A stretch of DNA of 46,052 nucleotides, taken from NCBI GenBank assembly GCA_903860745.1, contig CAIORQ010000073.1, positions 1 to 46,052 of the forward strand, read 5' to 3'. Both the position numbers and the translations under genes were made by a program. This stretch comes from an uncultured Actinomycetes bacterium. Its GTDB lineage: Bacteria > Actinomycetota > Acidimicrobiia > Acidimicrobiales > RAAP-2. The notes below the pieces were generated by a model. That model had not been told where the DNA came from and did no database searches. It saw nothing but the letters and a program-made list of their open reading frames with translations. Position 1 is the stretch's first letter. Every line of letters starts with the position of its first letter. Shown here in pieces: positions 1 through 46,052 of the stretch.

Positions 1-48
1 ACGACTGATTTCAATGTTGTGATATCCACCCCTCCTGCCAGGAAGACA

Positions 49-750
49 ATGACAATGTTCCGCCGCTTGATGACACTGAGCCTCGCGTACCAGCTCACTC
101 TGGTCGTCGCGATGGCCGTCACGATGGCGGGAATCCTTGTGATGACGGGCACCACTTTTGGCCTCATGAGCGCCAGCGCCGTCTCGTCGTCGAGCAGCGT
201 CTCGAGCGGATCGGTCTCGCTCACGAGCGCCGCCGGCGGCACCTGCGCCACCACCGCTCTTCTCCCGGGCGTCAGCGCGCCCGCGTGCACGTTGTCGAGC
301 ACCTATTCGGGTACGGCGTCGGCGTTCCTCTCTCTCGACGTCCTGATCGAGACTCAAGCCGGCAACGGCGCCAGCGCTCTGTACAACCCCAGCGACGCGG
401 GTCACGCTCTCCAAGTGTCGATCACCTCGACGTCGCCGGCGGTGACCTTCGTGGTGCCCACCGTGGCGACGACCTGCCCCGGCTCGGCCCCGACCGGTTC
501 GACGTGTTACGCACTCAACGACGAACTCATCGCCACGTCGGTGTTCACGTCGGCGTCGCCCACCACGATTATCTCTACCGTCCTCAGCCTGCCGCAGGGA
601 TCGACGGCGGGCTACCGCGGCGGCGCCGCGCAGATCATCGAGTCGGTCCACGCCACTCAGGCCACTAACAACGGGTCCACCGCCACCTGTACCGCGGGTC
701 ACCAGTGTGATGCCACGTCACCGGGCGCCGCGGCGCCCCTGTGGAACTAG
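49..750 (+). CDS. Secreted protein with SipW/TasA-type signal region
   Basis: Small exported Ser/Thr/Ala-rich protein of unknown function, about 233 residues. The N-terminus has a few basic residues, then a long hydrophobic segment (about residues 9-40) and a Ser/Val-rich stretch ending in GSVSLTS. This resembles the SipW-dependent signal regions of TasA/camelysin-like matrix proteins. Four or more cysteines in the mature part suggest disulfides. I chose ATG at 49 (or 55) because AGGAAG lies at 40-45; a GTG at 19 is possible but lacks a ribosome site. It ends 7 nt before the large repeat protein, so the two are probably co-transcribed. No enzymatic motif is visible. The region upstream, where a dedicated signal peptidase might sit, is outside the window. 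Confidence 0.7.
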   Translation: MTMFRRLMTLSLAYQLTLVVAMAVTMAGILVMTGTTFGLMSASAVSSSSSVSSGSVSLTSAAGGTCATTALLPGVSAPACTLSSTYSGTASAFLSLDVLIETQAGNGASALYNPSDAGHALQVSITSTSPAVTFVVPTVATTCPGSAPTGSTCYALNDELIATSVFTSASPTTIISTVLSLPQGSTAGYRGGAAQIIESVHATQATNNGSTATCTAGHQCDATSPGAAAPLWN

Positions 751-757
751 GGCACTG

Positions 758-3700
758 ATGTCGCCGCGCGTACGTTCTCGTCGCTTCGTCGCCAAGGCCC
801 TCTTGGTGGCCTCGCTGTTCGTCATCGTGTTCGCGGGCGCCAGCGTGGCGTGGGCCATGTTCTCTTCGGGTGCCAACGCCGTCGGTACCGATTCGGTATC
901 GGCGGCCTCGGTCGATCATTTGAGCATCTCTCCGACGTCGCCCGCACTCAACGTGGGCGGTTCCCAGACCTTCACGGTGAGTGCCCTCGACGCCTCCAAC
1001 ACGACGCTCGCCGACGTCTCCACCTCCTCGACGCTCTCGATCAGCCCTGACGGGACGTGCTCCGCGGCGACGTGCAGCGCCTCGGTCGCGGGAGCGCACA
1101 CCGTTATCGCCCACTACTGGGGACTGAGTGTCTCGACCACGGTGTACTTCCTCGCCGACGGCGTCGGCACCATCACGGCGTCGCCGAGTGCCGTGGCGGC
1201 CAGTACGACGGGCCAGAGCGTGAACTTCACCTACACCGCACCGGGTGCGGGACTGGTGAACGGTGAACTCAGTATCGCGGTGCCCAACGGATGGACGTCG
1301 CCGTCCACCTCTGGAGTCGCCGCGGGATACGTGACCTCCTCCACGGGTTCCGTCACGGTGTCCGGTCAGACCATCACCATTTCCGGGGTCACGCTGGGTG
1401 CGTCGCAGTCGATGAACATCACGTACGGATCGAACCTCAGCCTCGTTCCGGGTGCGACAGTGACGTCGAGCACCGGTGCTCAGTCGTGGCAGGCCAAAGA
1501 GTTGTCCAGCGCGACCGGCACCCTCACCAGTCTGGCGAGTTCGCCGTCCATCGGCGTCTACGCGGCCAACGGAAGCGGCACCCTGACCACCGCCACGTCG
1601 AGCGTCGCCTATGCGACGACGGGTCAGAGCGTGGCCTTCACCTACACCGCCGCGACCGGCGCGATGAACAACGGTGTGGTGAGCGTCGCGGTGCCCGCCG
1701 GCTGGAGCGCTCCCACCACCGCCAACACCGTGGGCTGCACGACATCGAGCATCGGCAGCGTCAACGTCGCGGGTCAGACCATCACCGTCTCGGGTGTGAC
1801 GCTGGCGGCGGCCGCGACGATGACCATCACCTACGGCGCTGTGTCCGGTGGCAACTGCAGCGCGGGTGACGGTGCCAGCGTTCTCGCGACCCCTGGCGCC
1901 GTCACCTGGTTCGCCCAGCAACAATCCTCCAGCACCGCTGGTCTCACCAACTTGGCCAGTTCGCCGTCCATCTCGGTCACCAAGGCCAACCAAGCGACGC
2001 TGTTACTTTCGACCACGGCGGCCACCTACAACGGCTCGGCCTACTCGCTCGTCCTCTCCACCACCGGCGGATCGGGCACCGGGTCCCTCTCCTACGGCGT
2101 CACGAACGGCACCGCGTCGGGATGTTCGGTGACGACGGGGACGCTCAGCGCCACCTCGTCGGGCACCTGTCTCGTCACCGCTACCCAAGCTGGTGACGCC
2201 AACTACAACTCCACTTCGTCAGTTCAGACGACGGTCACCTTCTCCAAGGCCGCTCAGGCGACCCTTCTACTGTCGACGACCTCGGCTTCGTATAACGGCT
2301 CGGCCTACTCGCTCGTCCTCGCCACCACCGGCGGATCGGGCACCGGGTCCCTCTCCTACGGCGTCACGAACGGCACCGCGTCGGGCTGTACGGTGACGTC
2401 GGGGACTCTCAGCGCGTCGGGAAGCGGCACCTGTCTCGTCACCGCTACCCAAGCCGCGGACGTCGACTACACCTCCATCTCCTCGGTCCAGACGACGGTC
2501 ACCTTCACCAAGGCCAACCAGACTTTCACCTGGACGGTGCCGGGGACCCAAACCTGGGTCGTCGGTGGCGCGGGCACCTTCTCGCTGGGCAGCGCCAGCG
2601 ACTCCTCGGGTTCGACCGTCAGTTTCGCGAGCTCCACGACCTCTATCTGCACTGTCGCCGGTACCACGGTCACGATGCTCACCCCGGGCACGTGCACGAT
2701 CACGCCGACCGCGCCGAGCAGGGGCCAGTATCTGACGACGGTCGGAAATCCCAGCAACATCACCATTAATCAGGCCGCGCAGACCACGCTGGTCCTCTCG
2801 AGCACGTCGGCCACCTACAACGGTTCGGCGTTCACTCTCAACCTCGCCACCTCCGGCGGATCGGGCACCGGCTCCCTCTCCTACGCCGTCACCAACGGCA
2901 CCGCGTCGGGTTGCTCGGTGCTGAGTGCCACCCTCACCGCCACCTCGTCAGGGACGTGCCTGGTGACGGCGACGAAGGCAGCCGACGTTGATTACAACTC
3001 CGCCTCGTCGGTCCAGACGACGGTCACCTTCTCCAAGGCCACTCAGGCCACGCTCGTCGTGTCGACGACGTCGGCCTCCTACAACGGATCGGCCTACTCG
3101 CTCGTCCTCGCCACCACCGGCGGATCGGGCACCGGTTCGGTCTCCTACGCCGTCACCAACGGCACCGCGTCGGGCTGTTCGGTGACGTCGGGGACGCTCA
3201 GTGCGACGTCGTCGGGTACGTGTCGGGTCACCGCGACCCAAGGCGCGGACGTCGATTACAACTCCGCCTCGTCGGTCCAGACGACGGTCACCTTCTCCAA
3301 GGCCGCTCAGGCCACGCTCGTCGTATCGACGACGTCGGCCTCCTACAACGGATCGGCCTACTCGCTCGTCCTCGCCACCACCGGCGGATCGGGCACCGGC
3401 TCGGTCTCCTACGCCGTGGCGGCGGGCACCGCGTCGGGCTGTACGGTGACGACGGGGACGCTGAGCGCCACGTCCTCAGGTACCTGCCTCGTCACCGCCA
3501 CGCAGGCCAGCGACACCAACTACAACGCTGCCTCCTCGGTCCAGACGACCGTGACGTTCTCCAAGGCCAGCCAGACCATCACCTGGACGGCGCCGGGCCC
3601 GAAGACCTGGGTCGTGGGTGGTGCCGGCACCTTCTCGCTGGGCAGCGCCAGTGACTCCTCGGGTTCGACCGTCACCTTCGCGAGCTCTACGACGAGCATC

Positions 3701-4471
3701 TGCACGGTCGCGCTCACCACGGTCACGATGGTGAGCGCCGGAACCTGCACCATCACCCCCACGGCTCCCGCACAAGGCCAGTACGTGCTCAGTGTCGGCA
3801 ACCCGAGCAACATCACCATCAATGGAGCGAGCCAGAGCATCAACTGGACGGCGCCCGGTGCGCAGACCTTCGTGAGCGGTGGCGCCGGCACCTTCTCGCT
3901 GGGCAGCGCCAGTGACTCCTCGGGTTCGACCGTCACCTTCGCGAGCGCGACGACCTCTGTCTGCACGGTCGCGCTCACCACGGTCACCATGCTCACCCCC
4001 GGGACCTGCACCATCACGCCCACCGCCGCGGCCAAGGGCAACTACGCCGCCACGACCGGATCCGCGTCCAACATCACCATCAACGCCAATGTCTCCAACG
4101 GTGTCACGGTGACGCCGTCGAGCACGAACTACAACTATTACGGCGCCCAGGAGTTGTTGACCATCAACAACACGAACTCCATCACCGCCATGAGCATCAC
4201 GATCAACGTGGCGCCGACCACCGGACTTTCGAACTGTCTGCAATTCAACGCCTACGCCACGGGCGCCGTGAACGAGAGTTGTCAAGCGGTGGGCAACGGC
4301 TTCTCCTTCACTTACACCCTGGTGAACGGTCCGATTCCCGCAGCCTTCCCGGGTGGCGACGTGGGCGCACAGTGGACCGGCAGCGGAACTCCGCGAGTCT
4401 CGACGGGCGACACCTGGAGCGTCACGTCGACCTCCGCGGGTGTCCAGTCCACACTGAGCGGCACGTTCTAG
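758..4471 (+). CDS. Large secreted Ig-like repeat protein (1237 aa)
   Basis: Probable cell-surface or matrix protein. Residues 11-34 form a hydrophobic signal followed by WAMFSSGA and a short 'GTDSVSAASV' segment, the SipW-type pattern also seen in the gene just upstream. The order after that is a BIG2-like domain (about 55-135), two related ~120-residue modules containing TTGQSV..FTYTA, then 88-residue (R) and 87-residue (B) modules in the order R-R-B-R-R-R-B-B, and a non-repetitive C-terminal domain with three cysteines. Every R and B module carries Cys-x14-Cys ending in GTC, a likely disulfide. The frame stays open as far as 707, but ATG 758 is just before the basic signal start and 7 nt after the previous stop. 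No sortase motif or C-terminal membrane anchor is visible. The ligand is unknown. Confidence 0.8.
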   Translation: MSPRVRSRRFVAKALLVASLFVIVFAGASVAWAMFSSGANAVGTDSVSAASVDHLSISPTSPALNVGGSQTFTVSALDASNTTLADVSTSSTLSISPDGTCSAATCSASVAGAHTVIAHYWGLSVSTTVYFLADGVGTITASPSAVAASTTGQSVNFTYTAPGAGLVNGELSIAVPNGWTSPSTSGVAAGYVTSSTGSVTVSGQTITISGVTLGASQSMNITYGSNLSLVPGATVTSSTGAQSWQAKELSSATGTLTSLASSPSIGVYAANGSGTLTTATSSVAYATTGQSVAFTYTAATGAMNNGVVSVAVPAGWSAPTTANTVGCTTSSIGSVNVAGQTITVSGVTLAAAATMTITYGAVSGGNCSAGDGASVLATPGAVTWFAQQQSSSTAGLTNLASSPSISVTKANQATLLLSTTAATYNGSAYSLVLSTTGGSGTGSLSYGVTNGTASGCSVTTGTLSATSSGTCLVTATQAGDANYNSTSSVQTTVTFSKAAQATLLLSTTSASYNGSAYSLVLATTGGSGTGSLSYGVTNGTASGCTVTSGTLSASGSGTCLVTATQAADVDYTSISSVQTTVTFTKANQTFTWTVPGTQTWVVGGAGTFSLGSASDSSGSTVSFASSTTSICTVAGTTVTMLTPGTCTITPTAPSRGQYLTTVGNPSNITINQAAQTTLVLSSTSATYNGSAFTLNLATSGGSGTGSLSYAVTNGTASGCSVLSATLTATSSGTCLVTATKAADVDYNSASSVQTTVTFSKATQATLVVSTTSASYNGSAYSLVLATTGGSGTGSVSYAVTNGTASGCSVTSGTLSATSSGTCRVTATQGADVDYNSASSVQTTVTFSKAAQATLVVSTTSASYNGSAYSLVLATTGGSGTGSVSYAVAAGTASGCTVTTGTLSATSSGTCLVTATQASDTNYNAASSVQTTVTFSKASQTITWTAPGPKTWVVGGAGTFSLGSASDSSGSTVTFASSTTSICTVALTTVTMVSAGTCTITPTAPAQGQYVLSVGNPSNITINGASQSINWTAPGAQTFVSGGAGTFSLGSASDSSGSTVTFASATTSVCTVALTTVTMLTPGTCTITPTAAAKGNYAATTGSASNITINANVSNGVTVTPSSTNYNYYGAQELLTINNTNSITAMSITINVAPTTGLSNCLQFNAYATGAVNESCQAVGNGFSFTYTLVNGPIPAAFPGGDVGAQWTGSGTPRVSTGDTWSVTSTSAGVQSTLSGTF
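1991..3571 (+). repeat. Five 264-bp R modules (88 aa) in a surface protein
   Basis: R modules begin at 1991, 2255, 2780, 3044 and 3308, each with QATL or QTTL, and are exactly 264 bp long. A 261-bp B module (2519-2779) interrupts them. R4 and R5 are nearly identical in DNA over their first ~130 bp, which points to recent duplication. Shared core motifs are YNGSA, GGSGTGS and SGTC. Confidence 0.9.
2519..4093 (+). repeat. Three 261-bp B modules (87 aa) in a surface protein
   Basis: B modules start at 2519, 3572 and 3833, each about 261 bp. They share QT/QS-W(T)-P at the start, GGAGTFSLGSASDSSGSTV in the middle and a Cys-x14-Cys pair. The last two are directly adjacent; the first lies between R2 and R3. 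Confidence 0.85.
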
Positions 4472-4660
4472 GTCGACGATGTTTGCGGTGGTCTCCCCTT
4501 CGAGCGGTTCTCTCGTCACCGTCTGTTCGCGCACCCTCGCGACGCACCGATTCTCGAGAGTCAGGGAGAAACACGTGATCACGATGAGCGAGCCCCTGGC
4601 CCTCTCTCGATACCGCGATACGTCGAACGGCGACGTCGCGACAAGTACTAGGAGAAATGT

Positions 4661-5077
4661 ATGACATCACTCGATCATCAGCCCGGCTCAGGTGCCGCGG
4701 CGATGGTGAGCGTCTCGTCGTGGCGCTTCGTGCGACGCGCTGTCGGAGCCGCTCTCGTCGTCGGCGTCTCGTGCAGCGCATTCGTCGTCGCCGTGTGCGC
4801 CGGCTTCTGTCACACGGCGGACGCGGCGCAGCGCGTCCACGGGCTGCCTCGCGCGATGACGTCGAGCGGCGTCAGCGGTGCAGTCGCGTGGTGGGCTCAT
4901 CCCACGGCGAAGCTGCTCGTCGCCGTGGGGAGCCTCGTCGTCGTCGCGGTGTCGCAATTCTTGCGTTGGTGGCGCCGGGCGACCGACACGATGGTGTGGC
5001 GTCCCGAACTGATGTCGCACTCACGGGTGCTCGCCGAGCCGACCGAGTTGCGGTACCGAGAGATGGACTTGGTCTAG
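4661..5077 (+). CDS. Small two-helix membrane protein
   Basis: Unrecognised 138-residue protein. Two hydrophobic helices are visible (about residues 27-49 and 84-104), separated by a ~35-residue loop and followed by a basic, Trp-rich patch (LRWWRR) and a soluble tail. AGGAG at 4650-4654 precedes ATG 4661 with good spacing. It lies 189 bp after the repeat protein on the same strand, so it could be an accessory of the surface cluster, but nothing in the sequence proves this. Its stop overlaps the stop of the convergent fabH-like gene. Confidence 0.65.
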   Translation: MTSLDHQPGSGAAAMVSVSSWRFVRRAVGAALVVGVSCSAFVVAVCAGFCHTADAAQRVHGLPRAMTSSGVSGAVAWWAHPTAKLLVAVGSLVVVAVSQFLRWWRRATDTMVWRPELMSHSRVLAEPTELRYREMDLV

Positions 5078-5994
5078 GACCAGCGCACCACGGACGACGC
5101 CCACGTCATCCCCGCACCAAAACCCGTCAACAGGGCGTAATCGCCGGTCTTGATGCGCCCGTCGTTGCGGGCCACGTCAAAGGCCAGGGGTATCGAGGCG
5201 CTGGAGGTGTTGCCGTAACGGTCGAGCGCGATGACGGCGCGGTCCATCCCAATGCCCAGACGATCGACGATGGCCTGGATGATACGGATGTTGGCCTGGT
5301 GCGGGATCACGAGCGCCAGGTCGTCGGCGGTGATGCCCGCGCTCTCGATCGCCTGCAGGGAGGACTCGACCACCACGCGCACGGCGCGGCGAAACACTTC
5401 GGCGCCGTCCATGGTGAAGGTTCCCTCGTGCTCGCAGGTCAACAAGTCGGCGCCCGAACCGTCAGCCCCCAGGGAGAAGGACAAGATGTCATTGATGTCG
5501 GGGTCGTACTCGAGGACCGCGGCACCGCCGCCATCGGCCAGCAGCACCGCGACATTGCGGTCCGTCCAGTCGACCCAGTTCGACAGGTGCTCGGCCCCGA
5601 TCACCAAGATGCGCTTGTTGCCGGTCTCGAGGAAGCCCTGCGCGGTGCGCACCGCGTACATGAAGCCACTGCAAGCCGCGTTGACGTCCATGGCTGGGCA
5701 GGTGAGTCCGAGGTCGTCCGCGATCAGCGCCGCCGTGGCGGGAGCCATACGGTCCGGCGAGGTGGTCGCGAGCAGGCAAAAGTCGATGTCCTCGGGTTCG
5801 ACGCCGGCGTCGGCCATGGCGTTACGCCCCGCGATGACACCGAGCGAGCGCGCCGTGCCCCCGACGTAACGCTGGCGGATCCCGGTGCGCGCGGTGATCC
5901 ATTCGTCCGAGGTGTCGAGCGTGAGCGAGAGCTCATCGTTGGTGACAATGCGATCGGGCAGACCGATTCCCCAGCCCTTGAAGCGAACTCCCAT
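5074..5994 (-). CDS. fabH: Beta-ketoacyl-ACP synthase III (FabH-type)
   Basis: Thiolase-fold condensing enzyme that would join an acyl-CoA to malonyl-ACP to start fatty acid synthesis, or a related step. The 306-residue length is close to the family norm. The catalytic triad is complete: Cys108 in AACSGF, His232 in PHQANIRI and Asn262 in YGNTSS. The C-terminal GFGAG motif is also present. No other fatty-acid synthase genes are adjacent, so it may be a stand-alone FabH paralogue using an unusual primer. A hotdog thioesterase is encoded 50 bp upstream on the same strand. A TAGACT box lies about 30 nt before the ATG. Confidence 0.88.
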   Translation of the reverse strand: MGVRFKGWGIGLPDRIVTNDELSLTLDTSDEWITARTGIRQRYVGGTARSLGVIAGRNAMADAGVEPEDIDFCLLATTSPDRMAPATAALIADDLGLTCPAMDVNAACSGFMYAVRTAQGFLETGNKRILVIGAEHLSNWVDWTDRNVAVLLADGGGAAVLEYDPDINDILSFSLGADGSGADLLTCEHEGTFTMDGAEVFRRAVRVVVESSLQAIESAGITADDLALVIPHQANIRIIQAIVDRLGIGMDRAVIALDRYGNTSSASIPLAFDVARNDGRIKTGDYALLTGFGAGMTWASSVVRWS

Positions 5995-6044
5995 GTTGTC
6001 AGCCCCTCACTGGCTCGATGCTTCGCCCAGTCTACGTCGCGGGC

Positions 6045-6458
6045 CTAGTCGGTCGAGGGTGCGGAGATGACCTGTAGCGAACATCGCGCCACTGATATCA
6101 AGTTGCCGTGTTCGTCGGTCATTTCAATGCCCCAGACGTGCACGGTGCGGCCCCGGCGGATCGGGGTGGCCGTGGCCGTGAGGACCCCGGAGCTGACCGG
6201 GCGCAGGTGAGAAATGTTCAACTCCGTGCCCACCACGACCTGGCCCGGTTCGACGCTCATGAAACCTCCCACCGAAGCCGCCCCTTCAGCGATTAGCGCC
6301 GAGACGCCGCCGTGCATGATGCCAAAGGGCTGATGCACGCGCGACGTGACGTCGAGTTCGAGGACCACCTTCTCAGGGGTCGCCATCGTCGTGCGGATGC
6401 CCAAGAAGGCGTGCACGTTGGTGACGTCGCTCGAGTCCGTGGAGTAGTGGTCGCTCAT
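6045..6458 (-). CDS. Hotdog-fold thioesterase (PaaI/MenI type)
   Basis: Predicted acyl-CoA thioesterase of 137 residues. It has the family motif GIMHGGVSALIAEGAAS: His49-Gly-Gly binds the substrate and Glu58 is the likely catalytic acid. The N-terminal ~20 residues are variable. The substrate cannot be told from the sequence; phenylacetyl-CoA-type and DHNA-CoA thioesterases share this pattern. It precedes the FabH-like gene on the same strand with a 50-bp gap, so co-transcription is possible. The start is probably leaderless: TAGACT, seven bases, then ATG. Confidence 0.85.
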   Translation of the reverse strand: MSDHYSTDSSDVTNVHAFLGIRTTMATPEKVVLELDVTSRVHQPFGIMHGGVSALIAEGAASVGGFMSVEPGQVVVGTELNISHLRPVSSGVLTATATPIRRGRTVHVWGIEMTDEHGNLISVARCSLQVISAPSTD

Positions 6459-6465
6459 GTAGGGA

Positions 6466-6471
6466 AGTCTA
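6466..6471 (-). promoter_or_regulatory. -10 box of leaderless thioesterase promoter
   Basis: TAGACT on the minus strand lies exactly 7 nt upstream of the ATG at 6458, with no ribosome site between. This is the TAnnnT-N7-ATG spacing of actinobacterial leaderless transcripts. Confidence 0.55.
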
Positions 6472-6483
6472 GAAGTGGCTGGC

Positions 6484-6489
6484 TAGCCT
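6484..6489 (+). promoter_or_regulatory. -10 box of leaderless threonine aldolase promoter
   Basis: TAGCCT lies exactly 7 nt upstream of ATG 6497, divergent from the thioesterase box only 12 bp away. It also favours ATG 6497 over the TTG at 6491. Confidence 0.55.
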
Positions 6490-6496
6490 CTTGGTT

Positions 6497-7522
6497 ATGA
6501 CCCGCCACGTGGATTTGCGATCCGACACCGTGACCCAGCCGACCCCCGAGATGCGCGAAGCGATGTCCCAAGCGATTGTCGGCGACGATGGTTTCGGCGA
6601 CGATCCGACCGTGAAGGCACTCGAAGAGCGCTTCGCCGAGATCGTGGGCAAGGACGCAGCTCTTTTCGTTCCCTCGGGAGTCATGGCCAATCAGATCGCC
6701 GTGCGCATCCTGACGCGCCCGGGCGACGTCATCGTCGCGGGTAAGGGTCAACACGTGGTGAGTTTCGAGATGGGGGCGTCGGCGCGCAACGCGTCGGTGC
6801 AATTCGCTCTGGTGGACGATTCGTCGGGTGAGCTCCGCCTCGATGACGTCATGGACGTGGTCGAGGCGGAGAAGGATCATCAGGTCGCGGTGTCCATGGT
6901 CGAGATCGAGAACACTCATATGACGTCGGGCGGCACCCCCTGGGACCTCGCGCACTTGTCGGCACTGGCGCGCGCCCTGGGTGACAAGCCCATCCACATG
7001 GACGGGGCCCGACTGTTCAACGCGTCGGTCGCCACCGGTGCGTCGCCGCGCGACATCGCCGCGAGTGCGACGACGGTGATGGCCTGCTTGTCGAAGGGAC
7101 TGTGCGCGCCGGTGGGCTCTCTCCTCGCGGGCCCGGCTGAGTTGATGCGCGCCGCGCGCGTCGAGCGCAAACGCCTGGGGGGAGCGATGCGTCAGGTCGG
7201 CATCCTGGCCGCCGCTGGACTCGTGGCGCTGGACACCATGGTCGAGCGCCTGGCCGATGACCACGCGCGCGCTCGACACCTGGCGGGACTCTTCGCCGCG
7301 GCGTTTCCCGAGTCGCACTACGACCCCTCGTCCTGTCGGACCAACATCGTGGCCTTCGATCACCCCCAGGCGCGCCAGATCGTGCACGAATTGGTGCAGC
7401 GTGGCGTCTGGGGCGACACCATCGCGCCGCGACGGGTACGTTTCGTCACCCACGCCGGAGTGAGCGACGAGGACCTCGACTTCGTCGCCGACGTCCTGGC
7501 CCACTTCACTCCGGCCCCCTGA
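6497..7522 (+). CDS. ltaE: Low-specificity L-threonine aldolase
   Basis: PLP enzyme that cleaves L-threonine or allo-threonine to glycine and acetaldehyde. The N-terminal signature [11 protein letters not shown] and the FGDDPTV motif are typical. The PLP lysine is in [12 protein letters not shown] (Lys200 from this start), with the upstream HMDGAR motif supplying the PLP-ring aspartate. At 341 residues it matches family length. I start at ATG 6497 because a -10 box sits seven bases upstream; the frame also allows TTG 6491. A related possibility is another beta-eliminating lyase of the same fold, but the motifs fit threonine aldolase well. Confidence 0.9.
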
Positions 7523-7524
7523 GA

Positions 7525-7550
7525 GGCCGCCGCCGTCGCGAGGGGCGGCC
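7525..7550 (+). terminator. Hairpin after threonine aldolase gene
   Basis: GGCCGCC at 7525-7531 pairs with GGCGGCC at 7544-7550 (7-bp stem, 12-nt loop), 2 nt after the stop codon. There is no T-tract, as is common for high-GC terminators. Confidence 0.4.
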
Positions 7551-7627
7551 GTTCGCGAGAAGTTCACCATGCTCGGGTGGTCGTGACAATGGGTTGGGGG
7601 TAGCCTAAAAGGGCAACAGAGTGCGCC

Positions 7628-8887
7628 ATGACCGATATTCTCCACCTCTCCACGTTCCTGCGCCGTCCCATCTTTGATCAGGACGGTGACCGGATTGGCC
7701 GCGTCCAGGACTTGGTCGCGCGCCTCGGCGACGACGCGCACCCGCCAATCGTCGGTGCGGTCATCCGCATCGAGGGACGCAACCTCTTCGTGCCCATTCG
7801 CAAGATCGGGGGTCTGAGCGAGGGCCGCATGACCTTCGAGGGCAAGCGCGTCGACCTGCGCCGTTTCGAGCGCCGCCCGGGCGAACTACTGCTGGCCGAG
7901 GACTTGCTAGCGCGCAATCTCATCAACCTGGTGAGGGGCCGGTTGATCATCGCCAACGAGATCGAGATCGCCGAGATCGAGGGTCGATGGGAAGTGGTGG
8001 GAGTCGACCCGGGCCGACGACCGTTCTTTCGCCGGGTCCTGGGCCAACGCATGGGTCAGCGTCTCAAGGCCGAGGCCATCGTTGACTTCGCCTCCATCGA
8101 GCCGTTCGTCTCACACGTGCCCTCGGCGCGACTGCGTATCCCCTATCGCAAACTGGCCAAGCTGCACCCGGCCCAGATCGCCGACCTGGTCGAGCAGGCC
8201 AGCCACGAGGAGGGCGAAGAGATCATCGAAGCGGTGGGGCTCGATCGCGAACTCGAGGCCGACGTCTTCGAGGAGCTCGACACCGAGCACCAGCTCGAGT
8301 TCCTGGAGTCACGCTCCGACGAGGAGGCCGCTCGTCTGCTGACGCGCATGGAGCCCGACAACGCGGCCGACCTCATCAACGAGATCGACCAGGAGCGTCG
8401 CCTGCCCATCCTCGAGAACCTGCCCGAGGCCCAGCAGGGCAAGGTTCGCCAGTTGCTCTCCTACAACGCCGACACCGCCGGTGGCTTGATGAACACCGAC
8501 TTCGTGTCGGTCTCCGACACCGCCACGGTGGCCCAGGCCATCGAGGCCATCCGCATGTCCAAGGTCCCCGCGGAATCGCTCTACGCGGTCTTCGTGACGG
8601 GCCAGGATTCGCGGCCGGTGGGTTCGGTCTCCCTGGGCTCACTGCTCAAGGCGCGCGACGCCGACCTGGCGCTGAGCGTCTCGCGGACCCAGCTCAGCCA
8701 CGTGCACCCCAATTGGGACCTGCACCGGGTGGCACGCAAGATGAGCGACTTCAATCTCACCGTGGTGCCGGTGCTCGACGACGACCACGACGTGATGATC
8801 GGGGTGATCACCGTCGACGACCTTCTCGAGGAGCTCCTGCCCCAGGGATGGCGCAAGGAGTTCGGGATGACGACGGTGGAGGAGTGA
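7628..8887 (+). CDS. Soluble MgtE-N / CBS sensor with PRC-barrel
   Basis: Cytosolic protein of 419 residues. It has a PRC-barrel-like N-terminus (about 3-130), an MgtE_N superhelical domain (about 178-280, with the DTAGGLMN motif at its end) and a CBS pair (about 287-405). It lacks the five membrane helices of true MgtE channels, so it cannot transport by itself. In MgtE the N and CBS domains bind Mg2+ and gate the pore. The next gene is an NRAMP-family transporter, so the natural inference is a Mg2+-sensing regulatory subunit for that transporter. TAGCCT at 7601-7606 is a possible -10 box. No strong ribosome site precedes the ATG. Confidence 0.85.
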   Translation: MTDILHLSTFLRRPIFDQDGDRIGRVQDLVARLGDDAHPPIVGAVIRIEGRNLFVPIRKIGGLSEGRMTFEGKRVDLRRFERRPGELLLAEDLLARNLINLVRGRLIIANEIEIAEIEGRWEVVGVDPGRRPFFRRVLGQRMGQRLKAEAIVDFASIEPFVSHVPSARLRIPYRKLAKLHPAQIADLVEQASHEEGEEIIEAVGLDRELEADVFEELDTEHQLEFLESRSDEEAARLLTRMEPDNAADLINEIDQERRLPILENLPEAQQGKVRQLLSYNADTAGGLMNTDFVSVSDTATVAQAIEAIRMSKVPAESLYAVFVTGQDSRPVGSVSLGSLLKARDADLALSVSRTQLSHVHPNWDLHRVARKMSDFNLTVVPVLDDDHDVMIGVITVDDLLEELLPQGWRKEFGMTTVEE

Positions 8888-8917
8888 TGCCGGCCGTCGT
8901 ACGTCGCTGCGTTCTAA

Positions 8918-8938
8918 GGGGGCTTGTCTGAAACCCCC
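8918..8938 (+). other. GC hairpin between sensor and transporter genes
   Basis: GGGGG (8918-8922) can pair with CCCCC (8934-8938) across an 11-nt loop, in the 179-bp gap between the MgtE-like and NRAMP genes. It could be a terminator or part of a leader; I recognise no riboswitch consensus. Confidence 0.3.
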
Positions 8939-9020
8939 CAGTACCGGCTGTAGAGCTGTCCACGACACGACTCAACCTCTGATCAGAGAAGAGGCGCGCC
9001 CCTAGCGTCCTTCGTCCCAC

Positions 9021-9043
9021 GTGGTTGTTTCGCGAACGACCAC
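9021..9043 (+). promoter_or_regulatory. Inverted repeat upstream of NRAMP-family gene
   Basis: GTGGTTGTT at 9021-9029 pairs with AACGACCAC at 9035-9043 (one G-T pair). It ends 10 nt before the Shine-Dalgarno at 9054-9060. It could be a repressor operator or an RNA hairpin controlling translation. Confidence 0.4.
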
Positions 9044-9066
9044 GAGAGAACGAAAGGAGGTGGCGC

Positions 9067-10641
9067 GTGAGCGAGAAGTCGACCGAACATCAGATCACCG
9101 GGGCCTTCGGCACCATCGGCTCCCACGACGCCGGCGCCCGACGCGGCGCCCGCGCGCGCCTCCTCACCCTGCTCGCCATCATCGGACCTGGTCTCCTCGT
9201 GATGGTGGGCGACAACGACGCCGGCGGAGTCTCGACCTACGCCCAGGCGGGGCAGAACTACGGCTACACGCTGCTGTGGACCCTGCCGATGCTCATCCCG
9301 GTGCTGATCATCGTCCAGGAGATGGTGGCGCGCCTGGGGGCGGTGACCGGTGTGGGTCACGGCCGTCTGATCCGTGAGCGCTTCGGGCGCTACTGGGCCA
9401 ACGTGTCCATCTCCTCGATCCTCTTCTTGAACTTCCTCATTATCATCACCGAGTTCATCGGCATCTCCTTGTCGATGGAGTACTTCGGCGTCTCACCGTA
9501 TTGGTCGGTGCCGGTCGCGGTGCTCCTGCTCTTCGCGGTGACGGCCTCGGGTTCCTTCCAGCGCTGGGAACGCTTCATGATGCTCTTCGTCGCCGTCAAC
9601 TTCTTCGTCGTCCCCCTTATCGTCCTGGCTCACCCGCACTATTCGTCGGTGTTCGTGCACGCCGCCGTACCCTCGATCCGCGGCGGCGCCAGTTCCAGCG
9701 CGGTCCTGTTGATCATCTCGATCATCGGAACGACGGTGGCGCCCTGGCAGTTGTATTTCCAGCAGTCCAACATCGTCGACAAGAAGATCACCCCTCGCTG
9801 GCTCAACTACGAACGCGTCGACACCATCATCGGTTCGGTGATCGTCGTCATCGGGGCGGGGGCCCTCATCGCGACGACGGCGGGCCTGGCGCAGCACGGC
9901 GGTACCAACGCCTTCACCTCGGCCCTGGGCGTCGCCCGCGGCCTCAACCACTACCTGGGGCACGGGACCGGGGCCCTCTTCGCCATCCTGCTCTTGAACG
10001 CCTCGATCATCGGCGCGGCGGCGGTGACGCTGGCCAGTTCCTACGCGCTGGGGGACTTGTCGAACTCGACGCAGAGCCTCGACGCGCGCTTCCGTGACGC
10101 CAAGGCCTTCTACGGCGCCTTCGCCGGACTCTTGGTGGTGGCGGGCACGGTCGCGGTGATCCCGCACGCGCCCCTGGGGCTCATCACCCTGGCGGTGCAG
10201 GCCATCTGCGGCCTGATGCTTCCCTCCACCACGATCACCGTCCTGCTGCTGTGCAACGACCGCGAGGTCATGGGCCCCTGGACGAACCCCAAGTGGCTCA
10301 ACGCGATCGCCGTCACCATCGTCGCGGTGCTCATCGTGCTGTCCATCACCATGATGGTCTCGACGCTGTTCCCCTCGGTCAACGTCATCGGGCTGCTCGA
10401 GGCGATGGCCGCGGCCGCCGTCGTCGGGCTCGCCGTGGGCCTGCCCATCGGCCTGCGGCGGCTCGCGACGCCACCCACCTACGACGTGGACCGCCGCGAC
10501 TGGCGCACCCCGCGACTGACCCTGTTGGCGCCCGTGTCGATGTCGCGCTCGCGCCGCTGGCTGATGCGCGGCCAGAGCACCTACCTCCTGATCGCCGGCA
10601 CGCTCCTGATCGTGCGCATCGTCCAACTCGCCACCTCCTAG
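9067..10641 (+). CDS. NRAMP-family divalent metal transporter, NRMT-like
   Basis: Integral membrane transporter, 524 residues and about 11 helices. The GTG start is fixed by AAGGAGG at 9054-9060. The TM1 region reads GPGLLVMVGDNDAGGVSTY, so the canonical metal motif DPGN is DAGG (51-54). In TM6 the canonical MPHNLY is APWQLY (225-230), so the soft-metal methionine is alanine and the histidine is tryptophan. The described NRMT branch, which carries Mg2+, also has this Met-to-Ala change. Together with the MgtE-like sensor directly upstream, this points to Mg2+ rather than Mn2+ or Fe2+. The substrate is inferred. Confidence 0.85.
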   Translation: MSEKSTEHQITGAFGTIGSHDAGARRGARARLLTLLAIIGPGLLVMVGDNDAGGVSTYAQAGQNYGYTLLWTLPMLIPVLIIVQEMVARLGAVTGVGHGRLIRERFGRYWANVSISSILFLNFLIIITEFIGISLSMEYFGVSPYWSVPVAVLLLFAVTASGSFQRWERFMMLFVAVNFFVVPLIVLAHPHYSSVFVHAAVPSIRGGASSSAVLLIISIIGTTVAPWQLYFQQSNIVDKKITPRWLNYERVDTIIGSVIVVIGAGALIATTAGLAQHGGTNAFTSALGVARGLNHYLGHGTGALFAILLLNASIIGAAAVTLASSYALGDLSNSTQSLDARFRDAKAFYGAFAGLLVVAGTVAVIPHAPLGLITLAVQAICGLMLPSTTITVLLLCNDREVMGPWTNPKWLNAIAVTIVAVLIVLSITMMVSTLFPSVNVIGLLEAMAAAAVVGLAVGLPIGLRRLATPPTYDVDRRDWRTPRLTLLAPVSMSRSRRWLMRGQSTYLLIAGTLLIVRIVQLATS

Positions 10642-10644
10642 CCT
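10639..10644 (+). promoter_or_regulatory. -10 box of leaderless PIG-L gene promoter
   Basis: TAGCCT lies exactly 7 nt before ATG 10652, inside the stop-codon region of the transporter gene. No Shine-Dalgarno is present. Confidence 0.5.
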
Positions 10645-10651
10645 CGTCACC

Positions 10652-11467
10652 ATGCGAGCCCGTACCCTGCTCCTGGTGCACGCGCACCCCGACGACGAGT
10701 CGCTCTTCACGGGCGGGGTCATCGCGCACTACGCCGCCCTCGGCGTGCGCACCGTGTTGGTGACCTGCACCCTGGGTCAGCTGGGCTTCGACAGCCAGGG
10801 GCGCGAGGGCTGGGACCCGGACCACGACGCCGCGGCGACGGCGGCCACGCGAGCGGGGGAACTGCGCCGAGCGGCCACGGTGCTCGGCGTCGATCGCCAC
10901 GTCACGCTGGGCTTCAAGGACTCGGGTATGTCGGGTTGGGCGAGCAATGCCGACCCCGACGCCTTCGTCACCGCCGACGTCGAAGCCACCGCGCGGCTCC
11001 TCGCGGCCGTGATCGACCAGGAGGACGCCCAGGTCGTGCTCACCTACGACGAACACGGCTTCTACGGACACCCGGACCACGTCGCGGCGCATCGGGTGAC
11101 CCGACGCGCGGTCGAACTCAGTGCCCGGGCGCGCCGCCTCTTCTACCCGGTCGTGCCGCGGGGGGTGCTCGACGAGTTCATCTCGCGCGCGCGCGACAGC
11201 GGCGTCTATCTGCCGCCGTGGATCCTCGAGGCCGTCGCCGAGACTCCCGACGAGGCGGTCGCCGCCGTCATCGACGTCGCCGCGGTGGCGCCGATCAAGC
11301 ATCGGGCCATCGCCGCGCACGCCTCTCAGCTCGACAACGCCGATCTCGTGGCGATGGACGAGGAGGCCTTCGCGCTGCTCTTCGGTCGGGAGTACTACCA
11401 GCTCGGGTGGGAAAGGTCCCCGTCGTCGCTAGCCTGTGACGATGATTTGTTCAAAGGACTGCCGTGA
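10652..11467 (+). CDS. PIG-L/LmbE-family deacetylase (MshB/Mca-like)
   Basis: Zn-dependent N-acetylglucosaminyl deacetylase-fold protein, 271 residues. Zinc ligands are His12 and Asp15 in AHPDDE and His143 in GHPDH; Asp14 is the likely catalytic base. In actinobacteria this family includes MshB (mycothiol synthesis) and Mca (mycothiol-conjugate amidase). It overlaps the next PIG-L gene by 4 nt (GTGA), so the two are translationally coupled. Which one acts as MshB and which as Mca cannot be settled by eye; this one lacks the acidic insertion of its partner. Confidence 0.85.
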   Translation: MRARTLLLVHAHPDDESLFTGGVIAHYAALGVRTVLVTCTLGQLGFDSQGREGWDPDHDAAATAATRAGELRRAATVLGVDRHVTLGFKDSGMSGWASNADPDAFVTADVEATARLLAAVIDQEDAQVVLTYDEHGFYGHPDHVAAHRVTRRAVELSARARRLFYPVVPRGVLDEFISRARDSGVYLPPWILEAVAETPDEAVAAVIDVAAVAPIKHRAIAAHASQLDNADLVAMDEEAFALLFGREYYQLGWERSPSSLACDDDLFKGLP

Positions 11468-12327
11468 GTGACTTGACCTTCCTGGCGGTGCACGCGCACC
11501 CCGACGACGAGGCCACCTCCACGGGCGGCGTCTACCGGCTCCTGGCCGACCAGGGGGTGCGCACGGTGCTGGTGACCTGCACCAACGGAGAGTGCGGTGA
11601 CGACCCCGACGGGGCCAAGCCCGACGCCGACCACCACGACGGCGACCTCGTCGCCGCGGTGCGGGCCAAGGAGCTCGACCGGGCCGTGGAGGTGCTGGGC
11701 ATCGACCGCCTGGTGCGCCTGGGGTATCGCGACTCGGGGATGATGGGCTGGCCCCAGAACGACGACCCCGAGTGCTTCTGGGCGACGTCGGTCGACGAGG
11801 CCGCCAGTCGCTTGGCCGGCGTGCTGCTCCAGGAGCGGCCCCAGGTCGTGATGACCTACAACGAGTTCGGCTTCTACGGCCACCCCGACCACATCCAGGC
11901 CAATCGCGTCACCCGTGCGGCCCTCAAGCTGCTCGACTACGAGCCGACCCTCTACTACAACGCCATCCCCAACTCGGTCATGGCGATCATGCGGGCGCGC
12001 TGGGAGGAGGAGGACCGTCGTCGGGCCGAGGAGGACGCCGCCAAGGGCATCGTCCGCGAGCCCGAGGGGCCGCCGTCGGTCGACGGCGAGCCGATCGACA
12101 TGGGCACCGCCGACGAGCTCATCGGGGCGGCCATCGACGTGACGAGCGTGACCGACGCCAAGTACGACGCCCTGGCCGCCCACGCCTCGCAGATCGGTGA
12201 CTCCTTCTGGCTCAAGATGACCAGGGACGAGTTCCGCGCGGCCATGGGCACCGAGTGGTTCGTGCGGGTCACCAACCCTCGCGGTCTCGAGGGCCGAGTG
12301 ACCGACCTCTTCGCGGGGTATCGCTAG
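11464..12327 (+). CDS. mca: PIG-L deacetylase, mycothiol conjugate amidase-like
   Basis: 287-residue paralogue of the gene upstream, with the same zinc site: His12 and Asp15 in AHPDDE, and His143 in GHPDH. Its length and the extra charged helix at about 177-200 (ARWEEEDRRRAEEDAA) resemble mycobacterial Mca, which cleaves mycothiol S-conjugates to mercapturic acids and so detoxifies electrophiles. The GTG start overlaps the previous stop. A strong shared terminator follows. The assignment to Mca over MshB rests on length and shape only. Confidence 0.72.
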   Translation: MSDLTFLAVHAHPDDEATSTGGVYRLLADQGVRTVLVTCTNGECGDDPDGAKPDADHHDGDLVAAVRAKELDRAVEVLGIDRLVRLGYRDSGMMGWPQNDDPECFWATSVDEAASRLAGVLLQERPQVVMTYNEFGFYGHPDHIQANRVTRAALKLLDYEPTLYYNAIPNSVMAIMRARWEEEDRRRAEEDAAKGIVREPEGPPSVDGEPIDMGTADELIGAAIDVTSVTDAKYDALAAHASQIGDSFWLKMTRDEFRAAMGTEWFVRVTNPRGLEGRVTDLFAGYR

Positions 12328-12356
12328 GAGTCCGACCACGGCGCCACGAGACCTGA

Positions 12357-12396
12357 CGCGAAGAACCGGGGCCTTCGCGGGCCCCGGTTCTTCGCG
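12357..12396. terminator. Strong bidirectional terminator
   Basis: A perfect 17-bp stem (12357-12373 with 12380-12396) closes a 6-nt TTCGCG loop. It lies between the convergent PIG-L and amino acid permease genes and has the composition to stop transcripts from both sides. Confidence 0.85.
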
Positions 12397-12416
12397 TCGC
12401 GATAGTGACGAGCGGA

Positions 12417-14075
12417 CTACTCGTGCTCGGGGTGCTCGTGACGGTCGTGCTCCTCGATGTCGTGCTCGATGGTCGCGATCGGGTGGTGCAGCAGCTCGTG
12501 CAGGTGCTCCTCCTCCGCAACCTCCTCGAGGTTGAGTTCGCGCTCGATGGCCGCCAACTCCTCGGGGGTGCCCTGGACCTTGGGACCGGTGAACCACTTG
12601 CGCGCGCTCACCAGCCAGTAGACCGTGGCGAAACCGATCACTACGAGGACGGCCACGGGGGCGTAGTTGAAGTTCGCGACGTGGATCGGGCTGACCTGCG
12701 GCAACAGCAGCATGATGCAGATGAACACCGTCCAGATCGTGGCGACGACGCCGTTGATCACGCCGTACTTGCCCAGGTTCCACGGTCCGGCCTTGAAGTC
12801 GCCGCCCGCGCGAACGCGTAGGAAGACCGGGATGATGTAGGCGATGTACAGACCGATGACCGCGATGGAGGTCACCGCGGCGTAGGCCGCGTAGTTGAAC
12901 CAGTACGGGAACACCAAGATGAACGCGCCGATGGCCCCGAACCACACGGCGTTTGTCGGCGTGCGGGTGCGGGCGTTGATCTTGTGCCAGGTGCGGTGAC
13001 CGGGGACGGCCCCGTCGCGCGAGAAGGCGTAGATCATGCGCGAGTTCGCCGTGATGCTCGACATGCCGCAGAAGAATTGGGCGACGATGGCGATCAGCAG
13101 CAGGAACAGTCCACCGCCCTTGCCCAGGGCGTCGACGAAGATCTGACCCGGAGCGACGAGCGCTCCTGCCTCGGAGGTGTACTTGCCCGGCTGGATGGCG
13201 AAGCTGACGCCGACGAGCAGGATCCATCCCGCGACGATGGAGACGACGATCGACATCACGATGCCCTTGGGACCGGCGGTGTCAGCCTTGTGCGTCTCCT
13301 CGGTCATGTGCGCCGAGGCGTCGTAGCCCGTCAAGGTGTACTGGGCGTTCAACAGACCGATCAGGAAGACGTAGAACGGATACTTGTTGAAGCCGGTGTT
13401 GTTGACGAAGTGGGTGAAGACGTACGACGCGCTCTGGTGGTGCGAGGGCACGAAGACCAACACGGCCACGATGATTGCCACGCCGACGAGGTGCCACCAG
13501 ACGCTGACGTTGGCCAACTTCGCCACCAGGTTGACCCCGAAGGTGTTGAGCAAGGCGTGCGCCACCAGGAGCAGGCCGGTGATGAGGACCACCTCGTGCT
13601 GGGTGGTGTGGGCCTCCACATTGGGCGACAGGACGTTGGCGTACTGGAGGAAGCCCGTGATGAACAAGCCGCAGCCGAAGTCGATGCCCGCGGTCACCGC
13701 GACCTGGCCCAGGAGGTTGAACCACCCGGTGAACCACGACCACAGGGCCGAGTTCTGCTTGGCCAGCTTGGCCGACCAGTAGTAGAGGCCACCGGCGGTG
13801 GGGTAACTCGAACAGACCTCTGCCATGCCCAAGCCGACGAGGACCACGAAGGCACCGACCAGCAGCCAGCCCCAGATCATGGTCATCGGACCGCCGGTGT
13901 TCATCCCGAACGAGAACAGGGTGAGGCATCCGGACAAGATGGAGATGATGGTGAACGAGACCGCGAAGTTCGAGAAGCCGGACATACCGCGCTTCAGCTC
14001 CTGGGCGTAGCCCAGCTCGTGGAGCTTGGCCTCGTCGCTCGTCATTGCTCCACCCTGGGGTGGTGTTGTACTCAT
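12417..14075 (-). CDS. APC-family amino acid/amine permease
   Basis: Membrane transporter of 552 residues with about 12 helices and a charged His/Glu-rich C-terminal tail. The N-terminal helix motif GFSNFAVSFTIISILSG and the following GGP resemble GABA, choline and amino acid permeases of the ACT branch of the APC superfamily. The start is supported by AAAGGAG about 9 nt upstream. It leads a divergent locus with two SDRs, a glutamine-synthetase-like ligase and an aldehyde dehydrogenase, so a probable substrate is an amine, polyamine, ethanolamine or GABA. The tail contains repeated HEHDRHEH-like residues, possibly metal-binding but more likely simple low complexity. Confidence 0.82.
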   Translation of the reverse strand: MSTTPPQGGAMTSDEAKLHELGYAQELKRGMSGFSNFAVSFTIISILSGCLTLFSFGMNTGGPMTMIWGWLLVGAFVVLVGLGMAEVCSSYPTAGGLYYWSAKLAKQNSALWSWFTGWFNLLGQVAVTAGIDFGCGLFITGFLQYANVLSPNVEAHTTQHEVVLITGLLLVAHALLNTFGVNLVAKLANVSVWWHLVGVAIIVAVLVFVPSHHQSASYVFTHFVNNTGFNKYPFYVFLIGLLNAQYTLTGYDASAHMTEETHKADTAGPKGIVMSIVVSIVAGWILLVGVSFAIQPGKYTSEAGALVAPGQIFVDALGKGGGLFLLLIAIVAQFFCGMSSITANSRMIYAFSRDGAVPGHRTWHKINARTRTPTNAVWFGAIGAFILVFPYWFNYAAYAAVTSIAVIGLYIAYIIPVFLRVRAGGDFKAGPWNLGKYGVINGVVATIWTVFICIMLLLPQVSPIHVANFNYAPVAVLVVIGFATVYWLVSARKWFTGPKVQGTPEELAAIERELNLEEVAEEEHLHELLHHPIATIEHDIEEHDRHEHPEHE

Positions 14076-14133
14076 GTATTTCTTCTCCTTTACGGCCGCG
14101 GCCGTGTCTCGCTCTTCGTGAATTGAGGCGACT

Positions 14134-14898
14134 CTACTGAGAGGTCATCCCTCCGTCGACCAGGACGACGCTGCCGGTCATCAGACTGGCCTCGTCGGAC
14201 GCGAGGAAGAGGACGACGTTGGCGATCTCACTGGGCTCGCCCGGCCGACCGATGGGCTGGAAGGAGTCGATGGTGTCATAGACCTTCTGCAGACCGCCCA
14301 GCATCTCGGCGTGCGCGTAGTTGATGGGCGTGTCCACCCAGCCCGGGCACACCACGTTGCAGCGGATGCCGCGCTTCGCGTAGTCCAGGGCGACGCCCTT
14401 GGTGAGCATGACCGAGGCGCCCTTGGAGGCGGAGTAGACGGCGAGGAAGGGCTCGGACACGACGCCGTTGACGCTCGAGATGTTGATGATCGAGCCGTTG
14501 CGGTCGAGCATGTGGGGGATGGCCGCGCGGCAACCATAGATCTGGCCCTTGACGTTGACCGCCAGCGTTCGGTCGATGACCTCGTCGCTGACCTCGTGCA
14601 GGACTCCGGGGATGTTGACGCCCGCGTTGTTCACCAGCACGTCGAGCTGGCCCCACCTCTCGACGGCGTCGGCGATCATCGCATCCACCGCGCGAGGATC
14701 GGCGACGTCCACTGCGCGCGAGGCGGCGCTTCCGCCGGCACTGCGTATCTCGTCGGCGGTGGCGGCCGCGGAGTCACCGTTGATGTCGGCGCACAGGACG
14801 TGCCCACCCTCGGCGGCGAGGCGTTGGGCGGTGGCGCGACCGATGCCCGAACCGGCGCCCGTCACCACGCAGACCTTCCCGGCGATGCGTCCCGTCAT
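14134..14898 (-). CDS. SDR-family oxidoreductase
   Basis: Classical short-chain dehydrogenase/reductase, 254 residues. Visible features are the cofactor motif TGAGSGIG (13-20), Asp38 that favours NAD(H), NNAG at 90-93, and catalytic Ser142, Tyr155 and Lys159. The substrate is unknown. It is transcribed with the downstream permease gene (gap 58 bp) and divergently from the glutamine-synthetase-like gene, so it may oxidise an amino alcohol or a hydroxy intermediate in that pathway. A Shine-Dalgarno-like AAGGGGA lies upstream of the ATG. Confidence 0.85.
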   Translation of the reverse strand: MTGRIAGKVCVVTGAGSGIGRATAQRLAAEGGHVLCADINGDSAAATADEIRSAGGSAASRAVDVADPRAVDAMIADAVERWGQLDVLVNNAGVNIPGVLHEVSDEVIDRTLAVNVKGQIYGCRAAIPHMLDRNGSIINISSVNGVVSEPFLAVYSASKGASVMLTKGVALDYAKRGIRCNVVCPGWVDTPINYAHAEMLGGLQKVYDTIDSFQPIGRPGEPSEIANVVLFLASDEASLMTGSVVLVDGGMTSQ

Positions 14899-15086
14899 GG
14901 TCGATCCGTCCCCTTCCCCCTTGGTGGCAGTCGCCTCTTATATTCCTCTTGGTCTATCACTGAAATTGTCAGGAATTGGGTCCGGAACATGAATTTCGTC
15001 CTCCCGAACGCCCCCTGGAGGAGTGACGGAACTTCACTAGTATCGGCAAAGGCCCATGCGGAAGGCGCCTGCTCAAAGGAGAGCCC
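14899..15086. promoter_or_regulatory. Divergent promoter region of amine-catabolism locus
   Basis: 188 bp, richer in A/T than its flanks around 14940-15000. It contains a spaced inverted repeat GAAATT (14961-14966) / AATTTC that could bind a regulator, and TAGTAT at about 15040 as a possible -10 box for the ligase operon. No regulator gene is adjacent. The elements are suggestive only. Confidence 0.3.
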
Positions 15087-16454
15087 ATGACATCAGCAGT
15101 CCCGGGACGCCTGTCGCGCGAGGAGTTGTTGGACCAGATCGCGCGGGGTGACGTCGACACCGTCGTGATGGCCGTGACCGACATGCAGGGGCGCCTTCAG
15201 GGCAAGCGCGTCGACGCCCAGTTCTTCGTCGACGGGCTCCACGAGGGCATCACCGAGGGCTGCAGCTACCTCTTCGCCTCCGACGTCGACATGCGAACTG
15301 TCGACGGCTTCGCCCTGACCTCGTGGGAGCGCGGCTATGGCGACCTCGCCTTCAAGGCCGACTTCACGACCCTGCGCGCGGTGCCGTGGTTCGACAAGAC
15401 GGTGATCGTCTTCTGCGACGTGGAGACCGTCGAGGGAGTCCCGGTGGCGCCGTCGCCGCGCCAGGTCCTCCAGCACCAGGTCGACCGCCTGGCCGAACGG
15501 GGCTGGCGCGGTCTGGCCGGCACCGAGCTCGAGTTCATCGTCTTCAACACCACCTACGAGGACGCCTGGAACTCGGGGTATCGCAACCTGGTCCCGGCGA
15601 ACCAGTACAACGTGGACTACTCGCTGCAGGGCACCTCGCGCATCGAGCCCCTCCTGGGACGTATCCGGCGCTCCATGCGCGGCGCCGGCATGGTCGTCGA
15701 ATCGGTCAAGGGCGAGTGCAACTTCGGCCAGCACGAGATCGCCTTCAAGTACGCCGAGCTGGTCGACAAGTGCGACGAGCACGGCCTCTACAAGCTCGGC
15801 GCGAAGGAGATCGCCGCCCAGGACGGCTACAGCCTCACCTTCATGGCCAAGTACAACGAGCGCGAGGGCAACTCCTGCCACATCCACCTCTCGCTGCGCG
15901 ACTCGCAGAACCAGCCGGTCTTCGCCGGGGACCGCGAGCACGGCATGTCCGAGACCTTCGAGCACTTCCTGGCCGGACAGCTCGCCTACGGCCGCGAGCT
16001 CTCCTTGCTCCTGGCACCCAACATCAACTCCTACAAGCGCTTCGTCGAGGGCTCCTTCGCGCCGACGGCCCTGTTGTGGGGCATCGACAACCGGACCTGC
16101 GCCTTCCGGGTGGTGGGCCACGGTCCGGCGATCCGCTTCGAGTGCCGCATCCCCGGCGGCGACGTGAACCAGTACATGGCGATCGCCGCCCTGGTGGCCG
16201 CGGGCCTGCGCGGCGTCGACGAGGGACTCGAGCTCGCGCCGGCCTTCGCGGGCAACGCCTACGTGGCCGACGCGCCGCGCGTGCCCACGACGCTGCGCGA
16301 GGCCATGGAGCTCTTCGACCAGTCAGCGGTGGCGCGTGACGCCTTCGGCGACGAGGTCGTCGACCACTACGTGCAGGCCGCGCGCGTCGAGGTGGACACG
16401 TATAACGCGGCCGTCACCGATTGGGAACGCTACCGAGGATTCGAACGGCTATGA
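15087..16454 (+). CDS. Glutamine synthetase-family gamma-glutamyl-amine ligase
   Basis: GS-fold enzyme of 455 residues that uses ATP to join glutamate to an amine. It carries the GS ATP/Mg motifs ECNFGQHEI, NSCHIHLS and the Arg-containing RFECRIPGGDVNQY. The tyrosine adenylylation loop of true GlnA is not seen. The operon partner genes (aldehyde dehydrogenase then SDR) match the order around mycobacterial glnA4 (Rv2860c-Rv2857c), so the substrate is more likely a polyamine, ethanolamine or monoamine than ammonia. The ribosome site AAAGGAG is 5-6 nt before ATG. The gene overlaps the dehydrogenase by 4 nt (ATGA). Confidence 0.85.
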   Translation: MTSAVPGRLSREELLDQIARGDVDTVVMAVTDMQGRLQGKRVDAQFFVDGLHEGITEGCSYLFASDVDMRTVDGFALTSWERGYGDLAFKADFTTLRAVPWFDKTVIVFCDVETVEGVPVAPSPRQVLQHQVDRLAERGWRGLAGTELEFIVFNTTYEDAWNSGYRNLVPANQYNVDYSLQGTSRIEPLLGRIRRSMRGAGMVVESVKGECNFGQHEIAFKYAELVDKCDEHGLYKLGAKEIAAQDGYSLTFMAKYNEREGNSCHIHLSLRDSQNQPVFAGDREHGMSETFEHFLAGQLAYGRELSLLLAPNINSYKRFVEGSFAPTALLWGIDNRTCAFRVVGHGPAIRFECRIPGGDVNQYMAIAALVAAGLRGVDEGLELAPAFAGNAYVADAPRVPTTLREAMELFDQSAVARDAFGDEVVDHYVQAARVEVDTYNAAVTDWERYRGFERL

Positions 16455-17809
16455 GCTTTGACGTCATCAACCCCGCCACCGAGGAGGTGGTCACCAGCAT
16501 CGAGCTCGTCGACGTCGACGAGACCGACCGCGCCATCGAGCGCAGCCAGAAGGCCTTCGAGTCCTGGCGGCGCGTCACCCCGGCGGACCGCGCGCGGCTG
16601 CTGCGCCGCTTCGCGGCCGTGGTGGACGAGCACAACGAGGAGCTCGCCCAGCTCGAGGTGGCCAATTCGGGCCACACCGTCTCCAACGCCCGTTGGGAGG
16701 CCGGCAACGTCCGCGACGTCCTCAACTACTACGCGGGTGCCCCCGAGCGTCACTCGGGCAAGCAGATCCCCGTGGCCGGGGGAGTGGACATCACCTTCTA
16801 CGAGCCCCTGGGCGTGGTGGGCATCATCGTGCCCTGGAACTTCCCGATGCCCATCGCCGGATGGGGTCTGGGCCCGGCCCTGGCGGCGGGCAACACCGTC
16901 GTGATGAAGCCCGCGACCCTGACGCCCCTCACCGCGATGCGTCTGGCGCAACTGGCGCTCGAGGCCGGCATCCCCGAGGACGTCTTCCAGGTCCTGCCCG
17001 GGGCCGGAGCGAGCGTGGGGTACCGCTTCGTGACCCACCCCGCGGTGCGCAAGGTCTGTTTCACCGGGTCCAACGACGCCGGGCGCAAGATCATGTCCGG
17101 CTGTGCCGACCAGGTCAAGCGCGTCACCCTCGAACTGGGCGGCAAGAGCGCCAACATCGTCTTCGCCGACGCGGACGTGGCCAAGGCCGCCGCGATGGCG
17201 CCCTACGCGGTCTTCGACAACGCGGGCCAGGACTGCTGCGCGCGTTCGCGCATCCTCGTCGAGGCCAGCGCCTACGACCGCTTCATGGAGCACTTCGAAG
17301 TGGCCGTCAAGGGCGTCAAGGTGATGGACCCGAGCGACGACGCCAGCGAGATGGGCCCGCTCATCTCGGCGGGCCAGCGTGAGAGCGTGCTCGGCTACGT
17401 GGACGAGTCGGCCGTGGCCTTCCGCGGCAGCGCCCCCGAGGGCCGGGGGTATTGGATGGCCCCCACGGTGCTCGAGACCCGCGACACGTCCGAGAAGGCC
17501 TTCGTCGAGGAGATCTTCGGACCGGTGGTGTCGGTGGTGCGCTTCAGCGACGAGGCCGAGGCCATCCGGCTGGCCAACGACAGCCAGTTCGGCCTCTCGG
17601 GCTCGATCTGGACCCAGAACTCGGGGCGCGCGCTGCGCGTCGCGCGCGGTGTGGAGACGGGGGCCCTCTCGGTCAACTCGAACTCCTCGGTGCGCTACAA
17701 CACCCCCTTCGGTGGATTCAAGATGTCGGGCATCGGGCGTGAGCTCGGTCCCGACGCCCTGCTCGGGTTCAGCGAGGAAAAGAACGTCTTTATTTCAACG
17801 GAGGAATGA
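16451..17809 (+). CDS. Aldehyde dehydrogenase (AldC-like)
   Basis: NAD(P)-dependent aldehyde dehydrogenase, 452 residues. The general base Glu228 is in LELGGK and the nucleophile Cys262 in NAGQDCCARSR; the PWNFP motif (128-132) lies in the cofactor pocket. It starts inside the stop of the GS-like ligase (ATGA) and overlaps the downstream SDR, so the three are one translational unit. The expected role is oxidation of gamma-glutamyl-aminoaldehyde made after glutamylation of an amine. The frame opens further upstream, but ATG 16451 matches the coupling and the family N-terminus. Confidence 0.88.
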   Translation: MSFDVINPATEEVVTSIELVDVDETDRAIERSQKAFESWRRVTPADRARLLRRFAAVVDEHNEELAQLEVANSGHTVSNARWEAGNVRDVLNYYAGAPERHSGKQIPVAGGVDITFYEPLGVVGIIVPWNFPMPIAGWGLGPALAAGNTVVMKPATLTPLTAMRLAQLALEAGIPEDVFQVLPGAGASVGYRFVTHPAVRKVCFTGSNDAGRKIMSGCADQVKRVTLELGGKSANIVFADADVAKAAAMAPYAVFDNAGQDCCARSRILVEASAYDRFMEHFEVAVKGVKVMDPSDDASEMGPLISAGQRESVLGYVDESAVAFRGSAPEGRGYWMAPTVLETRDTSEKAFVEEIFGPVVSVVRFSDEAEAIRLANDSQFGLSGSIWTQNSGRALRVARGVETGALSVNSNSSVRYNTPFGGFKMSGIGRELGPDALLGFSEEKNVFISTEE

Positions 17810-18573
17810 TGGGTCGTCTCGACAACAAAGTCGCAATCATCACCGGAGCCGCCAGCGGCATCGGTCGCGCCACGGCGGTGCGCTTCGCCGCCGAGGGAGC
17901 CAAGGTGGTCGTCGCCGACCTGGCCGATGAGGCGGGCGCCGCGCTGGCCGCCGAGCTCGGGGGCCTCTACGTGCACGTCAACGTGGCCGACGAGGAGAGC
18001 GTCAAGGCCATGTTCGCGGCCACGGTCGAGGCCTACGGAGGGCTGGACGTCTTGTTCAACAACGCGGGAATCTCGCCCAACGACGACGACTCCATCCTCA
18101 CCACGGGCGTGGAGGCCTGGCAGCGGGTCCAGGACGTCAACCTCAAGTCGGTCTACCTGTGCTGCAAGTACGGCATCCCCTACATGCAACAGCGCGGCGG
18201 CGGCTCGATCATCAACGTCGCGTCCTTCGTGGCCATCATGGGTTCGGCGACCTCGCAGATCTCCTACACCGCCTCCAAGGGTGGCGTGCTGTCGATGAGC
18301 CGAGAGCTGGGCGTGCAGTTCGCGCGCGAGAACATCCGCGTCAACGCCCTGTGCCCGGGACCGGTCAACACGCCCCTGCTGCAGGAGCTCTTCGCCAAGG
18401 ACCCCGAGAGAGCCGCTCGTCGACTCGTGCACGTGCCGATGGGCCGTTTCGCCCAGCCCGAGGAGATGGCCAGCGCGGTCTTGTTCCTCGCGAGCGACGA
18501 CTCGTCGTTCATGACCGCCAGCACCTTCTTGGTGGACGGCGGCCTGCACGCCGCCTACGTCACGCCGCTGTAG
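17806..18573 (+). CDS. SDR-family oxidoreductase (Rv2857c-like context)
   Basis: Classical SDR of 255 residues with TGAASGIG (13-20), Asp38 suggesting NAD, NNAG (85-88), Ser140, Tyr154 and Lys158. It is the last gene of the ligase-dehydrogenase-SDR unit. The start is either ATG 17806 (overlaps the previous stop) or ATG 17809, which is 5 nt after GGAGG and slightly better placed. It shares fold but only moderate similarity with the SDR encoded divergently at 14134-14898. The substrate is unknown. Confidence 0.87.
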   Translation: MMGRLDNKVAIITGAASGIGRATAVRFAAEGAKVVVADLADEAGAALAAELGGLYVHVNVADEESVKAMFAATVEAYGGLDVLFNNAGISPNDDDSILTTGVEAWQRVQDVNLKSVYLCCKYGIPYMQQRGGGSIINVASFVAIMGSATSQISYTASKGGVLSMSRELGVQFARENIRVNALCPGPVNTPLLQELFAKDPERAARRLVHVPMGRFAQPEEMASAVLFLASDDSSFMTASTFLVDGGLHAAYVTPL

Positions 18574-18581
18574 TCAGCGTC

Positions 18582-18603
18582 GCCCGCCCGTCACCGGGCG
18601 GGC
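18582..18603. terminator. Bidirectional hairpin between convergent genes
   Basis: GCCCGCCCG (18582-18590) pairs with CGGGCGGGC (18595-18603) across a 4-nt loop. It overlaps the stop codon of the cysteine synthase gene and follows the SDR stop by 8 nt. Confidence 0.65.
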
Positions 18604-19541
18604 AGCGAGAGGCTCTCCAGGGGCACCGTGTGGACCTGGGGGATGAAGTACTCGCTCAGGTACTTCTCTCCCTCGTCGCACATGATGGTCACCACGAGGT
18701 CGTCGGGGCTCTCGGCGAGCAGACGTCGCGCGGCGATCATGTTGGCCCCCGAACTCGGCCCCACCAGCATGCCGAACTGGCTGGCGAGGCGGCGCATCTC
18801 GGCGACGGCGTCGTCGCTGTGCACGTCGACGACCCGACTGACGATCTCGCGGTGGCGCTGGTAGATGCCCGGCACGAAGCCGTCGGCGATGCCCTCGATC
18901 TTGTGCAGTCCGGTGTCCCCGCAGAGGATGGTGCAGGACTCACTGGGCTCGAGGCCGACGATCTTCACGTCGGGGTTGACCTCGCGCAAGGCCTGGCCGA
19001 CCCCGATGAGCGTGCCGCCCGTGCCCACGCCCATCACGAAGGCGTCGGGCAGCTCGCCGTCGGGGAGCTGGGAGAGGATCTCGGGACCGAGCCAGGTCCG
19101 GTTCTCCTCGACGTTCCACTCGGACTCGAACTGGCGCGGGCTGAAGTGGCCGGGGCGTTCGCCGAGCTCGCGCGCGACGTCCAGGGCCTGGTTGACGTGG
19201 AAGTTGCCGACCGTCACCAGCTGGGCCCCGAAGGCGCTCGAGATGGCCGAACGTTCGGGGCTGAGACCCTCGGGCATGACGACGATCATCTTGTAGCCCT
19301 TGACGGCGGCGACCATGCTCATGGCGTTGCCGGTGTTGCCGCTCGAGGCCTCGACGATCGTGTCGCCGGGGTGCAGGAGTCCCTCGCGCTCGGCGCGTTC
19401 GATGATGTAGCGCGCCATGCGCGCCTTGATAGATCCCGAGGGATTGAGGTACTCAAGCTTGACCCAGATGCCGTCGATCTCCACCAGCGGTGTGTTCCCG
19501 ATGGTGTCGAGGACCGTGCGCCGCGCTGCGTCTGACTTCAT
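18591..19541 (-). CDS. Cysteine synthase-family PLP enzyme
   Basis: Beta-replacing PLP enzyme of 316 residues, family of CysK/CysM/cystathionine beta-synthase core. Lys39 in NPSGSIKAR is the Schiff-base lysine, SSGNTG (65-70) binds substrate carboxylate, and GVGTGGTL binds PLP phosphate. It follows the S-adenosylhomocysteinase gene with a 66-bp gap, so it could act on homocysteine or serine in reverse trans-sulfuration (CBS-like) rather than in O-acetylserine assimilation; no CBS regulatory domain is present. SIKAR instead of the usual SIKDR is a small deviation. CysK, CysM and CBS cannot be separated by eye. Confidence 0.83.
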   Translation of the reverse strand: MKSDAARRTVLDTIGNTPLVEIDGIWVKLEYLNPSGSIKARMARYIIERAEREGLLHPGDTIVEASSGNTGNAMSMVAAVKGYKMIVVMPEGLSPERSAISSAFGAQLVTVGNFHVNQALDVARELGERPGHFSPRQFESEWNVEENRTWLGPEILSQLPDGELPDAFVMGVGTGGTLIGVGQALREVNPDVKIVGLEPSESCTILCGDTGLHKIEGIADGFVPGIYQRHREIVSRVVDVHSDDAVAEMRRLASQFGMLVGPSSGANMIAARRLLAESPDDLVVTIMCDEGEKYLSEYFIPQVHTVPLESLSLPAR

Positions 19542-19551
19542 GGGACTCCCC

Positions 19552-19580
19552 CCAGGGGCCGGCTCCGTTGCCGCCCCTGG
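19552..19580 (-). promoter_or_regulatory. Hairpin in leader of cysteine synthase gene
   Basis: An 11-bp interrupted stem (19552-19559 plus 19561-19563 with 19570-19580, one bulged base) lies between the S-adenosylhomocysteinase stop and the cysteine synthase start, 10 nt upstream of the ATG. It could attenuate read-through or mask the ribosome site. Confidence 0.4.
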
Positions 19581-19607
19581 ACAGAGATTACACAGGGCCC
19601 CCGGCGT

Positions 19608-21053
<1,446 letters not shown>

Positions 21054-21121
21054 GGTGCTCCTAGATGATGTGAATTCCACCAGGCGCCGACCTCTGTCGC
21101 ACACGCCTACGACTCTCTAGA

Positions 21122-22198
21122 TTAGGCGTTCACCCGGAACTCGACGACGTCGCCGTCGTGCATCACGTAGTCCTTGCCCTCGATACGGGCCTTGCCGGCC
21201 GCGCGAACGGCCACTATGGAGCCCGCGGCCATCAGGTCGTCGAAGGCGACGACCTCGGCCTTGATGAAGTGCTTCTGGAAGTCGGTGTGGATCTCACCGG
21301 CGGCCTCGGGGGCCGTGGCACCCTGGCGGATGGTCCAGGCACGCGTCTCCTTGGGGCCCGCGGTCAAGAAGGTCTGCAGACCCAGGGTGGCGAAGCCCAC
21401 GCGCGAGAGTTGGGCCAGTCCCGATTCCGCCTGTCCGAAGGACTGCAGCAGTTCGAGCGCGTCCTCGGGGTCCAGGCCGGCCAGTTCGGCCTCCACCTTG
21501 GCGCAGAGGACGACGCAGGGCGCCGGGGCCACCGAGTCGCGCAGCTGGCGCTGGCGGGCCTCGTCGGACAAGGTGGCCTCGTCCACGTTGAAGACGTAGA
21601 TGAAGGGCTTGTCGGTCAACAGGTGCAGGTCGGCGATCGCCTCGTGGTCGAGGCCCGTGGCCTTGGAGATGACCAGCCCGTCGTTGAGGGCGTCGTGGGC
21701 CTTCTTCACCTCGGCGAGCTTGGCCGCCGCCTCGGGGGAGCGTTTGGCCTCGCGGTCCAGGCGAACCATCGCCTTGTCCACGGTCTGCAGGTCCGCCAAG
21801 ATGAGCTCGGTCTCGATGGTGGCGACGTCCCCGTCGGGGTCGATCTTGCCGTCCACGTGCACGACGTCGTCGTCCTCGAAGACGCGCACGACCTCGCAGA
21901 TGGCGTTGGACTCGCGGATCGCCGCCAGGAACTGATTGCCCAGGCCCTCGCCCTCGGAGGCGCCCCTCACGATGCCGGCGATGTCGACGAAGGTGACCGA
22001 GGCGGGCAGGATGCGCTCGGAGTGGAAGACCTCGGCCAAGCGCGCCAGCCGCGAGTCGGGGACCGCGACCACGCCGACGTTGGGCTCGATGGTGGCGAAG
22101 GGGTAGTTCGCCGCCAGCACGTTGTTGTTGGTCAGGGCGTTGAACAGGGTGGACTTACCGACGTTAGGCAGTCCGACGATGCCGATAGAGAGAGCCAT
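21122..22198 (-). CDS. ychF: YchF/Obg-family ATPase
   Basis: Conserved P-loop ATPase of 358 residues associated with ribosomes and the oxidative stress response. Walker A is GLPNVGKST (8-16), with the FATIEPNVG switch I segment and [19 protein letters not shown] as G3. The ATP-preferring base motif NVDE replaces the NKxD of GTPases, as in the family. A C-terminal TGS domain starts near residue 275. A TAGCCT -10-like box is 10 nt upstream of ATG with CGGAGG between, giving a very short leader. Confidence 0.95.
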
Positions 22199-22268
22199 AC
22201 GGCCTCCGAGGCTAGTGCACCCTGTGGCGCATCAACCTCGGAGGCCCTCTGGCGACACCCAGGGGGGA

Positions 22269-22942
<674 letters not shown>

Positions 22943-22943
<1 letters not shown>

Positions 22944-24340
22944 TATTCACTCCTCAATACTTCGGCGGGACGGATACGGGTGATGCTGGCGGCGGCCACG
23001 CTGGAGCCCAGGGCGGCGATCACGAGAGCGGCGAGAAGGGCGAAGACCAGGGTCGACCATCCGGCCGAGGTGTGCAGCTGGGTCAATGTGCTACCGAAGC
23101 CGCGGAAGCCGCCGAAGCCGCCGAAGCCGCCCGAGCCGCCGGTCGGCGGAGTGAATCCCGAACCGCCGTTGCCGAAGCCACCGCCGGTGCCGCGCACGAA
23201 GCCGCCCGGCCCGCTCGAGGTGCCGCCCCCCGAGGCGTTCACGAGCGCCGAGGTGATCGGACTCGAGATCACGACACCGACGAGGAAGCCGACGACGGCG
23301 CCGAGCACGGTGAAGGTGGTGGATTCGGCGACGAACTGGGTGATGACCGAACGGTTGGTGGCGCCCAGAGCCTTCAAGACACCGACCTCGCGGCGGCGTT
23401 CGCGGACGATCATGAGCATCGAGAGCAGCAAGATGATGGCCGCGCCGATGACCGCGCCGACCAGGGTGTAGGTGGAGATGTCCTTGACCGAGTTCAGCGG
23501 GGCCAGCTCGGTGGCCACGGTGGCCTCGGTGGAGGTGACGTCGGCCTTGGAGCCGAGCTCCTTGGTGATCGCCGCCGACACCGTCGAGACGTTGGAGATG
23601 TCGTTCACGACGACCGTGGCCCCGGTGACCTCGTTGGTCGCGTCGGCGAGCTTCTGGACCGTGGCGAGGGGCATCAGCACGTCGGCGTTGGCGAAGGTGG
23701 AGCCCGCGTCGTAGATGCCGACGACGGTGACGGTCTCGCCCCAGGCCGTGAAGGTGGAACCGACCTTGAGCTTGTTCTTCGTCGCGAGGTCCTTGCCCAC
23801 GACGGCCACGTCGGCCGTCGACGTGGCGGAGAAGGCCTTGCCCGAGATCAGCTTCTCGGTGCCGCCGCCGTTGGCGCCGCCCACGAGCGAGGTGCCCGGC
23901 GAGTTGGTGCCGATGACGCGGATGGGGATGGTGAAGGTGCCGGTGCCCCCGCCGAAGCCGCCGCTGAAGGACCCGCTGCCCCCGAACTGGCGGCCCAGAC
24001 TGCCTGCGGTGATGGGGGTCTTCAGGTTGGTCTTGGAGGTGGTGAGCTGCTCGGTGAGCAGGGCCTGGACCGCGGTCACGTCCTTGATGTTGAGCAACGA
24101 GGTGATCTCCGCGGTGGTCAAGGGCGTGCCGCCACCTTGACCTCCGAAGAAGCCGGCCGGCGAGACGGTGATCGTGTTCCCCGTGGAGGCGCGCACCGTG
24201 TTGATCTTGGCGCTGACCGCGTCACGCGCGATCAACATCGAGATCGACAGGGCGATGGCCACCGCCAGGATCACTACCACGCCGACCGACCGCATGGCGT
24301 TTCTGAAGGCGTTTCGTACACCTCGACGCAGGGCGTTCAT
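22943..24340 (-). CDS. MacB/FtsX-type ABC permease with Gly-rich insert
   Basis: Permease of 465 residues with an N-terminal helix (about 14-36), a large extracytoplasmic domain and three C-terminal helices, the MacB/FtsX layout. The loop between the third and fourth helices holds a Gly/Phe/Ser-rich low-complexity insert (encoded about 23075-23240, repeated GGFGGF), and a second Gly-rich patch lies near residue 150. No MacA-like adaptor is adjacent. The longer frame starts at 24415, but ATG 24340 is preceded by AAAGGA and begins the conserved sequence. The insert may be a flexible linker or an assembly-prone segment. Confidence 0.85.
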
Positions 24341-24431
24341 GACTTGGTCCTTTCGTACTCTGTTCGTCATCTTGCCCGCGATTTCACAAGGGGGGCCAAG
24401 GCGTGAGTAAGACATGACTAAGAACCGGCGT

Positions 24432-24470
24432 CGTCGCGCGATGGTCGCGCCCCGGCGCCGTCGCGCGACG
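24432..24470 (+). promoter_or_regulatory. 10-bp inverted repeat upstream of ABC importer operon
   Basis: CGTCGCGCGA (24432-24441) is mirrored by TCGCGCGACG (24461-24470), spacing 19 bp. It ends 4 bp before the TACATT box at 24475, so a dimeric regulator bound here would cover the -35 region. Confidence 0.45.
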
Positions 24471-24474
24471 GGGC

Positions 24475-24480
24475 TACATT
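24475..24480 (+). promoter_or_regulatory. -10 box of leaderless ABC operon promoter
   Basis: TACATT followed by six bases and GTG 24487; no ribosome site lies between. Confidence 0.5.
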
Positions 24481-24486
24481 GAAACC

Positions 24487-25245
24487 GTGACCTCGCCCGC
24501 CTTGCTCGAGCTCTCGGGCGTCGCCAAGTCCTTCGCCGACACGGTGGTGCTGGCCCCCACCGACCTGGCCATCGCCGAAGGCTCCTTCGTCTCGATCGTC
24601 GGACCCTCGGGCTGTGGCAAGTCGACCCTCTTCAACATCATCGCCGGGCTGCTCGCGCCCGAGGCCGGCCAGGTGTCCCTCGAGGGGCGCGACATCGTCG
24701 GGGCCACCGGCCACGTGGGCTACATGTTGCAAAAGGACCTCCTGGTGCCCTGGCGCAGCGTCGAGGACAACATCACCATGGCGGCGCGACTCACGCGCCG
24801 CGTCACCGAGGCCGACCGCGCCGAGGCGCGCCAGATCGCCCGGCGCTACGGACTCGGCGAGTTCCTCGACCACTATCCCAAGGCCCTGTCGGGCGGCATG
24901 CGCCAGCGCGTCGCCTTCATGCGAACCCTGGTCACGCACCAGAAGCTCCTCCTGCTCGACGAGCCCTTCGGCGCCCTGGACGCGCAGACGCGACTCGAGA
25001 TGCAGCGCTGGCTGCTCGACGTCTGGCGCGAGTCGGGGCGCACCGTGCTCTTCATCACCCACGACGTGGACGAATCAATCTTCCTGTCCGACCGCATCCT
25101 CGTGATGTCGCCGCGACCCGGGCGGATCGTGGCGGACCTGGCCAACACCCTGGCCCGACCCCGCAGCATCGACATCTTGACCGATCCCGTCTTCGTGGAG
25201 CTGAAGAGCCAGATCATGCACCTGCTGCACGGCGGCGAACAGTGA
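24487..25245 (+). CDS. ABC importer ATPase (SsuB/TauB-like)
   Basis: ATPase subunit of a nitrate/sulfonate/taurine-type or thiamine-precursor-type importer, 252 residues. Walker A GPSGCGKST, signature LSGGMRQRVAFMRTL and Walker B LLLLDEPFGALD are complete. The GTG start is probably leaderless. Its stop overlaps the GTG of the permease gene (GTGA). The rest of the operon (kinase and nucleoside hydrolase) suggests a nucleoside-related substrate, not a sulfonate. Confidence 0.9.
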   Translation: MTSPALLELSGVAKSFADTVVLAPTDLAIAEGSFVSIVGPSGCGKSTLFNIIAGLLAPEAGQVSLEGRDIVGATGHVGYMLQKDLLVPWRSVEDNITMAARLTRRVTEADRAEARQIARRYGLGEFLDHYPKALSGGMRQRVAFMRTLVTHQKLLLLDEPFGALDAQTRLEMQRWLLDVWRESGRTVLFITHDVDESIFLSDRILVMSPRPGRIVADLANTLARPRSIDILTDPVFVELKSQIMHLLHGGEQ

Positions 25246-26072
25246 AACGGGGCCTGTTCGCCAAGGTGGCCCTGCCGGTGGCCTCGGTCGCGATCCTGCT
25301 GGTGCTGTGGCAGGTCGTGGTCGTCCTCTTCCACGTGCAGACCTACGTCGCGCCCAGACCGCTGGACGCCATACGCGCGGTGACCGGGAACTGGTCGCTC
25401 CTGTGGCCGCTGGTGTGGGAGATCATCAAGGAGACGGTGGGCGGCTTCGTGCTCGGCGCCGTCGTGGGGGTCTTCTTCGGCGTCGTCATGTCCAAGATCC
25501 CCGTGGTGCAGAAGCTGCTCTACCCGACACTGATCCTGTCCCAGGCGGTGCCGGTGATCGTCATCGCCTTCCCGCTGGCGGCGATCCTGGGATTCGGCTC
25601 GGTGAAGCCCATCTTGGCCATCGTGGTCTGGATCGTCTTCTTCCCGGTGACCGTGAACGTCATCGACGGCCTCGGCCACGTCGACCACGACCTGCTCAAC
25701 CTGGCCAAGGTCTACGGGGCGTCGAAGTGGCGCACCTTCTGGCACATCGAGGTGCCCGCGACGGTCTCGCCGCTCTTCAGCGGTCTCAAGATCGGCGCCA
25801 CCTACGCCATCACCGGTGCCTTCATCGGCGAGCTGGCCTCGCCCGAGCAGGTCGGCTCCACGGGGTCGTCGCTGGCGCTCTACGTCCAACACGCCAACGC
25901 CAACTTCAACCAGGCGGCGGTCTTCGGCATCACCCTGTTGATGGCCCTCATCGGGGTCACCTGGTTCTTGGCGGTCGGCGGCCTCGAGGTGCTCTCCACC
26001 CCCTGGCTACGGCGCTCCACGGTCCGTCACTGGCGACGCCAGCGCATTGCGGCGCCCCAGGACGGACACTAA
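25242..26072 (+). CDS. ABC importer permease (SsuC-like)
   Basis: Integral membrane subunit of 276 residues with about six helices. The cytoplasmic EAA-type coupling loop is visible (YGASKWRTFWHIEVPATVSPLFSGLKIG region), which docks the ATPase. It starts within the stop of the ATPase gene (GTGA) and is followed after 36 bp by the binding-protein gene, a complete importer gene set. A basic C-terminal tail extends past the last helix. Confidence 0.9.
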   Translation: MKRGLFAKVALPVASVAILLVLWQVVVVLFHVQTYVAPRPLDAIRAVTGNWSLLWPLVWEIIKETVGGFVLGAVVGVFFGVVMSKIPVVQKLLYPTLILSQAVPVIVIAFPLAAILGFGSVKPILAIVVWIVFFPVTVNVIDGLGHVDHDLLNLAKVYGASKWRTFWHIEVPATVSPLFSGLKIGATYAITGAFIGELASPEQVGSTGSSLALYVQHANANFNQAAVFGITLLMALIGVTWFLAVGGLEVLSTPWLRRSTVRHWRRQRIAAPQDGH

Positions 26073-26108
26073 CCTCGTCGTCACAGTGATTTTCAAGGGA
26101 GAACAATC

Positions 26109-27128
26109 ATGAAGTTCCGTCTCGCCGGGGCCCTGGCCCTGTCCGCCACCCTGGTGACCCTCGGGGTGACCCTCTCGAGCGGGCCCTCCGGTGCCGCGTC
26201 GCTCAAGTCGGTGACCTTCGCCTACGACTTCCCGGGACCCGACTTCGAGTTGATCCCCGTCGTCGTCGCCCAGAAGGAGGGCTTCTTCGCCGCCCAGGGG
26301 CTCAGCGTCAAGGTCGTCTTCCCCTCCAACACCTCCTCGACCTCGCTCATGCTGGCGACGGGAACGGCCCAGGTGGGCTTCGTGACCACGACGGACATGG
26401 GCGTGGCGGTCGACAAGAAGGTGCCGATCGTCTCGATCGGCAACTACTCGATGAGCAACAACTGGGCGATCTTCGCCAAGCCCGGCACGCCGCTCACCGC
26501 CGCGAACCTCCACAACGAGCTCAAGGGCAAGAGCATCTTCTCCTACGGCGACACCTGGACCGAGTCCATGCTGCCCTTCGTCTTGAAGCGCGCCGGACTC
26601 ACGGCCTCCCAGGTCGACATCAAGGTCGAGCCGACCGCGATCGACACCACCTGGCTGCTGGCCGGCAAGGTGAACTACTCGACCTCGACCACCAACTACG
26701 AGATCCCCGGCTTCCAGGGCGCCAAGGTCAAGGGCAAGCTCAGCGAGGTGCTCGGCACCGCGGTGGGCGCGCCGAACGTCCCGATCTGGGACTACGCCAC
26801 GACCAAGAACTACGCCGCGACCGGCGGGGCGAAGCTGAAGGCCTTCATGGCGGCGATCGCCAAGGCCACCGCGTGGGCCGTGGCCAACCCGACCAAGGCG
26901 GCCGCCCTCTTCGACAAGACCTACCCGGCCAGCGGTTACACCAACGCCTACAACCTGTCGGGGTGGCAGTTGACGATCCCCTTCCTCAAGAACGCCCAGG
27001 GCAAGTACTTCACCGAGACGACCGCCCAGTGGGTCACCTTGTCCAACGCCCTCAAGTCCATCGGCCTGATCTCCAAGGTCCCCTCGCCCGCGACGTACTT
27101 CACGAACCAGTTCCTGCCCGCCTCATGA
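26109..27128 (+). CDS. ABC substrate-binding protein (NMT1/SsuA-like)
   Basis: Exported solute-binding protein of 339 residues. Residues 1-29 form a signal peptide; there is no lipobox cysteine, so how it is retained on the surface is unclear. The mature start is typical of the NMT1/THI5-like family (AYDFPGPDFELIPVVVAQKEGFF), which binds pyrimidine-like, sulfonate or riboflavin-type ligands. AAGGGAG lies 7-8 nt before ATG. The gene overlaps the kinase gene by ATGA. Given the neighbouring nucleoside hydrolase, a nucleoside or base-like ligand is the best inference. Confidence 0.85.
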   Translation: MKFRLAGALALSATLVTLGVTLSSGPSGAASLKSVTFAYDFPGPDFELIPVVVAQKEGFFAAQGLSVKVVFPSNTSSTSLMLATGTAQVGFVTTTDMGVAVDKKVPIVSIGNYSMSNNWAIFAKPGTPLTAANLHNELKGKSIFSYGDTWTESMLPFVLKRAGLTASQVDIKVEPTAIDTTWLLAGKVNYSTSTTNYEIPGFQGAKVKGKLSEVLGTAVGAPNVPIWDYATTKNYAATGGAKLKAFMAAIAKATAWAVANPTKAAALFDKTYPASGYTNAYNLSGWQLTIPFLKNAQGKYFTETTAQWVTLSNALKSIGLISKVPSPATYFTNQFLPAS

Positions 27129-27979
27129 CCCCTCCGGCCCGACCCCGGGCCGCGGTCGTGGGTTCGATGAACACCGACCTCGTGGTCCGTTGCGTCCACT
27201 TGCCCCGGCCCGGTGAGACGGTGCTGGGCGAGGACGTCGTTCGCCTGCCGGGGGGCAAGGGGGCCAACCAGGCGGCCGCCCTGGCGCGACTGGGCCTGGA
27301 CACCTCGATGGTGGCCTGCGTGGGCGACGACGAACTGGGCCGCTGGCTCGGTGGCTCGCTCGAGGCGCTGGGGGTCGACACCTCGCTCGTCCAGCGCAGC
27401 GTCCGGCTCACGGGCACCGCGTTCATCACCGTCGATGAGGCGGGGGAGAACGAGATCGTCGTGGCCCCCGGGGCCAACGCCGACCTCCGTCTCGACGCGG
27501 TGGACCTCGAGGGATTCGACGTGGTGCTCGCCCAGATGGAGGTCTCCGCCGAGGTGATCGACGAACTGGCGCGGCGGACCTCGTCGCTGGTGCTCAACGT
27601 GGCGCCGGCCCGGGCGGTCGCGGCCGCGACCCTGTCGCGCTGCGCGGTGGTCATCGCCAACGAGCTCGAGGCGAAGAGCCTGGCGCTGGACGGACTGGCA
27701 CACTGCGTGGTGACGCGCGGCGCGCGCGGCGCGGTGCACTACTCCTTCGGCGACGTCGTCGCCGAGGCCGCCCCCCCGGTGGTCGAGGTCGTCGACACGG
27801 TCGGCGCGGGCGACGTCTTCTGCGCCGCCTACGCCGCCCGCTTCGCCCTGAACGACGACCCCGTGCGCGCCCTGCGCTTCGCGGTCACCGCCGGGGCGCT
27901 CGCGACCACCGCCCTCGGGGCCCAGGGATCGCTTCCGACGACCAAGGAGGTGGACACGTGGCTAGAACGCGCGTCCTGA
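27125..27979 (+). CDS. rbsK: PfkB-family sugar kinase (ribokinase-like)
   Basis: Carbohydrate kinase of 284 residues. The PfkB signature 1 region GGKGANQAAALARLG (43-57) and the catalytic motif DTVGAGDVFCAAY, with its base Asp and anion-hole glycines, are intact. Ribokinases phosphorylate ribose at O5. Here the enzyme sits between an ABC importer and a nucleoside hydrolase, so it probably traps the ribose released from the nucleoside. It begins in the stop of the binding protein (ATGA) and its 3' end overlaps the hydrolase start by 22 nt. The long open frame upstream of ATG 27125 is not coding. Confidence 0.85.
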   Translation: MTPPARPRAAVVGSMNTDLVVRCVHLPRPGETVLGEDVVRLPGGKGANQAAALARLGLDTSMVACVGDDELGRWLGGSLEALGVDTSLVQRSVRLTGTAFITVDEAGENEIVVAPGANADLRLDAVDLEGFDVVLAQMEVSAEVIDELARRTSSLVLNVAPARAVAAATLSRCAVVIANELEAKSLALDGLAHCVVTRGARGAVHYSFGDVVAEAAPPVVEVVDTVGAGDVFCAAYAARFALNDDPVRALRFAVTAGALATTALGAQGSLPTTKEVDTWLERAS

Positions 27980-28899
27980 TCGACACCGACCCGGGGGTGG
28001 ATGACGCGGTCGCCATCTTCCTCGCCCTGGCCAGTCCCGAGATCGAGGTGGTGGGCGTCACCGCGGTGGCCGGCAACGTCCCCCTGGCCAAGACCGTCCT
28101 CAACGCGCGTCGACTGCTGGACCTCGCGGGTCGTGACGACATCCCGGTGGCGGCGGGCTGCGCCGAGCCGCTGAGCGAGCCCGTCGTCGAGGATTCGGTG
28201 GTGCACGGCCGCGACGGACTCGGCGACCTCGAGTGGGACGAGCCCCGCGTCACGCTCGACCCTCGTCACGCGGTGGACCTCATCGCCGACCTGGTGCGCG
28301 AGGGCCCGCTCAGCATCGTGGCGATCGGTCCGCTCACCAACCTGGCGGTCCTGCTCCAGCGCTACCCGGGCATCGAGCGCGAGGTGGAGGGCCTGGTCAT
28401 CATGGGCGGAGCGTCCTTCCAGGGCAACGTCACGCCCGCCGCGGAGTTCAACATCTGGGCCGACCCCGAGGCCGCGCGCCAGGTCTTCGCCGCCGATTGG
28501 CCCCTCACACTGATGCCGCTGGACCTCACGCACCAGGCCTATCTGGTGGACGAGGACCTCGAGTACTTCGCGTCCTTGGGCACCGAGATCGGCCGGCGAA
28601 CGGCCGCCATGCTCGAGCCCTACGCCCAGTTCCACGACCGCTGGTACGGCAACCGCGACGTGATCATGCACGACGCCATGGCCGTGTACGAGTTGATCGA
28701 CCCCGCGGCCATCGACAAGCAGGGCGTGCGCGTCGACGTCGAGGTCGACGGCGTGCACGCCCGCGGTGCGACCTTCATCGATCGCCGGCGAGAGCACGCC
28801 GCGTCACCCGTGCGCGTGGGCCTCGCGGTGGACAACGACCGCTTCCGTCAGGTCCTGCGCGAGCGCCTGGCGAGCCTTCGCGACACCGAGGTGGACTAG
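27958..28899 (+). CDS. Nucleoside hydrolase (IUNH family)
   Basis: Cleaves the N-glycosidic bond of ribonucleosides, releasing base and ribose. The 313-residue protein has the Ca2+-binding, catalytic N-terminal motif DTDPGVDDA (9-17), the NVPLAKT segment, and C-terminal HDAMAVYELIDP with the conserved His-Asp. The GTG start lies inside the kinase gene. Base specificity (purine, pyrimidine or non-specific) cannot be read by eye. It closes the importer-kinase-hydrolase operon. Confidence 0.92.
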   Translation: MARTRVLIDTDPGVDDAVAIFLALASPEIEVVGVTAVAGNVPLAKTVLNARRLLDLAGRDDIPVAAGCAEPLSEPVVEDSVVHGRDGLGDLEWDEPRVTLDPRHAVDLIADLVREGPLSIVAIGPLTNLAVLLQRYPGIEREVEGLVIMGGASFQGNVTPAAEFNIWADPEAARQVFAADWPLTLMPLDLTHQAYLVDEDLEYFASLGTEIGRRTAAMLEPYAQFHDRWYGNRDVIMHDAMAVYELIDPAAIDKQGVRVDVEVDGVHARGATFIDRRREHAASPVRVGLAVDNDRFRQVLRERLASLRDTEVD

Positions 28900-28976
28900 C
28901 CGGACCTTGGGTGAATGACGCTTCGTGGCTGGGCGGTGATCGACCTGCAACTCGGCGGCAGGCGGCGCCGGCGGGG

Positions 28977-30659
<1,683 letters not shown>

Positions 30660-30708
30660 GCTCCGACAAGGCTAGTGACCTCGGCGGGGACGTCCTCGCG
30701 CCGCCCAC

Positions 30709-31395
30709 GTGGCAGTCTGGGACGTGGCGGTGGTGGGGATCGACGGATGTCGCGACGGATGGATCGCGGTGGCGTGGCGCGATGGTCAGGTCGAGGCGTA
30801 CCGCTGGGACTCGCTCGAAGAGCTGTCGGGCCTGGGTGACGTCGCCGTGGCGGCGATCGACATCCCCCTGGGGCTCAGCCCCACCGGCGAGCGGCTCTGT
30901 GACTCGCTGGCCCGGTCCCGTCTGGGCGTGAGGGCCAGCACGATCTTCAACGCCCCGCCGCGGGCCTGCGTGGCCGAGGTGATGGACTACGACCGCGCCA
31001 ACGCGATCTCGCGTCTCGCGGGAGGTCGGGGCCTGTCGCGCCAGTCCTTCGGGTTGCTCGCCAAGATTCGCGAGGCGGACCGGTACTGGCGCAGGGCCCC
31101 GTGCCCCCTCTACGAGGTTCACCCGGAATTGGCCTTCGCCCGCCTCAACGCGGGCCGCCCGCTGGTGTCCAAGAAGAGCTGGGCGGGCGTGATGACCCGG
31201 CGCGAACTGCTGGCGGGCCAGGGGATCACCCTCGACCACCTCGGGGCCGAGGTGGGCACCGCGGCGCCCGATGACGTCCTCGACGCCGCGGTGTGCGCCC
31301 TGAGCGCCCTGCGCATAGAGCGGGGCGAGGCGTCGTGCCTGCCCCAACCTCCCGAGGTCGACGAGACGGGTCGTGAGATGTCGATCCGCTACTGA
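30709..31395 (+). CDS. DUF429 protein, predicted RNase H-like fold
   Basis: 228-residue member of the DUF429 family, predicted to have an RNase H-like fold; biochemical role not established. Visible conserved blocks are GIDGCRDGW (10-18), AAIDIPLGL, the EVHPE motif and DDVLDAAVCAL near the C-terminus, which contain the acidic residues expected at the active site. The start is GTG 30709 or an in-frame GTG 30724; no ribosome site is obvious. It is divergent from the ABC-F gene with 49 bp between. Confidence 0.8.
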   Translation: MAVWDVAVVGIDGCRDGWIAVAWRDGQVEAYRWDSLEELSGLGDVAVAAIDIPLGLSPTGERLCDSLARSRLGVRASTIFNAPPRACVAEVMDYDRANAISRLAGGRGLSRQSFGLLAKIREADRYWRRAPCPLYEVHPELAFARLNAGRPLVSKKSWAGVMTRRELLAGQGITLDHLGAEVGTAAPDDVLDAAVCALSALRIERGEASCLPQPPEVDETGREMSIRY

Positions 31396-31522
31396 GCGTG
31401 ACGGACCGGGGACGAATCGTTCACTCCTCGTTCACACTTGCTAGCCTGTCGGAGTCGGCCCGATGAAGTGCCTGATGAGCGTGTCTCCGGCCTGGCGGAG
31501 CCCGCCAAGGTGGAGAGTGAGC

Positions 31523-32194
31523 ATGGATGAGCCCGCCCGTAAGGGCCGACACCGGATCCTGAGTGACGAGGTGATCCTTCGCGCGGCGGCCAAGGCCTTC
31601 GCCGCCGAGGGTTACGAGGCGATGTCGGTGCGTCAGCTCAACGTCGACCTGGGCCTCAGCCACGAGACCATCCGTCAGCGATTCGGCTCCAAGCGCCACC
31701 TGTATTTCGCCGCCGTCGACCTCGCCGTCGAGCACTTCTACACCTTGCTCACCGAGGAGCGCCTCGCCCTCGGTGCGCCCGAGGACGAGCTCGACGACCT
31801 ACGCCGGTGGGTGCGCGCCTTCATCGCCGCGTCGGTCCGCTTCCCCGAGCTCTCGAACCTCGTCAACCACGAGGCGGGCACGCCGGGGGAGCGGATCGAC
31901 TATCTCTACCGCGTCGGCTTCGAGCCGGGCATGGCCTTCTTCGCGGAGGTCCTCGACCGCCTCGTGCGCGACGAGGTCATCTACCCCATCACCATCCGTG
32001 ACGCCTTCTTCCTCATCGACGCGGTGATGTCGCCGTTCTCCCAGCCGGGCCTCTCACTGGCCTTCGACTCCCTGGCCGGACCGCTGGACGAGACGACCCA
32101 CGTCGACTCACTGATCGAACTGCTCTTCCGTGGTCTCGTGCGCCCGCCCGCGCCGTCCGGCTCGGACTCCTCGAGCCCTCCGGCGGCCGGTTGA
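31523..32194 (+). CDS. TetR-family transcriptional regulator
   Basis: DNA-binding regulator of 223 residues. The helix-turn-helix is in [42 protein letters not shown]; the rest is a helical ligand domain. I favour ATG 31523, with GGTGGAGA upstream. ATG 31463 is also possible: it has GGAG 8 nt upstream and a TAGCCT box at 31441-31446 fed by TTCACT 16 bp earlier, so the promoter is probably there. A direct repeat GTTCAC lies in the same promoter. The target is unknown; the PEBP gene downstream is on the same strand. Confidence 0.85.
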
Positions 32195-32249
32195 GACGGT
32201 AGGCTCGGCCCGACGGCGCGTCGAGCGTCGTGTGGCGGAAGGAGTCGCG

Positions 32250-32789
32250 GTGTCGCGCAATCCCTACGAGGAACTACCGGCGGTCCCGGCCTTCGAACTG
32301 CGCTCCGAGGACGTCGTCGACGGCGCGCCGCTCGCGCCGGCTCAGGTGTCGGGGCGCATGGGCGCCGGAGGTGGGGACCTCTCGCCCCAGCTGTCGTGGT
32401 CGGGCTTCCCGGCCGGGACCAAGAGTTTCGCGGTCACCGTCTACGACCCCGACGCACCCACCGCGTCGGGGTTCTGGCATTGGGCCGCCTTCGACATACC
32501 CGTCACGACCACCTTCCTCGCGAGGGGTGCGGGCGCCGAGGGCGGCGCGAGTCTGCCCACCGGGGCGCGTCAACTGCGAAACGACGCGGGCTTCGCGGGC
32601 TTCGTGGGCGCGGCCCCGCCGCCGGGACACGGACCGCACCACTACTACGTCGTGGTCCACGCCCTCGACGTCGAGACCCTCGATCTGCCCGTCGACGCGT
32701 CGCCGGCCTACCTGGGTTTCAACCTCTTCGTGCACTCCCTGGCGCGCGCCGTGCTGGTGGGCACCTACGAGGAGCCCGCGACGGCGTAG
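32250..32789 (+). CDS. YbhB/YbcL-type PEBP protein
   Basis: Phosphatidylethanolamine-binding-protein fold, 179 residues, cytosolic. Family blocks are visible: [21 protein letters not shown](T), [10 protein letters not shown], and the GPP[16 protein letters not shown] segment with His residues lining the anion pocket. Function in bacteria is poorly defined. GTG 32250 is preceded by GGAAGGAG at good spacing. The gene lies 55 bp after the TetR gene, possibly co-transcribed. It is convergent with the permease gene. Confidence 0.88.
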
Positions 32790-32798
32790 CCCAGCGGC

Positions 32799-33953
32799 TC
32801 ACGCCGCCGGCTTGGAGCTCCTTGCGCTCGACTCCCACCACTCGGTCACGATCACGTGCAGCGCCGCGGCCAGCGGGATGGCCAAGATGACGCCGACCAG
32901 GCCGCCGAAGGAGCCGCCCACCCAGTCGCCGAGCTCCGCCCCGATCAGGATCGACAAGAAGACGAGGAGGGGATTGAGTTTGATGGCCCGGCTCATGACG
33001 ATGGGGTAGAGGGCGTGGTTCTGCACCAGGGTGTAGACGACGAAGACGACCAGCGTCACGACGCCCGCCGGGGTCGAATGCACGAAGGCGAAGAGCACGG
33101 TCGGGATGCCGGCCAGCGCTCCGCCGACCTGCGGCAAGAAGTCCACCAGGACCACCCAGAGCGCGAAGAGCATGGCGAAGGGGACGTGCGTGAGCCACAG
33201 CGTGAGGAAGACCACCACACCGGCGATGAGCGACAGGATCAGGTTGCCGATGACGAAGCCCAGGGAGGCGCGGGCGATGCGCGAGCCGATCTCCTCGGCG
33301 TGGCGCGCGCGCTCGGGTGACATCAGGTCCAGTACCGCGCGTCGGATCTTGGGGCCCTCCAAGAGGAGCAGGATGACGAAGGCGAAGAGGGTGACCAGGG
33401 CGACCAACATCGAGACCGCCCCCTTGCCGAGCGCCAGGGCGGGCTTGGAGAGGCCCTTGGCGAAGGAGACGAGCTTGGTGGAGTTCGCGTCCACCCATCG
33501 GGTCACGTGGTACCTGGCGATCAGGTGGCCGATCCAGCCCTTGTCGTGCTCGGCGTTGGAGACGTAGGTGGGCAGCTTGTCGGCCAGGTGGGTGATCCCG
33601 TTGACCAAGGGGTAACCGAAGGCGAAGGCCAGGACCGCGAAGACCACGACCGAGCCCGTGGCGACGATCAGGACGGCGAAGCCGCGACGGCGGACCCGCC
33701 AGTGCTGCAGGCGCACCACCAGCGGGTTCAAGATGAGGGCGACGAAGCCGCCGACCACCAGCAGCAGCATCAGGTCGCGCAGCCGGTAGAGGAGCTTGCC
33801 GGCGAAGAACACGGCGACCACCACGAAGACGGTGGCCAGGATGGTCCCCAGGGGCACGTTGTGCACGGCGGCGCGTTCGAAGAGACGCGCGGTTCGGGTG
33901 TCGGTGACGTCGGGCGTCGACGATCCAGAATCAGTGGGTGGCGTGTCCATCAC
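32799..33953 (-). CDS. AI-2E/PerM-family membrane protein
   Basis: Multi-helix membrane protein of 384 residues with the typical pattern: two N-terminal helix pairs, a soluble amphipathic central region (about 120-180) and four to five C-terminal helices with the GGALAGIP, GAELGDWVGG and G(V)ILAIPLAA motifs. Family members export AI-2, act as Na+/H+ antiporters or as general permeases; the substrate cannot be assigned here. The GTG start at 33953 is six bases after a TAGCGT box; an ATG follows directly. Confidence 0.85.
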   Translation of the reverse strand: MMDTPPTDSGSSTPDVTDTRTARLFERAAVHNVPLGTILATVFVVVAVFFAGKLLYRLRDLMLLLVVGGFVALILNPLVVRLQHWRVRRRGFAVLIVATGSVVVFAVLAFAFGYPLVNGITHLADKLPTYVSNAEHDKGWIGHLIARYHVTRWVDANSTKLVSFAKGLSKPALALGKGAVSMLVALVTLFAFVILLLLEGPKIRRAVLDLMSPERARHAEEIGSRIARASLGFVIGNLILSLIAGVVVFLTLWLTHVPFAMLFALWVVLVDFLPQVGGALAGIPTVLFAFVHSTPAGVVTLVVFVVYTLVQNHALYPIVMSRAIKLNPLLVFLSILIGAELGDWVGGSFGGLVGVILAIPLAAALHVIVTEWWESSARSSKPAA

Positions 33954-33959
33954 TCTCGA

Positions 33960-33965
33960 ACGCTA
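33960..33965 (-). promoter_or_regulatory. -10 box of leaderless AI-2E-family gene
   Basis: TAGCGT on the minus strand, six bases before GTG 33953. No Shine-Dalgarno. Confidence 0.4.
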
Positions 33966-34011
33966 ATGCCCGGCGGGTCGCTGACGCTGCTTGTCCGCTC
34001 GACGACGAGGA

Positions 34012-35391
34012 CTAGCCGATCGGTTCGTAGCGGGCGGTGAAGTGGCGCAGGGCCGCTGGCTCGTAGGTCATGCGATATCCCGGTAGGGACGCGGCGTCTC
34101 GCGCCACCGCACTGACGACCTCGATGACGTAGTCGACGTGGCTCTGGGTGTAGGTCCGACGCGGGATGGCCAGACGCACGAGCTCCATGGCCGCCGGCAC
34201 TTCGCTCCCGTCGGGCTGACGGCCGAACATGACCGTGCCGATCTCGCAGGCGCGCACGCCGCCGGCCTCGTAGAGGGCCACGGCGAGCGATTGTCCGGGG
34301 TACTGCAGCGGCGGGATGTGCGCCAGCAGGGCCTTGGCGTCGAGGTAGACCGCGTGGCCGCCGATGGGCTTGACGACCGGTACGCCGGCGCGGTCCAGGG
34401 CGTCGCCCAGGTAGGCGGTCGAGCCGATCCGGTAGCGCAGGTAGTCGGGGCTGACCGCCTCACTCAGGCCCTGGGCCAGGGCCTCGAGGTCGCGGCCGGC
34501 CAGTCCGCCGTAGGTGGGGAAGCCCTCGGTGAGGATGAGGACGTTGCGGCACTTCTCGGCCAGGGCGTCGTCGTTCAGCGCGAGCCATCCGCCGATGTTG
34601 CCGAAGGGGTCCTTCTTCGCGCTCATGGTCATGCCGTCGGCCAGCGAGGCGACCTCGCGCACGATGTCGGCGACCTCGCGGTCCCCCTGGCCCTCCTCGC
34701 GCTCGTGGATGAACCAGGCGTTCTCCGCGAAGCGACAGGCGTCGAGGAACAGCGGCACGCCGTAGCGGTGCGAGATCTCCGAGGCGGCGCGGATGTTGGC
34801 CAGCGAGACCGGCTGTCCCCCTCCGGAGTTGTTCGTGATCGTGAGCATCACGACGGGCACGTCGTCGCGACGCTCGGCCAACAGCGCCTCGAGCGCCTCG
34901 AGGTCGATGTTGCCCTTGAAGGGGTGGATCGCCGCCGCGTCGCGACCCTCGGGGATCACCATGTCGAGGGCCGTCGCGCCGGACGCCTCGACGTTCGCGC
35001 GGGTGGTGTCGAAGTGGGTGTTGTTGGGTATGACCTTGCCGGGCCCGCCGAGGACCGAGAAGAGGATCTTCTCGGCGGCGCGCCCCTGGTGGGTGGGGAT
35101 CACGTGACGGAAGGGGAAGAGGTCCTTCACCGCCGCCTCGAAGCGGAACCACGAGGGCGAGCCGGCGTAGCTCTCGTCGCCGTGCTGGATCGCCGCCCAC
35201 TGGTCGCGCGACATCGCCCCGGTGCCCGAGTCGGTCAGCAGGTCGATCAGCACGTCCGTCGAACGGAGGTTGAAGACGTTGTAGCCGGCCTCGGCGAGGG
35301 CGCTGCGCCTCTCGGCGGCGGAAGTGAGCCGCAGGGGCTCGACCGAGTGGATGCGGAAGGGTTCGATGATGGTCGAGAAGGTGTAGTCCAT
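34012..35391 (-). CDS. tnaA: Tryptophanase (tryptophan indole-lyase)
   Basis: PLP enzyme of 459 residues that splits L-tryptophan into indole, pyruvate and ammonia. The family motifs LLTDSGTGAMS, PTHQGR, SNSGGGQPVSLAN-like, and SAKKD with Schiff-base Lys260 are clear. Two residues separate it from tyrosine phenol-lyase: the position that is Thr in TPL and Asp in tryptophanase is Asp128 (FDTT), and the specificity Arg of TPL is Ile384 (ACEIG). This supports tryptophanase. No TnaB permease or TnaC leader is nearby. The real start is ATG 35391; the same frame runs open far upstream antisense to the FG-GAP gene and is not coding there. Confidence 0.87.
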   Translation of the reverse strand: MDYTFSTIIEPFRIHSVEPLRLTSAAERRSALAEAGYNVFNLRSTDVLIDLLTDSGTGAMSRDQWAAIQHGDESYAGSPSWFRFEAAVKDLFPFRHVIPTHQGRAAEKILFSVLGGPGKVIPNNTHFDTTRANVEASGATALDMVIPEGRDAAAIHPFKGNIDLEALEALLAERRDDVPVVMLTITNNSGGGQPVSLANIRAASEISHRYGVPLFLDACRFAENAWFIHEREEGQGDREVADIVREVASLADGMTMSAKKDPFGNIGGWLALNDDALAEKCRNVLILTEGFPTYGGLAGRDLEALAQGLSEAVSPDYLRYRIGSTAYLGDALDRAGVPVVKPIGGHAVYLDAKALLAHIPPLQYPGQSLAVALYEAGGVRACEIGTVMFGRQPDGSEVPAAMELVRLAIPRRTYTQSHVDYVIEVVSAVARDAASLPGYRMTYEPAALRHFTARYEPIG

Positions 35392-35397
35392 GGGCCA

Positions 35398-35403
35398 AAG
35401 GTA
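35398..35403 (-). promoter_or_regulatory. -10 box of leaderless tryptophanase promoter
   Basis: TACCTT on the minus strand, six bases before ATG 35391; no ribosome site is visible. Confidence 0.4.
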
Positions 35404-35571
35404 ACAGCGGTCCCTCCGGCGACGACCCCTCATCTCCACCCTTTGGTCACTTTCTCGGATCCCCGGCAGCCTCCCGGGACACGACGCGGGCGGTCGCGGG
35501 CGCCCGAGGTCCGCTATTTTCGTGGAAGCGCGGGTGCGTCCGAGGGGGCGGCCCGCCACGGGGAGGTCGCC

Positions 35572-37851
35572 ATGGACGCGCCAGCACGCTCGGGCTCTCG
35601 TCGCGCGGCGCTGTCGTGGCTCGCGCGCCTCGTCGCTTTGGGGAGTCTCGCGGTGAGCCCCCTGGCGGCAATCTCGGGCAACGCCGGGGGCGCGCCCGTG
35701 CGCCCCCTCCTGCACACGCGGGCGACCACGCAGTTGCCCGTGGCCCGCCTCGTCTCGACACCCGGCTATCGCAACGACGAGTTCGGCTATTCGGTGGCCG
35801 TCTCGGGCGACACCCTCGTGGTGGGCTCGCCCTGGCACGAGACCCAGGGCAAGATCGTCGGCCCGGGCGCCGCCTGGGTGTTCACCTACCAAGCCGGGGC
35901 CTGGCGTCAGGTGGCCGAACTCACCGCACCCGACGGCGCCGATCAGGACGCCTTCGGGTGGTCGGTGGCGATCTCGGGCGACACCATCGCCGTGGGTGCC
36001 CCCTACCACTACACCAAGTCCAAGGTGAAGGGATCCCACGGTGCGATCTACGTCTACAGCGACACCTCGGGCGCGTGGAGGAACACCGCGGAGTTGAGCG
36101 TCTCCGACCCCAACTCGATCGGGGACTACCAGTTGGGCGTCTCGGTGGCGCTGCAGGGCAACACCCTCGTCGCGGGTGACCCGGTGGGCTCGTCGGCCGG
36201 GACGGGGGCGGTCTACGTGTTCACGCGCACGGCTGCGCGGTGGTCGCAGTCGGCGGAGTTCACCGCCACCAAAGGTGACACCCAGCTGGGCTACTCGGTG
36301 GCCATCTCCGGCGACACCATCGCGGCCGGGGCTCCCGGGGCGGCGCCGTCGGGCGTCCAGGGCGCGTCGCCGGGCGCCGTCGACGTCTACACCTACGATC
36401 CGGGGCTGGCGGCGTGGAAGCAGAGCGCCCGCCTCACGGGGGTGACGGCGGCGGGCTCGAACTTCGGCGAGGCATTGGCCCTGGCGGGCCAGACCCTGGT
36501 CGTCGGCGCCCCGACCAACGCCGACACCAACGCCGGCGCGGTCGACGTCTTCCAGGCATCGGGTGCCACCTGGTCCGCGCCGACCCAGCTCGCGGCTCCC
36601 TCGGGCGCGCATCGCTTCGGGTCGGCGGTGGCGATCTCGAACTCGACCATCTACGTGGCCACGAACTTCGCCACCGACGGACTCAAGTCGAACGGGCGCG
36701 TGGTGGTCTACCGCGACGAGGGGGGCTACGTCGCGTCGTCGGCCCTGACCTCGGCCGACGGCGAGGTGGGATCGTCGCTGGCCGTGTCGGGGGCGACGGT
36801 GGTGGTCGGGGCGAAGTACCGTGAGGTCGACGCGAACCTCGACCAGGGTGCCGCCTACGTCTACGGCGGTCCCGCCACCCTCTCGGTGGCCTTCGGGGCC
36901 TTCTCCACGGTGTCGATGGGCAAGACCGAGGACATCGCGGTGACCGTGAGCGCCGGGAGTGCCGACCTCAGCTCGCTGAGTTTCGGCTCGGGCCTCGACG
37001 TCTCGACCCAGCAGGCCGAGGTGGTGTCCCAGGCCGCGGATTCCTCGGGCTTCTCCCTCGCCGCGGGCCAGTCGCGCAGCTTCGTCTTCAAGGTCAAGGG
37101 CGTCTCCAAGGGCAAGCCGCTCATGTCGGTGCACGTGACCGGGCTGAGCGGCGGGGCCTCGGCCTCCGCCTCGGCCACGGCCGTGCTCGAGGTCGGCGAG
37201 GTCCGCTTCTTGGTGTGGAGGTTGACGCCGCCCACCGAGGAGAACAACAACGACTTCATCGATCTCGACTACAAGGGCTTCTCCTTCGACCCCAGCGGCG
37301 GGCCGATCAGCCTCTCCTTCAGCGGCACACCCGCCGGTCAGATCCCTGCCGCCACCAATTTCGAGGGCGATTTGAAGATCGCGCGGTGGCCTCACCGTGT
37401 GACGGTGACCGGGGCCCTGTCGAGCTCCCTCGCCAACGGTTACTGCTGGGGCGTCGTGGCCGCGCGCCAGGGGGACCTGGTGGTCGACGTCAAGGTGACG
37501 GGCCGACCCAGCGGCTGGATCCTGTGGAGCGGGAGCAAGGGAGTGGTCAACAGTCACGAGGCGTGGTGCCAGGGCGAGGACGTGACGATCTTCGAGCACC
37601 TACCCCTGCCCATCGTCGTCTTCGGCACCTTCACCCGCAACACCGCCGCCGGTCGCGACGGGATCCGGGTCTACGGCTTCAACGGCGCCAATACCGCGTC
37701 GCCCCTCATCCCCATCCACGTGGGGGGCATCCTCCAGTTGGAACTCGCCGCCCCCTACCATCTCTGCGTCGCCGTCGCGCTCAGCCGATCGGCGGTGCTC
37801 AGCACGGGAGTGTTCCGCGGCACCTGCGCGAAACCGGACTGGACGTCCTGA
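35572..37851 (+). CDS. Secreted FG-GAP beta-propeller protein
   Basis: Exported 759-residue protein. A basic N-terminus and hydrophobic core (about 11-36) form the signal. Residues 60-433 hold seven FG-GAP-like repeats, each with (F/L/V)G-x-(S/A)(V/L)A-(I/V)S followed by (L/I)VVGAP-like strands, consistent with a seven-bladed propeller as in integrin alpha heads. The C-terminal ~325 residues are beta-rich and unrecognised, with five cysteines. GGGGAGG at 35560-35566 fixes ATG 35572. The function is probably adhesion or binding at the cell surface. It is convergent with the hydrolase gene, 7 bp apart. Confidence 0.83.
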   Translation: MDAPARSGSRRAALSWLARLVALGSLAVSPLAAISGNAGGAPVRPLLHTRATTQLPVARLVSTPGYRNDEFGYSVAVSGDTLVVGSPWHETQGKIVGPGAAWVFTYQAGAWRQVAELTAPDGADQDAFGWSVAISGDTIAVGAPYHYTKSKVKGSHGAIYVYSDTSGAWRNTAELSVSDPNSIGDYQLGVSVALQGNTLVAGDPVGSSAGTGAVYVFTRTAARWSQSAEFTATKGDTQLGYSVAISGDTIAAGAPGAAPSGVQGASPGAVDVYTYDPGLAAWKQSARLTGVTAAGSNFGEALALAGQTLVVGAPTNADTNAGAVDVFQASGATWSAPTQLAAPSGAHRFGSAVAISNSTIYVATNFATDGLKSNGRVVVYRDEGGYVASSALTSADGEVGSSLAVSGATVVVGAKYREVDANLDQGAAYVYGGPATLSVAFGAFSTVSMGKTEDIAVTVSAGSADLSSLSFGSGLDVSTQQAEVVSQAADSSGFSLAAGQSRSFVFKVKGVSKGKPLMSVHVTGLSGGASASASATAVLEVGEVRFLVWRLTPPTEENNNDFIDLDYKGFSFDPSGGPISLSFSGTPAGQIPAATNFEGDLKIARWPHRVTVTGALSSSLANGYCWGVVAARQGDLVVDVKVTGRPSGWILWSGSKGVVNSHEAWCQGEDVTIFEHLPLPIVVFGTFTRNTAAGRDGIRVYGFNGANTASPLIPIHVGGILQLELAAPYHLCVAVALSRSAVLSTGVFRGTCAKPDWTS

Positions 37852-37858
37852 GTTCGAC

Positions 37859-38728
37859 TCAGACCGTCGCGAGGAGCTCGTCGAGCATCTGGTCGAACTT
37901 GCCGACCCCGATGGACAGGTGACCCTCGCCAGCCTCGAGGTGGGCACTGACGCCGGGGACGTGCCGGGCGAGCCAGCGTCCGTGGGCGGCGGGGACCATC
38001 AAGTCGGCCTCGCCCTGCCAGAGGAAGGTGGGTCGGCGGACCTCGTCGAGGTCGAAGCCCCAGGGAGCGCAGAAGGCGAGGTCGTCATCGAGCCAGCCCT
38101 CGATGCCGACCTGCACGGCGCGCCGGAAGCCCCGGGCGACGTCGTCGCCGAACTCGTCGGTGAGCTGTGCGCGGTCGACCTCGGGCAGGACCGTGGCGAG
38201 CGACGCGATGACGCCGTCGGCGTCCACCGTGAGAAAGTCCTCGCGGTATGCCTCGAGGTAGGGGCGCAGGGCGTCCTCGCCCTCGAGCGCGTGGCCGAAC
38301 TCGACCACGTTCTCCTCGCCCATGCCGGCCAACCACTCAAGGTCGCCCGCGCCGTACGGGGCGATGCCGGCGATCACCAGTACACCGAGCGCCTGCTCCA
38401 GGCGAGCGGCGCAGGCCAAGGCGTGGGGTCCGCCTCCCGACCATCCGGCCACGACGCAGCGTTCGGCGCCGAGGTGGGCCAACACCTCGCGGCTGTCGGC
38501 CACGACGTCGACCACGCGACGCCCGGCGTGGCGGGTGGAGGTGCCGTAACCCGGCCGTGAGGTGGTGACGAGGCGAAGCCCCCGCTCGTGGACGGCGCGC
38601 TCCATGAAACGGTCGGGAACGTCGGCACCGGGCGTTCCGTGGTGCAAGAGGAAGGGCGTGGCGTCGGCGGGCCCACTCACGTAGAGGTCGAGGAGGCGTC
38701 CGTCGGAGAGTTGGAGGGAGGAGGTCAC
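37859..38728 (-). CDS. Alpha/beta hydrolase
   Basis: 289-residue hydrolase with the nucleophile elbow GWSGGG (Ser97), an oxyanion HHGTPG motif at 29-34 and a C-terminal catalytic His in EAGEGHLSI. These fit epoxide-hydrolase/haloperoxidase-type esterases of unknown substrate. The GTG start is 8 nt after TAGGGT, which overlaps the stop of the upstream membrane-protein gene; the two may also be co-transcribed, being only 11 bp apart. Confidence 0.88.
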
Positions 38729-38739
38729 AGGGTTCGACC

Positions 38740-39330
38740 CTAGTTGCGCGCCGCCTCAGTGATGGCCGGGCGGACCCGAGAGCGTCGCAGTCGACGCAGG
38801 TACCCGAGAACCAGCACCAACCAGGAGAGACCGAGGAGGCCGGGGATGGCGAACCTGGCGTTCGAGGCCCGCGACGACGCCACGGTCGTCGCCAGCGTGA
38901 CCGCGCCCAGGTCGGCCGGATCGGCGACGGCGGCCACGTGACGACCGGGGGCGACGAAGGTCGTGAGTCCGTCGATGGTCTCGACGTAGTCCGTCGCCTT
39001 CACCCGGTAGCGGCCCCGGCAGGTGAAGTTGGCCGCGTTCGAGCCACTGCCGCCGAGGTTGCCGATGCAGGTGCTCACCGTGACCGTCACCGCGACGCCG
39101 TGGTCGCGCAGCCGGTTGATCCGCGCGTTGTCGTTGGCCGCCGATACGAGGCCCACGACGATGGCGACGGCCAAGAGGGCGAGCACCACGCCGCCCGCGA
39201 TCGTCCAGAGGCGACCGGTCACCGCCGCCGCGTCGGCTCCTCGAAGGCGTGCGGGGCCGTCGAGTGACGCGACGGCGTCGCTCACGGGGCTCGTTGAGGG
39301 CGCGCTGGTCACGTCGTCGGCGGGGGTCAT
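38740..39330 (-). CDS. Two-helix membrane protein, DUF3592-like
   Basis: 196-residue protein with a proline- and serine-rich N-terminus, a helix at about 43-65, an extracytoplasmic domain of ~90 residues with two cysteines (CIG...FTCRGRYR) that probably form a disulfide, and a second helix at about 160-180 followed by an Arg-rich tail. The layout, with VTVTVSTC and RYRVKATDY strands, recalls DUF3592 proteins, whose function is unknown. This assignment is tentative. Confidence 0.65.
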
Positions 39331-39379
39331 GTGCCGTCCACGATAATCGCGACGAGCCCGGCACTCCTGCGAGGGTCGC

Positions 39380-39787
39380 TCAGTCGACGAGCGGAACGAT
39401 GGTCACGGGACAGTGCGAATGATGCAGGCAGTAGGCCGAGACCGACGGGTGCACGGCGTGCGAGAAGTGTCCACGGTGGCGCGAACCCACCACGAGGAGT
39501 TGGGCGTCCTTGGACACCTCGACCAGCGCCTCTCCGGCGAAGCCGTCGATGAGCACGGAATCGGCCCGAACGCCGCGGGCGCGAGCGGCTAGGACAGCAG
39601 CGTCCAGGACACTGTGAGCGAGGCGCAACTCGTCCTCGTCGGGCTCGGGGAGTTCGACGGCGAAGCGCCCTTCGTAACAGTGGACGATGAGGAGGGTACT
39701 GTTCCACCGCAGGGACGCTTCGATCGCCCAGTCCAACTGGGACTGGCGCTCACCGCCACTCACTCCGACGACTATCAGGTGCTCCAC
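39380..39787 (-). CDS. Universal stress protein (UspA family)
   Basis: About 135-residue single Usp domain. It starts with EHLIVVGVSGG and ends with the nucleotide-binding pattern VVGSRHRGHFSHAVHPSVSAYCLHHSHCPVTIV, a G-x2-G-x(9-10)-(S/T) type that suggests ATP binding, although the second glycine region is altered (RHRGHF). I prefer GTG 39787 because the family begins there, a purine-rich GGGAGAGG precedes it, and a TATGGT -10-like box lies ~40 nt upstream. ATG 39871 would add 28 unconserved residues. Confidence 0.82.
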   Translation of the reverse strand: MEHLIVVGVSGGERQSQLDWAIEASLRWNSTLLIVHCYEGRFAVELPEPDEDELRLAHSVLDAAVLAARARGVRADSVLIDGFAGEALVEVSKDAQLLVVGSRHRGHFSHAVHPSVSAYCLHHSHCPVTIVPLVD

Positions 39788-40283
39788 GTCCCCCGCCTCT
39801 CCCACGAAACTGAAGGGTCGATTCTGACCATAGTGGCGCCCCGAGTGCTGCTCGGACGAAACATCGCGCATCGCTGCTCGACCCTCTCACCAGACGCAGT
39901 CCCCGCGAGCGGCTCTTCGCGTGGGTATCGTCACACCCGACGAGGAAGCGGTCCCGTCGTGACTAACGTGGAGGGGTCGATCCCTGCATCGGAGACGTGA
40001 GTCTACCTCGTCCTCGCTCGCGGGGCGTCACGGGCGAATGAGGGGGCCTTCGCGACCGGGTCCACGTCGGGTCCGAGTGACCACTCCGTTACCGTTGCGG
40101 GTCCGCTGGTCCTCGATCGCGTGAGGCTTGTGAATCATTTGATCGAGGAGTTTGAGAATTCGCTGAGAACCGCCTCGCGGGGGCCCTGCGGGCCCGACCC
40201 AGTCTGACTTTCGCCGTTACTATCGGGGCGATTGGCCCGGCGCGCCACTCGAATCCGACTGCCACGACGTGAGGACGACCCCC
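39788..40283. other. 496-bp divergent intergenic region
   Basis: No convincing gene. It holds the probable UspA promoter (minus strand, TATGGT near 39829-39834), a small hairpin GGGCCC-TGC-GGGCCC at 40181-40195, and TACTAT at about 40217 as a possible -10 box for the secreted repeat gene, which would give a ~60-nt leader. Short open frames here lack ribosome sites and family features. Confidence 0.5.
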
Positions 40284-41903
40284 ATGACCTTCCAACCCGC
40301 GAAGAGCCTTCGCCTGACCTTGGCGGCCGGCGTGGTCGTCCTGGCGACTCAGTTCGTGATGTCCTCGTCCGTCTCGGCGACCACCCTCGGTTCGGCCCAG
40401 ACGGCACCCACCGTCACCCTCGGCGCTACGGCCGTCACGGTGGCCGTGAGTCTCGATCCCCAGGGCGCGGACCTGACCTCGGGGACCCTGTGCTACAGCA
40501 CCGACCCCAACGACGTCGTCGACGCGGGCAGTCAAGCGATTTGCGCCGCGGGCGCCACGCAGGTGCCGATCCCTGGAGTCGCGGGGTCGACGGTGCAGGC
40601 CACCGCGGTCACGGTGGGCGGGCTCACGCCGGGGACCCAGTACTTCTACTCGCTCGAGACCACCGACTCGACGAACGCGACGTCGGTCTTCTACGACGGA
40701 TCGTTCACCACCTACAGCGAGGCCGTGACGGCCGGATCGGTCGCCGTGCACTTGAAGATCGGCGCCTCGCTCGGCTCCGCGGTGGTCACCATCGGCACGA
40801 TCGCGGCGGTGCCGAGCAGCGAGGTCCCCACCGGCTTGGTGGACCTGTCGGGTCTCGTCCCCTACGTGGTGAGCAACCTCGCCCCCGGCTCGAGCGTCAC
40901 CATGACCTTCGAAGTGTCGGGCAAGATCGTCCCCACCACCGTGCTCCGCGATGTCGCGGGCACCTTGAGTGACATCACCTCGACCACGTCGATCGCGGGT
41001 CACTTCATCACCCTGACGCTGACCGACGGCGGGACCGGCGACGCCGACGCAACGGCGAACGGCTCCATCGCCGACTCCCTGGTCATCTTGGGCACGATCC
41101 AGCCGCAAGCGACACTGACCCTCAAGAGCGCGGCGACGACGCTGGCGTTGACGGCGAGGCACGCGGTTCTCAAGAGCGTGGGCGGTTCGGGCAACGGCAC
41201 GGTCACCTTCCACGTCGACACCGCCTACGTGAACAGCGCGAGTTGCAGCGTCACCGGCCACAGCTTGACGGCTTCGACCGCGGGCACCTGCGAGGTGGTC
41301 GCGGCCAAGGCGGCGATGCCGGGGTTCTACGCGACGACGTCGGCTCCGGTGCTCTTCACCTACGAGCTCGCCAAGCAGAAGCCCTTGACGATCACCAACT
41401 CGTCGCTGTCCCGGCTGCTCTCCAGGACAACCCTGCTGCACACGAGTGGCGGCTCGGGCAAGGGCAACGTGAGCTTCGCGGTCGACGCGGCGCACGTCAA
41501 CTCGGCGGCTTGTTCGGTGGTCGGTCGGGTCCTGTCGGCGACGACCCCGGGCACCTGCGACGTGGTGGCGACCAAGGCGAGTAGCTCGTTGTACGACGCC
41601 ACGACCTCCGCGGCGGTGGAGTTCACCTTCAACTACGCGCTCCAGCGCACCCTGGTCATCTCCAACTCGACCCAGACTCGCGCGAGGACGTCGGTGGTGG
41701 TGCTGCACTCGGCGGGCGGATCGGGCAGCGGTGCCGTGACCTTCGCCCTGGACGCGTCGTCGGCCAATTCGGCTAATTGCTCCATCACCGGTACGAGCCT
41801 GTCGGCGACCGCCGCGGGGACCTGCGAGGTGGTGGCCACCAAGGCCGCGAGCATGGGCTACGGGTCCACGAAGTCGGCGGGGGCCACCTTCACCTTCTCG
41901 TAG
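40284..41903 (+). CDS. Secreted protein: Fn3-like, choice-of-anchor U, 3 repeats
   Basis: 539-residue exported protein. A signal peptide covers about 1-33 (cleavage near VSAT). Next is an Fn3-like domain (about 40-150) with two cysteines, then a domain ending in LTLTDGGTGDADATANGSI, which fits the 'choice-of-anchor U' pattern, and then three 89-residue repeats with Cys-x14-Cys. These match the R modules of the surface protein at 758-4471. GAGGA lies 8 nt before ATG 40284; the frame also allows GTG 40269. No anchor or sorting motif follows the domain. A surface or released adhesin-like protein is likely. Confidence 0.8.
   Translation: MTFQPAKSLRLTLAAGVVVLATQFVMSSSVSATTLGSAQTAPTVTLGATAVTVAVSLDPQGADLTSGTLCYSTDPNDVVDAGSQAICAAGATQVPIPGVAGSTVQATAVTVGGLTPGTQYFYSLETTDSTNATSVFYDGSFTTYSEAVTAGSVAVHLKIGASLGSAVVTIGTIAAVPSSEVPTGLVDLSGLVPYVVSNLAPGSSVTMTFEVSGKIVPTTVLRDVAGTLSDITSTTSIAGHFITLTLTDGGTGDADATANGSIADSLVILGTIQPQATLTLKSAATTLALTARHAVLKSVGGSGNGTVTFHVDTAYVNSASCSVTGHSLTASTAGTCEVVAAKAAMPGFYATTSAPVLFTYELAKQKPLTITNSSLSRLLSRTTLLHTSGGSGKGNVSFAVDAAHVNSAACSVVGRVLSATTPGTCDVVATKASSSLYDATTSAAVEFTFNYALQRTLVISNSTQTRARTSVVVLHSAGGSGSGAVTFALDASSANSANCSITGTSLSATAAGTCEVVATKAASMGYGSTKSAGATFTFS
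41112..41900 (+). repeat. Three 267-bp repeats related to the R modules
   Basis: Repeats begin at 41112, 41379 and 41646 (267 bp, 89 aa; the last is slightly short). Each has GGSG-x-G, a CS(V/I)-led Cys-x14-Cys pair ending GTC, and a closing Y-x-(A/S)T(T/K)S. The spacing equals that of the modules near the start of the window, but the DNA has diverged. Confidence 0.85.
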
Positions 41904-41987
41904 GTGTCCGACGGGCCGATGGTGTTGACACCGCGCCCACTGGCGAGGGCTCGGGACCTCGCTGCAGTTCGCGTCGGAAACGGGGAA

Positions 41988-42500
41988 TCACTTCGTCGGT
42001 GTGATCCCATCGAGTCGGCGTTGTAGCTGCACGACGTCCACGCCCAGGGCCTCCAACAGGACCGCCGCCGGATCCAACGGAGGGAGACGCAGGATCTGGT
42101 CCAGCACTTGCGGGGCCGTGACGTAGGTCTTGCGGCGGTTGGGCTTGACGGCGCGTTCCAGCACCTTCTTCGCAGCGGGTGTCAAAGCCAGCCGTGACCT
42201 GGACGCGACGTCCGTGAACCGGGGCCTCTTCGATACGGGGCGCGTGGGCAGTGGTGGTACGTGGGTGATGGACCCCAGGCCCACGACGGCGAGGGCTTCG
42301 TCGTCGAGCGCGTCGAGCGCCCCACGAGCACGATCCCGGTTCACGCCCAATAGGCCTTCGATCGAGGATTCGTCGAACAACGCCAGCAAGACGTGTTCGG
42401 TGCCAATTCGGCGGTCTCCTCGGCGGCGGGCCTCCTCACCGGCCCGCAGACAGATGGTCCGGGCGTGAATCATCTCTGGTGTGGGCGCGGTGGTGTTCAC
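41988..42500 (-). CDS. Stand-alone Clp N-domain protein (ClpC2-like)
   Basis: 170-residue protein with the Clp-N double repeat (about 6-75 and 95-165) but no AAA+ ATPase domain. Motifs such as AREEARRRGDRRIGTEHVLLALF-like and the second LTPAAKKVLERAV/YVTAPQVLDQIL are typical. Such proteins, for example mycobacterial ClpC2, can bind ClpC ligands or phospho-arginine marks without unfolding them. GTG 42500 overlaps the TGA of the HTH gene (GTGA), so the two are coupled. The open frame upstream to 42578 lies inside the HTH gene and is not used. The proposed function is inference. Confidence 0.85.
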   Translation of the reverse strand: MNTTAPTPEMIHARTICLRAGEEARRRGDRRIGTEHVLLALFDESSIEGLLGVNRDRARGALDALDDEALAVVGLGSITHVPPLPTRPVSKRPRFTDVASRSRLALTPAAKKVLERAVKPNRRKTYVTAPQVLDQILRLPPLDPAAVLLEALGVDVVQLQRRLDGITPTK

Positions 42501-42709
42501 GACGACTCGCGGTTGTACTTGGCGTGCACGGATTGACGGGTCACTCCCAGCGCGTCCCCAATCTGTTGCCAGGACCATCCACGTTCCCGGGCCAGTGCGA
42601 CGTGCATCGCTTCGACCCTCTCCGCGACGCGACGCAGTGCCAACGACGCGCGCAACCCCACCGCCGGATCTTCGCAGGAGTGAGGGGGAGTGAGACTTTC
42701 GACATCCAT
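42497..42709 (-). CDS. Small helix-turn-helix protein
   Basis: 70-residue DNA-binding protein. The HTH is at about 46-66 (WSWQQIGDALGVTRQSVHAKY), preceded by a helix rich in Arg/Glu. It is a common actinobacterial partner of stand-alone Clp-N proteins. The start ATG 42709 lies inside a perfect palindrome and seven bases from a TAGACT box, so the mRNA is probably leaderless. Autoregulation through the palindrome is the obvious hypothesis. A longer frame to 42823 crosses the palindrome and is unlikely. Confidence 0.83.
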   Translation of the reverse strand: MDVESLTPPHSCEDPAVGLRASLALRRVAERVEAMHVALARERGWSWQQIGDALGVTRQSVHAKYNRESS

Positions 42710-42741
42710 GAGTGTCAGTCTAGACTGACACTCATGGATGT
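42702..42741. promoter_or_regulatory. Perfect 40-bp palindrome with two -10 boxes
   Basis: 42702-42721 is the exact reverse complement of 42722-42741. TAGACT occurs on both strands (42721-42726 plus, 42717-42722 minus), overlapping by 2 bp at the centre, and each is exactly 7 nt from an ATG (42734 plus, 42709 minus). Both start codons and the next five bases are inside the palindrome. It is a likely divergent leaderless promoter and operator for the HTH protein. Confidence 0.85.
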
Positions 42742-42931
42742 GCCAATCCGGGCTGACGTGCCGGGCCATCACGTCCGGGCGCCCCGGATGGCCGAATCCG
42801 GCCCCCGGCTCGAAGTGTGCCAAGGTGAACTCGGGAATGGTGCGACGGGAGGGGACGTGTCGTCAACTGTCCAGACTGTGCCGGGTCATTTCGACTCCGG
42901 ACCTTGCGAACTCCATGGTCTCGCTCGATGA
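42734..42931 (+). CDS. Possible 65-aa leader ORF coupled to tag
   Basis: Begins with MDV at the plus-strand end of the palindrome, 7 nt after TAGACT, and its TGA overlaps the ATG of the DNA glycosylase gene (ATGA). Start and stop geometry both suggest a translated leader. The codons end in G/C in only about 40 of 64 cases by hand count, well below the neighbouring genes, and no domain is recognised, so it may be a translated but unselected leader or chance. Confidence 0.35.
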   Translation: MDVPIRADVPGHHVRAPRMAESGPRLEVCQGELGNGATGGDVSSTVQTVPGHFDSGPCELHGLAR

Positions 42932-43533
42932 CGACCTTCGACGCCCCCGACGTGCGAGCCCGTTGTGGCTGGGTGGGCGCGGCGCCGGAGTTCCTGGGGT
43001 ATCACGACAGCGAATGGGGCTTCCCGGTCGGCGACGACCGTGAGTTGTTCGAACGGCTCTGTCTGGAGAGTTTCCAGTCGGGGTTGAGTTGGCGCACGAT
43101 CCTGGCGAAGCGTGAGAACTTCCGCCGCGCATTCGCCGGATTCGACTATCGCGTCGTCGCCGAGTTCGGCGATGCGGAGATCGAACGGTTGCTGGTCGAC
43201 AGTGGAATCGTCCGTCATCGAGGAAAGATCGAGGCCGTCGTCAACAACGCTCGGCGAGCCGCCGAGCTGGCGGAGGCGGAGGGCTCCTTGGCGGGGTACT
43301 TCTGGGCCTTCGAACCCGTGATGGCCGAGACCGAGTCTCTGGACCGGACGTCCATCACCGCGGCGTCGGTCGCCTTGTCCAAGGACTTGAAGAAGCGTGG
43401 CTGGAGATACGTCGGACCGACCACCGTCCTGGCGTTCATGCAGGCGGCGGGATTGGTCAACGACCACGTCGAGGACTGCGTCACGCGACCGTTGGCATCG
43501 GCCCAACGCGCCAACTTCGCGATAGTGCGCTAG
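42928..43533 (+). CDS. tag: DNA-3-methyladenine glycosylase I
   Basis: Base-excision repair enzyme of 201 residues that removes 3-methyladenine from DNA. The zinc ligands are visible: Cys in RCGWV near the N-terminus, His in YHDSEWG, and His and Cys in NDHVEDC near the C-terminus. The catalytic-pocket Glu lies in LCLESFQSGLSW. ATG 42928 gives the right N-terminus and overlaps the stop of a small upstream frame; the promoter is probably the palindrome at 42702-42741. The frame extends to 42904 but without support. Confidence 0.93.
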   Translation: MTTFDAPDVRARCGWVGAAPEFLGYHDSEWGFPVGDDRELFERLCLESFQSGLSWRTILAKRENFRRAFAGFDYRVVAEFGDAEIERLLVDSGIVRHRGKIEAVVNNARRAAELAEAEGSLAGYFWAFEPVMAETESLDRTSITAASVALSKDLKKRGWRYVGPTTVLAFMQAAGLVNDHVEDCVTRPLASAQRANFAIVR

Positions 43534-43553
43534 ACCGACCAGAGGTGCACGGT

Positions 43554-43571
43554 CCCGTCAGCGCAGACGGG
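43554..43571 (+). terminator. Hairpin after tag
   Basis: CCCGTC (43554-43559) pairs with GACGGG (43566-43571) with a 6-nt loop, 20 nt after the tag stop. There is no T-tract. Confidence 0.4.
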
Positions 43572-43717
43572 GTTCGAAGAACGGGGGACCTTGGTGACGT
43601 TGGCTGAGACCCCGGGGCGAGGACCTCACGACGACAGGGAGCCCCAGCTCGGTGGAGGACCGACCGGGGGCAAGTACGATTCAACCGGTGGGTTTCCTCA
43701 AGGGTTTCCTCCGTCCC

Positions 43718-43760
43718 GCCCTCGTAGCTCAGGGGATAGAGCATCGGTTTCCTAAACCGA
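43718..43760 (+). pseudogene. Truncated tRNA-Arg(CCT), 5' half only
   Basis: The acceptor 5' strand GCCCTCG (43718-43724), D-arm (GCTC 43727-43730 with GAGC 43739-43742) and anticodon arm (TCGGT 43744-43748 / ACCGA 43756-43760, anticodon CCT at 43751-43753) are perfect. After 43760 there is no T-loop consensus (TTCRA in a 5-bp stem) and no CGAGGGC to close the acceptor. A weak imperfect fold of the next ~30 nt is possible (GGGGT/ACTCT stem and CGAAAGC), but it would have two acceptor mismatches and a wrong T-loop. Confidence 0.85.
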
Positions 43761-43954
43761 ATTATGGGGTGCGTCTTACTCTTCGAAAGCCCAATGATTT
43801 CCCTGCAGTTACTGGTGAGTGGCCTTATTCGAGGGTCATCGGAGAGTTGGGAAATCACCAACTATTCCCGACCATTCCCGGTAATTGTTGTGCTGAGGTT
43901 GTGCTGGAAATTTCTACGGACTTGCCCCAAGCAATTGCTCGATTTGAAGTCCGG
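43761..43954. other. Foreign-looking non-coding junction DNA
   Basis: 194 bp, visibly richer in A/T than the chromosome before the tRNA. No gene with a start and family match on either strand. It contains a short near-repeat, ATTCCCG(A)CCATTCCCGG, around 43863-43881. It is the likely left edge of a genomic island. Confidence 0.45.
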
Positions 43955-44692
43955 TCAGATCGGAAACTTCACGTCGATGATCAACGGAACATGATCGGAG
44001 TACTTCGGCGCGACCCACTCGTCGAAGTTGCCGACGGTGACAGAAGTGAATGGAATCCAACTCTCTGGGAGAAAGCAGAAGTCAATGTGATAACGAGGTC
44101 CGTCGACCTTGCGGTCGCGCCAGTAGATCGTGGGATCAGGTTCTTGTCCGAACTCAACACCGAGCACCTCGTGGTACGCGCTGACCAGACCGCGCCGTCT
44201 GAGCAGATCGACCTTGGTTGCGAAGGGCCGTGCACCTCGCGGCTTGTCCCAAGTCACGTTGTCGTTGAGGTCGCCCGCCAGCACGACGCGCCCTTCATCG
44301 AACAGGTCGGCGTACGTTTCGAGAGCTCCCTGAATTTGAAAATCTCTGTTCGGTCCCATCGCTAGCGGACTGGCGCGGTGGTTCATCGCCCATATAGCGA
44401 GAAGGTTGAAATCGACTGGCCCTCGCACGCGAAGGGGGAGCACCCATTCGAGGTTCCGGTCTGGAGGGCACGCTGGTTCCAGTTCGAATGGTGCAAACAC
44501 CAGGGTACCTAGACCCTTGGACGGGTTTGCCCCAATCCACTGGTATGAGTGTTGCACTGTCTCGGCGGGCCGAATTGGAACCTTGGAAGGCTCCGCCACT
44601 TCTGGAAGAACGGCGATATCAGGAGCAAGCCGCGCGAGTGCGTCCATCTTTCTATGAAGAGCCATGTTGCAATTCCAAACCACGATGCGCAT
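43955..44692 (-). CDS. Endonuclease/exonuclease/phosphatase (EEP) protein
   Basis: 245-residue Mg2+-dependent phosphodiesterase fold. The order of motifs is complete: WNCNMA (7-12), the LPE glutamate, a hydrophobic core with NHRASP, GDLND, and SDHVPL near the C-terminus. There is no signal peptide. The superfamily covers DNA repair nucleases, DNase I-like enzymes and inositol-phosphate phosphatases, so the substrate is open. Codon use and GC are lower than in the core genes. A TAAGTT box is six bases from the ATG. It sits alone in the island next to a broken tRNA and an IS element. Confidence 0.82.
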   Translation of the reverse strand: MRIVVWNCNMALHRKMDALARLAPDIAVLPEVAEPSKVPIRPAETVQHSYQWIGANPSKGLGTLVFAPFELEPACPPDRNLEWVLPLRVRGPVDFNLLAIWAMNHRASPLAMGPNRDFQIQGALETYADLFDEGRVVLAGDLNDNVTWDKPRGARPFATKVDLLRRRGLVSAYHEVLGVEFGQEPDPTIYWRDRKVDGPRYHIDFCFLPESWIPFTSVTVGNFDEWVAPKYSDHVPLIIDVKFPI

Positions 44693-44698
44693 GGCATC

Positions 44699-44704
44699 AA
44701 CTTA
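44699..44704 (-). promoter_or_regulatory. -10 box of leaderless EEP gene
   Basis: TAAGTT on the minus strand six bases before ATG 44692, with no ribosome site between. Confidence 0.4.
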
Positions 44705-44969
44705 GGGCAGCAGTCTGATGAAATTGACTTGGATTTCAGCGAACGATTCCGGTCGGTAAGCGTTGAGAGGGTTTGTCTGAGGTGATGATGCCCCTCGAGA
44801 GGAGGGGCTTAGGCAAGTCCGTGGCCCGAACTGTTGACAGTCGAATCAGGAATCTGAGTCATTGAATTCCCATTGGCAGGAACGGCCCCCTCTCGCCAAT
44901 CGTCATCCTGAGTGGCCGATCACTCCTCTTCGCTGAGCGATTCAATGATGAATGCGTCAATTTGATCTC

Positions 44970-45074
44970 TCACCTCAGCAACTCCTTCGGGTCCGTGCCG
45001 TCAGCGTTCTTTGTGTTCAAGAAATCTCCCTCGCGGTACTGCCAACGGTCATCAGGCCCTCTGTGCCAACCTCT
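44970..45074 (-). pseudogene. C-terminal gene remnant cut by IS element
   Basis: An open minus-strand segment encodes about 34 residues of normal composition (includes GWHRGPDDRWQYREGDF and ends KELLR) and stops at 44970. It has no start and runs upstream straight into the presumed IS end at 45077. A GTG overlaps its stop (GTGA) and opens a 17-codon frame ending in ESLSEEE. I recognise no family. Confidence 0.4.
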
Positions 45075-45185
45075 AGTGAGACAGTCTGCACTGACAAATT
45101 AATCAACTAAGAGGGCGGAGAAGGAATTTCTCCAATGACCATATCCACACTCACTATCGATGACGCCAACCTGCATAATGGTGCG

Positions 45186-45584
45186 ATGAACGACCCTGAA
45201 GTGCCCAACCCCGAGGTGCTGGAGCGCTCGGCCGGCCGACGACAGTTCTCGGCCAAGTACAAGGCCAAGATCCTCGCCGAATACGACACCCTGTCGCGAC
45301 TCGAGAGAGGAGCGCTGCTGCGTCGCGAGGGTCTCTACTCCTCTTTGATCACCACCTGGCGCGATCAGCGTGACAAGGGGGCCGAGCAGGCTCTCGCTCG
45401 ACCCGCGGGACGCCAGAAGGTCGATCCGCGAGATCGCGAGATCACGCGCCTCACGCGCGAGGTCGGACGACTCGAGGGTGAACTCGACACCTCGAGAAGG
45501 GTCGTCGAGATCCAAGCAAAACTCTCCGCGCTGTTAGAGACACTCGCCTCGACCAGCACTGCGGAAAGCAGCGAGAAGAAATGA
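45186..45584 (+). CDS. IS3-family transposase OrfA
   Basis: DNA-binding subunit of 132 residues (149 if the upstream ATG 45135 is used). The N-terminal HTH is in RRQFSAKYKAKILAEYD...RGALLRREGLYSSLITTWRDQ, followed by a Leu/Glu/Arg coiled coil (about 80-120) typical of OrfA dimerisation. Its stop overlaps the OrfB start (ATGA), and OrfB lies in the -1 frame, the usual arrangement; no classical A6G slippery site was seen near the overlap, so coupling may be by restart. Confidence 0.85.
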   Translation: MNDPEVPNPEVLERSAGRRQFSAKYKAKILAEYDTLSRLERGALLRREGLYSSLITTWRDQRDKGAEQALARPAGRQKVDPRDREITRLTREVGRLEGELDTSRRVVEIQAKLSALLETLASTSTAESSEKK

Positions 45585-46052
45585 TTGACGAGGCTATTCA
45601 CGAGCTCAGCGGCGTCGTGAGCACGTCTCATGCCATCGCCGCGCTCGGAGAGAGTCGCGCGACCTGGTATCGCCGACACCGCCAGAGTCCCTTGCCCGAG
45701 AAGCCCGAACGAGTCGCCACGCCCCAACCAAGAGCGCTCTCGGAGGTGGAGCGCAAGCAGATCAGGGCGACGCTGGAGTCCGAGGAGTTCATCGATGCCG
45801 CCCCCGCCGCCGTCTACGCCAAACTCCTCGATCAGGGCGTCTACCTGGGCTCGGTCTCGACCATGTACCGCGTGCTGCACGAGCACGACGAAGTGCGTGA
45901 ACGACGTCGCCAGGCCACGCACCCCGCGCACAAGAAGCCCGAGTTGATTGCCACCAAGCCCAATGAGATTTGGAGCTGGGACATAACCAAACTGCACGGA
46001 CCCGAGAAGTGGACCTACTACTACCTCTACGTGATCATCGACATCTGGAGTC
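45581..46052 (+). CDS. IS3-family transposase OrfB, partial
   Basis: The integrase subunit, 157 residues before the window ends. It begins MIDEAIHELSG, contains the HTH_21-like segment (AAPAAVYAKLLDQGVYLGSVST) and enters the rve catalytic core. The first DDE aspartate is in WSWDITKLHGP, followed by YYYLYVIIDIWS. The second Asp and the Glu lie outside. The intact frame suggests a recent, possibly active element. Confidence 0.88.
   Translation, partial: MIDEAIHELSGVVSTSHAIAALGESRATWYRRHRQSPLPEKPERVATPQPRALSEVERKQIRATLESEEFIDAAPAAVYAKLLDQGVYLGSVSTMYRVLHEHDEVRERRRQATHPAHKKPELIATKPNEIWSWDITKLHGPEKWTYYYLYVIIDIWS

Follow-up and report, generated by a model that had tools for sequence, protein, structure and literature searches.

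Introduction

Can a detached cytosolic domain of an MgtE-type channel gate a carrier of quite different fold? This question dates from 2014 and becomes approachable with a gene pair in the window, the 46,052 nt stretch of actinobacterial DNA analysed here, in which a gene for an NRMT-type NRAMP transporter follows one for a stand-alone MgtE-like protein, referred to below as the sensor (Table 1). An earlier note, made from the sequence alone, had taken the two for a Mg2+ transporter with a separate sensing subunit, in an arrangement not familiar from MgtE or CorA. The transporter and sensor reading is supported below by the NRMT placement and a specific adjacency, but the arrangement itself is not new: NRMT pairing with an MgtE-N-like gene has been known since Shin et al. 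2014 (PMC4072509), the available part of which reports such a gene next to most NrmT genes and proposes feedback regulation.

Table 1. Features of the sensor-transporter locus; positions refer to the window.
Feature	Position	Strand	Description
Sensor gene	7628..8887	+	419 aa; N-terminal PRC-like part, MgtE_N, CBS pair, short tail
Sensor layout			MgtE_N helices, residues 179-281; CBS pair, residues about 286-404
Sensor tail			short; ends LLPQGWRKEFGMTTVEE
MgtE_N coding region of sensor gene	8162..8470	+	encodes D212, D244 and D248
P1 element	8911..8945	+	GTTC[TA]AA-GGGGG-N5-CTGAAA-CCCCC-N-AGTACC; stem 8918-8922 with 8934-8938
Upstream strand of competing helix	8972..8977	+	TCAACC (ACAACC in most relatives); able to pair with 9023-9028
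Possible outer helix	9007..9060	+	pyrimidine-rich 9007-9014 with Shine-Dalgarno region 9051-9060; minimum-energy fold of window; weak support
P4 hairpin	9020..9044	+	CGTGGTTGTTTCGCGAACGACCACG; directly 5' of Shine-Dalgarno; 5' strand shared with competing helix
NRMT-type NRAMP transporter gene	9067..10641	+	GTG start, 524 aa
TM1 DAGG (D51-G54)	9217..9228	+	within GDNDAGGVST
TM6 TTVAPW (T222-W227)	9730..9747	+	within GTTVAPWQLYF
C-terminal extension of transporter	10360..10638	+	past EleNRMT-aligned region; two extra predicted helices (440-464, 494-523) and linker with W479

Results

The transporter falls on the NRMT side of the NRAMP family

The open reading frame list starts the transporter at a TTG at 9025, but the GTG at 9067, which follows AGGAGG, fits better. 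The protein matches the Pfam Nramp family with 247.5 bits and reaches 109 bits against the NCBIfam MntH model, whose cut-off is 430. As the earlier note had read directly from the sequence, DAGG stands for DPGN in TM1 and APW for MPH in TM6, with Ala in place of Met. Its further statement that the Mn/Fe ligand set is gone holds in part: compared with canonical NRAMPs, Asn is replaced by Gly, Met by Ala and the TM6 Ala by Thr, but the Asp, D51, is kept, and EleNRMT, in which these residues are identical, transports both Mg2+ and Mn2+ according to the available part of PMC8806188. The same source gives the NRMT signature as DxxG in TM1 and TxxA/T in TM6, and DAGG and TTVA agree with it in the form DxxG-TxxA.

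Among sequences in the PDB, EleNRMT scores 218 bits, BfraNramp 82.5 and DraNramp at most 52.7. The AlphaFold2 model of the transporter has a pLDDT of 84.4, and its top PDB fold is again EleNRMT (7qia), with a TM-score of 0.88 by target length. W479 in the C-terminal extension is found in 86 of 86 aligned rows.

A quick tree, with SH-aLRT support only and the two motif stretches removed beforehand, places the transporter in an all-NRMT branch of 21 rows (support 100), which is nested in a 62-row branch that also holds EleNRMT (97), while canonical NRAMP rows form a separate branch (99). The tree comprises 107 rows picked of 181, 15 of them loci picked from L004-L083, and leaves out L106, L160, L170, L175, L178 and L183. 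Mapped on it, the motif label requires four changes, and the NRMT branch includes three DxGS rows, three DPAG rows and one other. By signature and tree position, the transporter sorts with the NRMT (Mg2+) members of the family, apart from the Mn/Fe NRAMPs, which bears out the likeness to this branch that the earlier note had seen.

The sensor resembles the cytosolic half of MgtE

The preceding gene had been described as encoding MgtE-N and CBS domains without a channel, and the Pfam matches agree: MgtE_N scores 75.7 bits (cut-off 25.9) and CBS 61.2 bits (cut-off 24). PRC matches below its threshold at residues 6-34, and an MgtE channel domain is not among the matches. Of the solved sequences, MgtE cytosolic domains come closest (2oux, 102.8 bits; 8gpv, 87.7; 2yvy, 83). 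The AlphaFold2 model (pLDDT 88.3) has 8gpv as its top Foldseek match, with a TM-score of 0.82 by target length.

With residue roles taken from PMC5882242, the sequence alignment shows that the acidic residues of the MgtE Mg2+ sites 4, 6 and 7 are kept, site 7 with Asp for E59. MgtE E59, D91 and D95 align with sensor residues D212, D244 and D248, and D247 corresponds to D398. All four are found in 72 of 72 near sensors; among 30 distant ones, D398 is present in every case, D244 in 27 and D248 in 22. The site-5 residue D226 is N376 in the sensor, and the short tail offers nothing equivalent to E258 and D259 of sites 2 and 3.

The sensor gene adjoins NRMT-type transporters specifically

In a sample of 149 actinobacterial genomes, an MgtE_N gene lies within 3 kb of 31/40 NRMT-type genes and of 0/63 other NRAMPs (p = 1e-18). 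The count used 103 NRAMP places of at least 99 bits and 112 MgtE_N rows of at least 47 bits, 20 weaker rows being omitted from each; eight NRAMP places outside the alignment were tallied as others. One omitted MgtE_N match, in G038 (25.7 bits), lies directly 5' of the NRAMP L136 in a sensor-like frame of 304 aa without CBS domains. L136 was classed as DPxG by rule, yet it also fits DxxG-TxxA and groups with the NRMTs in the tree. With this weak match included, either the others become 1/63 or L136 shifts to the NRMT side. Nine of the 40 NRMT-type genes in the sample have no sensor nearby.

Closer to the window, 80 related loci include 72 with a sensor homologue. Six of the other eight have at most 152 nt ahead of the transporter frame and L073 has 695 nt; there is room for a sensor only in L075. 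Rare adjacency would have spoken against a pair, and both samples point the other way. The family scores together with the adjacency count exclude a pairing by chance, and in these genomes adjacency of a sensor-type gene is specific to NRMT-type NRAMPs.

Adjacency may nevertheless reflect nothing but co-regulation of Mg2+ genes, with the sensor as a general Mg2+-responsive cytosolic protein that does not gate the transporter. Several observations fit this explanation. In the 149 genomes, 27 of the 57 MgtE_N genes that lack an MgtE channel-domain match within 1.6 kb do not adjoin an NRAMP, and four genomes have such a gene at a distance of 2-3 kb from corA (G104, G123 and G023, which belong to one genus, and G049). 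The LLPxxWR motif of the sensor tail, considered as a docking signal for the NRMT, was rejected because it also occurs in 18/18 soluble relatives without an adjoining NRMT. In addition, the available part of PMC4072509 describes C. acetobutylicum transporters as functional without the MgtE-like gene. We still regard a sensor without gating function as unlikely, given how strongly and exclusively it adjoins NRMT-type NRAMPs and the forms it takes elsewhere: NRMT partners end in a single membrane helix in L137 and in a membrane domain in L116, L118, L121, L123 and L128, which hints that the protein works at the membrane. This series of soluble, single-helix and membrane-domain forms offers natural comparisons.

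The transported metal

The known Acidobacterium capsulatum pair Acp2976/2977 favoured Mn2+, so Mg2+ transport by the window transporter is likely rather than certain. As the available part of PMC4072509 reports, Acp2977 rescued a Mn2+ mutant fully and a Mg2+ mutant only partly, its MgtE-like neighbour notwithstanding, which gave no extra help. The pair in the window could accordingly prefer Mn2+, or make no difference between Mn2+ and Mg2+, with the MgtE-like protein answering to Mn2+, as proposed for A. capsulatum. The Mn2+ transport by EleNRMT is in line with this, as is the NRAMP content of the window's own genome: no canonical NRAMP was found there, and its only other NRAMP, on contig C82, is NRMT-side with the TM6 Met kept. 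On the other hand, an M-box, which is a Mg2+ riboswitch, precedes three transporters of the same 21-row branch (L047, L073 and L075), the sensor keeps MgtE-type acidic sites, and in the own genome neither CorA, by a search that detected it in 14/14 controls, nor an MgtE channel domain was found. On balance, this alternative seems improbable to us.

The same genome encodes an MgtA-type P-type ATPase (751.5 bits, cut-off 610.75) and a CNNM protein. The pair is thus not the only possible Mg2+ route, and the idea of a sole Mg2+ importer, suggested by the absence of CorA and the MgtE channel, was dropped. A role of NRMTs as general CorA replacements was likewise rejected, with CorA in 29/39 genomes that have an NRMT and in 85/110 that do not (p = 0.83). 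The MgtE channel occurs in 16/39 and 70/110 of these genomes, respectively (p = 0.02), and MgtA in 11/39 and 10/110 (p = 0.006); as the genomes are related, nothing is built on these two differences.

A conserved leader lies between the two genes

Between sensor and transporter lies a leader of ~165 nt. It comprises P1, a hairpin that hardly varies, P4, a covarying hairpin 5' of the Shine-Dalgarno sequence, and a covarying helix that competes with P4. The earlier note had passed over this leader, and no description of a conserved leader between NRMT and sensor genes was found in the literature. P1 occurs once per genome in 14/14 members of the genus and in 2/5 other members of the family, in all 16 cases between sensor and transporter. 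No Rfam family was matched in the window, P1 included, and none between 8850 and 9110 even at an E-value of 10; an M-box was therefore rejected for the window.

The leader model, R1, was built on 16 of 27 leaders. In P4, 12 two-sided changes were counted compared with 4.8 in shuffles, none of 500 reaching 12, while its pair types show no excess (12 vs 12.0). For the competing helix, 15 cells are altered on both sides compared with 5.3, and again 0/500 shuffles reach 15; an energy test gave a weaker signal, with p < 0.05 in 6/27 related leaders. Across leaders, pairing of the Shine-Dalgarno sequence modestly exceeds that of shuffles (0.62 vs 0.47), with no excess in the window itself (0.47 vs 0.47). 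The mean z of 34 leaders is -2.80. RNAalifold on all 27 leaders returns P1 and the competing helix only, with P4 absent and a covariation term of -0.44. P1 is too conserved for its covariation to rise above shuffles, and covariation was consequently discarded as sole proof of its stem, which rests on two compensatory GGAGG/CCTCC versions, in L043 and L256.

The leader may act as a switching RNA, with Mg2+ as a first guess for the ligand. The stretch might also be something other than a metal-sensing RNA: P1 could belong to an operator or promoter in the DNA, or be a hairpin for processing or stabilisation, while P4 could be a plain hairpin beside the Shine-Dalgarno sequence. P1 is indeed a dyad (GTTCT..GGGGG / CCCCC.AGTAC) whose GGAGG/CCTCC versions suit a DNA palindrome no less than a stem, and the results on P1 covariation and Shine-Dalgarno pairing fit such a role. 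Against this, the conserved CTGAAA of its loop is found on one side only, which does not suit a symmetric operator, covariation is seen in P4 and in the competing helix, and a simple scan of 7440-9100 found no sigma-70-type promoter or intrinsic terminator. Moreover, the position is shared with the M-box in L047 and L049, where it lies inside the sensor-transporter gap; these two are among the 8/56 other loci with an M-box directly 5' of the transporter or the pair. We give a non-sensing element somewhat less than an even chance.

As a tentative proposal, on which we are rather doubtful, the leader could represent a new class of metal-sensing riboswitch, most likely for Mg2+, that replaced the M-box in this Acidimicrobiaceae-like lineage and places one NRMT under double control, by leader RNA at the level of translation and by a detached MgtE-type protein at the level of transport. 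A leader that senses Mg2+ would join the M-box and the mgtA leader among natural Mg2+ riboswitches, and would exemplify one regulatory RNA in the place of another before the same gene.

Discussion

Sequence comparison shows which families the two proteins belong to, their signature residues and the adjacency of their genes, as well as a conserved leader in which P4 and the competing helix covary. From this we consider it probable that the pair is an NRMT-kind Mg2+ importer with protein feedback, in which translation of the transporter is under lineage-specific control by a structured leader RNA. The transporter would import Mg2+ and probably Mn2+ too. The sensor would represent the cytosolic half of an MgtE-type channel minus the pore; when cytosolic Mg2+ is high, its N and CBS domains may close round Mg2+ and thereby inhibit the transporter, as they do inside MgtE. 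In the leader, P1 might serve as the recognition part, and P4 would form the hairpin beside the Shine-Dalgarno sequence, with the upstream strand competing for its 5' strand.

The closest known arrangement is the NrmT pair of Shin et al. 2014 (PMC4072509), likewise an NRMT-type NRAMP beside a stand-alone homologue of the MgtE cytoplasmic domain. Some pairs of this kind have an M-box, whereas the window has none, its genes being separated by a conserved leader of their own; the PRC-like N-terminal part of the window sensor finds no mention in the available part of that paper. EleNRMT (7qia, 7qic, 7qji, 7qjj; Ramanadane et al. 2022, PMC8806188) has GNDAGG and GTTIAPW where the window transporter has GDNDAGG and GTTVAPW, but the latter is ~90 residues longer C-terminally, with two extra predicted helices. 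The sensors beside the nearest tree rows of EleNRMT (L137, L138 and L142) end in one membrane helix, whereas that of the window is soluble. The Thermus MgtE channel (2zy9) has the same N domain and pair of CBS domains; its D91, D95 and D247 are Asp in the sensor too, and its E59 is replaced there by Asp, but the sensor lacks the channel domain and the long plug helix. The M-box (RF00380) sits before Mg2+ genes and fills the same gap in L047 and L049; the window leader differs from it in having no Rfam match and a P1 unlike anything matched. Competing Shine-Dalgarno helices as such are known from an actinobacterial M-box, in the translational form of Mycobacterium tuberculosis described in the available part of PMC12810186.

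The sensor and transporter gene pair

The pair lies on one contig of a 2.13 Mb genome (110 contigs, 96.6% complete), with 179 bases between two genes on the same strand. The transporter start was placed at GTG 9067, which has AGGAGG six bases upstream, in preference to TTG 9025. A Pfam scan of the sensor protein detected no channel domain, and its predicted fold (pLDDT 88.3) matches the cytosolic domains of MgtE (8gpv, TM-score 0.82 by target length). The transporter scores far under the NCBIfam cut-off for MntH, and its predicted fold is nearest to the Mg2+ transporter EleNRMT (TM-score 0.88 by target length). Its C-terminal extension contains W479, present in 86/86 aligned rows, and is a possible contact point for the sensor. 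The two PIG-L deacetylases encoded downstream are mycothiol MshB/Mca-like, with scores under both curated cut-offs.

Features of the window and of related loci (L-numbers)
Feature	Position	Strand	Remarks
Sensor gene	7628-8887	+	MgtE_N and CBS domains (Pfam)
P1	8911-8945		core GTTC[TA]AAGGGGG-N5-CTGAAACCCCC-N-AGTACC
P4 hairpin	9020-9044		3' end of leader, just 5' of Shine-Dalgarno site
Competing helix	alignment columns 68-73 with 126-131		27-leader alignment; uses same strand as P4
Transporter gene	9067-10641	+	NRAMP (Pfam)
C-terminal extension	10360-10638		two further predicted helices and linker with W479
PIG-L deacetylase genes	10652-11467, 11464-12327		tandem, directly 3' of transporter
ORF, 1237 aa	34138-37851		FG-GAP_2 repeats (172.9 bits)
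Second NRAMP of own genome	L003:1357-2646		contig C82
Tandem NRMT genes (apparent)	L061: about 3948-5678, 6001-7563		3' of one sensor gene
M-box	L075:5533-5703		right before NRMT gene in Chloroflexi; the one full-length sensorless locus
Probable sensor	L136:1991-2905		PRC-like and MgtE_N parts, no CBS domains; overlaps transporter gene 2812-4140
NRMT-partner sensors	L116:808-2739, L118:997-2874, L121:1055-2875, L123:3182-5032, L128:846-2888, L137:3208-4560		C-terminal membrane-like domain or single helix

The transporter belongs to the NRMT branch

Against the PDB, EleNRMT was the best chain (218 bits); BfraNramp reached 82.5 and DraNramp at most 52.7. The signature DAGG / TTVAPW agrees with the published NRMT signature DxxG-TxxA/T (PMC8806188). 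In a tree of 107 rows with the two motif stretches removed, computed by a quick method with SH-aLRT values only and a long-branch warning, 21 canonical rows form one branch (support 99), and the window falls in an all-NRMT branch of 21 rows (100), nested in a 62-row branch with EleNRMT (97). The larger branch is mixed, with DxGS and DPAG rows (three of each) and one further row among its members; on this tree, four changes are needed for the NRMT label. One DxGS row is the second NRAMP of the same genome, an NRMT-side sequence (DAGS / AVIMPW, TM6 Met kept; 160 bits against EleNRMT). Two relatives, L164 and L166, have the same character and form a branch (support 100); no MgtE_N gene was found near any of the three.

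A sensor homologue adjoins the transporter in 72/80 related loci, downstream of it in L028 and L065. Six of the eight loci without one have at most 152 nt upstream of the transporter frame and L073 has 695 nt; only L075 has full room. In a phylum-wide sample of 149 genomes, 29/38 full-signature NRMT NRAMPs have an MgtE_N gene no more than 3 kb away, as do 2/2 NRMT-type NRAMPs lacking the signature Asp and 0/63 others, a count that leaves out a weak match directly preceding one of the 63 (L136; DPAG / TTLAPW, NRMT side of the tree). For 31/40 versus 0/63 a Fisher test gives p = 1e-18, not to be taken literally as the genomes are related. From the tree placement and these counts it follows that neither outcome named by the earlier note as contradicting its Mg2+ reading, clustering with Mn/Fe NRAMPs or rare adjacency, was found. 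The TM1 Asp is lost in two NRMT-like transporters beside a sensor, L116 (NGASG) and L127 (IGASG). Soluble MgtE_N-CBS genes lie 2-3 kb from corA in four genomes without an NRMT-type NRAMP in the sample (G104, G123, G023, G049); the role of the sensor may extend to other Mg2+ importers.

A conserved leader between the two genes

Aligning the intergenic gap across related loci revealed a stretch, with P1 as its core, much more conserved than its flanks. A scan for the strict core pattern gave a single hit in the window and hits in 0/100 shuffles. A covariance model from 32 copies matched 17 of 296 genomes of the class, once each: 14/14 genus members, including the present genome, 2/5 other family members and, marginally, G077 outside the family. 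All 16 family matches lie between sensor and transporter genes; that in G077 does not. Many matched genomes had supplied copies for building the model, either themselves or by way of identical sequences; of the three that had not (G203, G238, G254), two match weakly (E 0.0036 and 0.002). In 80 other sources no convincing copy was found beyond L024 and L218, of the same group; L046 matches weakly (E 0.1). GGAGG/CCTCC replaces GGGGG/CCCCC in G238 (L256) and L043, two compensatory cases, while the stem has a G-U version in L004 and is broken in L057 and L255. In this gap, four loci (L037, L041, L060 and L064) have a different sequence in common, GGTACCGTC..AAGGCGC and then an inverted repeat. It begins just 3' of the stop codon of the sensor gene and may be a second leader of this lineage-specific kind.

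In P4, 12 cells changed on both sides in 16 leaders, versus 4.8 in shuffles (0/500 as high); pair types were not above shuffles. The P4 model recovers the divergent leaders L014, L222, L020, L023, L024, L019 and L013 in the expected places, with weak E-values (0.01-0.8). It also matches the reverse strand, because the hairpin is palindromic. The competing helix is paired in 91.6% of cells in 27 leaders and shows 15 two-sided changes versus 5.3 in shuffles (0/500), in 5/6 pairs; slid controls score lower, and the RNAalifold consensus takes this helix and omits P4. Its duplex-energy test was weaker (p < 0.05 in 6/27 related leaders). The 3' part has a mean z of -2.80 in 34 leaders, below -1.5 in 28, and the entire window leader a z of -2.54. 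Shine-Dalgarno pairing was 0.62 versus 0.47 in shuffles across the 34, but the window's own leader does not exceed its shuffles. The leader matched no Rfam family, even at E 10, and in L047 and L049 the identical gap is occupied by an M-box (Mg2+ riboswitch, RF00380). In our reading this leader is a candidate cis-regulatory RNA that takes the place of the M-box in this lineage; a DNA operator is also possible.

Transported metal and sensor residues

Two observations favour Mg2+. First, an M-box lies directly 5' of the transporter or pair in 8/56 other loci scanned (L047, L049, L065, L073, L075, L114, L115, L149), excluding L067 and L080, where it lies elsewhere; L047, L073 and L075 belong to the window's 21-row branch. 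Second, neither CorA nor an MgtE channel domain was found in the genome. Three points count against a Mg2+ reading: the genome has an MgtA-type ATPase and a CNNM protein, EleNRMT is reported to transport both Mg2+ and Mn2+ (PMC8806188), and the A. capsulatum pair is reported to have acted as a Mn2+ transporter (Shin et al., PMC4072509). We consider Mg2+ the probable main substrate.

Mutants of Thermus MgtE are reported to identify D91/D247 (Mg4), D226/D250 (Mg5), D95 (Mg6), E59 (Mg7), E258 (Mg2) and D259 (Mg3) as gating residues (PMC5882242). The comparison covered 72 sensors of related loci plus a more distant set of 30. Asp occupies the positions of D91 (72/72 and 27/30), D247 (72/72 and 30/30) and D95 (72/72 and 22/30); that of E59 is Asp in 72/72, and Asp or Glu in 28/30. 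Position D226 is Asn (71/72 and 19/30) and D250 Glu in 69/72 related sensors, while E258 and D259 fall past the switch into the sensor's own short tail. The LLPxxWR motif of this tail was rejected as a docking signal, on which it is uninformative because 18/18 soluble relatives without an NRMT neighbour share it. Partner sensors of other lineages carry one C-terminal membrane helix (L137, L138, L142) or a longer membrane-like terminal domain (e.g. L116, L118, L121, L123, L128; frames of 607-681 aa), perhaps steps between full MgtE and the soluble sensor. By coordinates, weak MgtE-channel matches fall in two stand-alone or partner genes (G109 = L116, 38.9 bits; G015 = L189, 37.9 bits).

Comparison with known systems

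The earlier note called the arrangement unfamiliar from MgtE or CorA; the gene pair had in fact been described (Shin et al. 2014, PMC4072509), and the NRMT structure and signature are likewise known (Ramanadane 2022, PMC8806188). A limited search of the open-access literature found no paper on the leader or on the action of the sensor. The leader's proposed mode has a precedent, since M. tuberculosis is reported to carry an M-box that acts at translation and has competing Shine-Dalgarno helices (PMC12810186).
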